Shown: positions 1 through 45,765 of the stretch, piece by piece
Layout of the letters: each line of letters starts with the position of its first letter
Numbering within the stretch: the first letter of the stretch is position 1
DNA from: Elusimicrobiota bacterium
GTDB lineage: Bacteria; Elusimicrobiota; Endomicrobiia; CG1-02-37-114; XYA2-FULL-39-19
NCBI GenBank assembly: GCA_018816525.1
Contig: JAHIVV010000063.1
Location: 1 to 45,765, forward strand
Reading direction: 5' to 3'
DNA: 45,765 bases
Program-made: the position numbers and the translations under genes
Notes under the pieces: generated by a model
Seen by the model: the letters and a program-made list of their open reading frames with translations, nothing else
What the model was told of the DNA's origin: nothing
Databases searched by the model: none

Positions 1-51
1 CCGCCACTTCTCTTCAACGCTTAATTTTTTCCTGCCTGTGCCATTTGTCAT
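1..51 (-). CDS. N-terminus of an unidentified protein, possibly an insertion-sequence protein (partial)
   Basis: On the minus strand an ATG (51-49) is preceded by a GGAGG ribosome site at about 57-62. The frame then stays open to the window edge, giving the 17 residues MTNGTGRKKLSVEEKWR. The basic start followed by 'LSVEEKWR' resembles the beginning of helix-turn-helix orfA-type transposases, but 17 residues cannot establish this. It points away from a 5'-truncated TolC-like remnant, which is what an insertion breaking that gene would look like. The call as a real gene start is fair. The transposase identity is a guess. Confidence 0.45.
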   Translation of the reverse strand, partial: MTNGTGRKKLSVEEKWR

Positions 52-74
52 CTCAATCCTCCGTAGTTACTTAA

Positions 75-293
75 TTCTATCAGAAGACCGGACCATATAC
101 AACTCCTATACCTGCTTTAATGACACCATCGCTAAATAATCCGGAGAAATATATGAACGGGCTTTCAACCTACAATGAATGGTATTCCATAGAAAATGAC
201 TATATAAATAGCGAAAGGTCAGTTCTTAACGCGCGGATGAATGAAATAATTTATGACGCAGCCTGGAAAAATATTTTAGGAATTTCCCAATGA
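75..293 (+). pseudogene. C-terminal remnant of a TolC-family outer-membrane efflux protein
   Basis: After a TAA at 72-74 the frame is open to TGA 291-293. From about position 147 the translation (KYMNGLSTYNEWYSIENDY, then an INSERSVLNAR stretch, ending DAAWKNILGISQ) has the pattern of the last helix of TolC-type proteins: a 'GL.sy.eW..iEn.yI.a....L.ar......aAWk..lG' series. Full-length TolC proteins have more than 400 residues, and only the last 45-50 remain. The stop is followed within 12 nt by macA, the usual order in tripartite efflux operons (TolC, adaptor, ABC pump). The first 20 or so residues of the open frame do not look TolC-like and may be junction sequence. The identity rests on a short stretch read by eye. 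Confidence 0.5.
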
Positions 294-304
294 GGTGAAT
301 TGAA

Positions 305-1240
305 ATGAAAAAAGCGATAATTATTATTGTTGCAGTATTACTTGTAATTTCCGGTTTCCTATACTTTAAAGGAAAAAAGAAAAAAGTAAACCAAATGGAA
401 ATAAATCCGGAAATTGGGACAATTGCTGTTGAATTCCGCCTGGATGCTTCTGTTGAACCCAGGAACAGGCTGGAAATAAAACCGCAGGTGTCCGGCCGCA
501 TAGAGGATGTGCTGGTAGTTGAGGGACAGAGAGTAAAAAAGGGCGAAATTATTGCCTGGATGAGCTCAACTGACAGGGCAGCCTTGTTGGACCTGGCCAG
601 GGCAAAAGGCGAAGATGAGGTAAAAAAATGGGAAGATACTTACAAGCCCACGCCCATAATTGCTCCGATAGATGGTTTTATTATATTGAGGAATAAAGAA
701 CCCGGGCAAACCGTTTCAATGAGCGATGTAATACTGGTAATGGCAGATGAACTTATTATTTCGGCTAATGTTGATGAAACTGATTTAAAAAATATTTATT
801 TAGGCCAGAACGTTGCAATATCTCTGGATGCTTATCCGGATAAAAATTTTACCGGCAAGGTTGAACATATAGCTTATGAATCAACGGTAGTCAGCAACGT
901 TACTAGTTATGAAGTAAAAATACGCCCGGTGAGGCCGCCGGCAAATTTCCGGGCCGGTATGTCCGCAACAATTCAGGTCATTGCGCAAAAAAAGAATGAT
1001 GTCCTGCTTTTGCCTATTGATGCAGTAATAGACAAGCGAGGCAAAAAGTTTGTTAAGGTTAAGACAGAAAACAAAAAAGACGGCGAGCTGAAAGAAGTTG
1101 AAACCGGAATAAATAACGGTAAACAGATAGAAATAATTTCGGGAATAGAAGAAAGCGACACGATATTACTCCCGCAGACGGAATCGAAGGGCGGCAGCAA
1201 TACAAGAAGGACGGGCGGAATGCCGGGCATGCCGCATTAA
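305..1240 (+). CDS. macA: Periplasmic adaptor (membrane fusion) protein of a MacAB-type ABC efflux pump
   Basis: A 311-residue protein that would bridge the MacB inner-membrane ABC exporter and a TolC channel. Residues 4-20 form an N-terminal membrane anchor or signal (IIIIVAVLLVISGFLYF), followed by a Lys-rich stretch. A lipoyl/barrel half motif (about 45-80, LEIKPQVSGRIEDVLVVEGQ) and its partner (about 115-145, PIIAPIDGFIILRNKEPGQTV) sandwich a very short hairpin, so the usual long coiled-coil is missing and the protein is shorter than classical MacA (about 370 residues). A beta-barrel domain and a membrane-proximal domain follow, ending in a Gly/Met/Pro tail (GGMPGMPH). The start has a GAGGTGA site overlapping the upstream TolC remnant's stop, and macB begins 4 nt after the stop. 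The reading frame is intact although both flanking partners are damaged. Confidence 0.88.
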   Translation: MKKAIIIIVAVLLVISGFLYFKGKKKKVNQMEINPEIGTIAVEFRLDASVEPRNRLEIKPQVSGRIEDVLVVEGQRVKKGEIIAWMSSTDRAALLDLARAKGEDEVKKWEDTYKPTPIIAPIDGFIILRNKEPGQTVSMSDVILVMADELIISANVDETDLKNIYLGQNVAISLDAYPDKNFTGKVEHIAYESTVVSNVTSYEVKIRPVRPPANFRAGMSATIQVIAQKKNDVLLLPIDAVIDKRGKKFVKVKTENKKDGELKEVETGINNGKQIEIISGIEESDTILLPQTESKGGSNTRRTGGMPGMPH

Positions 1241-1244
1241 AAAA

Positions 1245-3041
1245 ATGAAAATCATTGAACTTAAAAACATAACCAAAACCTATCAGCTCGGAAGCATAAG
1301 CGTTTCTGCGTTAAACGGCGTATCGCTTGATATACATAAAGGCGAATTCGTCGCGATAATGGGCGCTTCCGGCAGCGGCAAATCCACATTGCTTCATATC
1401 CTGGGGCTTTTAGACAAACCCACAGAAGGAAGTTTCAGCCTCGCCGGTAAAGAGGTCTCAAAACTATCTGATGACGAGCTCGCTGCTTTCCGCAACAAAT
1501 TTCTTGGGTTTATTTTCCAAAGTTTTAACCTGCTTTCCAGGGTCTCGGCAAAAGAAAATGTTGAACTGCCGCTGGTTTATTCCAGTAGCCGCGACAAATC
1601 AAAAAATAAATTTGGTAATTCAGAAGAACTTCTCAAAAAAGTAGGCCTGGGAGATAGAATTAACCATAAACCAAATGAATTATCCGGCGGGCAGCAGCAG
1701 AGAGTGGCAATTGCGCGCTCGCTGATAAACAATCCATTACTAATATTGGCGGATGAACCCACAGGCAACCTGGATACAAAATCTGCGGCCGAAATTATCG
1801 GTTTTTTAAAAGAATTGAACGATTCCGGGATTACCATTGTAATGGTTACACACGAGCCGGACCTGGCGCAGGCGGCCAACAGAATAATAAAGCTTCAGGA
1901 TGGAAATATAATAGCTGACGAAAGAAAGGGCACCCAGTCAATAGTAAAAGACGGGACTGATAATTACGAAGCGTACCATGTTCATAAAGCAATAAATTAT
2001 ATGAGGGTGAAAGATTATTTTTATCAGGCAGCCCGCGCGCTTTTTTCCAATAAAACCCGCTCGGCACTTTCAATACTCGGTGTTTTAATCGGAGTAACCT
2101 GCCTTATTGCCATGCTCGCATTAGGAAGAGGCGCGCAGGAAAGCGTAAAACAAAGGATTTCCAGTTTAGGTTCAAATATTTTAATGGTAAGAATTGAAAC
2201 ACAAAGGGGCGGTGTTTCGCTTGGTTCAGGTTCTCCTACAAGATTTACAATAAAGGACAGCCAGGAAATTAAAGGGTTGCCGGACATTTCAAAAGTTGCT
2301 GCTTACTGTAACGGCAATGCCCAGATTGTTTACCAGAACAAAAATACCAATGCCAGCATAACGGGTACAACAGTGGATTATGTTGATATTAAAAATTCTG
2401 CCCCCACTTCCGGAAGATTTTTTACCGAGCAAGAAACCACATCCCGTACGAAAGTTGCCGTTATCGGCCAAACTGTAAGAACTGCACTGTTCGGAGACCA
2501 AAACCCTATAGGCGAATTCATAAAAATAAAGGGAATTGATTTTTTTGTTATTGGAATACTTCCCGTGAAAGGTACTTCCGGCTGGCGCGACATGGATAAC
2601 CAGATAATTGTTCCGCTCAATACGGCTATGTATCGTTTATTTGGAAAAGAATATGTCGATAATATGGAAGTCCAGGTTTCAGATGCTTCTTTAATGGACC
2701 GGGCCCAGGAAAGGATCAAAAAACTTCTTATTGTTTTACCGCTAATGAAATTGTATAATCAGCTCATGCAAAAAAATAAATTCAAGCATATTATTATACT
2801 TGTATTGGGTTGGTTTTTTCTTGTTATAGGGGTAGCCGGGCTGGTGCTTCCTATACTACAGGGGATTCTGGTTATGGCGATAGGGTTATTTTTGCTTTCG
2901 CGGGAATCTGGCTATATAAAGGAAAAACTTCATATAATCAACGTAAAAGTACAAAACCGGTTCCCTGAGATTCATGCTGAATTTCATAAAGTCAGGACAA
3001 AAGCGGAAGAATTTGTAAATAAGATATTAGGAAATAAATAG
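1245..3041 (+). CDS. macB: MacB-type ABC exporter truncated before its permease domain and fused to a PGPGW-like membrane domain
   Basis: The N-terminal ABC ATPase is complete: Walker A GASGSGKST (40-48), signature LSGGQQQR (146-153), Walker B LILADEP (166-172). It is followed by the first transmembrane helix (about 275-297) and most of the MacB periplasmic core domain up to about residue 494 (AQERIKKLL). The C-terminal FtsX permease part with its three helices, which should follow, is absent. The frame instead runs into about 100 residues with two hydrophobic helices (LGWFFLVIGVAGLVLPILQG, then LVMAIGLFLLSRE), matching the PGPGW/DUF454-like small membrane protein pattern, plus a charged tail. 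An internal ATG near 2748 (MKLYNQLMQ) could be the original start of that second protein. The switch lies at about 2724-2748. An in-frame deletion fusing two genes is the simplest reading, and efflux activity is doubtful. Confidence 0.8.
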   Translation: MKIIELKNITKTYQLGSISVSALNGVSLDIHKGEFVAIMGASGSGKSTLLHILGLLDKPTEGSFSLAGKEVSKLSDDELAAFRNKFLGFIFQSFNLLSRVSAKENVELPLVYSSSRDKSKNKFGNSEELLKKVGLGDRINHKPNELSGGQQQRVAIARSLINNPLLILADEPTGNLDTKSAAEIIGFLKELNDSGITIVMVTHEPDLAQAANRIIKLQDGNIIADERKGTQSIVKDGTDNYEAYHVHKAINYMRVKDYFYQAARALFSNKTRSALSILGVLIGVTCLIAMLALGRGAQESVKQRISSLGSNILMVRIETQRGGVSLGSGSPTRFTIKDSQEIKGLPDISKVAAYCNGNAQIVYQNKNTNASITGTTVDYVDIKNSAPTSGRFFTEQETTSRTKVAVIGQTVRTALFGDQNPIGEFIKIKGIDFFVIGILPVKGTSGWRDMDNQIIVPLNTAMYRLFGKEYVDNMEVQVSDASLMDRAQERIKKLLIVLPLMKLYNQLMQKNKFKHIIILVLGWFFLVIGVAGLVLPILQGILVMAIGLFLLSRESGYIKEKLHIINVKVQNRFPEIHAEFHKVRTKAEEFVNKILGNK

Positions 3042-3042
3042 A

Positions 3043-3936
3043 GTGTTTTTAGATGACATTTTAGATTATCAAGGCACTGTTATCAGGCCTCCGAGCGAAG
3101 CTGATTCTTTAATTCTACAAATTACACTTGGATGTACCGACAATTCCTGTATTTTCTGCCCTGCCTACAAAGACAAAAAGTTTAAAATAAAGGATTTCGC
3201 GCTGATAGAAAAAGATATTAGGCGCGCGTCAAAGGTAATGCCTGAGACAAGGAGGATTTTCCTTGCTGACGGCGATGCAATAGCAATTGAAATGGAAGTG
3301 TTGGTTAAAATACTTGATTTATTAAATGAACATTTCCCCAAACTTTCACGTGTTGCTATTTATGGCTCAATAAAAAGCCTGGAAAACAAATCCGTAGCAG
3401 ATTTGGTTGAACTTAAAAACAAAAAACTTGGTATTGTTTATTTAGGTTTTGAAACAGGTGATGAAGAAGTGTATAGAATGATAAAAAAATACGGTTCCCC
3501 TATTGGTAATGTTGATACCTGCATGAAAGTAAAAGAAGCAGGAATAAAAACAAATGTAACGGTTATCTTAGGGCTTGGTGGAAAGAAATACACAAAACAG
3601 CACGCAACTAATACTGCAAAAATCTTAAATCAGGCACAACCGGACCAGATTGCAGCGCTTACGCTGATGATCACGCCGGGTACGCTGCTTCATAGTATGC
3701 TGAAACGCAAGGAATTTGAAGAGTTGGATAATTTTGAGTTTCTTGAAGAATTAAAAACGTTGATTGAAAACCTGGAAGATTTCAAAGGTCTCTTTTTTTC
3801 AAACCATGCGTCAAATTATTACCCTATAAGCGCCCGCTTTCCCAGGGATAAAAAATATATTTTGGAAACACTTGATAAAGTAATAAAAAAGAGGGATAAT
3901 AAGGCTCTTAAACCGGAATTCAGCCGAGGCCTGTAA
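3043..3936 (+). CDS. Radical SAM protein with a CX4CX2C cluster motif
   Basis: A 297-residue protein whose cluster-binding motif is C31-TDNS-C36-IF-C39. The four-residue first spacing (instead of CX3CX2C) is typical of a subgroup of Elp3-like radical SAM proteins that read 'GC..N.C.FC..Y'. Further Elp3/MiaB-like radical SAM landmarks are an LADGDA strand, a YLGFETGDEEV segment and VTVILGLGG. There is no extra domain (no B12-binding, TRAM or SPASM domain). The substrate is unknown. It starts with GTG two bases after the macB-fusion stop (no better ATG is available), so it is probably co-transcribed with it. The 14-nt gap to the downstream APC permease suggests the same operon. Confidence 0.85.
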   Translation: MFLDDILDYQGTVIRPPSEADSLILQITLGCTDNSCIFCPAYKDKKFKIKDFALIEKDIRRASKVMPETRRIFLADGDAIAIEMEVLVKILDLLNEHFPKLSRVAIYGSIKSLENKSVADLVELKNKKLGIVYLGFETGDEEVYRMIKKYGSPIGNVDTCMKVKEAGIKTNVTVILGLGGKKYTKQHATNTAKILNQAQPDQIAALTLMITPGTLLHSMLKRKEFEELDNFEFLEELKTLIENLEDFKGLFFSNHASNYYPISARFPRDKKYILETLDKVIKKRDNKALKPEFSRGL

Positions 3937-3949
3937 AAACTGGAATAAA

Positions 3950-5920
3950 ATGGTTAAAAAATTCAAAAAAATACTATTAGGTAATTCGAGAGACATATCC
4001 GACAAGCAGTTATTTCATAAGTTATCATTAATTGCTTTTTTTGCTTGGGTAGGCCTTGGTGCAGACGGGCTTTCGTCATCCTGTTACGGTCCTGAAGAAG
4101 CTTTCCGGGCTCTGGGAACACATACGAACTTAGGTATATTAATTGCTATCGCTTCCGCTATAACAGTTATCATAATTGGAATGAGTTATTCCCAAATAAT
4201 AGAGTTGTTTCCTTCCGGTGGCGGCGGGTATCTGGTGGCAAGCAGGTTACTTTCCCCCGCCGCAGGTATGGTTTCCGGATGCGCATTGCTTATAGATTAT
4301 GTACTCACGATTGCTGTTTCTGTTTCAAGCGGTGCAAGCGCATTATTCAGTTTTTTTCCGCCCGGCTGGTACCCATTCAGGGTTTATTTTGCGGCGCTGA
4401 TGATTTTATTCCTGATAATTTTGAATTTAAGGGGAGTAAAGGAATCAGTTTTATTTTTAACACCCATCTTTGTGGTATTTATAGCAACCCATCTTTTTGT
4501 AATAATCTACGCTATTATGATGCATTCGTTTGATATTGGCACTACCGTAAGCACAACTGTGGTTGATTTCAAAAGTACCACTGCAAGTATCGGATATTTG
4601 GGAGTTTTCTTTTTACTTATACGCGCTTACAGCATGGGTGCCGGTACGTATACAGGTATTGAGGCGGTTAGCAATGGAATGTCTGTTCTGCGCGAACCGA
4701 AAGTAAAAACAGCGAAGCGAACGATGAATTATATGATGATTTCCCTTTCACTTACTGTCATGGGCCTTATGACGGCGTATGTTTTATACAAGGTTGTGCA
4801 TGTTCCGGGAAAAACTTTGAATGCCGTTCTCTTTGAAAATATTATCGCTGGATGGAATGTAAATGTAGGTAAAACATTTTTGCTGACAATAATAGTTTCT
4901 GAAACAGCTTTGCTTTTTGTTGCAGCGCAGACAGGATTTTTGGGAGGCCCCAGGGTGTTGGCAAACATGGCCTTGGACAGGTGGTTTCCCACGCGTTTCA
5001 GCATGCTCAGCGACAGGTTTGTTACGCAAAACGGGATTTTGCTTATGGGTGGAGCGGCATTGTTGATGCTTATCGTGTCGCGCGGGTCTATAGCTTTCCT
5101 GATAATTCTTTATTCAATTAACGTGTTCATTACATTTTTTCTTTCCCAGCTGGGCATGGTGCGCCATTGGTGGCAGGTAAGGGCTGAATATGACAAGTGG
5201 AAGAAAAAACTTTTAATAAATGGTATTGGATTGCTTCTTACATCATTCATTCTTGTATCCATGATCATAATAAAATTCGGTGAAGGCGGTTGGATAACTT
5301 TATTTATAACCTTAGCCCTGGTTTTATTGGCAATCGCTATACGGCGCCATTACATCAATACCTTAAAACTCCTGAAAAGGTTAAATGACCTGGTGCAGGT
5401 TGCTTCAATTTCTCCGTCAGAAAAATCTTCTGAACCTAAAAAAACAATCGAATTTAATCCTAAAGAGAAAACGGCGGTACTGTTTGTAAACGGGTTTAAC
5501 GGCCTGGGCCTGCATACCCTGTTTAATGTTTTCAGGTTGTTTGGTGCAATTTATAAAAATTATGTATTTGTTTATGTAGGCACAATTGATGCAGGTAACT
5601 TCAACAGCAGGGAACAGATTGATAAATTTAAGGAAAATATAAAGGAAGAAATTGACAAATATGTGCAATTTGTTAAAAAGAACGGGTATTATTCCGAGGC
5701 TGTTACAGTGATAGGCACGGATGTGGTAAATGAAAGTGATGGAATTGCTTCACAAGTACTGGAACGTTTTCCCAACAGCGTTTTCTTCGGCGGGCAGCTG
5801 GTTTTTCCCAAAGAAACATTTTTTTCAAAACTGCTTCACAACTATACGGTTTTTGCTATTCAGAGAATTCTTTATTCAAAAGGCATTCCCTTCATCATAC
5901 TTCCTATAAGAGTCTACTAA
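3950..5920 (+). CDS. APC-superfamily permease with a C-terminal cytosolic domain (KimA-like)
   Basis: A 656-residue membrane transporter. The first 480 or so residues contain about 12 hydrophobic helices. The first helix carries the APC-fold signature GLGADGLSSSCYGPEEAF, very like the first helix of amino-acid/cation symporters and of the potassium importer KimA (YdaO). The last 160 or so residues are soluble, with a Rossmann-like pattern (KTAVLFVNGFNGLG and later VTVIGTDVVNESDG) resembling a UspA-type regulatory domain. That architecture is known in KimA, where the domain senses c-di-AMP. K+ import is therefore a plausible function, but amino-acid or polyamine transport cannot be excluded. 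The stop (TAA 5918-5920) overlaps the stop of a convergent DedA fragment. Confidence 0.82.
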   Translation: MVKKFKKILLGNSRDISDKQLFHKLSLIAFFAWVGLGADGLSSSCYGPEEAFRALGTHTNLGILIAIASAITVIIIGMSYSQIIELFPSGGGGYLVASRLLSPAAGMVSGCALLIDYVLTIAVSVSSGASALFSFFPPGWYPFRVYFAALMILFLIILNLRGVKESVLFLTPIFVVFIATHLFVIIYAIMMHSFDIGTTVSTTVVDFKSTTASIGYLGVFFLLIRAYSMGAGTYTGIEAVSNGMSVLREPKVKTAKRTMNYMMISLSLTVMGLMTAYVLYKVVHVPGKTLNAVLFENIIAGWNVNVGKTFLLTIIVSETALLFVAAQTGFLGGPRVLANMALDRWFPTRFSMLSDRFVTQNGILLMGGAALLMLIVSRGSIAFLIILYSINVFITFFLSQLGMVRHWWQVRAEYDKWKKKLLINGIGLLLTSFILVSMIIIKFGEGGWITLFITLALVLLAIAIRRHYINTLKLLKRLNDLVQVASISPSEKSSEPKKTIEFNPKEKTAVLFVNGFNGLGLHTLFNVFRLFGAIYKNYVFVYVGTIDAGNFNSREQIDKFKENIKEEIDKYVQFVKKNGYYSEAVTVIGTDVVNESDGIASQVLERFPNSVFFGGQLVFPKETFFSKLLHNYTVFAIQRILYSKGIPFIILPIRVY

Positions 5921-6207
5921 ACACCACTGTCCCCAGGTTCATCGTTTTTCAAATTTTTATAAAGTATGTAAGCCAGGATCATAATCAATACGGTAAGAAT
6001 TGCAAAATGGCCGATTTTGCTGATATCTTTTTTTAATATAAGCAGGCTGTTTCCGCCGATGTAACCTGCGCCGGTCATTAAAGCTATTGTGAATAAAACA
6101 GTGAATGCATCGGCAAGAATGAACTTTAGGGAAGATACTCTCATGATTCCAGAAACAATAAATATTTGCGCGCGTACGCCGGGCCATGGAGTTTGACACT
6201 TCGGGCT
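5917..6207 (-). pseudogene. C-terminal fragment of a DedA-family membrane protein
   Basis: Read on the minus strand from an in-frame TAA at 6210-6208, the frame runs WPGVRAQIFIVSGIMRVSSL, then KFILAD and a hydrophobic tail with two helices, ending DEPGDSGV. The PGVR....aGi.rm...F block is the hallmark of DedA/SNARE-associated proteins, which normally have about 200 residues; only the last 90 or so remain. An ATG at 6144 could still start a 75-residue product, but without the conserved PGVR motif. The missing 5' part would lie where the nadK promoter and start now are, so a deletion joining DedA to nadK is likely. The stop overlaps the APC permease stop. Confidence 0.65.
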
Positions 6208-6221
6208 TTATATTATAAAAT
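6193..6221 (+). promoter_or_regulatory. Sigma-70-type promoter of nadK with almost no leader
   Basis: TTGACA (6193-6198), 17 nt, TAAAAT (6216-6221). The expected start point, about 7 nt downstream, falls within a few bases of the nadK ATG at 6231, and there is no Shine-Dalgarno sequence. The -35 box lies inside the 5' end of the antisense DedA fragment. Confidence 0.65.
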
Positions 6222-6230
6222 TTGGCTACC

Positions 6231-7067
6231 ATGAAGAAGATACTGATAGTCTATAACCCTATAAAACGGGAAGCGGTGGCGGAACTAAAAAATCTCAAAA
6301 AATGGTTCTATTCCAATAAACAAAACGAAGTAACCGCCCTGTCCTCGGACGCAAAAATACTTCCCGAAGCGGATATCTGCATAACCCTTGGCGGCGACGG
6401 GACAATTTTGCGGGTTGCAAAAATAATTGCGCCGTTAGGCATCCCGGTCCTGGGCGTAAACACGGGTTCTCTCGGGTTTTTAGCAGGAACAGACCCAGGT
6501 GAAATGTTTTCAATTATTGAAAAAAGTATTTCGGGCAAATTCAAAATTGAAGAACGGTTAATGCTTGATATTGAAACATCAGGTAAAAGTTATCTGGCGC
6601 TTAATGATTGCGTTATCAGGTCAGGCTCGTCTTCGCGGGTAATTCTGTTGAACGTAAAAGTAAATAACCTGGCTCTGGCGGAATATATCGGCGACGGTTT
6701 GATTATCTCCACCCCTACCGGGTCCACGGCGTATTCTTTAGCGGCCGGCGGGCCTATTGTCAGCCCAAAACTGCCCCTGTTTATCGTTTCGCCGATTTGC
6801 CCGCACACATTATCGCAAAGGCCGATTATATTATCCTCAGACAGCAATATTGTAACAGAAGTGCCGAAATATAAATCCAATAAAAACATAGTCATTTCCA
6901 TTGACGGCCAGGAAAATTTTAATATTTCTTCCGGGGCGGCCATAGCGGTAAAAAAATCAAAATATAAACTAAAACTCATCGCCCATCCGGACAAGAGCTA
7001 CTTTAATATTCTTCGCTCTAAATTTAACTGGGGAATGATTTCAGATGTTAGAAGAACTCACCGTTAA
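6231..7067 (+). CDS. nadK: NAD kinase
   Basis: Phosphorylates NAD+ to NADP+ in the cytosol; about 278 residues, normal for the family. The NAD/diacylglycerol kinase motifs are all present: LGGDGTILRVAKI with its catalytic Asp, then NTGSLGFLA, then the nucleotide loop GDGLIISTPTGSTAYSLAAGGPIV, and near the end ISIDGQ. An upstream TTG at 6222 would add three residues, but the ATG at 6231 fits both the family and the promoter spacing. The 3' end overlaps recN by 23 nt, the same nadK-recN order seen in many bacteria, implying translational coupling. Confidence 0.95.
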   Translation: MKKILIVYNPIKREAVAELKNLKKWFYSNKQNEVTALSSDAKILPEADICITLGGDGTILRVAKIIAPLGIPVLGVNTGSLGFLAGTDPGEMFSIIEKSISGKFKIEERLMLDIETSGKSYLALNDCVIRSGSSSRVILLNVKVNNLALAEYIGDGLIISTPTGSTAYSLAAGGPIVSPKLPLFIVSPICPHTLSQRPIILSSDSNIVTEVPKYKSNKNIVISIDGQENFNISSGAAIAVKKSKYKLKLIAHPDKSYFNILRSKFNWGMISDVRRTHR

Positions 7068-8724
7068 AAACTACGCGCTGATAGAAAACCTGAAACTGGA
7101 ATTTACGAACAAACTAAACATTTTCACGGGCGAGACTGGTGCGGGCAAATCAATTACCATTGAAGCCCTGGGGCTTTTGCTCGGTGACCGCGCTTCCGCA
7201 GGGGTTGTACGCACCGGAACACCAAAAAGCGTTATCACGGGCGTTTTCAGCATTGAACATAGCCCGGAAATAAAGAAAATCCTGAAAGAACAGGACCTGG
7301 AACTTGAAGAAAATACCATAATTCTCCGCCGGGAAATAGATGCGGCCGGCAAATCCAAATGTTACTGCAACGACCAGCCGGTAACAGCGCAGTTTGCTTC
7401 AAAAATCGGAGATGTATTGGTTGATATTCACGGGCAAAATGAACACCAGACACTGCTAAAATCAAACAATCAGCTTAGCATAATTGACAAATACGGTGAT
7501 TTGCTTGAACTTCGTTCGAAAATCACCGAGCAAAACCGCCAGTACCAGGGATTGCAGGATGAAATTGATAATTTAAAACTTAGCGCGCAGCAGCGCGAGC
7601 ATAAAATTGACCTTTATAAGTTCCAGGTTAAAGAAATAGATGCCGCGCAGCTGAAACCTAATACCGAAGAAGAGATAGACAGCATCCTTCCCCAGCTTAA
7701 AAATTCGGAAAAGATAATAAAACTTGTCTCTGAAGCCCATGAAATACTTTCCGGTGAAGAAACCTCGGTTATCAGCAATGTGCAGAAGGTAAGCCAGTTG
7801 ATTGAAAGCATAAATACGATTTCAGAAGGCGCCTTTGCCGGCGATGCAAAATTAGAAGGAATAATTTCGCAGTTAAAGGACGCTTCAACTGAACTTGATA
7901 AATACCGCGATAAATTAGAAGTTGACCCGAAAGAATTGGATAAACTCATAGAAAAAAAAGATCTGATACTTAAATTAAAGAAAAAATACGGCGCCACGGC
8001 GCAGGAAATTATAGATTACCGCGAAAAAATCGGCCTTGAACTTAATAAATTGCTCCATGGCGAAGAAAATCTCGCAGAGCTTGAGAAAAAAATCAAATTG
8101 ATCGAAAAAAAGCTCCTGGAACTTTGTGAAGATTTGTCGCAAAAACGCAAAAAGGTCTGTACAAAGCTCGAAAAACTTGTAGAAAAAGAAATCCAGGACC
8201 TGGGAATGGCAAAAGCAAAATTCAAAATAGGTTTAGAAAAAGATTTAACTCCGGAAAACAAACCAAAGATAACAAACAGCGGGTTTGATACCATAGAATT
8301 TTTATTTTCGCCGAATTTGGGCGAAGAACCCAGGCCGCTTAAGGAAATTGCCTCCGGCGGCGAAATGTCGCGCACCATGCTTGCGTTAAAAGTTGTACTG
8401 GGCAAAGCGTCCGATGTGCCGGTTATGGTTTTTGACGAAATAGATGCAGGCGTCAGCGGCCCCATGAGCAGTGTAATAGGTTCAAAACTTGAAGAAATTT
8501 CAAAAAGCAGGCAGGTTTTTTGCGTTACCCATATGGCTCAGATTGCAGGTTATGCGCAAACCCATTATAAAGTAGAAAAAAGCGCAAGAGCCGGCAGAAC
8601 CTTCACGGAAGTTATTGTTTTAGGCACAAAAACGGCCCGCATTGAAGAAATGGCGCGCATGTTAAGCGGTGGAAAAATTACCGATACCACCAGAAAACAC
8701 GCAGAAGAATTGTTAAAAAAGTAA
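7045..8724 (+). CDS. recN: DNA repair protein RecN
   Basis: An SMC-like ATPase acting in double-strand break repair; 559 residues, normal length. The N-terminal half-ATPase has Walker A GETGAGKS (29-36) and a Q-loop region GQNEHQTLL. A long coiled-coil-rich centre (about 160-390, rich in Lys/Glu) follows, then the C-terminal half-ATPase with signature ASGGEMSR, Walker B VMVFDEIDAGVSG and an H-loop region CVTHMAQIA. The start lies inside the nadK 3' end. The gene runs without a gap into the next (TAA immediately followed by ATG). No defects were seen. Confidence 0.96.
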   Translation: MLEELTVKNYALIENLKLEFTNKLNIFTGETGAGKSITIEALGLLLGDRASAGVVRTGTPKSVITGVFSIEHSPEIKKILKEQDLELEENTIILRREIDAAGKSKCYCNDQPVTAQFASKIGDVLVDIHGQNEHQTLLKSNNQLSIIDKYGDLLELRSKITEQNRQYQGLQDEIDNLKLSAQQREHKIDLYKFQVKEIDAAQLKPNTEEEIDSILPQLKNSEKIIKLVSEAHEILSGEETSVISNVQKVSQLIESINTISEGAFAGDAKLEGIISQLKDASTELDKYRDKLEVDPKELDKLIEKKDLILKLKKKYGATAQEIIDYREKIGLELNKLLHGEENLAELEKKIKLIEKKLLELCEDLSQKRKKVCTKLEKLVEKEIQDLGMAKAKFKIGLEKDLTPENKPKITNSGFDTIEFLFSPNLGEEPRPLKEIASGGEMSRTMLALKVVLGKASDVPVMVFDEIDAGVSGPMSSVIGSKLEEISKSRQVFCVTHMAQIAGYAQTHYKVEKSARAGRTFTEVIVLGTKTARIEEMARMLSGGKITDTTRKHAEELLKK

Positions 8725-9636
8725 ATGCTTACCAGATATAACCTGCAGAATGCAAAAACTATCCTTAATAAATCCGAACCCGATGATGAAGACCCTTTTA
8801 TAGGCACAGTAAATCCATACACAGGGTGCGAGCACAGGTGCCAGTACTGCTATGTCCAGTCGGAAAAATACCAGCCGTACAAAAACAAGGCGGATTTTTT
8901 TTATACAATCGGAATAAAACAGAACGCGCAGTCGCTTCTTGAAGAACAATTTTCAAAAGGGCTTCCTTACGGGATGATTTCTATAGGTTCTTCAAGCGAC
9001 CCATACCAGCCGGCGGAAAAAGAACACAAAATCACAAGGAAAATCCTTGAAACAACAAACAAGTTCGGTTATCCTGTCAATATTTTCACTAAATCCGATA
9101 TGATTATGCGGGATTTGGACCTGCTTAAAAGCATAGCGGATAAAAGTTTTGCGGTTGTATCGGTTTCAATGATTACGCTTGATGTAAAAACCTGTGAAAT
9201 ATTCGAACAGGCCGCGCCTCCTACGCAGAAACGGCTTGAAATGATGAAAGAGTTAAATAAAAACGGCATAGTTACCGGTTGTTCACTGATGCCGGTGCTT
9301 CCTTATATAACCGACAGCGCTGAAAATCTTGATAAATTGATTGAGGGTGTTAAAAAGCACGGCGGCCGGTATGTCTGGGAAGGCTGTCTGACACTCCGCG
9401 ACAATCAATATAAGAAATATAGGGAAGTCCTTCTTAAGGATTACCCGGGATTACTGCAGAAATATAACAAATTGTATGGTTCGCGGATTTCCCCCTCATA
9501 CGATTACAGAAATAATCTCCATAAAACAATAAACGGGCTGATAAAGAAATATGGGCTGCACTCAGGTTTATCGTTTATTACAAAAGACAAACGCTGGGGC
9601 AAGGGCCTCACCCCGGTCCAATTGGATTTAATTTAG
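8725..9636 (+). CDS. Spore-photoproduct-lyase-like radical SAM protein
   Basis: 303 residues. The cluster motif is C35-EHR-C39-QY-C42 within NPYTGCEHRCQYCYV, the form typical of the SplB-like/COG1533 group ('NpY.GC.h.C.YCYar'). It is followed by GSSSDPYQPAEKE, also a COG1533 landmark, and VFTKSDMIMRDLDLL. The group includes DNA photoproduct lyases and many uncharacterised proteins. Adjacency to recN hints at a DNA-related role, but that is inference. The ATG directly abuts the recN stop, so the genes form one operon. Confidence 0.85.
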   Translation: MLTRYNLQNAKTILNKSEPDDEDPFIGTVNPYTGCEHRCQYCYVQSEKYQPYKNKADFFYTIGIKQNAQSLLEEQFSKGLPYGMISIGSSSDPYQPAEKEHKITRKILETTNKFGYPVNIFTKSDMIMRDLDLLKSIADKSFAVVSVSMITLDVKTCEIFEQAAPPTQKRLEMMKELNKNGIVTGCSLMPVLPYITDSAENLDKLIEGVKKHGGRYVWEGCLTLRDNQYKKYREVLLKDYPGLLQKYNKLYGSRISPSYDYRNNLHKTINGLIKKYGLHSGLSFITKDKRWGKGLTPVQLDLI

Positions 9637-9679
9637 GTAGGAAAATCATGGCTGATATCGGGCTTTGCAGGGAAAGGTG

Positions 9680-9708
9680 TATACAAAATGCAATCAAAAT
9701 GGTAAAAT
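9680..9708 (+). promoter_or_regulatory. Possible near-leaderless promoter of the DHDPS-family gene
   Basis: A -10-like TAAAAT at 9703-9708 lies 7 nt before the chosen ATG (9716). A weak -35-like TATACA sits 17 nt upstream (9680-9685). No Shine-Dalgarno sequence precedes the ATG. This is the same geometry as the nadK promoter, though with a poorer -35 box. Confidence 0.4.
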
Positions 9709-9715
9709 TATAAAA

Positions 9716-10768
9716 ATGATAAAACTTAATAAAGAAAAACTAAATATTATTAAAAAGGGCGGAGTTTGGGTGCCGAGCCCGTTAGCGTTGGACAGTAATA
9801 AAAGATTCAGCGAAAAATGGCAGAAATTGCTTACTTTGTATTATATTAAGGCAGGAGCTAAAACAGTAGTTCCCGGCGCGCATACAGGAGAATTTGCCGG
9901 AGATGATTTAGAAATTTACGATAACTGGCTGCGGTTAATAAAAGAAACGGTCAAAAAATACGGCAGCCGGGAAATGTTTTTAATGGCTGCAATAGGCGGA
10001 AAAAACTTTATAAAGCAGGCAGAACTTGCGGCTAAATACGGGTACGATATAGTAATGGTGGCGCCGACCGCATTTTATGATAAAAAAGATAAAGATGTAA
10101 TTAAAATATTCAAAGATGTTGCTTCTATTATCCCAACTTTTGGTTTTGAACTTCAGAAAGCCATCACCGGCAGCCGGGAGTTTAGTTTACGTTTGTGGGA
10201 CGGGATTTTCGAAATATCCTATGGCGCGAAAGGCGCTTCATTTGATACTTATCGTTCCCAGATTATGTTAGAAGCTGCTGCAAGAAGCGCGCGAAGAAAT
10301 GACTTAGTTATGGTAACGGGCAATGATGACCGTATAATAGCTGATTTAGGCGGTGTTTTCAGATATGACGTCAACGGTAAAGTTGTCAAAATGGAATACA
10401 ACGCAGGACTGTTAGGACATTTTTCTACAGATACGCATGCGGCTGTAAAATGGGAGACAGCAGTTTTAGAAGCAAAAGAAGGAAATAAATGGAAGATAGC
10501 CATTTCCGAAAAAGAACTGGCTCACCTGGTGAATATGTGCAACGGCGCGCTTTTTGACGCTTTAGGCAATTTTGAAAATTCTATCTGGGGCGTTAAATAC
10601 AGATTAACAAAATTAGGATTATTACCGGGACCGTATTGTTTTCATGAATCCGGAAGGCCGGGCCAGGCAGAAGCCATTTCAAAGATTTACGATTCCCACC
10701 CTGCATTGAACGACGAGCTATTTTTACTAGAGAACCTGGATAAAATGAAAAAAGAAGCCGGATTGTAA
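9716..10768 (+). CDS. Dihydrodipicolinate synthase/N-acetylneuraminate lyase family protein
   Basis: A TIM-barrel aldolase-like protein of about 350 residues, longer than DapA (about 290). Landmarks are a VVPGAHTGEF loop where DapA has a GTTGE motif, MVAPTAFYDKKDKD, and SYGAKGASFDTYRSQ, whose Lys would be the Schiff-base lysine, then TGNDDRIIADL. This longer subgroup is uncharacterised, and lysine biosynthesis is unlikely given the context. The ATG at 9716 is preferred over a TTG at 9665. Eight bases downstream begins an SDR-type dehydrogenase/epimerase, so the two probably act on one carbohydrate-derived substrate. The substrate is unknown. Confidence 0.8.
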   Translation: MIKLNKEKLNIIKKGGVWVPSPLALDSNKRFSEKWQKLLTLYYIKAGAKTVVPGAHTGEFAGDDLEIYDNWLRLIKETVKKYGSREMFLMAAIGGKNFIKQAELAAKYGYDIVMVAPTAFYDKKDKDVIKIFKDVASIIPTFGFELQKAITGSREFSLRLWDGIFEISYGAKGASFDTYRSQIMLEAAARSARRNDLVMVTGNDDRIIADLGGVFRYDVNGKVVKMEYNAGLLGHFSTDTHAAVKWETAVLEAKEGNKWKIAISEKELAHLVNMCNGALFDALGNFENSIWGVKYRLTKLGLLPGPYCFHESGRPGQAEAISKIYDSHPALNDELFLLENLDKMKKEAGL

Positions 10769-10776
10769 ATACCAGA

Positions 10777-11817
10777 ATGAATATAACAGATATAACAAAC
10801 GCCAAACAGTTAAAAGATTTCATGACAACGCCTTCCCAGGCCCTGACAATGTTTATGAAAACTTTATCCGGCGATATTTTAATTCTTGGCGGCAGCGGGA
10901 AGATGGGGCCTGAATTGGTGGAAATGATAATAAGGGCCGATAAAAGCGCTGGTGCCGGCTCAAGAAAAATTATTGTTGCGTCAACTTTTAGCGACCCGAA
11001 AGAAAAGGCTTTAAAAATTTTGCAGTCTTTGGGAATTGCTGTTTATAAAGGAAATGTCAGCGATAGAAAGTTTCTTGAAGGACTGCCTGATATAAAGAAT
11101 ATCATTTATATGCCGGGTTTTAAATTCGGTTCTTCGGGCAATTGGGAAAAATCATTTCATTTAAATTGTATAGTGCCCTATTTAACCGGAGAAAGATTTA
11201 AAAGTTCAAATATAGTTGTTTTTTCCTCGGCTAACCCTTATCTTCATACAAGGCCGGAAAACGGCGGGAGCAAGGAAACGGATATTTTAGAACCGCAGGG
11301 AATTTATGGGTGGAGCATAGCTGCCAGAGAAAGCGCATTCAGGATAACCGCTGAAAAATCACAAAATCAGAAGATTTGTTTTTACCGGTTGGCCTATGCC
11401 CAGCATTTAGCTTACGGAGTGATAGTTGATTTGGCAAAAATGGTATTAAAAGGCGAAAATATATCTTTATCCATGCCTTATGTAAATTTAGTTTCACAAA
11501 GGGACGCAAATGAGCGCGCAATCTTTGCTTTCGGGCTTTGTTCAAATCCGCCGTCAATACTGAATGTTTCAGGCCCGATAGTATCGGTTAAATATATATT
11601 GGATAAATTAAGCAAATTATCGGGCAAAAACGCAAAGATTATTGACACTGAACCGGAAACTGCGCTTGTAATTAATGACAATTATTGTGTAAAAAAATTC
11701 GGCGCCTATAAGGATAAAACAGACGACATTATTGAAGCAGCAGCTAAATGGGTTGTAAATAACGGAGAATATTGGGACAAACCTACAATGTTCGGGCAGG
11801 TTAAACACCAATATTGA
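10777..11817 (+). CDS. Extended SDR (NAD-dependent epimerase/dehydratase family) lacking the catalytic lysine
   Basis: 346 residues. A nucleotide-binding loop GGSGKMG lies at 38-44, preceded by a non-standard 35-residue N-terminal extension. VVFSSANPYL (147-156) fits the catalytic Ser region. The YxxxK position reads Y177-GWS-I181, so the general-base tyrosine is there but the lysine is Ile. The C-terminal half has NVSGP and a typical epimerase-like substrate domain. It may be an atypical or impaired dehydrogenase. It begins 8 nt after the DHDPS-family gene and is followed 20 nt later by a GNAT gene, suggesting a small operon. Confidence 0.78.
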   Translation: MNITDITNAKQLKDFMTTPSQALTMFMKTLSGDILILGGSGKMGPELVEMIIRADKSAGAGSRKIIVASTFSDPKEKALKILQSLGIAVYKGNVSDRKFLEGLPDIKNIIYMPGFKFGSSGNWEKSFHLNCIVPYLTGERFKSSNIVVFSSANPYLHTRPENGGSKETDILEPQGIYGWSIAARESAFRITAEKSQNQKICFYRLAYAQHLAYGVIVDLAKMVLKGENISLSMPYVNLVSQRDANERAIFAFGLCSNPPSILNVSGPIVSVKYILDKLSKLSGKNAKIIDTEPETALVINDNYCVKKFGAYKDKTDDIIEAAAKWVVNNGEYWDKPTMFGQVKHQY

Positions 11818-11837
11818 AAAACAGGAGGGTGCCGGTT

Positions 11838-12314
11838 ATGTTAACGATCAGGGAATTTAAAAGCGGAGATTTAGAACAGGTAAAAAAAGTAGCTATAAAT
11901 GCATTCGCAGACGAAAATGTCTCTTTTGATTATAGCGCCGAAAAGCTATTTGGAAAAATCGGCGGTACAAGCTGGAAACAGAGAAAAGCGGAAGATGTAA
12001 AAAATGAAGTCAGGAATAATCCCGAAGGAACTGTTGTTGCGGTAATTGACGGCAAAGTTGCAGGTTTCGCAACAACATCAATAAATAAATATTCAAGTGT
12101 CGGCAGGATTATAAACCTTGGGGTAGACAGGAAACATCATGGGAAGGGAATTGGCAAAGAACTAATAAAAAAGGTGTTAGAATATTTCAAAAGGAAAAAA
12201 GTAAAATTTGCAAAAATAGAAACATTGGCAACAAATAAAGTAGGCAGTAATTTTTATCCCAAAATGGGGTTCAAGGAAATAACCAGGCAAATTCATTATT
12301 TGATGAAATTATAG
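11838..12314 (+). CDS. GNAT-family N-acetyltransferase
   Basis: 158 residues from ATG 11838, chosen because an AGGAGGG site precedes it; an upstream TTG (11814) would overlap the SDR stop without a ribosome site. Acetyl-CoA binding motif A is visible as LGVDRKHHGKGIGKELIKKV, followed by ETLATNKVGSNFYPKMGF, the usual motif B region. Substrate unknown. It is probably co-transcribed with the aldolase/SDR pair, and the nagB promoter follows it. Confidence 0.85.
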   Translation: MLTIREFKSGDLEQVKKVAINAFADENVSFDYSAEKLFGKIGGTSWKQRKAEDVKNEVRNNPEGTVVAVIDGKVAGFATTSINKYSSVGRIINLGVDRKHHGKGIGKELIKKVLEYFKRKKVKFAKIETLATNKVGSNFYPKMGFKEITRQIHYLMKL

Positions 12315-12324
12315 AATTATTTAA

Positions 12325-12352
12325 TTGACAATTTTTGAAATTTTTATATAAT
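12325..12352 (+). promoter_or_regulatory. Strong sigma-70 promoter of nagB
   Basis: TTGACA (12325-12330), 16 nt, TATAAT (12347-12352): both boxes are perfect matches to consensus. The leader of about 36 nt contains an AAGGAGA ribosome site before the ATG at 12396. Confidence 0.85.
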
Positions 12353-12395
12353 GGGCGTCAGTATAGTAAATCAAATCATATAAGGAGAAAAAAAG

Positions 12396-13196
12396 ATGAG
12401 AATCATTATTCAGAAATCAGCGGCAGATGTTGGCAAATGGTCAGCAGCGTATATCGCGGACAAAATTAAAAAGGCAGACGCAGCAAAACCCTGTGTTATC
12501 GGGCTGCCCACAGGTTCATCACCGCTGGATACCTACAAAGAACTTGTAAATATCCATAAAGCGGGAAAATTGTCTTTCAAGAATGTAATCAGTTTCAATA
12601 TGGATGAATATGTTGCTATACCGCAGAGCCATCCGGAGAGCTATTATTCATTTATGTGGGGAAATTTGTTCAGCAAAGTCGATGCAGTGAAGGAACAGGT
12701 AAACATTCTTAACGGAAACGCAAAAGACCTTGATGAAGAATGCAGGCAGTATGAAGAAAGAATAAAGAAAGTCGGGCCCATCAAATTATTTTTGGGCGGC
12801 ATCGGCCCTGACGGCCATATTGCGTTCAATGAACCAGGTTCATCTTTAAGCTCCAGAACCAGGGTAAAAACCCTTACCTATGACACCATTGTTGCAAATT
12901 CAAGATTTTTTGATAACGATATAAATAAAGTGCCGAAGAAAGCTTTAACCGTCGGCGTCGGAACAGTTATGGATTCGGAAGAAGTTATTATTCTTGTCAC
13001 CGGTTACAAGAAAGCCCGCGCTCTGCAGCAAGTTGTTGAACAAGGCGTAAACCATATGTGGACCGTTTCCATGCTCCAGCTTCATCAAAAAGGCATGATA
13101 ATCTGCGATGAAGAAGCAACAGCAGAATTGAAAGTCGGCACGGTAAATTATTTTAAAGATATCGAAAAAGAAAATCTGGTTCCGGTAAAACTGTAA
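12396..13196 (+). CDS. nagB: Glucosamine-6-phosphate deaminase
   Basis: Converts glucosamine-6-phosphate to fructose-6-phosphate and ammonia; 266 residues, standard length. Conserved blocks are [12 protein letters not shown] (phosphate binding), FNMDEYV (catalytic Asp region), [20 protein letters not shown] (catalytic His and Glu), [19 protein letters not shown] and [12 protein letters not shown]. It has its own consensus promoter and a strong terminator, so it is a single-gene transcription unit. This implies amino-sugar catabolism or cell-wall recycling. No nagA or transporter lies nearby. Confidence 0.97.
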
Positions 13197-13219
13197 AAAC
13201 AGCAGCAAAAGAAAACATT

Positions 13220-13258
13220 AAACCAATCCCATCTTATAGGTGGGATTGGTTTTTTTTT
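13220..13258 (+). terminator. Rho-independent terminator after nagB
   Basis: A perfect 12-bp stem (AAACCAATCCCA at 13220-13231 pairing with TGGGATTGGTTT at 13241-13252), a 9-nt loop, and a run of eight or more T residues. It ends the nagB unit on the plus strand. Confidence 0.95.
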
Positions 13259-13260
13259 AA

Positions 13261-13603
13261 AAAGTATTACAGTATTTTAGTATTTAGTCGTCAATGTATT
13301 TTTATAAATACTGACTACTGGATTATGAAAGCCTGATAATTGGTTTCCGGTAAATGATTTAATAAGTTTTAAGCCATTCCCTGCATTTTCATTTTTATTT
13401 GCTTGGCCGCGCGTTTGCACTTTATATCGGATTATTATAAAATTATGGGCATATACACCTGACTCCAGTAATCACAATAGGTAGTATCTATGGGTATGGA
13501 AAACTACCCGGGGAAATATGCTTGAAAGGGTAGTAAAGCATGGTTGACGAATAGAGGTTTGCGCCATTGTTCGCAATCCGGAAGGCAAAGTAGAAATATT
13601 TTA
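13261..13603 (+). ncRNA. 343-nt non-coding stretch with several local hairpins; possible structured RNA
   Basis: No gene-like frame was seen on either strand. The first half is AT-rich and unremarkable. From about 13485 the composition changes and short perfect hairpins cluster: GGGTA/TACCC (13492-13496 with 13505-13509), ATGCTT/AAGCAT (13518-13523 with 13536-13541), and ATTG-TTCG-CAAT (13566-13577), a UUCG-tetraloop hairpin, followed by CCGGAAGG. It sits directly upstream of the broken Gfo/Idh gene, so it may be a leader element (riboswitch-like), an independent small RNA, or the debris of a mobile element. It matched no riboswitch class I could recall. Confidence 0.3.
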
Positions 13604-14409
13604 ATGAAACTTATGAATAAACCTGTTAAAGTTGCGCTTATAGGGCTCGGCGGCTGGGGCAGAACGATTGTTGAAGCGGTTAAAAGAAGCAAAAAGCTTA
13701 AATTAGTAAGCTGTTATTCTGACATTAAAGAAGAAAGAATAAATTTTGCAGAAAAACCTGTAAAAAAAACAGAGTAATACTTTCAGTAGGGCATAATATG
13801 AGGCGCGCGGGCCCGAATAGAAAGATCAAGGAACTTATAAAAAAAGGTGTTATTGGAAAAATAATTTCAGTTGAAGCGAATTTTTCGCACGAAGCAGGTT
13901 TGAGGCTTAAGGCGAGCCAGTGGCGCAGTAAGAATAGTTTATGTCCCGCGCTCCCCCTTACCCAGCTTGGCGTTCACATAATCGATACGCTTCGTTATTT
14001 TTTCGGGCCTGTTAAAAAAGTGTATTCAATTATGAAAAGAATGTATATTCCTGTTGATAACAAAGATGTTACTAAAACTCTGGTTGAGTTTAAATCAGGT
14101 CTTACGGGTTATATTGGCTCGGATTATGTGGTCCCATATACTTCCTACATAAATGTTTACGGAACCAAAGGCGTGCTTTCTTCTGAAAAATCCGGTGAAA
14201 AACTATATTTACAGAAAACCGGTTCAGTTGAGAAAAAAGAAATACCCATTATAAAAGTTGATACTTTACTTAAAGAGCTTGAGGAATTTGCTGATTGTAT
14301 AAGGCGTAAAAAGAAACCGGAAGTTGACGGCAATGAAGGACTTGCCAATTTGATGGTTGTGCGCGCCGCCATAGAATCAAACAAAACCAACAAACCTGTT
14401 TTTATTTGA
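13604..14409 (+). pseudogene. Gfo/Idh/MocA-family oxidoreductase, broken by internal deletion and frameshift
   Basis: The first part (13604-13777) gives the Rossmann start KVALIGLGGWG and jumps from SCYSDIKEERINFAEK straight into the EKPVKKTE block, which in intact family members comes 40-60 residues later. It then stops at TAA 13775-13777. The other frame continues VILSVGHNMRRAGPNRKIKE, normally about 15 residues after EKP, and runs to 14409 with the catalytic-His block QLGVHIIDTLRYFFG and a normal C-terminal domain. At least one in-frame deletion (possibly between two short 'AEK/EKP' stretches) plus a second deletion or frameshift at about 13771-13776 explain this. A 203-residue product could start at ATG 13798 but would lack NAD binding. 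Confidence 0.85.
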
Positions 14410-14417
14410 CTCATGGT

Positions 14418-14446
14418 TTGAAAATATACTATTAATTTTGTAACAT
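14418..14446 (+). promoter_or_regulatory. Likely leaderless promoter of the oxidoreductase/glycine-cleavage operon
   Basis: TTGAAA (14418-14423), 17 nt, TAACAT (14441-14446), then six bases to the ATG of the ferredoxin gene at 14453. A normal start point would coincide with the A of the ATG. No ribosome-binding sequence is present. Confidence 0.5.
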
Positions 14447-14452
14447 TTTATC

Positions 14453-14674
14453 ATGAAAACCGGCGACAAAAAAGCAGCACAAATCACAATAGACACTGAC
14501 AGGTGCAAGGGGTGCGGGCTTTGCATAATTTACTGCACTAAAAAAGTCCTGGCCAAATCGAAAACCTTGAATAAAATCGGATATAATTCCATAACCGTTG
14601 AAAACCCGGATAAATGCAATTCCTGCGGCACCTGTTATATAATGTGCCCGGATTACGCAATAGAGATAAAATGA
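14453..14674 (+). CDS. vorD: Ferredoxin-type delta subunit of a 2-oxoacid:ferredoxin oxidoreductase
   Basis: A 73-residue dicluster ferredoxin with two CX2CX2CX3C motifs (CKGCGLCIIYC near the N-terminus and CNSCGTCYIMCP near the C-terminus), each for one [4Fe-4S] cluster. It would pass electrons from the TPP-dependent catalytic subunits to ferredoxin. The stop overlaps the next gene's start (ATGA). It is the first gene of the block, with a promoter placed right at its ATG. Assignment to the VorD/KorD type rests on order and size. Confidence 0.9.
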   Translation: MKTGDKKAAQITIDTDRCKGCGLCIIYCTKKVLAKSKTLNKIGYNSITVENPDKCNSCGTCYIMCPDYAIEIK

Positions 14675-15735
14675 ACAAAAAAATATTGATGCAGGGAAAC
14701 ATTGCGCTTTGCGAAGGGGCTGTTGCCGCCGGCTGCGAAGCGTATTTTGGTTATCCTATTACCCCGCAAAATGAAGTAACTTCACATATGTCTCGCAGGA
14801 TGATAGAGCTTGGCAGGGTATTCCTTCAGGCAGAAAGCGAAGTTGCGGCAATAAATATGGTATTCGGTGTTGCGCTGACGGGTAAGCGCGCCATGACTTC
14901 GTCATCGTCGCCGGGAGTAAGTTTAAAACAGGAAGGCATTTCATATTTAGCGGGTTGCGAGCTTCCCTGCGTAATAGCTAACGTAATGCGCGGCGGGCCC
15001 GGCCTTGGAAATATTGCAGGTTCGCAGGGAGATTATTTCCAGACAACAAAAGGCGGTGGCCATGGAGATTACAGGTTGATAGCCCTCGCGCCGGCAAGCG
15101 TCCAGGAAATGTACGACCTGACAAAACTTGCCTTTGATCTGGCAGATAAATACCGTAACCCGGCAATAATTCTTGCCGACGGTTACGTGGGCCAGATGAT
15201 GGAACCGATAACTATAAACAACGAAAAATTAGAAATTATAAATGAAAAATTAAAAGAAAAAAAAGATTGGGTTTTAAACGGCTGCGCCGGCAGGGAACCC
15301 AGAAAAATAAGGTCGCTCCTCATGGGAGAAGGCGAACTGGAAGCCCATAACTGGGACCTCAACAAAAAATATAATGAAATCAAAAAAAACGAAGTAAGAT
15401 ACGAAGCCATAAATACGGAAAATGCGGATATAGTTTTAGTAGCGTTCGGCATTGCTTCAAGGGTCTGCAAATCTGTTTTGCAGATAGCCGAAAAAGAAAA
15501 AATAAAAGTAGGGATGATCAGGCCTATAACGCTTTGGCCGTTCCCTGAACAAATAATTTCCGACATAAGCAAGAAAACAAAAAAAATGCTGGTAGTTGAA
15601 ATGAATCTGGGGCAGATGGTTGAAGACGTCCGCCTGGCGGTTAACGGCAGGATCCCTGTAGAATTTTTAGGAAAGCCCGGCGGCGGAATATTCTCCCCGG
15701 AAGAAATCTATGAACACATCAAAAAAAACAGCTAA
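14671..15735 (+). CDS. vorB: 2-oxoacid:ferredoxin oxidoreductase alpha subunit (VorB/KorA type)
   Basis: 354 residues from ATG 14671, which overlaps the ferredoxin stop; an earlier start at 14614 would lie inside the ferredoxin gene. The N-terminal pyrimidine-binding domain has [20 protein letters not shown] and [27 protein letters not shown]; the C-terminal transketolase-like domain begins near [14 protein letters not shown]. It works with the TPP-binding beta subunit to oxidise 2-oxoacids (2-oxoisovalerate, 2-oxoglutarate or similar) to acyl-CoA. It is the short form, without a fused gamma domain. The 3' end overlaps the beta-subunit gene by 26 nt. Confidence 0.92.
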
Positions 15736-16459
15736 GTTTACCCGGCCGGAAAGCTTGAAAGAAACCAGGCATTTATATTGCCCGGGTTGCGGCCATGGAA
15801 TAATACACCGGCTTATAGCCGAAGTTATAGATGAGCTTGGCGTGCGCGAAAAAACAATCGGTGTTGCTCCCGTCGGCTGCGCTGTATTTGCCTATGATTA
15901 TTTCAATTTTGACGTAGCTGAAGCCGCTCACGGCAGGCCGCCGGCTGTTGCAACAGGAATAAAGAGGGTTTTACCTGACAAAGTTGTGTTTACCTATCAG
16001 GGCGACGGTGATTTGGCAGCCATCGGCACAGCAGAAATTATACACGCGGCAAACCGCGGCGAGAATATTACTGTTATTTTTGTAAATAACGCAAACTACG
16101 GCATGACAGGCGGCCAGATGGCGCCTACAACCTTGTTAGCCCAGAAAACATTGACTACGCCTTTCGGCAGAAAAGCTGAAAATGAAGGCTATCCGATAAA
16201 AGTCTGCGAATTGTTATCATCTCTCGAAGGAACAAAATATCTCGCGCGCACTTCTGTTGATAAGCCTGCAAACATCCTGCAAACTAAAAAAGCAATAAAG
16301 AAAGCTTTTCAAAATCAACTGGATAAAAAAGGATTCAGCCTTGTTGAAGTCCTTTCCATGTGCCCGGTTGACTGGCAGATGACTCCCCCGGAGGCCTGCA
16401 AATGGGTGCAGGAAGTTATGATGAAAACATTCCCTCTCGGAACAATAAAAGATAAATAA
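15710..16459 (+). CDS. vorA: 2-oxoacid:ferredoxin oxidoreductase beta subunit (TPP-binding)
   Basis: 249 residues. The CPGCGHG motif near the N-terminus and the thiamine-diphosphate motif [11 protein letters not shown] ... [16 protein letters not shown] identify the catalytic beta subunit, ending with the usual FPLGTIKDK tail. In most operons of this type a gamma subunit of about 180 residues follows. Here gcvH begins 10 nt after the stop, and no gamma-like protein lies in the window. Substrate preference (branched-chain, 2-oxoglutarate or pyruvate) cannot be read from the sequence. Confidence 0.93.
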
Positions 16460-16469
16460 GGAGACCCCG

Positions 16470-16850
16470 GTGAACCCAAAAGAACTAAAATATACGGAAA
16501 AACACGAATGGGTTTTAGTAAAAGGAAATGAGGCCACAATTGGCATAACGGATTATGCCCAGCATTCCCTCGGCGATATTACCTTTGTCCAGCTGCCTGA
16601 AGCTGGTAAAACGATAAAACAATTCGGCGAGCTCGGAGTAGTCGAATCTGTAAAAGCCGCATCGGATATTTATTCACCCTTAAGCGGAACAGTAAAAGAG
16701 ATAAACTCGAAACTTGAAAGCGCTCCTGAAACCATAAACAAGGATGCTTTCGGCGCAGGTTGGATCTGCAAACTTAACGGTATAAATCCTGCCGAGCTTA
16801 ACAAGCTGCTTTCACCCGAGAAATACGAAGAACTTATAAAGAGTCTGTAG
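16470..16850 (+). CDS. gcvH: Glycine cleavage system H protein
   Basis: The 126-residue lipoyl carrier of the glycine cleavage complex. The lipoyl-lysine is K62 in ESVKAASDIYSPLSG, and the family start KYTEKHEWV and end PEKYEELIKSL are present. It begins with GTG, preceded by AAGGAGA overlapping the end of the oxidoreductase beta gene, so it is co-transcribed with it. The lipoylation enzymes needed to charge K62 are encoded just downstream. Confidence 0.96.
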   Translation: MNPKELKYTEKHEWVLVKGNEATIGITDYAQHSLGDITFVQLPEAGKTIKQFGELGVVESVKAASDIYSPLSGTVKEINSKLESAPETINKDAFGAGWICKLNGINPAELNKLLSPEKYEELIKSL

Positions 16851-16859
16851 TCAAACTCA

Positions 16860-18200
16860 ATGACCTATATATCAAACACAAACAAACAACAGCAGGAAAT
16901 GCTTGAAGCTATCGGCGTAAAATCCATAGCTGATTTATTCAAAGGCATACCAGCAGATTTTAGCCCTGCGTCATTTAATATCGCTTCGGGAAAATCAGAA
17001 ATTGAAGTCCGCCAGCACCTGCAGTCGCTGGCGGCAAAAAACGCTACGGATTTAACCTGTTTTCTCGGCGCCGGGTTTTACGACCATTATATTCCCTCCG
17101 CAGTGGATGCAATTATATCAAGAAGCGAATTTTATACCGCTTATACGCCTTACCAACCGGAAGTTTCCCAGGGAGTCCTGCAGGCAATTTACGAATACCA
17201 GACCGCCATCTGCAGATTGACGGGCATGGATGTTTCAAACGCTTCCATTTATGAAGGAGGCACGGCTCTTTACGAAGCCGCGATGATGGCAACCAGGATT
17301 ACTAAAAGAAAAAAAATAATTGTGTGTGAAGGCGTCAGCCTTATTTACAGAACCATGCTGCGTTCTTACACCAGCAATCTCGCCCTGAACTTTGTGGAAA
17401 TTCCTATAAACAACGGCATTGCAGACAGGGAATTAATTTTAAAGGAAATTGATAATGATACGGCCGCAATAATTTTACAGAACCCGAATTTTTTCGGCTG
17501 CATAGATGATTTTACTGATATAAGCCAGAAAGCGCGCAGCGCCGGGGCGCTGACCATTTGTTCGGTTTATCCTATTTCGCTAGGAGTTTTAAAGCCGCCC
17601 AGTAAAATGGGTATAGACATTGTTACCGGCGAAGGGCAAAGTTTGGGTTTGCCCCTTTCATTCGGCGGGCCTTACTTCGGATTTTTGGCCACGTTAAAAC
17701 AGTATGTAAGGCAGATGCCCGGCCGCGTTGTAGGAAGAACTCACGATAAAGAAGGCAGGCAGGGTTTTGTATTTACACTGCAAACGCGAGAACAGCATAT
17801 CCGCAGGGAGAAGGCCACTTCAAATATCTGCACTAATTCAACATTGAACACAATCGCGGCAATTTCATATTTAAGCCTGTTAGGTAAAAACGGACTGAAG
17901 GAAGTTGCGCAATTGTGCGCAAATAAAGCCGGCTACGCCTGCCAGAAACTCAGCAGGATAAAAAATGTAAAAAGAAAATTTGCCGCTCCTTTTTTTAACG
18001 AATTTGTCGTAGAATTGCCTGTAGACGCCGGCGACGTTGTCAGTACATTGATTGAAAAAGGTTTTGCGGCGGGTTTTCCGCTGGGCCGTTATTATAAAGG
18101 AATGGAAAGGTGCATGCTCGTTGCGGTTACCGAGAAGCGCACAAAAGAGGACATCGGGCACCTCAAGGAATCGCTTGAAGGCGTATTAAAAACGGAATAA
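16860..18200 (+). CDS. gcvPA: Glycine dehydrogenase (decarboxylating) subunit 1
   Basis: 446 residues, normal for the N-terminal half of the split P protein. Typical segments are GAGFYDHYIPSAVDAI, YTPYQPEVSQGVLQAIYEYQ, DVSNASIYEGGTALYEAAMM, GEGQSLGLPLSFGGPYFG and TREQHIRREKATSNICTN. With subunit 2 it forms the PLP-dependent decarboxylase that loads the aminomethyl group onto GcvH. The gene lies 9 nt after gcvH and 2 nt before gcvPB. Confidence 0.97.
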   Translation: MTYISNTNKQQQEMLEAIGVKSIADLFKGIPADFSPASFNIASGKSEIEVRQHLQSLAAKNATDLTCFLGAGFYDHYIPSAVDAIISRSEFYTAYTPYQPEVSQGVLQAIYEYQTAICRLTGMDVSNASIYEGGTALYEAAMMATRITKRKKIIVCEGVSLIYRTMLRSYTSNLALNFVEIPINNGIADRELILKEIDNDTAAIILQNPNFFGCIDDFTDISQKARSAGALTICSVYPISLGVLKPPSKMGIDIVTGEGQSLGLPLSFGGPYFGFLATLKQYVRQMPGRVVGRTHDKEGRQGFVFTLQTREQHIRREKATSNICTNSTLNTIAAISYLSLLGKNGLKEVAQLCANKAGYACQKLSRIKNVKRKFAAPFFNEFVVELPVDAGDVVSTLIEKGFAAGFPLGRYYKGMERCMLVAVTEKRTKEDIGHLKESLEGVLKTE

Positions 18201-18202
18201 TT

Positions 18203-19651
18203 ATGAAATTAATATTTGAAAAAGGGGTACCCGGGAGAAGGGGCGCAAAGTTGCCGAAGTGCGACGTACCGTCGAATTTCGAAATCCCTAGAAATTTTCA
18301 CCGTGAACATGAAGCAGATCTTCCTGAAGTATCCGAACTGGAAGTAGTCAGGCATTTTACAGAATTATCCCGTAGGAATTTTGGTATTGATACCAATTTT
18401 TATCCGCTGGGTTCCTGTACTATGAAATATAACCCCAAAATAGACGAGGAAGTCAGCAGGTATAAAGGTTTTGTTGAACTGCATCCCCTGCTTCCGCAAT
18501 TGCGCCACGGCGGAATGCTTACACAGGGCGCGTTACAAGTTATCTATAATACGGAAAGACTGCTCTCAGAAATAACGGGCATGTCGGAATTCACCATGCA
18601 GCCTCTTGCCGGAGCGCACGGCGAGCTTACCGGCACCATGATAATCGCCGCTTATCATAAGGATAAAGGCAACAAGAAAACAAAAATCATAGTCCCGGAT
18701 TCGTCGCACGGCACAAATCCCGCCAGCGCGGCGATTTGCGGGTATTCAATAGTTTCTGTTCCATCAAATTCAGACGGGATGATAGATTACGATGAATTTT
18801 TAAAAGTTCTTGACAATGAAGTAGCTGCAGTAATGTTAACCTGCCCCAATACCCTGGGATTATTTGAACCCCAGATTAAAAAAATTGCCCAAAAACTCCA
18901 TGAAGTTGACGGTTTGATGTATTGCGACGGCGCAAACATGAATGCGATTCTTGGCAAAATCAGGCCCGGAGATATCGGGTTTGACCTTATGCATATAAAC
19001 CTGCATAAAACTTTTGCAACTCCGCACGGCGGAGGCGGGCCGGGAGCAGGACCGGTGGGTGTTGTAGAAAAGCTAAAGAAATTCCTGCCGATTTCGCTTG
19101 TTATAAAAAGAAATGACGGAACTTACGCCCTTGATTACGACAGGCCGTCATCAATCGGGTTTATAGCGCCTTTTTACGGAAACTTCGGCGTGATATTAAA
19201 GGCGTACTGCTACATTCTCATGCTCGGCAAAGAAGGCCTTATTGCAGTCAGCGAAAACGCCGTGCTTAACGCAAATTATATAAAAGAAAAATTAAAAAAA
19301 TATTATCACCTGGCTTACGATAAAACCTGCATGCACGAATGCGTGTTTTCAGCCGTTAATCAATTGAAAAACGGCGTGCATACGGTAGATATCGCAAAGC
19401 GGCTGATAGACTACGGTTTCCACCCTCCTACAATTTATTTCCCCCTTATTGTAAAAGAAGCCATAATGATCGAGCCCACAGAGACAGAAACAAAAGAAAC
19501 CCTTGACGCTTTCATTGAAACTATGATTAAAATCAGCAATGAAGCGCAAACACAGCCTGAAATAGTAAAAGATTCGCCAAAGACTACTCCTGTTTCAAGG
19601 CTTGATGAAGTTTCTGCCGCCAGGGATATGGATCTCTGTTTTAAAGACTAA
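18203..19651 (+). CDS. gcvPB: Glycine dehydrogenase (decarboxylating) subunit 2
   Basis: 482 residues. The PLP-binding lysine is K269 in MHINLHKTFATPHGGGGPGAGP; other landmarks are FYPLGSCTMKYNPK and PDSSHGTNPASAAICGY. It is the catalytic half of the split P protein. It is followed only 2 nt later by a lipoate-protein ligase gene rather than by gcvT, which is nowhere in the window. Confidence 0.97.
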   Translation: MKLIFEKGVPGRRGAKLPKCDVPSNFEIPRNFHREHEADLPEVSELEVVRHFTELSRRNFGIDTNFYPLGSCTMKYNPKIDEEVSRYKGFVELHPLLPQLRHGGMLTQGALQVIYNTERLLSEITGMSEFTMQPLAGAHGELTGTMIIAAYHKDKGNKKTKIIVPDSSHGTNPASAAICGYSIVSVPSNSDGMIDYDEFLKVLDNEVAAVMLTCPNTLGLFEPQIKKIAQKLHEVDGLMYCDGANMNAILGKIRPGDIGFDLMHINLHKTFATPHGGGGPGAGPVGVVEKLKKFLPISLVIKRNDGTYALDYDRPSSIGFIAPFYGNFGVILKAYCYILMLGKEGLIAVSENAVLNANYIKEKLKKYYHLAYDKTCMHECVFSAVNQLKNGVHTVDIAKRLIDYGFHPPTIYFPLIVKEAIMIEPTETETKETLDAFIETMIKISNEAQTQPEIVKDSPKTTPVSRLDEVSAARDMDLCFKD

Positions 19652-19653
19652 TT

Positions 19654-20328
19654 ATGGATTTAGCTTTTGATGAAGCGTTGTTACTTCTGGCTGAAAAGTC
19701 AGTGCTAGGCGAGACGATCCGTTTCTGGGAATCAAAAGAGCATTTCGTTGTGCTTGGCACCAGCAATAAAATTGAACAGGAAGTTAATATTGAGGCCTGC
19801 AAACTGCACAAAATTCCGGTTTTTAGGCGTTCCTCTGCCGGCGGGACGGTTTTACAGGGGCCGGGATGTTTGAATTTTTCATTTATTCTGCCGTATAAAA
19901 GAAATAAAGCTCTTTCTGACGTAAATAAGTCTTATACATATATTCTTGAAAAGGTAATTGAATCTGCAAAGAAGATAACAGGTATTCAGGAAATAAGTTT
20001 TAAACCGATTTCTGATATTGTTTTGGGTGAGAAGAAAGTTTCTGGAAACGCACAGCAGAGAAAAAAGAATTTTATGCTTCATCACGGCACCTGGTTATAC
20101 AATTTTGACCTAGGGCTTATTTCAAAGTACTTAAAAGAACCATCAAAGCAGCCGGAATACCGTTTAAACAGGAAACATAGCGAGTTTGTTACGAATGTTC
20201 CAATAAATGTAGAAGAATTTAAGAGCGAAATTACGAAATCTTTCAATATTAGCCAACAAGCAGATGTTTTTGATAAAGCAAAGCCCTTGATGGAAGAGTT
20301 GCTAAAGACAAAATATCAAATTTCTTAA
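19654..20328 (+). CDS. lplA: Lipoate-protein ligase A family protein
   Basis: 224 residues of the biotin/lipoate ligase fold: DLAFDEALLLLAEKS at the start (family pattern 'MalDEall'), then the catalytic-core motif VFRRSSAGGTVLQGPGCLNFS (RR.sGGg.v.h..g.ln.s) and GEKKVSGNAQQRKKNFMLHHGTWL, which holds the conserved Lys of the adenylate site. It begins a few residues later than typical LplA, directly after gcvPB. It would attach lipoate (or octanoate) to GcvH. With the LipB-LipA fusion downstream, both salvage and de novo lipoylation routes are present. Confidence 0.9.
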   Translation: MDLAFDEALLLLAEKSVLGETIRFWESKEHFVVLGTSNKIEQEVNIEACKLHKIPVFRRSSAGGTVLQGPGCLNFSFILPYKRNKALSDVNKSYTYILEKVIESAKKITGIQEISFKPISDIVLGEKKVSGNAQQRKKNFMLHHGTWLYNFDLGLISKYLKEPSKQPEYRLNRKHSEFVTNVPINVEEFKSEITKSFNISQQADVFDKAKPLMEELLKTKYQIS

Positions 20329-20341
20329 CAATGAGGAAAAA

Positions 20342-21682
20342 ATGGAAAAAAACTATGAGTTGGTGATTATTGGTGCGGGGCCGGGCGGGTACGTGGCTGC
20401 AATTCGCTCTGCTCAGCTTGGAGCAAAAGTTCTGGTTGTAGAGAAGGATGAATTGGGCGGCACCTGCCTGAACAGGGGTTGTATCCCTACAAAAGCGCTT
20501 GTAGCAAGTGCCAATGTGCTGCTATCGGCGAAAAAAGCAGGACAATTTGGAGTGAAAGCAGAGAATGTATCAGCCGACATAACGGCGATAATTGAAAGAA
20601 AGAATAAAATAGTAAAAAATTCCCGTTTGGGTATTGCCGGAATATTCAAAAGTTATAATATTGAATCACTAAAAGGAAATGCAGTGTTTACGGCCAGCAA
20701 AGAACTAGATGTAGCAGGAGAAAAGATTTCATTCAATAAGTGTATAATTGCAACCGGTTCGATGCCATCAACCATTCCCGGAATTACAGTTGACGGAAAC
20801 AAAATACTTACAAGCGACCACATTCTGGATATCCAGAGCGTCCCCTCTTCATTGCTTATTATAGGAAGCGGCGCTATTGGTATTGAGTTTGCCTGTATTT
20901 TCAATGCGCTTGGAAGCAAGGTTACAATAGTTGAGGTTTTGCCAAGGATTTTGCCTAATGAAGATGAAGAAATTTCAGAAAAGTTCAAACAACTGCTCGT
21001 AAGAGACGGTATTGAAATAAAAACTGATTATAAAGTGGCAACAGAAGAATTAGCCAAGTACGAAAAGATATTAGTTGCAACAGGCAGAAAACCTGTAACC
21101 GAAAACCTTGGTTTGGAACCAGCGGGAATCCAGATGAATGAAAAAGGTTTTATCGCGGTTAATGATAAAATGGAAACCAATGTTCAGGGAATTTATGCTA
21201 TTGGCGATGTTGCGGGAGGACCGTTACTCGCGCATAAAGCGTCGCAGGAAGGAATTATCGCGGCGGAAAATGCCTGCGGCCAGGATTCTAGGATTGATTA
21301 TAATGTAATACCGGGTTGTGTTTACAGTATTCCTGAAGTTGCAAGCGTAGGTTTGTCTGAGAAGAAAGCTATTGAAAAAGGGTATGAAGTTGGTGTTGGC
21401 AGGTTCCCCTTTGCCGCAAACGGCAGGGCGATTACCCTTGGAGAGACAAAAGGTTTTGCGAAAGTTGTCATAGATTTGAGGACGGATGTTATTTTGGGCG
21501 TGCATGTTATCGGAGCGGAAGCTTCTGAGCTTATAGCTGAAGCAGTGCTGGCGGTTAAGATGAAAGCGACTACGAAGGATTTGACGAAGATTATGCATGC
21601 GCATCCGACGATGTCGGAGGCGGTTTTTGAGGCGGCGCATGATGCGCATAAGCAGGCCATTGATTTACCTAAGCGGAAATAG
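20342..21682 (+). CDS. lpdA: Dihydrolipoamide dehydrogenase (glycine cleavage L protein)
   Basis: A 446-residue FAD disulfide reductase. FAD loop GAGPGGYVAA (11-20), redox pair C42/C47 in GGTCLNRGCIPT, NAD loop GSGAIGIEF, second FAD motif YAIGDVAGGP, and the C-terminal active-site His/Glu in HAHPTMSEAVFEAAHDA. It reoxidises the dihydrolipoyl arm of GcvH. It is the last gene before a long inverted repeat, and its position in the gcv block makes glycine cleavage the obvious role. Confidence 0.97.
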   Translation: MEKNYELVIIGAGPGGYVAAIRSAQLGAKVLVVEKDELGGTCLNRGCIPTKALVASANVLLSAKKAGQFGVKAENVSADITAIIERKNKIVKNSRLGIAGIFKSYNIESLKGNAVFTASKELDVAGEKISFNKCIIATGSMPSTIPGITVDGNKILTSDHILDIQSVPSSLLIIGSGAIGIEFACIFNALGSKVTIVEVLPRILPNEDEEISEKFKQLLVRDGIEIKTDYKVATEELAKYEKILVATGRKPVTENLGLEPAGIQMNEKGFIAVNDKMETNVQGIYAIGDVAGGPLLAHKASQEGIIAAENACGQDSRIDYNVIPGCVYSIPEVASVGLSEKKAIEKGYEVGVGRFPFAANGRAITLGETKGFAKVVIDLRTDVILGVHVIGAEASELIAEAVLAVKMKATTKDLTKIMHAHPTMSEAVFEAAHDAHKQAIDLPKRK

Positions 21683-21690
21683 AGTTATAT

Positions 21691-21854
21691 ATTGAGAAAT
21701 CATTTTCTCGCTCCTATGATGTTTCTTAACGGCTTCAGAACCTAAATTTTCAAAACTCCTCGTTCACTCCCAAGTGAACTTCGTCAGACAGTTGAAAATT
21801 TGTACGGTTCTTCAGCCTAAAACATCAAATGTCGCTCAAAAACAATTTCTCAAT
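21691..21854 (+). repeat. Long imperfect inverted repeat (about 80-nt arms) between lpdA and the lipB-lipA gene
   Basis: The left arm starts ATTGAGAAAT (21691) and the right arm ends with its complement, ATTTCTCAAT (21845-21854). Matching blocks continue inward (TGATGTTT, AGAACC and AAATTTTCAA, each with its complement on the far arm) to a perfect tip GTTCACT-CCCA-AGTGAAC (21772-21778 and 21783-21789 approximately). The whole element would fold into one long hairpin with bulges. It could be a MITE-like palindrome or a regulatory RNA structure in the lipB-lipA leader. No second copy was noticed in the window. Confidence 0.8.
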
Positions 21855-21863
21855 AATATCATT

Positions 21864-23369
21864 ATGAATACCTTAAAAGTAATAAATCTCGGGTTGACTG
21901 ATTACAGCGAAACCTGGAAAATGCAGAAAGAAATTCTCGCGCAGAGCGCGCAGAGAGCGGATACCTTAATTTTGGTTGAGCATAACCCGGTGATTACTTT
22001 TGGCAGAGGCAAAAATGATAAGAGCGATATTCTGGTTTCTCAGGAATATTTAAAAAAAAAGGGTATCGAGGTTATTGAAGTTGACCGCGGAGGCAGTGTT
22101 ACGCTTCATTGCCCGGGCCAGCTGGTCGGCTATCCGCTAATTGATTTAAATAAGACTGGTAAGGATATTCACAAATATATAAATAAACTTGAGGAAGTTA
22201 TTATAAAAATTCTGAGCGATTATGGAATTAAGGGTGAGCGCCGGGAAGGTTTTACCGGTGTTTGGGTTGGGCAAAAGAAAATTGCTTCTATCGGTGTTGG
22301 AGTAAAACATTGGATTACTTACCACGGATTTGCGCTGAATGTGAATCCGGATATGTCCGTTATTTCGGTTATTAATCCCTGTGGTTTAAAAAATAAAAAA
22401 ATGACAGCTGTTGCGGAACTGACAAAACAGGAAATCAGCATGCAGAAAGTTCGCGAGCTTACAGAAAAGCGCTTTAGAGAAGTATTTGGCATGCAGGAAA
22501 AACAGGAATTCCCTCCATGGATAAAAAGGCGCGTTTCCTGCGGAACCGCCGGTGCCGCCGGTGAAACAGCCAATGTTTTGAAAGACTTAAAACTGAATAC
22601 TGTCTGCAACAGCGCAATTTGTCCGAACAAAAATGAATGTTTCAGCAAAGGCACCGCAACTTTTATGATTTTGGGAGATGTTTGCACGCGTAACTGCAAT
22701 TTTTGTTCTGTAAGCAGCGGATTGCCGGGAGAACCTGACAAAGAAGAACCAAAGCGAATTGCGCAAGCTGTTAAAAAGATGAAATTGAAGCATATTGTGA
22801 TAACTTCTGTGACCAGGGATGACCTGAAAGACGGCGGTGCCGGGCAATTTGTTGAAGTTATTAAAGAAATCCGTAAAATAAATCAAAAAATATCAGTTGA
22901 ATTACTGGTTCCGGATTTTAAAGGAAATATCGAAGCAATGAAAAGGATAATATCAGCAAAACCTGAAGTTATAGGGCATAACCTTGAAACCGTGCCGCGT
23001 TTATATAAGGAAATACGTTCTAATGCCGATTATCGGCGTTCATTAGATTTATTAAAATCAATCAAAAAATATGATAAAAATATCTTAACCAAATCCGGTG
23101 TTATGCTGGGATTGGGCGAAACAAAAGGCGAAGTTATTGAAGTTTTGGAAGATTTGAGCGCAATACAATGCGATATTGTAACTTTAGGCCAATATCTACG
23201 GCCCTCAAAATACAACGTTGCCGTACAGGAATTTGTTAAACCCGAAGTTTTTGAAAATTATAAAAAAATTGGGTTAGAAATGGGTTTTAGGTTGGTTATT
23301 TCAGGGCCTTTTGTAAGAAGCTCATACCACGCAGAAGAAGCGTTTCAATCCTTGGAGGTAAAGATATGA
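21864..23369 (+). CDS. lipB-lipA: Bifunctional octanoyltransferase (LipB)-lipoyl synthase (LipA) fusion
   Basis: 501 residues from ATG 21864; an earlier TTG at 21774 would put the start inside the hairpin. Residues 1-215 are LipB: DRGGSVTLHCPGQLVGYPLI (74-93), catalytic Lys in KKIASIGVGV (about 139) and catalytic Cys in NPCG (C173). Residues 220-501 are LipA: auxiliary cluster C248-X4-C253-X5-C259, radical SAM cluster C274-TRN-C278-NF-C281 and the C-terminal RSSYHAEEAF. The reading frame is continuous across the join (around QEKQEFPPWIKRR), and both halves retain all active-site residues. Octanoyl transfer to GcvH and sulfur insertion could thus be coupled in one polypeptide. Confidence 0.94.
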   Translation: MNTLKVINLGLTDYSETWKMQKEILAQSAQRADTLILVEHNPVITFGRGKNDKSDILVSQEYLKKKGIEVIEVDRGGSVTLHCPGQLVGYPLIDLNKTGKDIHKYINKLEEVIIKILSDYGIKGERREGFTGVWVGQKKIASIGVGVKHWITYHGFALNVNPDMSVISVINPCGLKNKKMTAVAELTKQEISMQKVRELTEKRFREVFGMQEKQEFPPWIKRRVSCGTAGAAGETANVLKDLKLNTVCNSAICPNKNECFSKGTATFMILGDVCTRNCNFCSVSSGLPGEPDKEEPKRIAQAVKKMKLKHIVITSVTRDDLKDGGAGQFVEVIKEIRKINQKISVELLVPDFKGNIEAMKRIISAKPEVIGHNLETVPRLYKEIRSNADYRRSLDLLKSIKKYDKNILTKSGVMLGLGETKGEVIEVLEDLSAIQCDIVTLGQYLRPSKYNVAVQEFVKPEVFENYKKIGLEMGFRLVISGPFVRSSYHAEEAFQSLEVKI

Positions 23370-23839
23370 AAATGAAGAGTTTGGCTGTTTATTTTGGAAT
23401 TATTCTGATGTTGTTAGCCGCGGGTTGCTCAAGAAAAACAGAAACTATCAAGATCGCCGGTTCGGATACTATGTTTAAGATGTCGCAGGAATGCGCAAAG
23501 GAATTTATGTATATTTACCGCGATACAAACATAGAAATTAAATCCTGTACTGACGATGAGGCAATAGCGTCGCTTATAAATAATGAATGCGCTGCCGCTA
23601 TGACTACCAGAGGGATTAAAAAAGATGAGTTTGAATTGGCAAAGAAAAATAGCAAAAATTTGCTGCAATTTATAATAGGGCTGCAAAATATAGAAAAACC
23701 GGAACCTTCAAGAAAGCTGCTCGTATTATATACGGACTCAAAGCCGAAAGGTTCGGTAAAAAAGTATATTAGTTTTGTTTTGGGCGCTCATGGCCAGAAT
23801 ATTGTAAAGAATTCGGGTTTTGTACCGATAAAGAAATAA
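23366..23839 (+). pseudogene. PstS-like phosphate/anion-binding lipoprotein with a large internal deletion
   Basis: 157 residues, in frame. It starts with a lipoprotein signal ending LLAAGC (C21), then the PstS-type N-lobe (IKIAGSDTMFKMSQECAKEF, AMTTRGIKKDEFELAKK, FIIGLQNI). The sequence then jumps to the C-terminal segment (SRKLLVLYTDSKPKGSVKKY, GQNIVKNSGFVPIKK). The middle 100 or so residues that form the second lobe and half the anion site in PstS-like proteins (about 270 residues) are missing, so ligand binding is unlikely. It overlaps the lipB-lipA stop by 4 nt, with a good GGAGG site. It may still be expressed as a short lipoprotein. Confidence 0.75.
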
Positions 23840-23941
23840 TTGCGCAGCGGCAGGAGTGATTTTGTTAAATAGTATAGCATGTTCATATTACAATTTTAAG
23901 GGCCTTTCTTCATTTGTGAAGGAAAATAAGTAGGTTTTCTA

Positions 23942-24967
23942 TCACAGTACATACAATACCAGATAATAAACCACCATTAATCCCAATCCCAGAGGCACGC
24001 CCAGTTTTGCCCAGGCGCGGCTGGTAATTTTTAGTTTGTGAGCGGAAATAATATTAGGAATGTTTCCCGGAATCAGCATACCGCCCGCAATAAGCAGCCC
24101 CATTAATGCGCTCTGTATTTGCTTTAACGTCATAGCAGGGCTTATCTCAGCGGCAGCCATGGTTGCATTATCCAAAATGGCTGAAATCGTGTTCACCCAG
24201 TAAAGTATCCTGCTATCCAGATTAACGATGTACCTGTCTACAATAGGTTTAAACCCGCCCCCAAGAAAAATTAACGCCATTACAAAAAGATAGACTTTTA
24301 AAGCGCGGATAATAACGCGATTGAAAGTTTCAGCTTCTTCGGCGGCTTTTAGGCCTTGAGTTGAATTTTTTCCGTGAAAAAAAATACTTAATAAGCCAAG
24401 CCCGAGAACCCCGGGTATAACAAATTTACCTATAATTTTTGCAGGGTACCAAAAATTTACCCCGGGCATACCTTTGAGTTTTGCAACAAGTATTGCGGAG
24501 AGCGGTTCGCCTATAGACGTGAGCGCAGCGCCGAGACCGATGGAAAAACAGGCGATTATTGTAAAATCAATTTCTGTTTTTTTATCTAATTTTAAAGCAG
24601 TAATAATTTCAACAAGAACCAGGGCGGCTATAATGGCTGTTATAATTGATGAAATGAACCCCAGGATGACAATCATTAAAAAGACGAACAGCCGGACAGG
24701 AATGATTTTAAGGATTGAATCTATTGCCTGGTGAATGTGGCTTCGCGTGTATTTGAAAATCAGCCCGGCAATAAAAACCGCAAGAGTTATTTTAATAGGC
24801 TCGACAAGCGCTTCCTTAATTAAATGTAAAGAGAACATTTGAGAAACCAGGCAGGAAAGCAGTCCCATAACAAAAAGGAACACTTCCAGGTTGTGTTCAA
24901 TCTTTTTGTTTATAAAAGGCCCCAAAAGGACCACCAAAATTATTAATATTAACGCTGTTATAACCAC
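23942..24967 (-). CDS. DUF1646-family membrane protein (putative ion antiporter)
   Basis: 341 residues with about 10 hydrophobic helices. The SIGLGAALTSIGEPLSAIL block and the SAILDNATMAAAEISPAM block are typical of the DUF1646 branch of the ion-transporter superfamily, where such helix-break motifs line the cation site. The function is only predicted (Na+/H+ antiport or similar). The start is GTG with a GGGAG site. It lies 66 nt downstream of the AI-2E-type transporter on the same strand, so the two are probably co-transcribed. Confidence 0.83.
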   Translation of the reverse strand: MVITALILIILVVLLGPFINKKIEHNLEVFLFVMGLLSCLVSQMFSLHLIKEALVEPIKITLAVFIAGLIFKYTRSHIHQAIDSILKIIPVRLFVFLMIVILGFISSIITAIIAALVLVEIITALKLDKKTEIDFTIIACFSIGLGAALTSIGEPLSAILVAKLKGMPGVNFWYPAKIIGKFVIPGVLGLGLLSIFFHGKNSTQGLKAAEEAETFNRVIIRALKVYLFVMALIFLGGGFKPIVDRYIVNLDSRILYWVNTISAILDNATMAAAEISPAMTLKQIQSALMGLLIAGGMLIPGNIPNIISAHKLKITSRAWAKLGVPLGLGLMVVYYLVLYVL

Positions 24968-25033
24968 ATTGCTCCCATTTTAGCTCACCATCCTTTCCAG
25001 TTGTTCTCCATAAATTAATTTTGAGGAAAGGTT

Positions 25034-26155
25034 TTAAGGTTCTGGGTGAGGCAGGCTATTTTCTTCCTGGCCGGGTAATTTAATTTGATGCTGGAATTCA
25101 ATTTTATAGATTTCCAGAATTGAAAGGAAAATTGCGGCAATCAATGGGCCGATCAATAAGCCGACAGGCCCGAAAGATACTATTCCTCCGATCATCGAGA
25201 AAAATACCAGCAAGTCATGCATGCCGGCATGCTGGCCTACAATACGCGGTCTGAGGATGTTATCTATAACGGAAATAAAAAATACGCTGATAATAATTAT
25301 TAGGACACCCTGCCAGACATCACCATTGACTATTTTGATAATACCTGCAGGCACTAAGACAGCCCCGGTGCCGATAAACGGTATTACAGATAATATAAGA
25401 AGAACCAGGCCCCAGAGCAGCCATCCTTTAATGCCGAAGATCCACAGCGTGAGCGTAGCAAGCGAGCTTTGCAGCAGCGCAATCAGAAGTATTCCTTTCA
25501 CCGTGGCATTTGACATGGAATAAAACCTGAAAATTATCCTGTCTTTGTATTCCTCGGTCAGAGGTATGACATCTTTTATTTTCAGTAGAATTGTTTCCCC
25601 GTCTCTTAAGAAATAGAATAATGAAAAGAGCGTTATGAACAATCCAAATACTGCTTCAACGGTCATTTTAAAAGTCCTGTTAACAAAGGAGGCAATTGAA
25701 GCTTCAGAAAAGTCCATAGTTTTTTCAAAAACCGTTTGCCAATCCATAGTAATATCGTGCGCAACAAGCCAGGCGCCCACAGGCGAATTCATTATTCTTC
25801 CCACAATTCCTGTGTTGTCCTGCTGAATTAAGTTGTTTAATTGAGGGCCTATATTGCGGTAAAGGCCGATGCTTTGAGCTATTAAAATTTGGGATACAAA
25901 CATTAAAGGCAGTAAAATTAAAGTCAGTATAAGAATACAACATAATATAGAAGCCAGAGCCCGCCTGTTTTTTGTGAGCATAAGCAGTAGTTTAAATAAC
26001 GGATATATAAGTATTGCGATTATTATGGCAAGCATAATTGGCAACACAAAAAAACGAACCAGGCTCAATAATAACAATAAAGACAAAGCAAAAGCCGTAA
26101 GCAAAAAATACTTGCTGAATTTCTTCCCGTCTAAAACACTTTTTTTAGGTTCCAT
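25034..26155 (-). CDS. AI-2E family transporter
   Basis: A 373-residue membrane protein of the TqsA/YdiK/PerM family: about eight helices with the diagnostic block LRPRIVGQHAGMHDLLVFFSMIGGIVSFGPVGLLIGPL near the C-terminus and SVIPFIGTGAVLVPAGII before it. Members export diverse solutes or Na+(Li+)/H+, so 'AI-2' in the family name says little here. The ATG has a promoter only six bases upstream and no Shine-Dalgarno sequence. It is divergent from the HAD phosphatase gene. Confidence 0.9.
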   Translation of the reverse strand: MEPKKSVLDGKKFSKYFLLTAFALSLLLLLSLVRFFVLPIMLAIIIAILIYPLFKLLLMLTKNRRALASILCCILILTLILLPLMFVSQILIAQSIGLYRNIGPQLNNLIQQDNTGIVGRIMNSPVGAWLVAHDITMDWQTVFEKTMDFSEASIASFVNRTFKMTVEAVFGLFITLFSLFYFLRDGETILLKIKDVIPLTEEYKDRIIFRFYSMSNATVKGILLIALLQSSLATLTLWIFGIKGWLLWGLVLLILSVIPFIGTGAVLVPAGIIKIVNGDVWQGVLIIIISVFFISVIDNILRPRIVGQHAGMHDLLVFFSMIGGIVSFGPVGLLIGPLIAAIFLSILEIYKIEFQHQIKLPGQEENSLPHPEP

Positions 26156-26161
26156 GCATTA

Positions 26162-26190
26162 ATTCTATAAAAATATAAGCTTCATTGCAA
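26162..26190 (-). promoter_or_regulatory. Leaderless-type promoter of the AI-2E transporter gene
   Basis: Read on the minus strand: TTGCAA (26190-26185), 17 nt, TAGAAT (26167-26162), six bases, ATG (26155). The expected transcription start coincides with the start codon. No Shine-Dalgarno sequence. Confidence 0.5.
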
Positions 26191-26238
26191 TTAGAAACAA
26201 CACTTCAGTACAAAATTGTCTTCTTGAGGAAGGTAATT

Positions 26239-26267
26239 TTGACATTTGAGCCGGTATTTTATATCAT
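26239..26267 (+). promoter_or_regulatory. Promoter of the HAD-family gene with a very short leader
   Basis: TTGACA (26239-26244), 17 nt, TATCAT (26262-26267). The start point expected near 26274 leaves about 8 nt before the ATG at 26282, too short for a normal ribosome site. Confidence 0.7.
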
Positions 26268-26281
26268 AAAGGCGTTAACCT

Positions 26282-26935
26282 ATGAAAAAACTAATCAAAA
26301 AACCAAAAGCGGTATTGTTTGATATGGACGGAGTTATTATTGATTCCATGCCATACCATTTTATTGCCTGGTTTGAAACCTTGAAACCGCTTGGCGTAAA
26401 GATTAATAGTTTTGATATTTATTCCCGGGAAGGCGAGCACTGGAAAAAAACGATCTCAGATTTGCTTAAGCGTTCTAAACTGAAATATTCAAAAAAGAAA
26501 ATAGAAGAAATGCTTCCAGTAAAACAAAGAATATTCAAAAAACTTTTTAAAAGGTTTATTTTTAAAGGCGCAGAAGAAATATTAGAACATTTTAAAAAAA
26601 ACGGGTATTTATTGGGCCTTGTAACAGGAAGCTATGCTAACAACATTAAAAATGTATTGCCAAAAACATTGTACCAAATGTTTGATACAATAATATCGGC
26701 TGAGAGCACGAAAAATGGCAAGCCTTACCCGGAGCCGTATCTTACTGCGGCAAAAATGCTGAGCCTTAAACCGAAAGATTGTGTTGTTGTAGAAAATTCC
26801 ACCCTTGGAGTGTTATCGGCAAAAAATGCCGGGATGTTTTGTATAGCAATAACATCCAGTTTACCAAAAGAGTACCTGAGAAAAGCAAACATAACTGTAG
26901 ATGATTTGCTGGAAATAAAGAAAATAATAAGGTAA
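26282..26935 (+). CDS. HAD-family phosphatase/phosphoglucomutase-like protein
   Basis: 217 residues. Motif I is LFDMDGVIIDSMPYH (nucleophile Asp and acid Asp in DMDG), a C1 cap follows, then motif II LVTGSYANN, the Lys region STKNGKPYPEPYLTAAKML and motif III VVENSTLGVLSAKNAGM. This is the beta-phosphoglucomutase/phosphatase subgroup; the substrate cannot be told. The next gene (ZIP transporter) starts 11 nt downstream with its own GGAGG, so they form an operon. Confidence 0.88.
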   Translation: MKKLIKKPKAVLFDMDGVIIDSMPYHFIAWFETLKPLGVKINSFDIYSREGEHWKKTISDLLKRSKLKYSKKKIEEMLPVKQRIFKKLFKRFIFKGAEEILEHFKKNGYLLGLVTGSYANNIKNVLPKTLYQMFDTIISAESTKNGKPYPEPYLTAAKMLSLKPKDCVVVENSTLGVLSAKNAGMFCIAITSSLPKEYLRKANITVDDLLEIKKIIR

Positions 26936-26946
26936 GCGGAGGAAAG

Positions 26947-27711
26947 TTGTTAAAAATCTGGGCTTATACATTAATCAGCGTGGTAATAGTAAGTTTGGTT
27001 TCCCTGATCGGTGTTTTTACCCTTTCTCTGGATAAAGAGAAATTAAACTCAATTCTGAAATATCTGGTAAGTTTCGCTGTTGGCGGGCTTTTTGGGGATG
27101 CGTTTATTCATCTGCTTCCGCAGTCATTTGAAAAATTGGGTTATGGTTTATCCACTTCCTTATATATTGTATTGGGCCTTATGATATTTTTCGTGCTTGA
27201 GAAATTTCTGCGCTGGCGCCATTGCCACCATGTGACTACAGAACAACACATTCATCCTGTTGTTACAATGAATTTAGTAAGCGATGCGGTGCACAATATG
27301 ATTGACGGTATGATAATTGCCGCGAGTTACATAATCAACATCCCTCTTGGCATTGCGACTACGCTTGCTGTAGTTTTTCATGAACTCCCGCAGGAAATTG
27401 GTGATTTCGGTATACTTATTTTTGGCGGGCTTAAAGTAAGGAAAGCATTGTATTTTAATTTTTTAACTGCATTAACTTCCGTTTTGGGCGCGCTGATTGT
27501 GCTTATTGTAGGGCCTTTTGTTAAGGAATATACTTATCTGCTGCTTCCTATAACCGCAGGCGGTTTTATTTATATAGCAGGTTCAGACCTTATCCCCGTG
27601 CTTCATGAACATGACAATTCATGCGATACTACTGTTTCAAATTCAGTCTGGCAGTTTTTAATGATAATTCTTGGTGTCGCCCTCATGGCCCTCCTCACCT
27701 TTCTGGAATAA
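26947..27711 (+). CDS. ZIP-family metal transporter
   Basis: 254 residues, about eight helices. A short His-rich loop (RWRHCHHVTTEQHIHP) lies between helices 3 and 4, followed by the two metal-site helices VSDAVHNMIDGMIIA and VVFHELPQEIGDFGIL, the defining H-N-x3-D-G and H-E-x-P-x-E motifs of ZIP proteins. It imports Zn2+ or another divalent metal. It starts with TTG preceded by GGAGGAAAG, and no ATG fits better. Confidence 0.93.
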   Translation: MLKIWAYTLISVVIVSLVSLIGVFTLSLDKEKLNSILKYLVSFAVGGLFGDAFIHLLPQSFEKLGYGLSTSLYIVLGLMIFFVLEKFLRWRHCHHVTTEQHIHPVVTMNLVSDAVHNMIDGMIIAASYIINIPLGIATTLAVVFHELPQEIGDFGILIFGGLKVRKALYFNFLTALTSVLGALIVLIVGPFVKEYTYLLLPITAGGFIYIAGSDLIPVLHEHDNSCDTTVSNSVWQFLMIILGVALMALLTFLE

Positions 27712-27728
27712 AGAGTATTTCAATTTCT

Positions 27729-28415
27729 ATGAACTACCAACAAATCATTTCCAAAATCAAATCCTTGTATAATCCCAAAAACATTGCCGGCATGAAGCGG
27801 TTTGGCATTAATGTAAAGAACGCTTATGGCGTGCCCATACCTGAACTTAGAAAGATAGGCAGGCTTGTTAAAAAAGACCATGAGATCGCCAAACAGCTAT
27901 GGAACTCAGGAATTCATGAAGCAAGGATCCTGGCAAGCATAGTAGATGACCCTAAACAGATAACCTCAAAACAGATGGATGATTGGGTAAAAGAATTCAA
28001 CTCCTGGGATATATGCGACCAATGTTGCATGAACTTGTTTAGTGAAACCGAAATTGGCTACAACAAGGCAATTGACTGGGCCAAAAGAAAGGAAGAATTT
28101 GAAAAGCGCGCAGGATTTGCTTTAATGGCGGTTATTGCAGTTCATAACAAAAAACTGCCGGATAAAGAGCTAATAAAGTTTTTCCCCATTATCAAAAGAG
28201 AATCAACAGATGAACGAAACTTTGTAAGGAAAGCCGTAAACTGGGCGCTTAGGCAGATTGGCAAACGCAATATGGCGTTAAACAGGGAAGCAGTTAAACT
28301 CTCAAAAGAACTAAAAGACAGCCAAAATAAATCAGCCTGTTGGATTGGTACGGATGCCTATAGGGAATTAACAAACCCGAAAGTAGTAGAACGCATTAAA
28401 AACAAAAAGAGATAA
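27729..28415 (+). CDS. DNA alkylation repair protein (AlkD-like HEAT-repeat family)
   Basis: 228 residues from ATG 27729; the frame is open further upstream, but that part lies inside the ZIP gene. Helical repeats characteristic of AlkD/AlkC-like proteins are visible: GVPIPELRKIGRLVKKDHE, ELWNSG-type HEARILASIVDDP, WDICDQCCMNLF, ERNFVRKAVNWALRQIGKRN. AlkD removes bulky N3/N7-alkylated purines without base flipping. Whether this homologue is a glycosylase is inferred from family only. It is 17 nt after the ZIP gene and immediately precedes a parS-like site. Confidence 0.88.
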   Translation: MNYQQIISKIKSLYNPKNIAGMKRFGINVKNAYGVPIPELRKIGRLVKKDHEIAKQLWNSGIHEARILASIVDDPKQITSKQMDDWVKEFNSWDICDQCCMNLFSETEIGYNKAIDWAKRKEEFEKRAGFALMAVIAVHNKKLPDKELIKFFPIIKRESTDERNFVRKAVNWALRQIGKRNMALNREAVKLSKELKDSQNKSACWIGTDAYRELTNPKVVERIKNKKR

Positions 28416-28420
28416 GTAAT

Positions 28421-28436
28421 TGTTTCATGTGGAACA
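28421..28436 (+). promoter_or_regulatory. parS: parS-like centromere site 1
   Basis: TGTTTCATGTGGAACA, 16 bp, close to the general parS consensus TGTTTCACGTGAAACA, with flanking bases extending the dyad (TTGTTTC...GGAACAA). The identical 16-mer recurs at 30010, just upstream of parA. It lies just before the dus start and, if translated, would give the 'MFHVEQ' N-terminus often mis-annotated where parS precedes a gene. Confidence 0.85.
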
Positions 28437-28449
28437 ATTAAAAACGTTT

Positions 28450-29445
28450 ATGAAAATCGGAAACATTGAATTAAAGAACAATATCTTCATGGCGCCCATG
28501 GCGGGCGTTACGGATATTACTTTCAGGATAGCCTGCAAACAAATGGGGGCCGCGCTTGTTTATACTGAAATGATTACAGCGCGGGGCATTCATCACAAAA
28601 ACAAAAAGACCCAAAAGATGCTGGAGATACTTGAAGAAGAAAAACCGGTCGCCCTTCAGTTGTTTGGCAGCGAACCGGATATACTCGCGGAGGCCTGCGA
28701 ATTTGTTAATGATAACAAGGACATTGTTCTAATAGATATTAATATGGGATGCCCTACAAAAAAAGTTGTTAAAAGGTTTGAAGGTGTTTCGCTGATGAGA
28801 AACCCCAAGCTCGCCGCGGAAATAATAAGGCAGGCAAAAAAAGTATCCAACAAACCAATTACAGCCAAGATAAGAACAGGGTTTGATTCAAAAAATATCA
28901 ATGCGGTTGATTTTGCCAAAGAGCTGGAACAAGCAGGCGTTGAAGCAATTACGGTTCATGGCAGGACCGGTGAACAAAAGTATTCCGGCAAAGCGAGTTG
29001 GGATATAATAAAGGAAGTAAAGGAAAATATTCATAGTATTCCCATAATCGGCAACGGAGATATATTCAGCCCTTACGATGCGGTAAGAATGCTGCAGCAT
29101 ACAAAGTGCGACGGTATTATGGTAGCGCGCGGCGCATTAGGGAACCCCTGGATATTCCGCGGGATCCTTCAGGCAATAAAAGGAGAGGATGTAACTTCGC
29201 CCCCCTACGAAGAGATTGCGGAAATCTGCAATCAGCACTTAAAGAGAGAGATAGAGCGCTACGGTGAAAAGAAAGGGCTCTTGAGATTTCACAGGCACTT
29301 ATTATATTACGGTATAAAATGCTCTATTCTTAAAGACAACACCGGCCCGAAAAACAAAGCAAGAGCTTCTCAGTATAAAGACAAACTCGAACACACCCAC
29401 AATAAAGAGATGACCAGGTTTATCAAGCAAGGTTTGATGTCGTAA
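28450..29445 (+). CDS. dus: tRNA-dihydrouridine synthase (DusB-like)
   Basis: 331 residues. An FMN-dependent TIM barrel reducing uridine in tRNA: MAPMAGVTDITFR at the N-terminus, QLFGSEPDILAEA, the signature INMGCPTKKVVKRFEG with the catalytic Cys, ITVHGRTGEQKYSGKASW, then PIIGNGDIFS and GIMVARGALGNPWIF. The start is placed at ATG 28450, after the parS-like site; TTG 28420 would translate the site itself. No clear ribosome site precedes either. A short palindromic repeat follows the stop. Confidence 0.93.
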   Translation: MKIGNIELKNNIFMAPMAGVTDITFRIACKQMGAALVYTEMITARGIHHKNKKTQKMLEILEEEKPVALQLFGSEPDILAEACEFVNDNKDIVLIDINMGCPTKKVVKRFEGVSLMRNPKLAAEIIRQAKKVSNKPITAKIRTGFDSKNINAVDFAKELEQAGVEAITVHGRTGEQKYSGKASWDIIKEVKENIHSIPIIGNGDIFSPYDAVRMLQHTKCDGIMVARGALGNPWIFRGILQAIKGEDVTSPPYEEIAEICNQHLKREIERYGEKKGLLRFHRHLLYYGIKCSILKDNTGPKNKARASQYKDKLEHTHNKEMTRFIKQGLMS

Positions 29446-29463
29446 GTACCCCACCAACACCTT

Positions 29464-29493
29464 CCCCTCTTTTTGAAAGAGGGGCTAGGGGAG
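29464..29493 (+). repeat. Palindromic repeat unit after dus
   Basis: CCCCTCTTT (29464-29472), 3-nt loop, AAAGAGGGG (29476-29484), then CTAGGGGAG. It resembles the short 'cccctc...gagggg.taggggag' intergenic palindromes common in many bacterial genomes. It could also serve as a transcription stop, though no T-run follows. One copy only in this window. Confidence 0.65.
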
Positions 29494-29513
29494 TTAATCA
29501 AAGTTTTTATGTG

Positions 29514-29542
29514 TTGATAATAAGGCCACAATTTGTTAAAAT
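29514..29542 (+). promoter_or_regulatory. Promoter of the 119-residue hypothetical gene
   Basis: TTGATA (29514-29519), 17 nt, TAAAAT (29537-29542), followed by a leader of about 43 nt with a GGAGGG ribosome site before ATG 29592. Confidence 0.6.
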
Positions 29543-29591
29543 CAGGATACAGTAATAAATTTATAATTCAATTAAATGGAGGGTTATTGGT

Positions 29592-29951
29592 ATGGCAAAG
29601 AAAACAGAATCAGTCCAAAGCGCAAAGGAACTTGCCGCATTCAATGAGTTAAAGAAAACACTTCTGAAATTGGTAGATAAGCGTAAACCGATTAAAGCAA
29701 TAATTTATAAACTGACAGTAAGCAATGTCAAAACTAATTCTGATATCAAAGAAATATACATACCCAGTGAAAACATGGCAGTAAGCGATTATCAGGATTT
29801 AAATGTCTTTAAAACGGATATAGCGCGCTATAAAAACGCTAAAGTGTTAAAAAGAATAGGGTTACCCAGAGATTTTGTTGAACAGTTGAAAGTACATCTT
29901 GAGCCTAAAGAAAAGATGAAAGAGGTCCTAAAAATGTATTTTAAAGGGTAA
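29592..29951 (+). CDS. Hypothetical protein, 119 residues
   Basis: Not recognised. It is a basic protein (many Lys), mostly helical by pattern, with no signal peptide or membrane segment: MAKKTESVQSAKELAAFNEL, a central KLTVSNVKTNSDIKEIYIPS strand-like part and a C-terminal KVHLEPKEKMKEVLKMYFKG. A good GGAGGG site and a separate promoter support expression. It lies between the two parS-like sites and next to parA, so a nucleoid-associated or regulatory role is conceivable but unsupported. Confidence 0.75.
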   Translation: MAKKTESVQSAKELAAFNELKKTLLKLVDKRKPIKAIIYKLTVSNVKTNSDIKEIYIPSENMAVSDYQDLNVFKTDIARYKNAKVLKRIGLPRDFVEQLKVHLEPKEKMKEVLKMYFKG

Positions 29952-30009
29952 ATCGGGCCCCAAGCCCCAATGTGTCCTTTAAGTTGGTAATTGGGATACC
30001 TGCTTGGCA

Positions 30010-30025
30010 TGTTTCATGTGGAACA
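30010..30025 (+). promoter_or_regulatory. parS: parS-like centromere site 2
   Basis: TGTTTCATGTGGAACA, identical to the site at 28421, with dyad-extending flanks (ATGTTTC...GGAACAT). It lies 85 bp upstream of parA in a non-coding stretch. Two identical near-palindromes 1.6 kb apart beside parA are strong support for ParB-binding sites. Confidence 0.9.
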
Positions 30026-30110
30026 TTTTTCTCCTTTCATGGTCTTTCGCGAGGTAGCGTCCTGATTACTTCTGTTTAAAAGGAAAAATCAGGGTTGAGG
30101 TTAGCATTCT

Positions 30111-30869
30111 ATGGGTAAAATCATTTCGGTTTGCAATCAGAAGGGCGGTGTCGGCAAAACAACTACTACGATTAACCTTGCTGGCAGTGTGGCCCATCTC
30201 ACCAAATCAGTTCTTCTTATCGATTTAGATCCGCAGTCAAACGCAACCAGCGGCCTGGGCTTTGATAAAGAATCTGTTGAAAAAGGCGTTTACAATATAA
30301 TTATCGACGACGTTCCGCCGGAGGAATCAATCGTACGCACCTCCGTCGAGTTTCTGGATATTCTTCCGTCGAATATTAACCTTATCGGCGCTGAAGTCGA
30401 GCTGGTTAACCTGCCTGACCGCGAAACAAAATTAAAAAAAGCGCTGCAAAGCATCAAAGATTCTTACGATTATATTTTTATTGATTGCCCCCCATCTCTC
30501 GGTTTATTGACGGTAAATGCTTTGACCGCTTCGGAATCCGTGCTTATCCCAATCCAGTGCGAATATTATGCCATGGAAGGGCTTACCCAGCTAATGAAAA
30601 CAATCCACCTTATCAGGCAATCTCTTAACCCGCATCTGGAGCTTGAAGGCGTTCTGCTTACAATGTTTGACGGCAGAATGAATTTAAGCAATCAGGTGGT
30701 TAAGGAAGTAAGGAAATTTTTCGGCAATGAGGTTTATAAATCCGTTATCCCGCGGAATGTCCGCCTGGCGGAAGCGCCGAGTTACGGCAAACCCGTATTT
30801 CAGTACGATAGTTCTTCCCGCGGCACCGAAGCATATTTAAACCTTGCAAAAGAATTTCTGGGGCTATGA
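30111..30869 (+). CDS. parA: Chromosome-partitioning ATPase ParA
   Basis: A 252-residue deviant Walker A ATPase: KGGVGKTT (11-18) with the signature lysine, DLDPQSNATSGLG, Walker B IDCPPSLGLLT and IPIQCEYYAMEGLTQL. The C-terminus has the usual KSVIPRNVRLAEAPSYGKP. This is the short chromosomal (Soj) form without an N-terminal HTH. It would bind nucleoid DNA and drive ParB-parS segregation. A GAGGT site lies 9 nt before the ATG. The gene overlaps the following lipoprotein-hydrolase gene by 4 nt rather than adjoining parB, which is 5.8 kb away. Confidence 0.96.
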   Translation: MGKIISVCNQKGGVGKTTTTINLAGSVAHLTKSVLLIDLDPQSNATSGLGFDKESVEKGVYNIIIDDVPPEESIVRTSVEFLDILPSNINLIGAEVELVNLPDRETKLKKALQSIKDSYDYIFIDCPPSLGLLTVNALTASESVLIPIQCEYYAMEGLTQLMKTIHLIRQSLNPHLELEGVLLTMFDGRMNLSNQVVKEVRKFFGNEVYKSVIPRNVRLAEAPSYGKPVFQYDSSSRGTEAYLNLAKEFLGL

Positions 30870-31663
30870 AAAAATATTTTAATTTATTCATTTTGACTGC
30901 AACACTTACATTAGCATTAAACGCCTGCGCGAAAATAGAGCCGGGGCCGGACGATAAGGCCCGATTTATTGCATCCGACGGCATGATAATTGCGGGGAAA
31001 TACGTCCCGCCAAAAACTCCGGACAAAATTACCTTTATATTGCTTCATGGTTTATCCAGCACGAAAGATGAATGGAACCGCTTTGAAGCAAAACTAATTG
31101 AAAGAGGCTGCGGCTATTTCGCCTACGACCTGCGCGGCCACCACGGAAGCTCAAAAAATACTGACGGCCGGGAAATAACTATAAATGAAATTGTAAATTC
31201 CGGGCAAATTTCGGAAATAGAAAAACTTGTTTCGGATATTGATGGCGCAGTCAAGTATCTCAAACATAATGGGATAAAGAAAGAAAAAATCGGGCTTATC
31301 GGCGCAAGCATAGGCGCAAATATATCGCTTATTTATGCGTCCAAAAATAAATTCATTCCGATTGTTGTCCTTTTATCTCCCGGCTGGAACTATACAGGGC
31401 TTGAAACTAACACCGCTATACAGCAATATGGCCAAAGGCCATTGGGTTTAGCCGCATCGCCGGGTGATAAATATGCCTATGATACCGCCACACAGATGGT
31501 ATTGGTTGGTAGACAGTTAAAAAGTGATACCGCTTTTTTTGAAGGCGTCCAGGCGCAACACGGCACCCAAATGCTTACAGACGAATTCGATTCTAAATTG
31601 CTTAATTGGATAGATGGGAATCTCGGGGATGTTGTCAAGAAGTCAAGATACGGTTTGAAATGA
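30866..31663 (+). CDS. Alpha/beta-hydrolase, predicted lipoprotein
   Basis: 265 residues. The N-terminal signal (FNLFILTATLTLALNAC) ends in a lipobox-like LNAC, so it is probably anchored in the cell envelope. The hydrolase fold shows an LLHGLSSTKDEW oxyanion loop, YDLRGHHGSS, and the nucleophile elbow GLIGASIGANIS (Ser in G-x-S-x-G). A late Asp and the HGTQML region may complete the triad. Substrate unknown (ester/peptide type). It is translationally coupled to parA through ATGA-type overlap, an unusual partner for a partition gene. Confidence 0.88.
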   Translation: MKKYFNLFILTATLTLALNACAKIEPGPDDKARFIASDGMIIAGKYVPPKTPDKITFILLHGLSSTKDEWNRFEAKLIERGCGYFAYDLRGHHGSSKNTDGREITINEIVNSGQISEIEKLVSDIDGAVKYLKHNGIKKEKIGLIGASIGANISLIYASKNKFIPIVVLLSPGWNYTGLETNTAIQQYGQRPLGLAASPGDKYAYDTATQMVLVGRQLKSDTAFFEGVQAQHGTQMLTDEFDSKLLNWIDGNLGDVVKKSRYGLK

Positions 31664-31735
31664 GACGGATGTTAGTAGGGAATTAAATTTATGTGGTATT
31701 TAGATTTGGATGAAGGCGGGATTGGAAATATGTCC

Positions 31736-31772
31736 TTGACAACAGGGATATATTAGTGTATTATATCCCTGT
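31736..31772 (+). promoter_or_regulatory. Promoter with an overlapping 11-bp palindromic operator before the DUF4143 ATPase
   Basis: TTGACA (31736-31741), 17 nt, TATTAT (31759-31764). A perfect inverted repeat, ACAGGGATATA (31742-31752) and TATATCCCTGT (31762-31772) with a 9-nt centre, fills the spacer from the base after the -35 box and covers most of the -10 box. A dimeric repressor bound there would block polymerase. The GGAGGG ribosome site follows at 31775. Confidence 0.85.
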
Positions 31773-31784
31773 TTGGAGGGAAAT

Positions 31785-33095
31785 ATGGATAATGAACTTG
31801 TAAAAAGATATATCAATGACTGGAATGAGCGTGTGGTACCGACTCCCAAAGAGAGGGAAACAAGGCTCAGGGAAACCTCGCGTATACAAACGGTTATTGG
31901 AGCCCGCAGAGTGGGGAAAACGAGCCTTTTGTATGATAAAATAAGAGATCTTATTACCGTCCAAAAAGTTCCGAAGGAACAAATACTGTTTCTTAATCTG
32001 GAAGACCCTCTTCTTGACGGTGTAACTTTTCAGGGTTTTAAAAAGATACTTGAAATTCACTGGTCGCTGTTCCCTCAAACAACTTCTAAAAAACTATACT
32101 TGTTTATAGACGAGCCCCAGGTAGTCACAAATTGGGAAAAAGCAGTGCTTAGCCTTCATAATGAAGGAACTTACGAGCTTTTTATTACTGGTTCCTCTTC
32201 AAAATTATTGAGCAAGGAGATTGCGACTTCACTCCGTGGCAAAACGCGCACAACAATTCTTTATCCTCTTTCTTTCCGGGAGTTTTGTGCTTTTAAAGGG
32301 CAATCCTTTGATGCCAGCAGGATATCAACAAAACAAAAAGCAGCTCTTATGCATGCAATAGATTTATATTTGCAATATGGCGGTTACCCGGAAGTTGTGC
32401 TTGAAGATGACGAAGTTGAGAAAACGGTTCTTTTAAAAGATTTTTTTGATTTGACCATTTACAAAGATATTATCGATCGGTATGCTATAAAAAATACAAC
32501 TCTGGTCAGGTGGCTTATAAACTATATGGTATCTTGCGCAACCAAAGAAATAAGCATCAACAAGGTATTCAATACTCTTAAATCTTCAGGGCAGAAGGTA
32601 AGCAAAAACACGCTTTATGAATATTTTTCAATACTTGAAGATTGCTTTTTCATAACTACCCTGAGGAAACTTGACCGGTCTGTGAAGAATGAAGGGATGT
32701 CAATTCCTAAAGTATTTCTTAATGATGTGGGTTTTTTAAGCCTTTTTTCGGATCATGATTACGGTAAACGGCTTGAAAACACAGTTGCGATTGAGTTAAT
32801 GCGCAGAAAAGCGGTGCAGCCTCTTATGAGTATTAATTACTGGAAATCAAAAGAGGGGAAGGAAGTGGATTTCATTGTTTCCGAGGGGAAAAAAGTTATC
32901 CAGGCAATTCAAGTTTGTTTCGCATTTAATGACCCTTCTACTAGAGAGCGTGAACTTTCAGCGCTCGCGTTTTGTCTTGAACATTACGGATTAAAGGATG
33001 GGTTGGTCATAACCAGAGATTATGAATCAATTCAACATATTGGTAAAAAAACAATACATGTTTTGCCTGTTTGGAAATGGCTGCTGTCAAAATAA
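31785..33095 (+). CDS. ATP-binding protein with AAA_14 and DUF4143 domains
   Basis: 436 residues from ATG 31785, chosen by the GGAGGG site; an in-frame TTG at 31773 lies within that site. The N-terminal AAA domain has Walker A GARRVGKTS (39-47), Walker B LYLFIDEPQ and sensor FITGSSSKLLSKEIATSLRG. The C-terminal DUF4143 part keeps NYWKSKEGKEVDFIVSEGKK, but at the usual ExK position it reads AIQVCF, so the restriction-nuclease-like site looks incomplete. These mobile, frequently transferred ATPases have no firmly known role. It is monocistronic under a palindromic operator inside the parA-parB interval. Confidence 0.9.
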   Translation: MDNELVKRYINDWNERVVPTPKERETRLRETSRIQTVIGARRVGKTSLLYDKIRDLITVQKVPKEQILFLNLEDPLLDGVTFQGFKKILEIHWSLFPQTTSKKLYLFIDEPQVVTNWEKAVLSLHNEGTYELFITGSSSKLLSKEIATSLRGKTRTTILYPLSFREFCAFKGQSFDASRISTKQKAALMHAIDLYLQYGGYPEVVLEDDEVEKTVLLKDFFDLTIYKDIIDRYAIKNTTLVRWLINYMVSCATKEISINKVFNTLKSSGQKVSKNTLYEYFSILEDCFFITTLRKLDRSVKNEGMSIPKVFLNDVGFLSLFSDHDYGKRLENTVAIELMRRKAVQPLMSINYWKSKEGKEVDFIVSEGKKVIQAIQVCFAFNDPSTRERELSALAFCLEHYGLKDGLVITRDYESIQHIGKKTIHVLPVWKWLLSK

Positions 33096-33144
33096 TTATT
33101 TGCATTAGTAAATATATGATTTTGGAATTAGATTTGGAGAGATT

Positions 33145-33546
33145 ATGAAAATAACTAATGCCTGGTGGTTTTATGCGCTTTTGTCTGCACTGTTTGCCGC
33201 ATGCACTGCTATTTTAGCCAAAATAGGAATTTAGGGGTATAGATTCAGACCTGGCAACCGCAGTCAGGACCGTCGTAATTCTGATTATCGCCTGGCTACA
33301 GGTCTGTCCTGGATATTTTATTTTAGGGCCTTGCAGATGGGGAAAGTTTCATCGGTTGCCGCTGTTGATAAAACCAGCGTGGCTCTGGCAATCATATTAT
33401 CCATCATAATTTTACATGAAACTGTAAGCCTTAAAGTACTGATTGGTGCTCTTTTAGTTATTACGGGCACTATGGTAATAATCTTAAATAAGGAAGACCA
33501 ATTATGCCACAGGAATGTTGCTGGAATTGCATGCATTTCAGGATAA
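33145..33546 (+). pseudogene. EamA-type drug/metabolite transporter half, broken by frameshift and deletion
   Basis: The ATG at 33145 starts a first helix (WWFYALLSALFAACTAILAK, then IGI) that ends at TAG 33232. In another frame the expected continuation GIDSDLATAVRTVVILIIAW follows immediately, then after a further jump ATGLSWIFYFRALQMGKVSS and ETVSLKVLIGALLVITGTMVIIL. An intact EamA domain of this type has about 140 residues; roughly 50 around helices 2-3 are missing, as well as the frame. The end overlaps the Cys-rich protein gene at 33504. It is a clear pseudogene, since no single frame covers it. Confidence 0.85.
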
Positions 33547-33737
33547 CCAGGGCGCCGCACGGTAAAACAGAGCTTATAGAGCCTCCTACGCAGAATTATT
33601 GCCAGGATTTTTTAAACAAGACAGGCAAGCAATCCCCGTTAAATTTAAGCGAACCTGAAAAATTACTGGTTTTCAGAAAACCTTGCGACTGCTGCGGGAA
33701 TTATATGGAACTGGATTATAGCCAGATATATTTCTAA
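33504..33737 (+). CDS. Small cysteine-rich protein, 77 residues
   Basis: Function not recognised. The cysteines are arranged as CCWNC at the start, one in the middle (YCQDF), and CDCCG near the end, a pattern suitable for binding Zn or an iron-sulfur cluster. The rest is polar with no signal or membrane helix. The ATG lies inside the 3' end of the broken EamA gene, in a different frame. It was probably the downstream partner in that former operon. Confidence 0.65.
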   Translation: MPQECCWNCMHFRITRAPHGKTELIEPPTQNYCQDFLNKTGKQSPLNLSEPEKLLVFRKPCDCCGNYMELDYSQIYF

Positions 33738-33803
33738 CTAGGACTGAACAAAAAGAAAAACCAAAAGAAAGGCGTAAATATTCCGGTCTAGGCCGTCTAA
33801 GCA

Positions 33804-34919
33804 ATGAACAATAATTTTCAGTTTTATTTGCCTGCAAGAATTATTTTTGGAAAAAGCGCGGTTAATTCGCTTCCTGAAGCTGTATATAAGGAAGAAAACT
33901 GTGTTTTGTTGGTTACGGGAAGTAAGTCAGCCAGAAATACCGGGCTTGCCGATAAAGTTAAAACGATACTGAAAGATAAAAAAATAATTCTGTTTGATAA
34001 AGTAGCGCCTGAACCGGATACTGAAATTATTGACGAAGGAATAAAGCTGGCAAAACAAAATAATTGCAAAGCTGTCATCGGACTTGGCGGGGGAAGCGCG
34101 CTGGATGTAGCCAAAGCCGTTGCCGCCCTGGTGCATGAAAAGAGTTTTATTAGTGTGGCGGATTTTCTCGAAGTTGACGGCACCCGAAAGCTCTTAATAC
34201 CAGGCGTGCCCTTCATCGCAGTGCCAACAACGTCAGGAACCGGTTCGGAAGTTACAAAGAATTCTGTAATTATAAATAAAAAACTTGCCAATAAGCGGAG
34301 TTTGCGTTCGGATTTAATTTTTGCGCGCTGTGCGATAGTTGACCCGGAGCTTACGCTTACCCTTTCAGCAAAAATGACTGCAGAAACCGGCCTGGACGCG
34401 CTTACGCACACAATTGAGGGTTATATTTCAAAAAAATCTAACAAATTCACTGATGCGATGGCAATTAAAAGCATTGAATTGGTACAAGAATCGTTAATTA
34501 CCGCTGTAAAATATCCCGATAATTATGAAGCGCGCGAAAAAATGTCGCTTGCATCGCTTTATGGCGGAATATTGATTGCAAATTCCGGTGTCGGCCTGGT
34601 TCATGCAATAGCGCCCTTCCTGGGTTCGCTATATGGAACCACTCATGGGTTGGCTGTTGCAGTTCTTCTTCCTTATATGATGGAATATAATATGCCGTCA
34701 ACTGAAGGGAAAATAGACGATGAGTTAATCGCGGCTGTTAAAAACATTTCGGAAGAAATCGGTATTCCTCAGGCGCTTAAAGAATTAGGCATACCGGAAA
34801 AAGATATTCCTTTGATAGCCGAAAAATCCATGACTTCTGTTTCAATAAAAATAAACCCTGCGCCTATTGACTATAACAGCATGGTAAAACTGCTTCAAAA
34901 GTGTTGGGCCGGTTCCTGA
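33804..34919 (+). CDS. Iron-containing alcohol dehydrogenase
   Basis: 371 residues of the type III (group III) alcohol dehydrogenase family: the NAD-binding loop VIGLGGGSALDVAKAVA, PTTSGTGSEVTKNSVI, and the metal-site residues in DPELT, TGLDALTHTIEGYI, GLVHAIAPFLG and GTTHGLAVAVLLP (Asp and three His). It interconverts an alcohol and an aldehyde with NAD(P)H; the substrate is unknown. No Shine-Dalgarno sequence is obvious before the ATG. It stands alone, between the Cys-rich protein and the 5'-nucleotidase. Confidence 0.95.
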   Translation: MNNNFQFYLPARIIFGKSAVNSLPEAVYKEENCVLLVTGSKSARNTGLADKVKTILKDKKIILFDKVAPEPDTEIIDEGIKLAKQNNCKAVIGLGGGSALDVAKAVAALVHEKSFISVADFLEVDGTRKLLIPGVPFIAVPTTSGTGSEVTKNSVIINKKLANKRSLRSDLIFARCAIVDPELTLTLSAKMTAETGLDALTHTIEGYISKKSNKFTDAMAIKSIELVQESLITAVKYPDNYEAREKMSLASLYGGILIANSGVGLVHAIAPFLGSLYGTTHGLAVAVLLPYMMEYNMPSTEGKIDDELIAAVKNISEEIGIPQALKELGIPEKDIPLIAEKSMTSVSIKINPAPIDYNSMVKLLQKCWAGS

Positions 34920-34953
34920 AATTATAAGGTAAAGAATTTCAGGATGTCGCACC

Positions 34954-36432
34954 ATGCTCAAAAATAAATTCATGAAAAGGTTAGTTCTACTAATTTTTAG
35001 CGTCTTTTTGTCAGCGCAGTTAATTTTTGCTAAAAATCCGGCAAAGGTAACAATTTTAAGCATGAATGACTTCCATGCAGAATTTAATAAAGCGGCAATA
35101 ATTTCTTCTTATATAAATTATTACAGAAAAAATCAGAATAATGTTGTTTGGGTGATGTCGGGAGATTATTTTAAAGGTTCGGCCCTGGATTCTATATCAA
35201 AAGGGAAAGCGTCCATAGAAATACTCAACAAATTTGCGCCGGATGCGCTTTCCCTGGGTAATCACGAGTTTGATTGGGGCGCAGATATATTGGAAAAACG
35301 AATGAAGGAGGCCAAATTTCCTTTTGTTTGCTCAAATATTGTTTATGAATCAAATCCCGAAAAGTATTTTGCCCAGCCGTATTTGATAAAAGAAATAAAC
35401 GGCGTAAAAATATTGTTTATTGGAATCATAATGGAAAATCTGGACAGCCTTATCGGAAAAGACAGGGCTCTTGGCCTGAAAGTTTTACCCATTAAGGATA
35501 CAATTGAAAAAATATGTAAAAAGTATGGTAAAGACGCAAATTTGACGGTTGTTTTATCACATCAGGGTTTGCGGGAAGATGAATTGTTAGCAAAAGAATT
35601 AGCGCCTGATGCGGGTGTGGATATAATAGCCGGCGGCCATAGCCATGCTTTGACAGAAAATCCTGAAAAAATTAACGATATAATCATAACCCAGGACGGA
35701 GCTAAAGGAAAAACTTTGGGCAAATTGGATGTAACGGTTGACTTGGAAAGCCGTTCTGTAAAAGATTATGATTGGAAACTTATCCCTATGGTTGAAACAA
35801 ATGAAATAAAACCGGATAAAACTGTAACTGAATTGCTTGAAAAGGAAGAAAAAGTTTTTGCTCCCGGTATCAACGAAGTTATCGGCAGATTAACCGCCCC
35901 CTGCGATTTCCATAATTTTTCCTGCGATGCAATCCTGGAACAATTGGTAGTCGACAGCTGTTTCACAAATTCCGGGGGAATCCGCAAGGGCCTGGCAGGG
36001 CCGGAAATAAAAATCAGAGATATCTGGGAAATATTTCCGTTTGATGATTATTGGATAAAATTCAAAATAACACCCAGGCAGTTGTGGCAGTTAATTGAAA
36101 GTAATATAAAATTTGAAAGCGAGCGTGTAATTTTTTCAAAGTCAGTGAAGTACACCTATGATAGTTCTCTTGAGAAAGGCCGGCGTTTAATAGAAGTTAA
36201 AATAAACAATAAAAAAATTGACAGGAATGATGACAAAAAATTATATTCCTGCGCAACCACGGATTATTTGTGGAATAAGATTAAGGGTACGGAGGATTTT
36301 AAGAAAAACGGCGGTTATCAGGAATTGAAAGATAATGATTACAAGGATTTATACATAGATTACATCAGGAAACACAAAGTGATTGAATCAAAATTGGATG
36401 ATAGAGCGAAAGATATTTCGCAATGGAGATAA
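34954..36432 (+). CDS. Secreted 5'-nucleotidase/2',3'-cyclic phosphodiesterase family protein
   Basis: 492 residues. The N-terminal signal peptide (KRLVLLIFSVFLSAQLIFA) suggests export; the start could be 34954 or the ATG at 34972. The metallophosphoesterase domain has ILSMNDFHAEF (family D-x-H), VMSGDYFKGS, SLGNHEFDWG, VLSHQG and AGGHSHALTEN, a full dinuclear-metal set. The C-terminal 5'-nucleotidase domain contains FTNSGGIRKG and the substrate-stacking IFPFDDYW region. It would release phosphate and nucleosides from nucleotides in the periplasm. Confidence 0.94.
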   Translation: MLKNKFMKRLVLLIFSVFLSAQLIFAKNPAKVTILSMNDFHAEFNKAAIISSYINYYRKNQNNVVWVMSGDYFKGSALDSISKGKASIEILNKFAPDALSLGNHEFDWGADILEKRMKEAKFPFVCSNIVYESNPEKYFAQPYLIKEINGVKILFIGIIMENLDSLIGKDRALGLKVLPIKDTIEKICKKYGKDANLTVVLSHQGLREDELLAKELAPDAGVDIIAGGHSHALTENPEKINDIIITQDGAKGKTLGKLDVTVDLESRSVKDYDWKLIPMVETNEIKPDKTVTELLEKEEKVFAPGINEVIGRLTAPCDFHNFSCDAILEQLVVDSCFTNSGGIRKGLAGPEIKIRDIWEIFPFDDYWIKFKITPRQLWQLIESNIKFESERVIFSKSVKYTYDSSLEKGRRLIEVKINNKKIDRNDDKKLYSCATTDYLWNKIKGTEDFKKNGGYQELKDNDYKDLYIDYIRKHKVIESKLDDRAKDISQWR

Positions 36433-36447
36433 CTAAATAGGTGCTAA

Positions 36448-36615
36448 TTGTGTGTTTTGGGCAGGCTGTACTATAAATTATCCATTTTAAGGTTTTTGGG
36501 CAAAATAATAAATGCTTTAACTTTATGCGTAGGTTTTTTACTGGTTGCGTTTCATTTTCCTAAACGCGGCCTGCATGATATGACAGCGAACACGAAAGTA
36601 GTATATACAAAATGA
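36448..36615 (+). CDS. Possible small membrane protein, 55 residues, in the gap before parB
   Basis: The 236-nt gap between the nucleotidase and parB holds one short frame from TTG 36448 to TGA 36613-36615, with an AGGTG four bases before the TTG. It encodes one hydrophobic helix (FLGKIINALTLCVGFLLVAF) flanked by basic residues. It may be a real small membrane protein, the stub of a deleted gene, or chance. Downstream, an imperfect hairpin (CCCGTATTTTCC with GGGAAACGGG) precedes the parB ribosome site. Confidence 0.25.
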   Translation: MCVLGRLYYKLSILRFLGKIINALTLCVGFLLVAFHFPKRGLHDMTANTKVVYTK

Positions 36616-36669
36616 TAGGCCCCGTATTTTCCTTTAATGGGAAACGGGATCCCTACTTGGGAGGTTTAA

Positions 36670-37548
36670 GTGGCAAAAGGATTAGGCAGGGGGTTAGAAG
36701 CGCTTATACCCGGGGGAATTTTGGGAAAACAACCGGATATAAGAGGGGAAGAAATACTCAAGCTTACGCTTGATAAAATCAAACCAAACAAATACCAGGC
36801 GAGGAAAAAGTTTGACATTGAAAAGCTTACGGAACTAGCGCAGTCCATAAAAGAAAAAGGGGTCATTCAGCCGCTTATTGTAAGCCCTTCGCTGATTCCC
36901 GGTGAATTTGAACTTATTGCCGGCGAGCGCAGGTACCGCGCCTGCAAAATGACAGGGCTTAAGGAAATTCCTGCCATTGTCCGCCATGTTAACGACAAAG
37001 AACGTTCGCAGATTTCCCTGATAGAAAATATCCAGCGTGAAGATTTAGACCCTATCGAAGAAGCCAATGGTTTTAAATCAATAATTGAAGAATTCAAACT
37101 TACCCAGGAAGAACTTGCCAAACTGGTAGGCAAAGAAAGGTCTGTTGTAGCGAATACTTTGAGATTATTAAATCTGCCTGAAGAAATTCAGGAGCTGGTT
37201 TCAAGCGGCTCTATAACTTCAGGCCATGCCAGGACGCTAGCAGGGATCCCTGAAAGCGACAAGCAGAAAGAACTGCTAAAAAGGATACAACGGGAAAAAC
37301 TTACCGTAAGGGAAATTGAAAATATTGTTAAAGACTGGAAATCAGAAATCCGCCGGAGCGGCGGGAAGCCTGTAAAGCGCAAACGCTCGGCAGAACTGAT
37401 TGATTTTGAAAATAATCTGCAGAAAGCGCTGGGAACGAAAGTGCAGGTGTTTTCCCGCGGTAAAAAAGGGAAAATAATTATCCACTTTTATTCTCTTGAA
37501 GAACTTGATAAAATAGTAAGGGAGCTGAAGAAAAGCAGGAACCCCTAA
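36670..37548 (+). CDS. parB: Chromosome-partitioning protein ParB
   Basis: A 292-residue parS-binding CTPase. It starts MAKGLGRGLEALIPGG (typical ParB start, GTG codon, GGGAGG site), then the N-terminal CTP-binding domain (KPNKYQARKKF, VIQPLIV, LIAGERRYRACK, IENIQREDLDPIEEA), the HTH (LTQEELAKLVGKERSVVANTLRLLNLP) and a C-terminal dimerisation segment. It should bind the two parS-like sites at 28421 and 30010 and stimulate ParA. It is separated from parA by six open genes or remnants, and followed 24 nt later by a PASTA-domain protein. Confidence 0.96.
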   Translation: MAKGLGRGLEALIPGGILGKQPDIRGEEILKLTLDKIKPNKYQARKKFDIEKLTELAQSIKEKGVIQPLIVSPSLIPGEFELIAGERRYRACKMTGLKEIPAIVRHVNDKERSQISLIENIQREDLDPIEEANGFKSIIEEFKLTQEELAKLVGKERSVVANTLRLLNLPEEIQELVSSGSITSGHARTLAGIPESDKQKELLKRIQREKLTVREIENIVKDWKSEIRRSGGKPVKRKRSAELIDFENNLQKALGTKVQVFSRGKKGKIIIHFYSLEELDKIVRELKKSRNP

Positions 37549-37572
37549 GGGGAAACTAAGGAGGAAGCACCT

Positions 37573-38430
37573 ATGACCAGAGGAAAGATTTTTGCCATTT
37601 CGTTTTTTACGTCGCTGATAGTTTCAGCAGGAGTTTTTATTTTAATGTACCTTTACGTCGTGCCGTTAATTATTGCTAACCAGAAATTCAGCCTTCCCAA
37701 CGTAACCGGCGCAAAGCTTGAAACCGTAAAACTGACGCTGGAAAGCAAGGGTTTGAATTTCAGCCTTAATGGCGAAGAAAATGACCCGCTTGTCTCTGCC
37801 GGAAGCGTATTAAAGCAGGAACCCCTGGCAGGAACGCTTGTAAAGAAAAACGATATAGTAAAACTTGTGGTAAGCAAGGGCAAAAAAATGGCCGCGGTGC
37901 CTAACGTATTAAATATGCCTGTTGAACAGGCAGCCATAGAGATTACCAAAGCCGGCCTTATACCGGATAAAATGGACAGAGAAATTTCGCCGGCAGTTCC
38001 TAAGGGTTATGTAATATCGTTGGACCCCCAGCCGGGGGCTTCCGTTGATTTCGGCACAAAAGTTAATTTATTAGTCAGCGGCGGGCAGCCGAAAACAGTA
38101 AAAGCAAAACCAGCGCCAAAACCAAAGCCGATAGAAATACCGAAAGAAATGGTTCCGGATGTTGTTGGAAAATATTTTGATGAAGCCCGGAAAATACTTG
38201 AAAGCAAGGGGTTTAAATTAGGCAAGCTAAGCAAATCTTACAGCGATGACCAGGATTTTGATATAGTTTTGAGCCAATATCCTAAAGCGGGAATGAGCGC
38301 TAATAAGGGGTCTGAGGTAAAAATAACGATTAATTCAGAAGTTCAGAATCCGAATGCTTCCCAGGCGGCGCCGGTTGCGCCTGCAGCTCCGGTTGAAACA
38401 GAGACAGTTCCATCGGCAGAGGATGAATAG
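37573..38430 (+). CDS. Membrane-anchored protein with three PASTA domains and no kinase
   Basis: 285 residues: a short cytosolic tail, one membrane helix (about 8-33), then PASTA 1 (about 39-104), PASTA 2 (about 107-172), a Pro/Lys-rich linker (KAKPAPKPKPIEIPKE), PASTA 3 (about 193-256), and an Ala/Pro/Glu-rich tail. PASTA repeats bind peptidoglycan or muropeptides and normally sit on Ser/Thr kinases or PBPs; no enzymatic domain is present here. An AAGGAGGAAG site and the 24-nt distance put it in the parB operon, suggesting a cell-wall link to the chromosome-segregation operon. Confidence 0.92.
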   Translation: MTRGKIFAISFFTSLIVSAGVFILMYLYVVPLIIANQKFSLPNVTGAKLETVKLTLESKGLNFSLNGEENDPLVSAGSVLKQEPLAGTLVKKNDIVKLVVSKGKKMAAVPNVLNMPVEQAAIEITKAGLIPDKMDREISPAVPKGYVISLDPQPGASVDFGTKVNLLVSGGQPKTVKAKPAPKPKPIEIPKEMVPDVVGKYFDEARKILESKGFKLGKLSKSYSDDQDFDIVLSQYPKAGMSANKGSEVKITINSEVQNPNASQAAPVAPAAPVETETVPSAEDE

Positions 38431-38462
38431 GCGCAATAATCTCAATTTTGAAATTTCAAATC

Positions 38463-39497
38463 TCAGATAATCAACTGTCCGCAGGCGGCGCCTATATCAG
38501 TGCCTCTTGATTCGCGGATAATAGCTGTCAAACCGGTGTCACAGATATAATCCTTGAAAGCCTGGACGTTTTCTCTTGAAGGCGGTTTGTATCTTTCCAC
38601 TCCGGTGGGATTGTAGGGTATCAGGTTTATCTGGACTTTATCATTCCAGGTGAGGTTTCTTCCGACAAGCGTTGCCAGGGCGGCCGCATCCGCCTGGGTG
38701 TTATTTACCCCGTCAATCAAAACATATTCTACCGTAATTTTTGATTTTGTTTTCCTGCCGTATTCCAGGCCTGCCACGAGTATGTCTTCTACAAAATAAG
38801 GAATTTTTCCGGTTATGATTTTTTCCCGCGTCTCGTCGTTTGGGGCATGGAGCGAAAGCGCCAGGCGCACGGCAATGTTTTCGTCAGCTAATTTCACAAT
38901 TTGGGGCACAAACCCGGCTGAGGAAAGCACAATTTTGCGCCTGCCGTAGCCAAATTGGTTCGGGTCAACCAGTGATTTTATCGCGCTGACTACATTGTCA
39001 TAATTAAGCAGGGGTTCGCCCATACCCATAAAAAGAATACTGTCAATAACAGCCCCGCTGTCTTTTTCCACCTGCAAAATCTGCTCCAGGATTTCTCCGC
39101 GGCTTAAATTTCTTTTAAAAGGCACTTTTCCTGAAGCGCAGAAAGAACATTTTATTGGACAGCCGATTTGGGTGGACAAACATATTGAATTTCTGTTTTC
39201 ATGAGGCAGAAAAACAGTAATTACTTCAAAGCCATCCAAAGTTTTAAAACTGTATCTTACAGAAGCGTCAATTTTTGAAGTTTTTTTATCTTTTAAAGTG
39301 AAAGAACGCAGGTAAAAATTTTCCTCCAAATGTTTGCGGAAATCAACGGGCAGGTTGCTGAATTCAGCAAATGAATCAACTTTTTTCTTATATAGCCATT
39401 CAAGAATCTGCTTTGCCCGGAACTTTGTTAAAAGTTTTTCAAGGACATATTTTCCAATTTGCTCCGGATCAAGATCTAATATAAATATTTTATTCAT
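38463..39497 (-). CDS. rlmN: 23S rRNA (A2503)/tRNA (A37) C2-methyltransferase RlmN
   Basis: A 344-residue radical SAM methyltransferase. The cluster motif is C113-PIK-C117-SF-C120 within STQIGCPIKCSFCASG; also ILFMGMGEPLLNYDNV, VLSSAGFVPQI, LALSLHAPNDETR, PYNPTG, and the C-terminal methyl-transfer Cys C339 in GAACGQL. A normal complete RlmN. It follows the pilus operon on the minus strand and is convergent with the PASTA gene (32-nt gap). Confidence 0.97.
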   Translation of the reverse strand: MNKIFILDLDPEQIGKYVLEKLLTKFRAKQILEWLYKKKVDSFAEFSNLPVDFRKHLEENFYLRSFTLKDKKTSKIDASVRYSFKTLDGFEVITVFLPHENRNSICLSTQIGCPIKCSFCASGKVPFKRNLSRGEILEQILQVEKDSGAVIDSILFMGMGEPLLNYDNVVSAIKSLVDPNQFGYGRRKIVLSSAGFVPQIVKLADENIAVRLALSLHAPNDETREKIITGKIPYFVEDILVAGLEYGRKTKSKITVEYVLIDGVNNTQADAAALATLVGRNLTWNDKVQINLIPYNPTGVERYKPPSRENVQAFKDYICDTGLTAIIRESRGTDIGAACGQLII

Positions 39498-39518
39498 TTT
39501 TTTTTACATATCAACTTA

Positions 39519-39671
39519 TCAGCATATTAACGCCTTTCCGTTAGTTATGATTTTTTCTAAAAGTAAATCGGTTTCTTGCGCATTCATAAAAATCTGAAAG
39601 CCAAGAGCGGAAAATCCGGAAAGGAAAATAGAAAAATAAATAGCAGGTAAGTAAAATTTGATAGTTTTCAT
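39519..39671 (-). CDS. Small membrane protein, 50 residues, possibly a gene remnant
   Basis: The ATG (39671-39669) overlaps the stop of the upstream PilX-like gene (TGATG), so it would be translated by coupling. It has one hydrophobic segment, FYLPAIYFSIFLSGFSALGF, then QIFMNAQETDLLLEKII and a short tail. The 'fLSGfsALgfQi' pattern resembles the first helix of membrane-embedded spermidine-synthase-like proteins, so this may be the N-terminus of such a gene joined to another end by deletion. Equally, it may be a genuine small pilus-operon protein. Confidence 0.4.
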   Translation of the reverse strand: MKTIKFYLPAIYFSIFLSGFSALGFQIFMNAQETDLLLEKIITNGKALIC

Positions 39672-41194
39672 CAGGGCCAAGTAGTAGAACTTGGTGGAAT
39701 CTCTTGCCACAGTTTGCGGACTAAAACAACATTTAATGCAGGTAGATCTAGGGAATCATCATAGAAAATAATAAAACTTTCAGAGCAATCATGTTCGGAT
39801 GTATTGCCTACAATCCAGGCAGCGCCAAAAATATCCATAGGGTTGTCGATTTGAAGATTTTTACCCACATAAAGGAACCCTTTTATACCGATATCAGTGC
39901 TAGACGCATTGGGAGGATTATGCCCTCGGGTCCAGGTTTCGCCGCCAAATCTAAAAGTTTTTCTGGTTTTTTGATAGCCGTCATCGCCGGGATATTCATT
40001 TGTTGCTGAAGTGTCATAATAACTATCAACGCCTGTTCTTTGAATTAAGGTATATTCCTTGTAGGCTTCCTCCGGAATATTCCTACCGGGAGCGGCGCTG
40101 ACATCTATAAAATCATAACTAAGGTTATCCAGGGCGTTATTTTCTAGATTTCCGCGAACAATAAAGTTTCCAACGACTCCCCACCCAGCATTATAACCAT
40201 ACGGATACCCCGCCACATCTCTATCGTTGACCCAGAATACTTTGTCTCCATTGTCATCCCAGTACCAGGTACGATTAGCTAATTTAAAAGGATGTTTGAA
40301 CAAATTTTGGACATGCGGCAGACCAGAGTGATCGTTTCCCGGTTCCTTGCAAGTAGTCGCATCTACCCAGCCGCCTTCTCCTGCGTCATATACTTGCCAC
40401 CATTTTAGCCCTGTATAATTTTTCATTTTTGAACAACCAAAAACGTTTAATGTATTGATAACGTATGGGACGGTTCCCTGATAGACTGTTACATTAATTG
40501 CTGCTGAAGAACGCAACGCATCGAAGTCCAATAGCGGTAAATCAGGAACATCGTAGTCAGACCACCATTCCATATTGTCTGTATTCGGAGGATTCATTCC
40601 GTTTGTGTCTCTGGCGTAGCCTGCTTGGTTGCAAGTCACAACCTGTCTTGAATATTTTCTTGGGAAATAATCCTGCGCCGCGGCTGCGTTAGTAATCTCT
40701 ATATTACCATGCGACATTATGGGCCCCCAATGGACAGAGAACGCGTTTCCCATGGTTATGGTGTCTTTAGATATAATTGCTCCCGGAATTACCTGGTTGC
40801 GGAATATTGCTTTTATTGCCCGTATTTCGTTTAATGTAGAATCTTTGCCTTCAGCAGTAACTGTTACTTCGCATGAACTAGGTCCTGAAGTGAATTTAAT
40901 TCTATAAATTCCGCCGGAAATGTCGGTATACGTTGTATCAAAATTATAACCATTTGTAATTTTACCTTTAGAGGCCATGTCCCAGGTTGAAGTTGAACTT
41001 TTAAGTTTCCACATGCCGCGGTCAATACCAGTTTCAGCTAAGTTGAACGCCACGGACTTTCTCTGTTGTTTTACTGACCATTTTGTTTGATTTTGGGTCC
41101 AGTAAATAAGTCCGGGTATGATTACCGTTAAAAACAGCATTATGGCAATAACGATAGCTAACACTTGTCCTTTATTTCCTTTTTGAGTAAACAT
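39671..41194 (-). CDS. PilX-like pilus assembly protein
   Basis: 507 residues. The N-terminus (GQVLAIVIAIMLFLTVIIPG) has the membrane helix of PilX-type pilus proteins, and VAFNLAETGIDRGMWKLK is the 'AEaG...' continuation of that family. The large remainder, rich in Trp, Tyr, Asp and Asn, has no recognised domain and is probably a surface-exposed beta-rich part. It lies 14 nt downstream of a prepilin gene and is part of a three- or four-gene pilus operon. It is far longer than PilX of model organisms (about 160-200 residues). Confidence 0.72.
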   Translation of the reverse strand: MFTQKGNKGQVLAIVIAIMLFLTVIIPGLIYWTQNQTKWSVKQQRKSVAFNLAETGIDRGMWKLKSSTSTWDMASKGKITNGYNFDTTYTDISGGIYRIKFTSGPSSCEVTVTAEGKDSTLNEIRAIKAIFRNQVIPGAIISKDTITMGNAFSVHWGPIMSHGNIEITNAAAAQDYFPRKYSRQVVTCNQAGYARDTNGMNPPNTDNMEWWSDYDVPDLPLLDFDALRSSAAINVTVYQGTVPYVINTLNVFGCSKMKNYTGLKWWQVYDAGEGGWVDATTCKEPGNDHSGLPHVQNLFKHPFKLANRTWYWDDNGDKVFWVNDRDVAGYPYGYNAGWGVVGNFIVRGNLENNALDNLSYDFIDVSAAPGRNIPEEAYKEYTLIQRTGVDSYYDTSATNEYPGDDGYQKTRKTFRFGGETWTRGHNPPNASSTDIGIKGFLYVGKNLQIDNPMDIFGAAWIVGNTSEHDCSESFIIFYDDSLDLPALNVVLVRKLWQEIPPSSTTWP

Positions 41195-41208
41195 TTTATA
41201 TCCCCCCG

Positions 41209-41700
41209 TTAGTTCATAACTCTAACTTTTTCAGATGCCATATGCAGCGCTTTGGATTGTAAATCATAGAGATTTTGTTCTAAAGTAAAAGAGACTGATA
41301 TAAGGGCCATATCATATGATTGAGGGAAAGCGAACGCCACATAGCGCAAATTTTTTGTCATAATTTTCGTATAAATATTTTTAATTCGTGTAATATTTCT
41401 GCCGTTTTGATAGTAAGTAACACTGCTGTTATCTATAGTAACGAAATTTATACGCGAATAATACGGCTGACCAGACAAAGAATCAATTGTTATTGTGCTA
41501 TTTTTTGCCTGTCTTAAATCTTTTGAGATAAAGTCCATTAATATTCTTGATTCTTGTTGTAATTCCAGAGTTACCGTATTAATTTTATAGAATTTGTATA
41601 TTTCATTAATCATCTTAGGAAGCCCCAATGATAAAATACCTAGAAGAGCAACTACGGTTAATAATTCAATCAGGGTAAAACCATTTTTTTTCTTTACCAT
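41209..41700 (-). CDS. Type IV prepilin-like protein (PilW/GspJ-like)
   Basis: 163 residues. The leader MVKKKNG is followed by the prepilin peptidase site and methylation helix G-FTLIELLTVVALLGILSLG (Glu at +5). The body fits minor pseudopilins of the PilW/GspJ type (LQQESRILMDFISKDLRQA). It overlaps the upstream giant prepilin gene by 7 nt, so the two are translationally coupled. It is a minor pilin likely to sit in the priming or tip complex. Confidence 0.88.
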   Translation of the reverse strand: MVKKKNGFTLIELLTVVALLGILSLGLPKMINEIYKFYKINTVTLELQQESRILMDFISKDLRQAKNSTITIDSLSGQPYYSRINFVTIDNSSVTYYQNGRNITRIKNIYTKIMTKNLRYVAFAFPQSYDMALISVSFTLEQNLYDLQSKALHMASEKVRVMN

Positions 41701-44198
41701 GGAAAATCGACTCCCGAAGTAGTTTGTCCCGGTTGAACGGTAATATTAGCGATAGAAGAAGAAATTATAACAATGTTTGAACCATTAAAAGTCGGATAAT
41801 AAGCATATACCTTATAGCTTAGCGAGCCGTTGCCTATAACTTCAATAGAGTATGTCCCGTTTTCATTGCTGTTTGATACAAAATAAGGATCACCTGAAAG
41901 TGTGGCTATGCTCAAAGCGGGCGGGATCCCGGCAATAGTTTGAGTGCTTGCGATAAGTAATACTCCGGTTTTAATTAGCTCACCTGAAGATGTAACCGTT
42001 CCAGCAATTTTACCTAAGGTGCCTGTGATAGTAAATGTACTAGAGAAAACTGAACATCCTATAGTAATAGTGACAGTGCTTTTAGAGGGAACAGATGATT
42101 CTTTTGAACTTAAAATTGGTTGGATATAATATACACCAGTAGATAAATTTATAATTTGAAATCTACCGTCTGTTTCAGAAATACTTTCACCTCTTGTCCA
42201 GCCATCTACATCTTGCGCTGTGAAAACTATGTCCGGGACAGGATTTACGCCGTCTCTTGTGGTTAAGCCCGTAACCTTTCCTCCTTGGGAAAGGGAAAAA
42301 TCAATTCCGGAAATAATCTCTCCCTGTCTTATTTCAATATTGTCTTTGGTTGCTGTAATATAGTTCGGATTATAATTTTCAGGGTTAGCAGTAACATTAT
42401 AAGTTCCGGTGCCTAGTTTTATAAAATAATACCCAGCGCTATTCACATATTCTGTCACAAAACCAGCATTAACTTTAATAGGCGGCGAGATTACATTGCC
42501 AAGCGCGGCAGTTACTTTTCCGCTTATATACCCCTGGGACATATTTTCTGATAGAATAAATGCGCAAGTGCAGCCGGCAACTTCCCAGACCGGGGTAGTA
42601 GCGCTGTTAGGAACACCGACTAAACCATTTGGAATTATTGTAACATTAGAAATTTCTAAACATTTATCACCCGTTGATATTATTACTATCCAGGTGCCCG
42701 TAGCAACTGAAGTTAACTCAAATTTACTTGCGGGAGGGGAACCAACAAGACGTGCGACAGTTCCGGCTGAAAGGCCGTCGCTTGCCGTGACAAACGCTTC
42801 TACCGGAACACCGGAAGCAACTGGTTCTGAGTTAGAACTATTTTTTGGCGGATAAATTAGAGGTTTGGGAGATATAAAATCTATATTGTTGTTATTTGAA
42901 TCATAGCATCTGCCAATTCCTTCAATTACCTCTGAAGGACGTGACCTGCGGACAAGTTGTTCTCCTTTTTCAAAACCACTGAATTCATTTTTACCATCAG
43001 TTTCAAAAATCGGGGCTGTTTTTGCGCCGCTGTTCCAATCCCAGCCGACTACATCTATCCAGGAATTATCCGAGATATAGTAAATACCAATGCCGCCGCA
43101 ACCTATATTGTCATCTTCTCTGCATTTAATAGCATTAGTGGTGCTACTAAATACTGCATCTGCAGTTCTTGTAATACCACAAGCATTTACTGTAACAGTA
43201 TTTGCGATTAAATAATAACATTTTGATTGAATGGCGGAGGAAATATAATTTATTGGAATGTCCGCCGGCGCTGGCAAATCTTGTACCTGATATTTTAATC
43301 CGATTATTGGAATAGAACTAATTGCAATTTGCCAGGTATAAGTTGTTGGGTTAAAAAGTTCTACGTATTCCTGATTAGTCCCGGCAGTCTCTGTACTTGC
43401 CACCACCTGAGAAATAACAATGTGGTCATTTAACCACACCTCTCCAACAACTGTTCCTGAACTCATAGGTGCTAACTCGAAATTTATAGTGGTTGTCTGG
43501 CTTGGTCCGATTGAAAGCGGTATGCTCTGTGAAAAATATCCCCAGGCAGAAGCCATAATCGTATAATTACCATTTAATAAAGTAATGGCATAATTCCCTG
43601 AGGTGTCAGTCATATTCATCCAAGTTGCATTCTCAACTATTGATACAGCGGCATCTGGAATATTTGTTGAAGTACCTGCTTTTTTTACATTACCATTAAC
43701 TACTGCATTATACCTTTTTGTATCAGGATTAGCAGCTACACTGCGTATTTGTATCTTTTTTTTACTTCCGCCTTCCCTCCAAACAACTGTTGCTGTAATA
43801 AGTTTCATCCCTGCTTCAGGTGTCGTTGGAGAAAAGGTTTGTAGTTCTCCGTTTATTTCCTGAACTACTTGAACATAAGTCATTCGTTCAAAAGATATTC
43901 CGCCTTCTAAAATGGTTTCACGCGGATAATATTGTGTATCATAGGGAATTGCAGGTGAAAAATCAGTAAAATAAGCAGGTGAAACAGTGATTAATAGTTT
44001 ATAATATGAAAGTGATTTTAATATGTTAATTTTTTCCTGCGCAAGGTTTGTAGCTAATGTTTTTGCCTTAGAGCTGTACAAAGCTTTTGAAATATTACCA
44101 AAAGTTCCAATATAGACAAGAATAACCGTAGTTAATATTACCAAGGCCACCATTATTTCTATTAAAGTGAAACCTTTTTCACAATTCTTTTTCATCAT
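41694..44198 (-). CDS. Giant PilV-like prepilin with repeated beta-sandwich and lamin-tail-like domains
   Basis: 834 residues from the ATG at 44198, chosen by an AGGTG site (a GTG three codons earlier is possible). Prepilin motif: KG-FTLIEIMVALVILTTVILV. The body resembles PilV/GspI up to about residue 165. It then carries a carboxypeptidase-regulatory-like domain (PDAAVSIVENATW, DTSGNYAITLLNGNYTI), a lamin-tail-like domain (VISQVVASTETAGTNQEYVE, then LFNPTTYTW, and WIDVVGWDWNSG), and at least two further regulatory-like repeats near the end (GYISGKVTAALG, GKIAGTVTSSG). Minor pilins are usually 150-250 residues, so this one probably displays an adhesive or binding module at the pilus tip. Confidence 0.82.
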   Translation of the reverse strand: MMKKNCEKGFTLIEIMVALVILTTVILVYIGTFGNISKALYSSKAKTLATNLAQEKINILKSLSYYKLLITVSPAYFTDFSPAIPYDTQYYPRETILEGGISFERMTYVQVVQEINGELQTFSPTTPEAGMKLITATVVWREGGSKKKIQIRSVAANPDTKRYNAVVNGNVKKAGTSTNIPDAAVSIVENATWMNMTDTSGNYAITLLNGNYTIMASAWGYFSQSIPLSIGPSQTTTINFELAPMSSGTVVGEVWLNDHIVISQVVASTETAGTNQEYVELFNPTTYTWQIAISSIPIIGLKYQVQDLPAPADIPINYISSAIQSKCYYLIANTVTVNACGITRTADAVFSSTTNAIKCREDDNIGCGGIGIYYISDNSWIDVVGWDWNSGAKTAPIFETDGKNEFSGFEKGEQLVRRSRPSEVIEGIGRCYDSNNNNIDFISPKPLIYPPKNSSNSEPVASGVPVEAFVTASDGLSAGTVARLVGSPPASKFELTSVATGTWIVIISTGDKCLEISNVTIIPNGLVGVPNSATTPVWEVAGCTCAFILSENMSQGYISGKVTAALGNVISPPIKVNAGFVTEYVNSAGYYFIKLGTGTYNVTANPENYNPNYITATKDNIEIRQGEIISGIDFSLSQGGKVTGLTTRDGVNPVPDIVFTAQDVDGWTRGESISETDGRFQIINLSTGVYYIQPILSSKESSVPSKSTVTITIGCSVFSSTFTITGTLGKIAGTVTSSGELIKTGVLLIASTQTIAGIPPALSIATLSGDPYFVSNSNENGTYSIEVIGNGSLSYKVYAYYPTFNGSNIVIISSSIANITVQPGQTTSGVDFPW

Positions 44199-44269
44199 TC
44201 TTAACACCTGTTTAGTAATCTTATTAATTAAAATTTTGGGAACAACCCGGGAAAAGCATTCACCAATTT

Positions 44270-45442
44270 TTAACTGACATCATATATTACTAACCCTGCC
44301 GGAACCTTCGGATAAAAATATGTGGTTTTTTGCGGCATTATTTTGCCTTTTTTTGACAGCGTATAAATGTCTTTGATTGTAGGCGCTTCCAATAAGAATG
44401 CGTACCCCTGGATTTCCTGCGCTTTCTTAATTGCTTCACCGAGGTCCTTGGTATAAAAAATGTTTCCCGGGTCAGTTTCGTTCAGTACAAATTCCTGTAA
44501 AACAATAGCGCCGATAGAAAGTTCCAGTTTGTTTTTAATTTTATTTTCGGAAAAACCTTTTTTAAGTTTTAGTACTTTAAATTCACCATTGCAATAACAA
44601 ACAATTTGAGGTTTTGATTTTCCATCCCAGTGGGTAAGCGTGAAATGTTTATTGATTTTTTCCTGTATGTCCGGATAGGCCCTGATAACCCGGTGAGTTG
44701 GAAGAAGTACCAGCCCCGGGTCTTCTATAGCGCAAAGAAACGCGAGAATGTAGTTATAAGGAGCGTTGTTATCATATTTTTTGTTTTTCCTCTCCATGAG
44801 TTCTTTATACAACAGTCCAGTACTGCACCTATGGTGCCCGTCTGCAATTACCAGGGAAACATTTTTCAGCTTATTTGTTAAATCGGAAATTGTTTTCTGG
44901 CCATTGATAACCCAGAACCTGTGAGTAATATTTTCTTTGTCCAGCTGCGTGAATTCTATAGGTTTATTTTTTTTGGAAACATTTAGCACTAATTTTGTTA
45001 TTGACTTTGTTTTGTCGGGGAAAATGCAGAAAATCGGGCTGGTATTAATTTTTAGTTCTTTTAAAAGCTCAAAACGGCGGTCAATGTGTTTCTGGATTGT
45101 TTTCTCATGCCCGTGAATTGATTTCTCATCCAGTTCTAAAGCGGCAAAAAAGCCGGTGCGTTTAAAAACCCGGCCCTTTAGGTCAAATTCCTGCTGATAA
45201 AGATATATTGAAGGTGTTTTTTCTTTGGCAAGTATGTTATTTTTAAGCCAGGTATTAAGGAATTTTTTTGCTTTTTTATTGCTTTCCGGGAGTTCAATAT
45301 TTACAAAATTGTTTGCCGAAAGGGAAGTAAGTTTTTTTCTTTGTTCTTCTGAAATTATATCATAGGGCGGGCAGATAAGATTTTTAAGGTTTTTTGAGCC
45401 TTTAATGTACCGGATGCCTTTAAAAGGAATTATTTTAGCCAT
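44270..45442 (-). CDS. DUF1015-family protein
   Basis: A 390-residue cytosolic protein of unknown function. Family marks are IIPFKGIRYI at the start, PPYDIISEEQRKKL, KRTGFFAAL, HGHEKTIQKHIDRRFEL, and VIADGHHRCSTGLLYKEL (family pattern 'iaDGHHRy.TAl'; here Cys replaces the usual Tyr). DUF1015 genes often neighbour serine or one-carbon genes; here the upstream partner is a phosphodiesterase. The AGGAGGG ribosome site overlaps the stop of that upstream gene, so they form an operon. Confidence 0.92.
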   Translation of the reverse strand: MAKIIPFKGIRYIKGSKNLKNLICPPYDIISEEQRKKLTSLSANNFVNIELPESNKKAKKFLNTWLKNNILAKEKTPSIYLYQQEFDLKGRVFKRTGFFAALELDEKSIHGHEKTIQKHIDRRFELLKELKINTSPIFCIFPDKTKSITKLVLNVSKKNKPIEFTQLDKENITHRFWVINGQKTISDLTNKLKNVSLVIADGHHRCSTGLLYKELMERKNKKYDNNAPYNYILAFLCAIEDPGLVLLPTHRVIRAYPDIQEKINKHFTLTHWDGKSKPQIVCYCNGEFKVLKLKKGFSENKIKNKLELSIGAIVLQEFVLNETDPGNIFYTKDLGEAIKKAQEIQGYAFLLEAPTIKDIYTLSKKGKIMPQKTTYFYPKVPAGLVIYDVS

Positions 45443-45455
45443 TTAAATATCCCTC

Positions 45456-45765
45456 CTAGGGATATTTCATCCAAAGCGAATCATCTTCAAACCTGTATAT
45501 TTTTGCTTCGAATTTATGTTCGGTTAAATCAAGCACCGCATAGCTCATTGGTTTGCCGCGGTCGTCGCCTAATTTCAAATGGCCCGGGTTTATCCACACA
45601 ACGCCGCTGATATCAGTTTCAATCTTAGGTATGTGAGTATGCCCATAAAGAACAATATCCGCCTTTGCGTTTTTTACAAGTTCTTCAGGGCTTGCCAGCC
45701 CGGGCAGGTCGTTGCTGTGTTTATGGGGAGTGTGTGTAATCAGGATTTTTTTGCCGCAATATTCG
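45456..45765 (-). CDS. YfcE/MJ0936-type metallophosphoesterase, C-terminal part (partial)
   Basis: The frame enters from the window edge and ends at TAG 45458-45456 (103 codons). It contains ILITHTPHKHSND, ADIVLYGHTHIPKIE (the GHTH metal-binding motif) and WINPGHLKLGDDRGKPMSYA (the NPGS-type motif, here NPGH). These are the C-terminal motifs of small calcineurin-like phosphodiesterases. The N-terminal metal-binding half lies beyond the window. Confidence 0.9.
   Translation of the reverse strand, partial: EYCGKKILITHTPHKHSNDLPGLASPEELVKNAKADIVLYGHTHIPKIETDISGVVWINPGHLKLGDDRGKPMSYAVLDLTEHKFEAKIYRFEDDSLWMKYP

Follow-up and report, generated by a model that had tools for sequence, protein, structure and literature searches.

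Modular pilins and pilus tips built of I, J and K subunits are both established (PMC8179133, PMC9934059). In a published survey, modular pilins numbered over 1,200 and fell into 264 architectures, PF13620 being one of the common modules (PMC8179133), and absence of Glu5 from the K pilin is the rule in tip and priming complexes (PMC9934059). The PilABC tip complex of Streptococcus sanguinis resembles the locus described here in that PilB and PilC join a pilin head to one or more C-terminal modules, in a tip with an I-like partner and without PilY1 (PMC8179133, PMC9934059). However, the effector modules of S. sanguinis (vWA or lectin) sit on other subunits and the I-like PilA is small, whereas here the I subunit itself is the giant and carries transthyretin-like (TTR) and lamin-tail (LTD) modules that are conserved over a diderm phylum. 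GspI-GspJ-GspK of type II secretion systems (T2SS) and FimU-PilVWX of type IVa pili, the HIJK systems, show the same I-J-K order, a Glu5 in I and J that is missing from K, and a bulky K. In comparison, the present I subunit, at about 840 aa, exceeds the usual size several-fold, K matches no curated family and an H subunit was not identified.

Two further comparisons are instructive. CofB from ETEC and ComZ from Thermus are likewise minor pilins enlarged by additional beta-rich domains, but no LTD or TTR repeats are described for them; CofB works with CofJ, and the beta-solenoid of ComZ is linked to DNA uptake (PMC8179133). Myxococcus has several minor pilin/pilY1 clusters, some of them apparently acquired horizontally (PMC13190605). 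There, as here, several versions of the tip cassette exist, and there is evidence that cassettes have moved horizontally. The large tip component in Myxococcus is the beta-propeller PilY1, whereas here it is a pilin, and it is the K-like subunit that contains the variable region. With S. sanguinis PilB/PilC, CofB and ComZ already studied, the statement in the first-pass annotation that this design is not seen in model pilus systems was overstated. As read from the sequences, the present locus differs in having the giant as its I subunit, in the LTD that this subunit carries and in the conservation of the subunit over its whole length throughout the phylum. A literature search restricted to open-licence papers found no paper on a large LTD/TTR I pilin.

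The window, a stretch of 45,765 nucleotides, is one whole contig (G000:C63) of an Elusimicrobiota genome of 1.6 Mb that is 98.6% complete. Three same-strand ORFs occupy its minus strand from 44207 to 39671 in the gene order I-J-K, at the positions given by the first-pass annotation; all coordinates below refer to this strand. The large I/PilV-type modular prepilin (41694..44207) has 837 aa if started at the GTG at 44207, or 834 aa from the ATG at 44198. Its stop is overlapped by the ATG of a small J/PilW-type prepilin of 163 aa (41209..41700). The third gene encodes a K/PilX-type cap subunit of 507 aa with a variable middle region and without Glu5 (39671..41194). Beyond it, 39540..39670 may be a relic of a downstream gene, outside the pilin set. 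Its N-terminus (MKTIKFYLPAIYFSIFLSGFSALGFQI...) weakly matches, over 12 residues, the beginning of the ORF that follows the operon in L039.

The large prepilin combines a pilin module with extra domains that are not specific to pilus biology, which is the definition of a modular pilin. Its Pfam scan returned N_methyl (2e-7) and CarboxypepD_reg (1e-17), the latter in three stretches. Residues 1-62 (44022..44207) form a class III leader and alpha1 helix (...KNCEKG/FTLIE..., the slash marking the processing site; PF07963 2e-7) with the conserved G and E5. Residues 63-160 (43728..44021) are probably the globular pilin head, as suggested by their position between alpha1 and TTR1, by their conservation and by strands in a low-confidence model. 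The carboxypeptidase-regulatory-like module that had been proposed for this prepilin is TTR1, a carboxypeptidase-regulatory/transthyretin-like domain at residues 168-246 (43470..43706; PF13620 1e-17). Downstream, TTR2 (residues 551-636, 42300..42557), TTR3 (residues 637-727, 42027..42299) and the C-terminal TTR4 (residues 728-837, 41697..42026) are related to TTR1 at 97.8, 96.1 and 92.8%, respectively, in hhalign, in agreement with the repeated beta-sandwich proposed earlier. The middle segment (residues 456-550, 42558..42842) is a weaker TTR-like assignment, with 86-88% to TTR1 and TTR3 and only 2-6% to TTR2 and TTR4. Full-length structure models were built from four-row alignments and had mean pLDDT of 36 and 34; only their TTR1 part was used, and Foldseek matches outside TTR1 were disregarded. 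TTR1, the best-modelled part, superposes on the TTL domain of human carboxypeptidase D (TM 0.88 on target, rmsd 1.3), and a profile search agrees with this match by finding 5aq0 at 1e-5.

Between TTR1 and the middle segment lies a divergent LTD (residues about 260-390, 43038..43430). Taken alone, the LTD of the window protein scores 15.5 bits, far below the Pfam cut-off of 34.3 bits, and it was missed by the search of its own genome. In four orthologs, an LTD stands above the PF00932 cut-off at the same position, around residue 250 (40.2 bits in G206, 36.3 in G100, 35.7 in G223 and 35.5 in G108). When eight homologs were scanned, CarboxypepD_reg was above cut-off in all eight, and an LTD was found below cut-off at the same place in six. 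A profile of residues 247-420 from 41 sequences matches 30 canonical LTDs at 98.5% (hhalign, E 2.8e-15). Against these canonical LTDs, seven other segments of the large pilin, used as controls, stay below 1%, which rules out a chance match. Judged from these profile comparisons, the LTD of the large pilin is real at the family level. Both the lamin-tail and the regulatory domain on which the first-pass annotation depended are thus found.

The two partner proteins differ in how readily they are classified. The J prepilin matches PF07963 (6e-8) and gspJ (8e-6), the second chiefly over the N-terminus, and to call it a PilW-like minor pilin was reasonable. The class III prepilin signal, with its short charged leader, G/x4-E5 motif and hydrophobic alpha1, is present in the I and J proteins. 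For the K-type protein, neither Pfam nor NCBIfam gave a match, including their PilX N-terminal and GspK models. Six of its homologs had no PilX/GspK match in Pfam, and a PDB profile search found no relative. Its features are nevertheless those of such a subunit, namely third place in the gene order and a hydrophobic, prepilin-like N-terminus with Gly at the processing site in 40 of 40 homologs and, in the alignment columns, Glu5 in none of the 40. The earlier label "PilX-like" thus stands by features and fails by family match, and a PilX/GspK-type subunit is a reasonable reading by these features. Glu5 is present in 41/41 homologs of I, 40 of which have Gly at the processing site, and in 48/48 of J. 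Its presence in I and J together with its absence from K is what a capping role of K would predict (PMC9934059).

The large pilin is widespread in the Elusimicrobiota, a phylum that has received little study. It was found at full length in 122 of 295 sampled genomes, covering 61 of the 90 genera of the phylum. A search for related loci in genome contigs gave only three Elusimicrobia records; its sensitivity for this family is low, as the phylum search finds many more, and copies may also occur outside the phylum. In all 48 copies inspected with profiles of the three proteins, J and K, located by six-frame profile search, are next to the large pilin on the same strand. The neighbouring genes vary between families, so that the I-J-K triad is the conserved unit. 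Among 60 relatives examined, family f4 has no large pilin in any of its 41 genomes; many f4 genomes nevertheless carry prepilins. The full-length homologs throughout the phylum exclude chance and bear out the pilus operon with an 834-residue prepilin and two partners. A sequencing or assembly artefact is ruled out by this phylum-wide conservation, and pseudogenes by frames that are open in nearly all homologs.

Conservation along the proteins is informative as well. Over 41 homologs, mean pairwise identity is 0.37 for the pilin head, 0.35 for the LTD and 0.32-0.40 for the TTR domains, TTR4 being the best conserved arm domain (0.40). Occupancy of arm and head is 0.94-1.00, all modules being present in nearly all homologs. 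Given this identity and occupancy, the arm is neither a swapped module nor a hypervariable one. K varies from 410 to 577 in length, with several stretches filled in only 31-80% of the sequences. By these alignments, conservation of the arm equals that of the pilin head, and the length-variable part sits in the K-like subunit.

The operon exists in two versions at one chromosomal site. In G001, from the same genus, the surrounding PASTA, RlmN, DUF1015 and phosphoesterase genes are 69-73% identical to those of the window and in the same order, whereas I, J and K are only 34, 36 and 25% identical. The three window proteins each group with family f5. RlmN of the window follows kinship (72% identical to G001, 59% to G002, 44-47% to f5), and the large pilin shares 47-49% identity with f5 versus 34-35% with G001/G002. 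A tree uniting the three family-f1 pilins was rejected (p-AU 1.7e-6, from a quick tree, the group having been picked with the full tree already known). By this comparison, a single origin of the large pilin within family f1 is rejected. The difference between the congeners is compatible with horizontal replacement of the cassette as well as with an old duplication followed by differential loss. The latter account, hidden paralogy through ancestral duplicate operons rather than horizontal cassette replacement, concerns the history of the locus and not its mechanism, and we consider it nearly an even bet. It gains from genomes in which two divergent operons lie side by side (L082, L085, L092). 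Against it, horizontal replacement is a simple account of an RlmN closest to G001 and a large pilin closest to f5, although an old duplication also fits this combination.

The genome also encodes a pilus machine, the genes of which are not all in one place. PilM, PilN, PilO and an AMIN-secretin form one cluster, the PilB-type and PilT-type ATPases and the PilC-type platform another, and PilD adjoins a major-type pilin gene. The earlier proposal had hinged on a prepilin peptidase and pilus motor genes, and PilD, PilB, PilT and PilC are present. A 159-aa protein in the PilP position has no Pfam match, and the pilin triad is not adjacent to the motor genes. A Tad-like locus with its own secretin was read by eye on contig C8; by its type, the triad would be served by the type IV pilus machine rather than by this Tad system. 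Only four prepilins in the genome pass the N_methyl cut-off, two of them in the window operon, and hence no other minor-pilin set is visible. In their N-termini and sizes, the other two (C17, C38) resemble major pilins, and no protein of the FimU/GspH type was identified.

Taken together, domains and operon conservation support the reading of the large protein as a prepilin extended by TTR/CarboxypepD-like and LTD modules, within an I-J-K minor-pilin operon. The product of the operon is probably a complex that primes a type IVa-like pilus and forms its tip, with the I arm as a conserved stalk or effector. At the gene level, the operon shares with HIJK tip complexes that I, J and K are encoded together and that K is without Glu5. 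As to tip location, assembly order, exposure and binding of the triad, we infer the following scheme. PilD would cut all three prepilins. In the inner membrane, I, J and K would come together in a complex topped by the Glu5-less K, and this complex would start a filament that PilB/PilC extend through the secretin and that PilT retracts. The C-terminal arm of I, of some 675 residues (TTR1, the LTD and about four more TTR-like sandwiches), would project from the tip, where it may act as the conserved stalk or effector, and the arm and the K ectodomain would both be exposed there. Since the arm is conserved and K is length-variable, binding specificity, if any, would more likely reside in K than in the I arm.

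An adhesin function is plausible. It is possible, if somewhat short of probable, that the arm itself is the adhesin, the TTR and LTD modules of I binding carbohydrate, protein or DNA and thereby replacing PilY1. In modular pilins, PF13620 has been interpreted as a carbohydrate-binding-like fold (PMC8179133), congeners have different tip operons at one site, and PilY1 (PF05567) has no match in the genome itself or in the 60 relatives. However, the control genomes were also silent in the search of the relatives, which leaves the absence of PilY1 less than firm. Moreover, the arm equals the head in conservation and its modules are nearly always present, unlike swapped effector modules, and this cuts against the large pilin as the determinant of specificity. 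That the triad instead forms the tip of a pseudopilus (GspI-J-K) in a type II-like secretion pathway, and not that of a surface pilus, is improbable: the I-J-K order and the GspI/GspJ-type N-termini agree with it, type IV pili and T2SS having I-J-K parts in common, but the only secretins found in the genome are the PilM-N-O-linked one and that of the Tad-like locus, the PilT-type ATPase adjoins PilB/PilC, and the subfamily scores are under equivalog cut-offs.

With the triad read as the tip complex of a type IVa-like pilus, a tip free of PilY1 in diderms is suggested. In its broadest form, the proposal is that PilY1 is dispensed with in much of a diderm phylum, where the pilus tip would consist of a giant I-type pilin, bearing the conserved LTD/TTR arm, and a variable K cap, and that the triad is exchanged as an allelic cassette at a fixed site; in this full extent we regard it as doubtful. 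Elusimicrobiota genomes are without flagellar machinery (PMC11257099), and pili are therefore probably among the chief means by which these bacteria contact surfaces and other cells. Minor pilins are usually too short and divergent for deep tracing and were for this reason excluded from a phylogeny of the superfamily (PMC6668835). With an I subunit of about 840 residues that is alignable end to end over the phylum, it becomes possible to trace directly how a pilus tip evolves and is replaced.

A further minor-pilin cluster directly adjoins the tip operon both in the same-genus relative G001 (L045:2248-8313) and at a second locus (L089:9244-13465). It comprises a 1064-aa prepilin, whose two copies are 48.6% identical over 1059 aa and whose sole Pfam match is N_methyl, accompanied by a pilin of 332-354 aa; no such cluster is found in the window. 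Downstream of the K-type gene, the window carries a short ORF on the minus strand (39540-39670), which is similar to the start of the post-operon ORF in locus L039 and is possibly a relic gene. At three loci (L082, L085 and L092), the three-gene tip operon is present as two divergent, adjacent copies, with either the same or opposite orientation.

Within the window's own genome, the PilP position, flanked by PilO and the secretin, is occupied by a lipoprotein-like ORF of 159 aa on the minus strand (L095:8610-9089), for which a Pfam scan gave no match. A second type IV filament system, a Tad-like pilus locus (L096, on contig G000:C8), contains a secretin, a large ATPase and TadB/C-like and TadE/F-like proteins.

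Elsewhere in the Elusimicrobiota, genome G047 (1.4 Mb, 85% complete) has 70 N_methyl prepilin matches, well beyond every relative. Finally, open frames of about 9,000-10,500 aa with lamin-tail domains, frequently paired in tandem, occur in G126:C11, G120:C35, G122:C2, G002:C8, G058:C38 and others; these are possibly giant surface proteins of the phylum.
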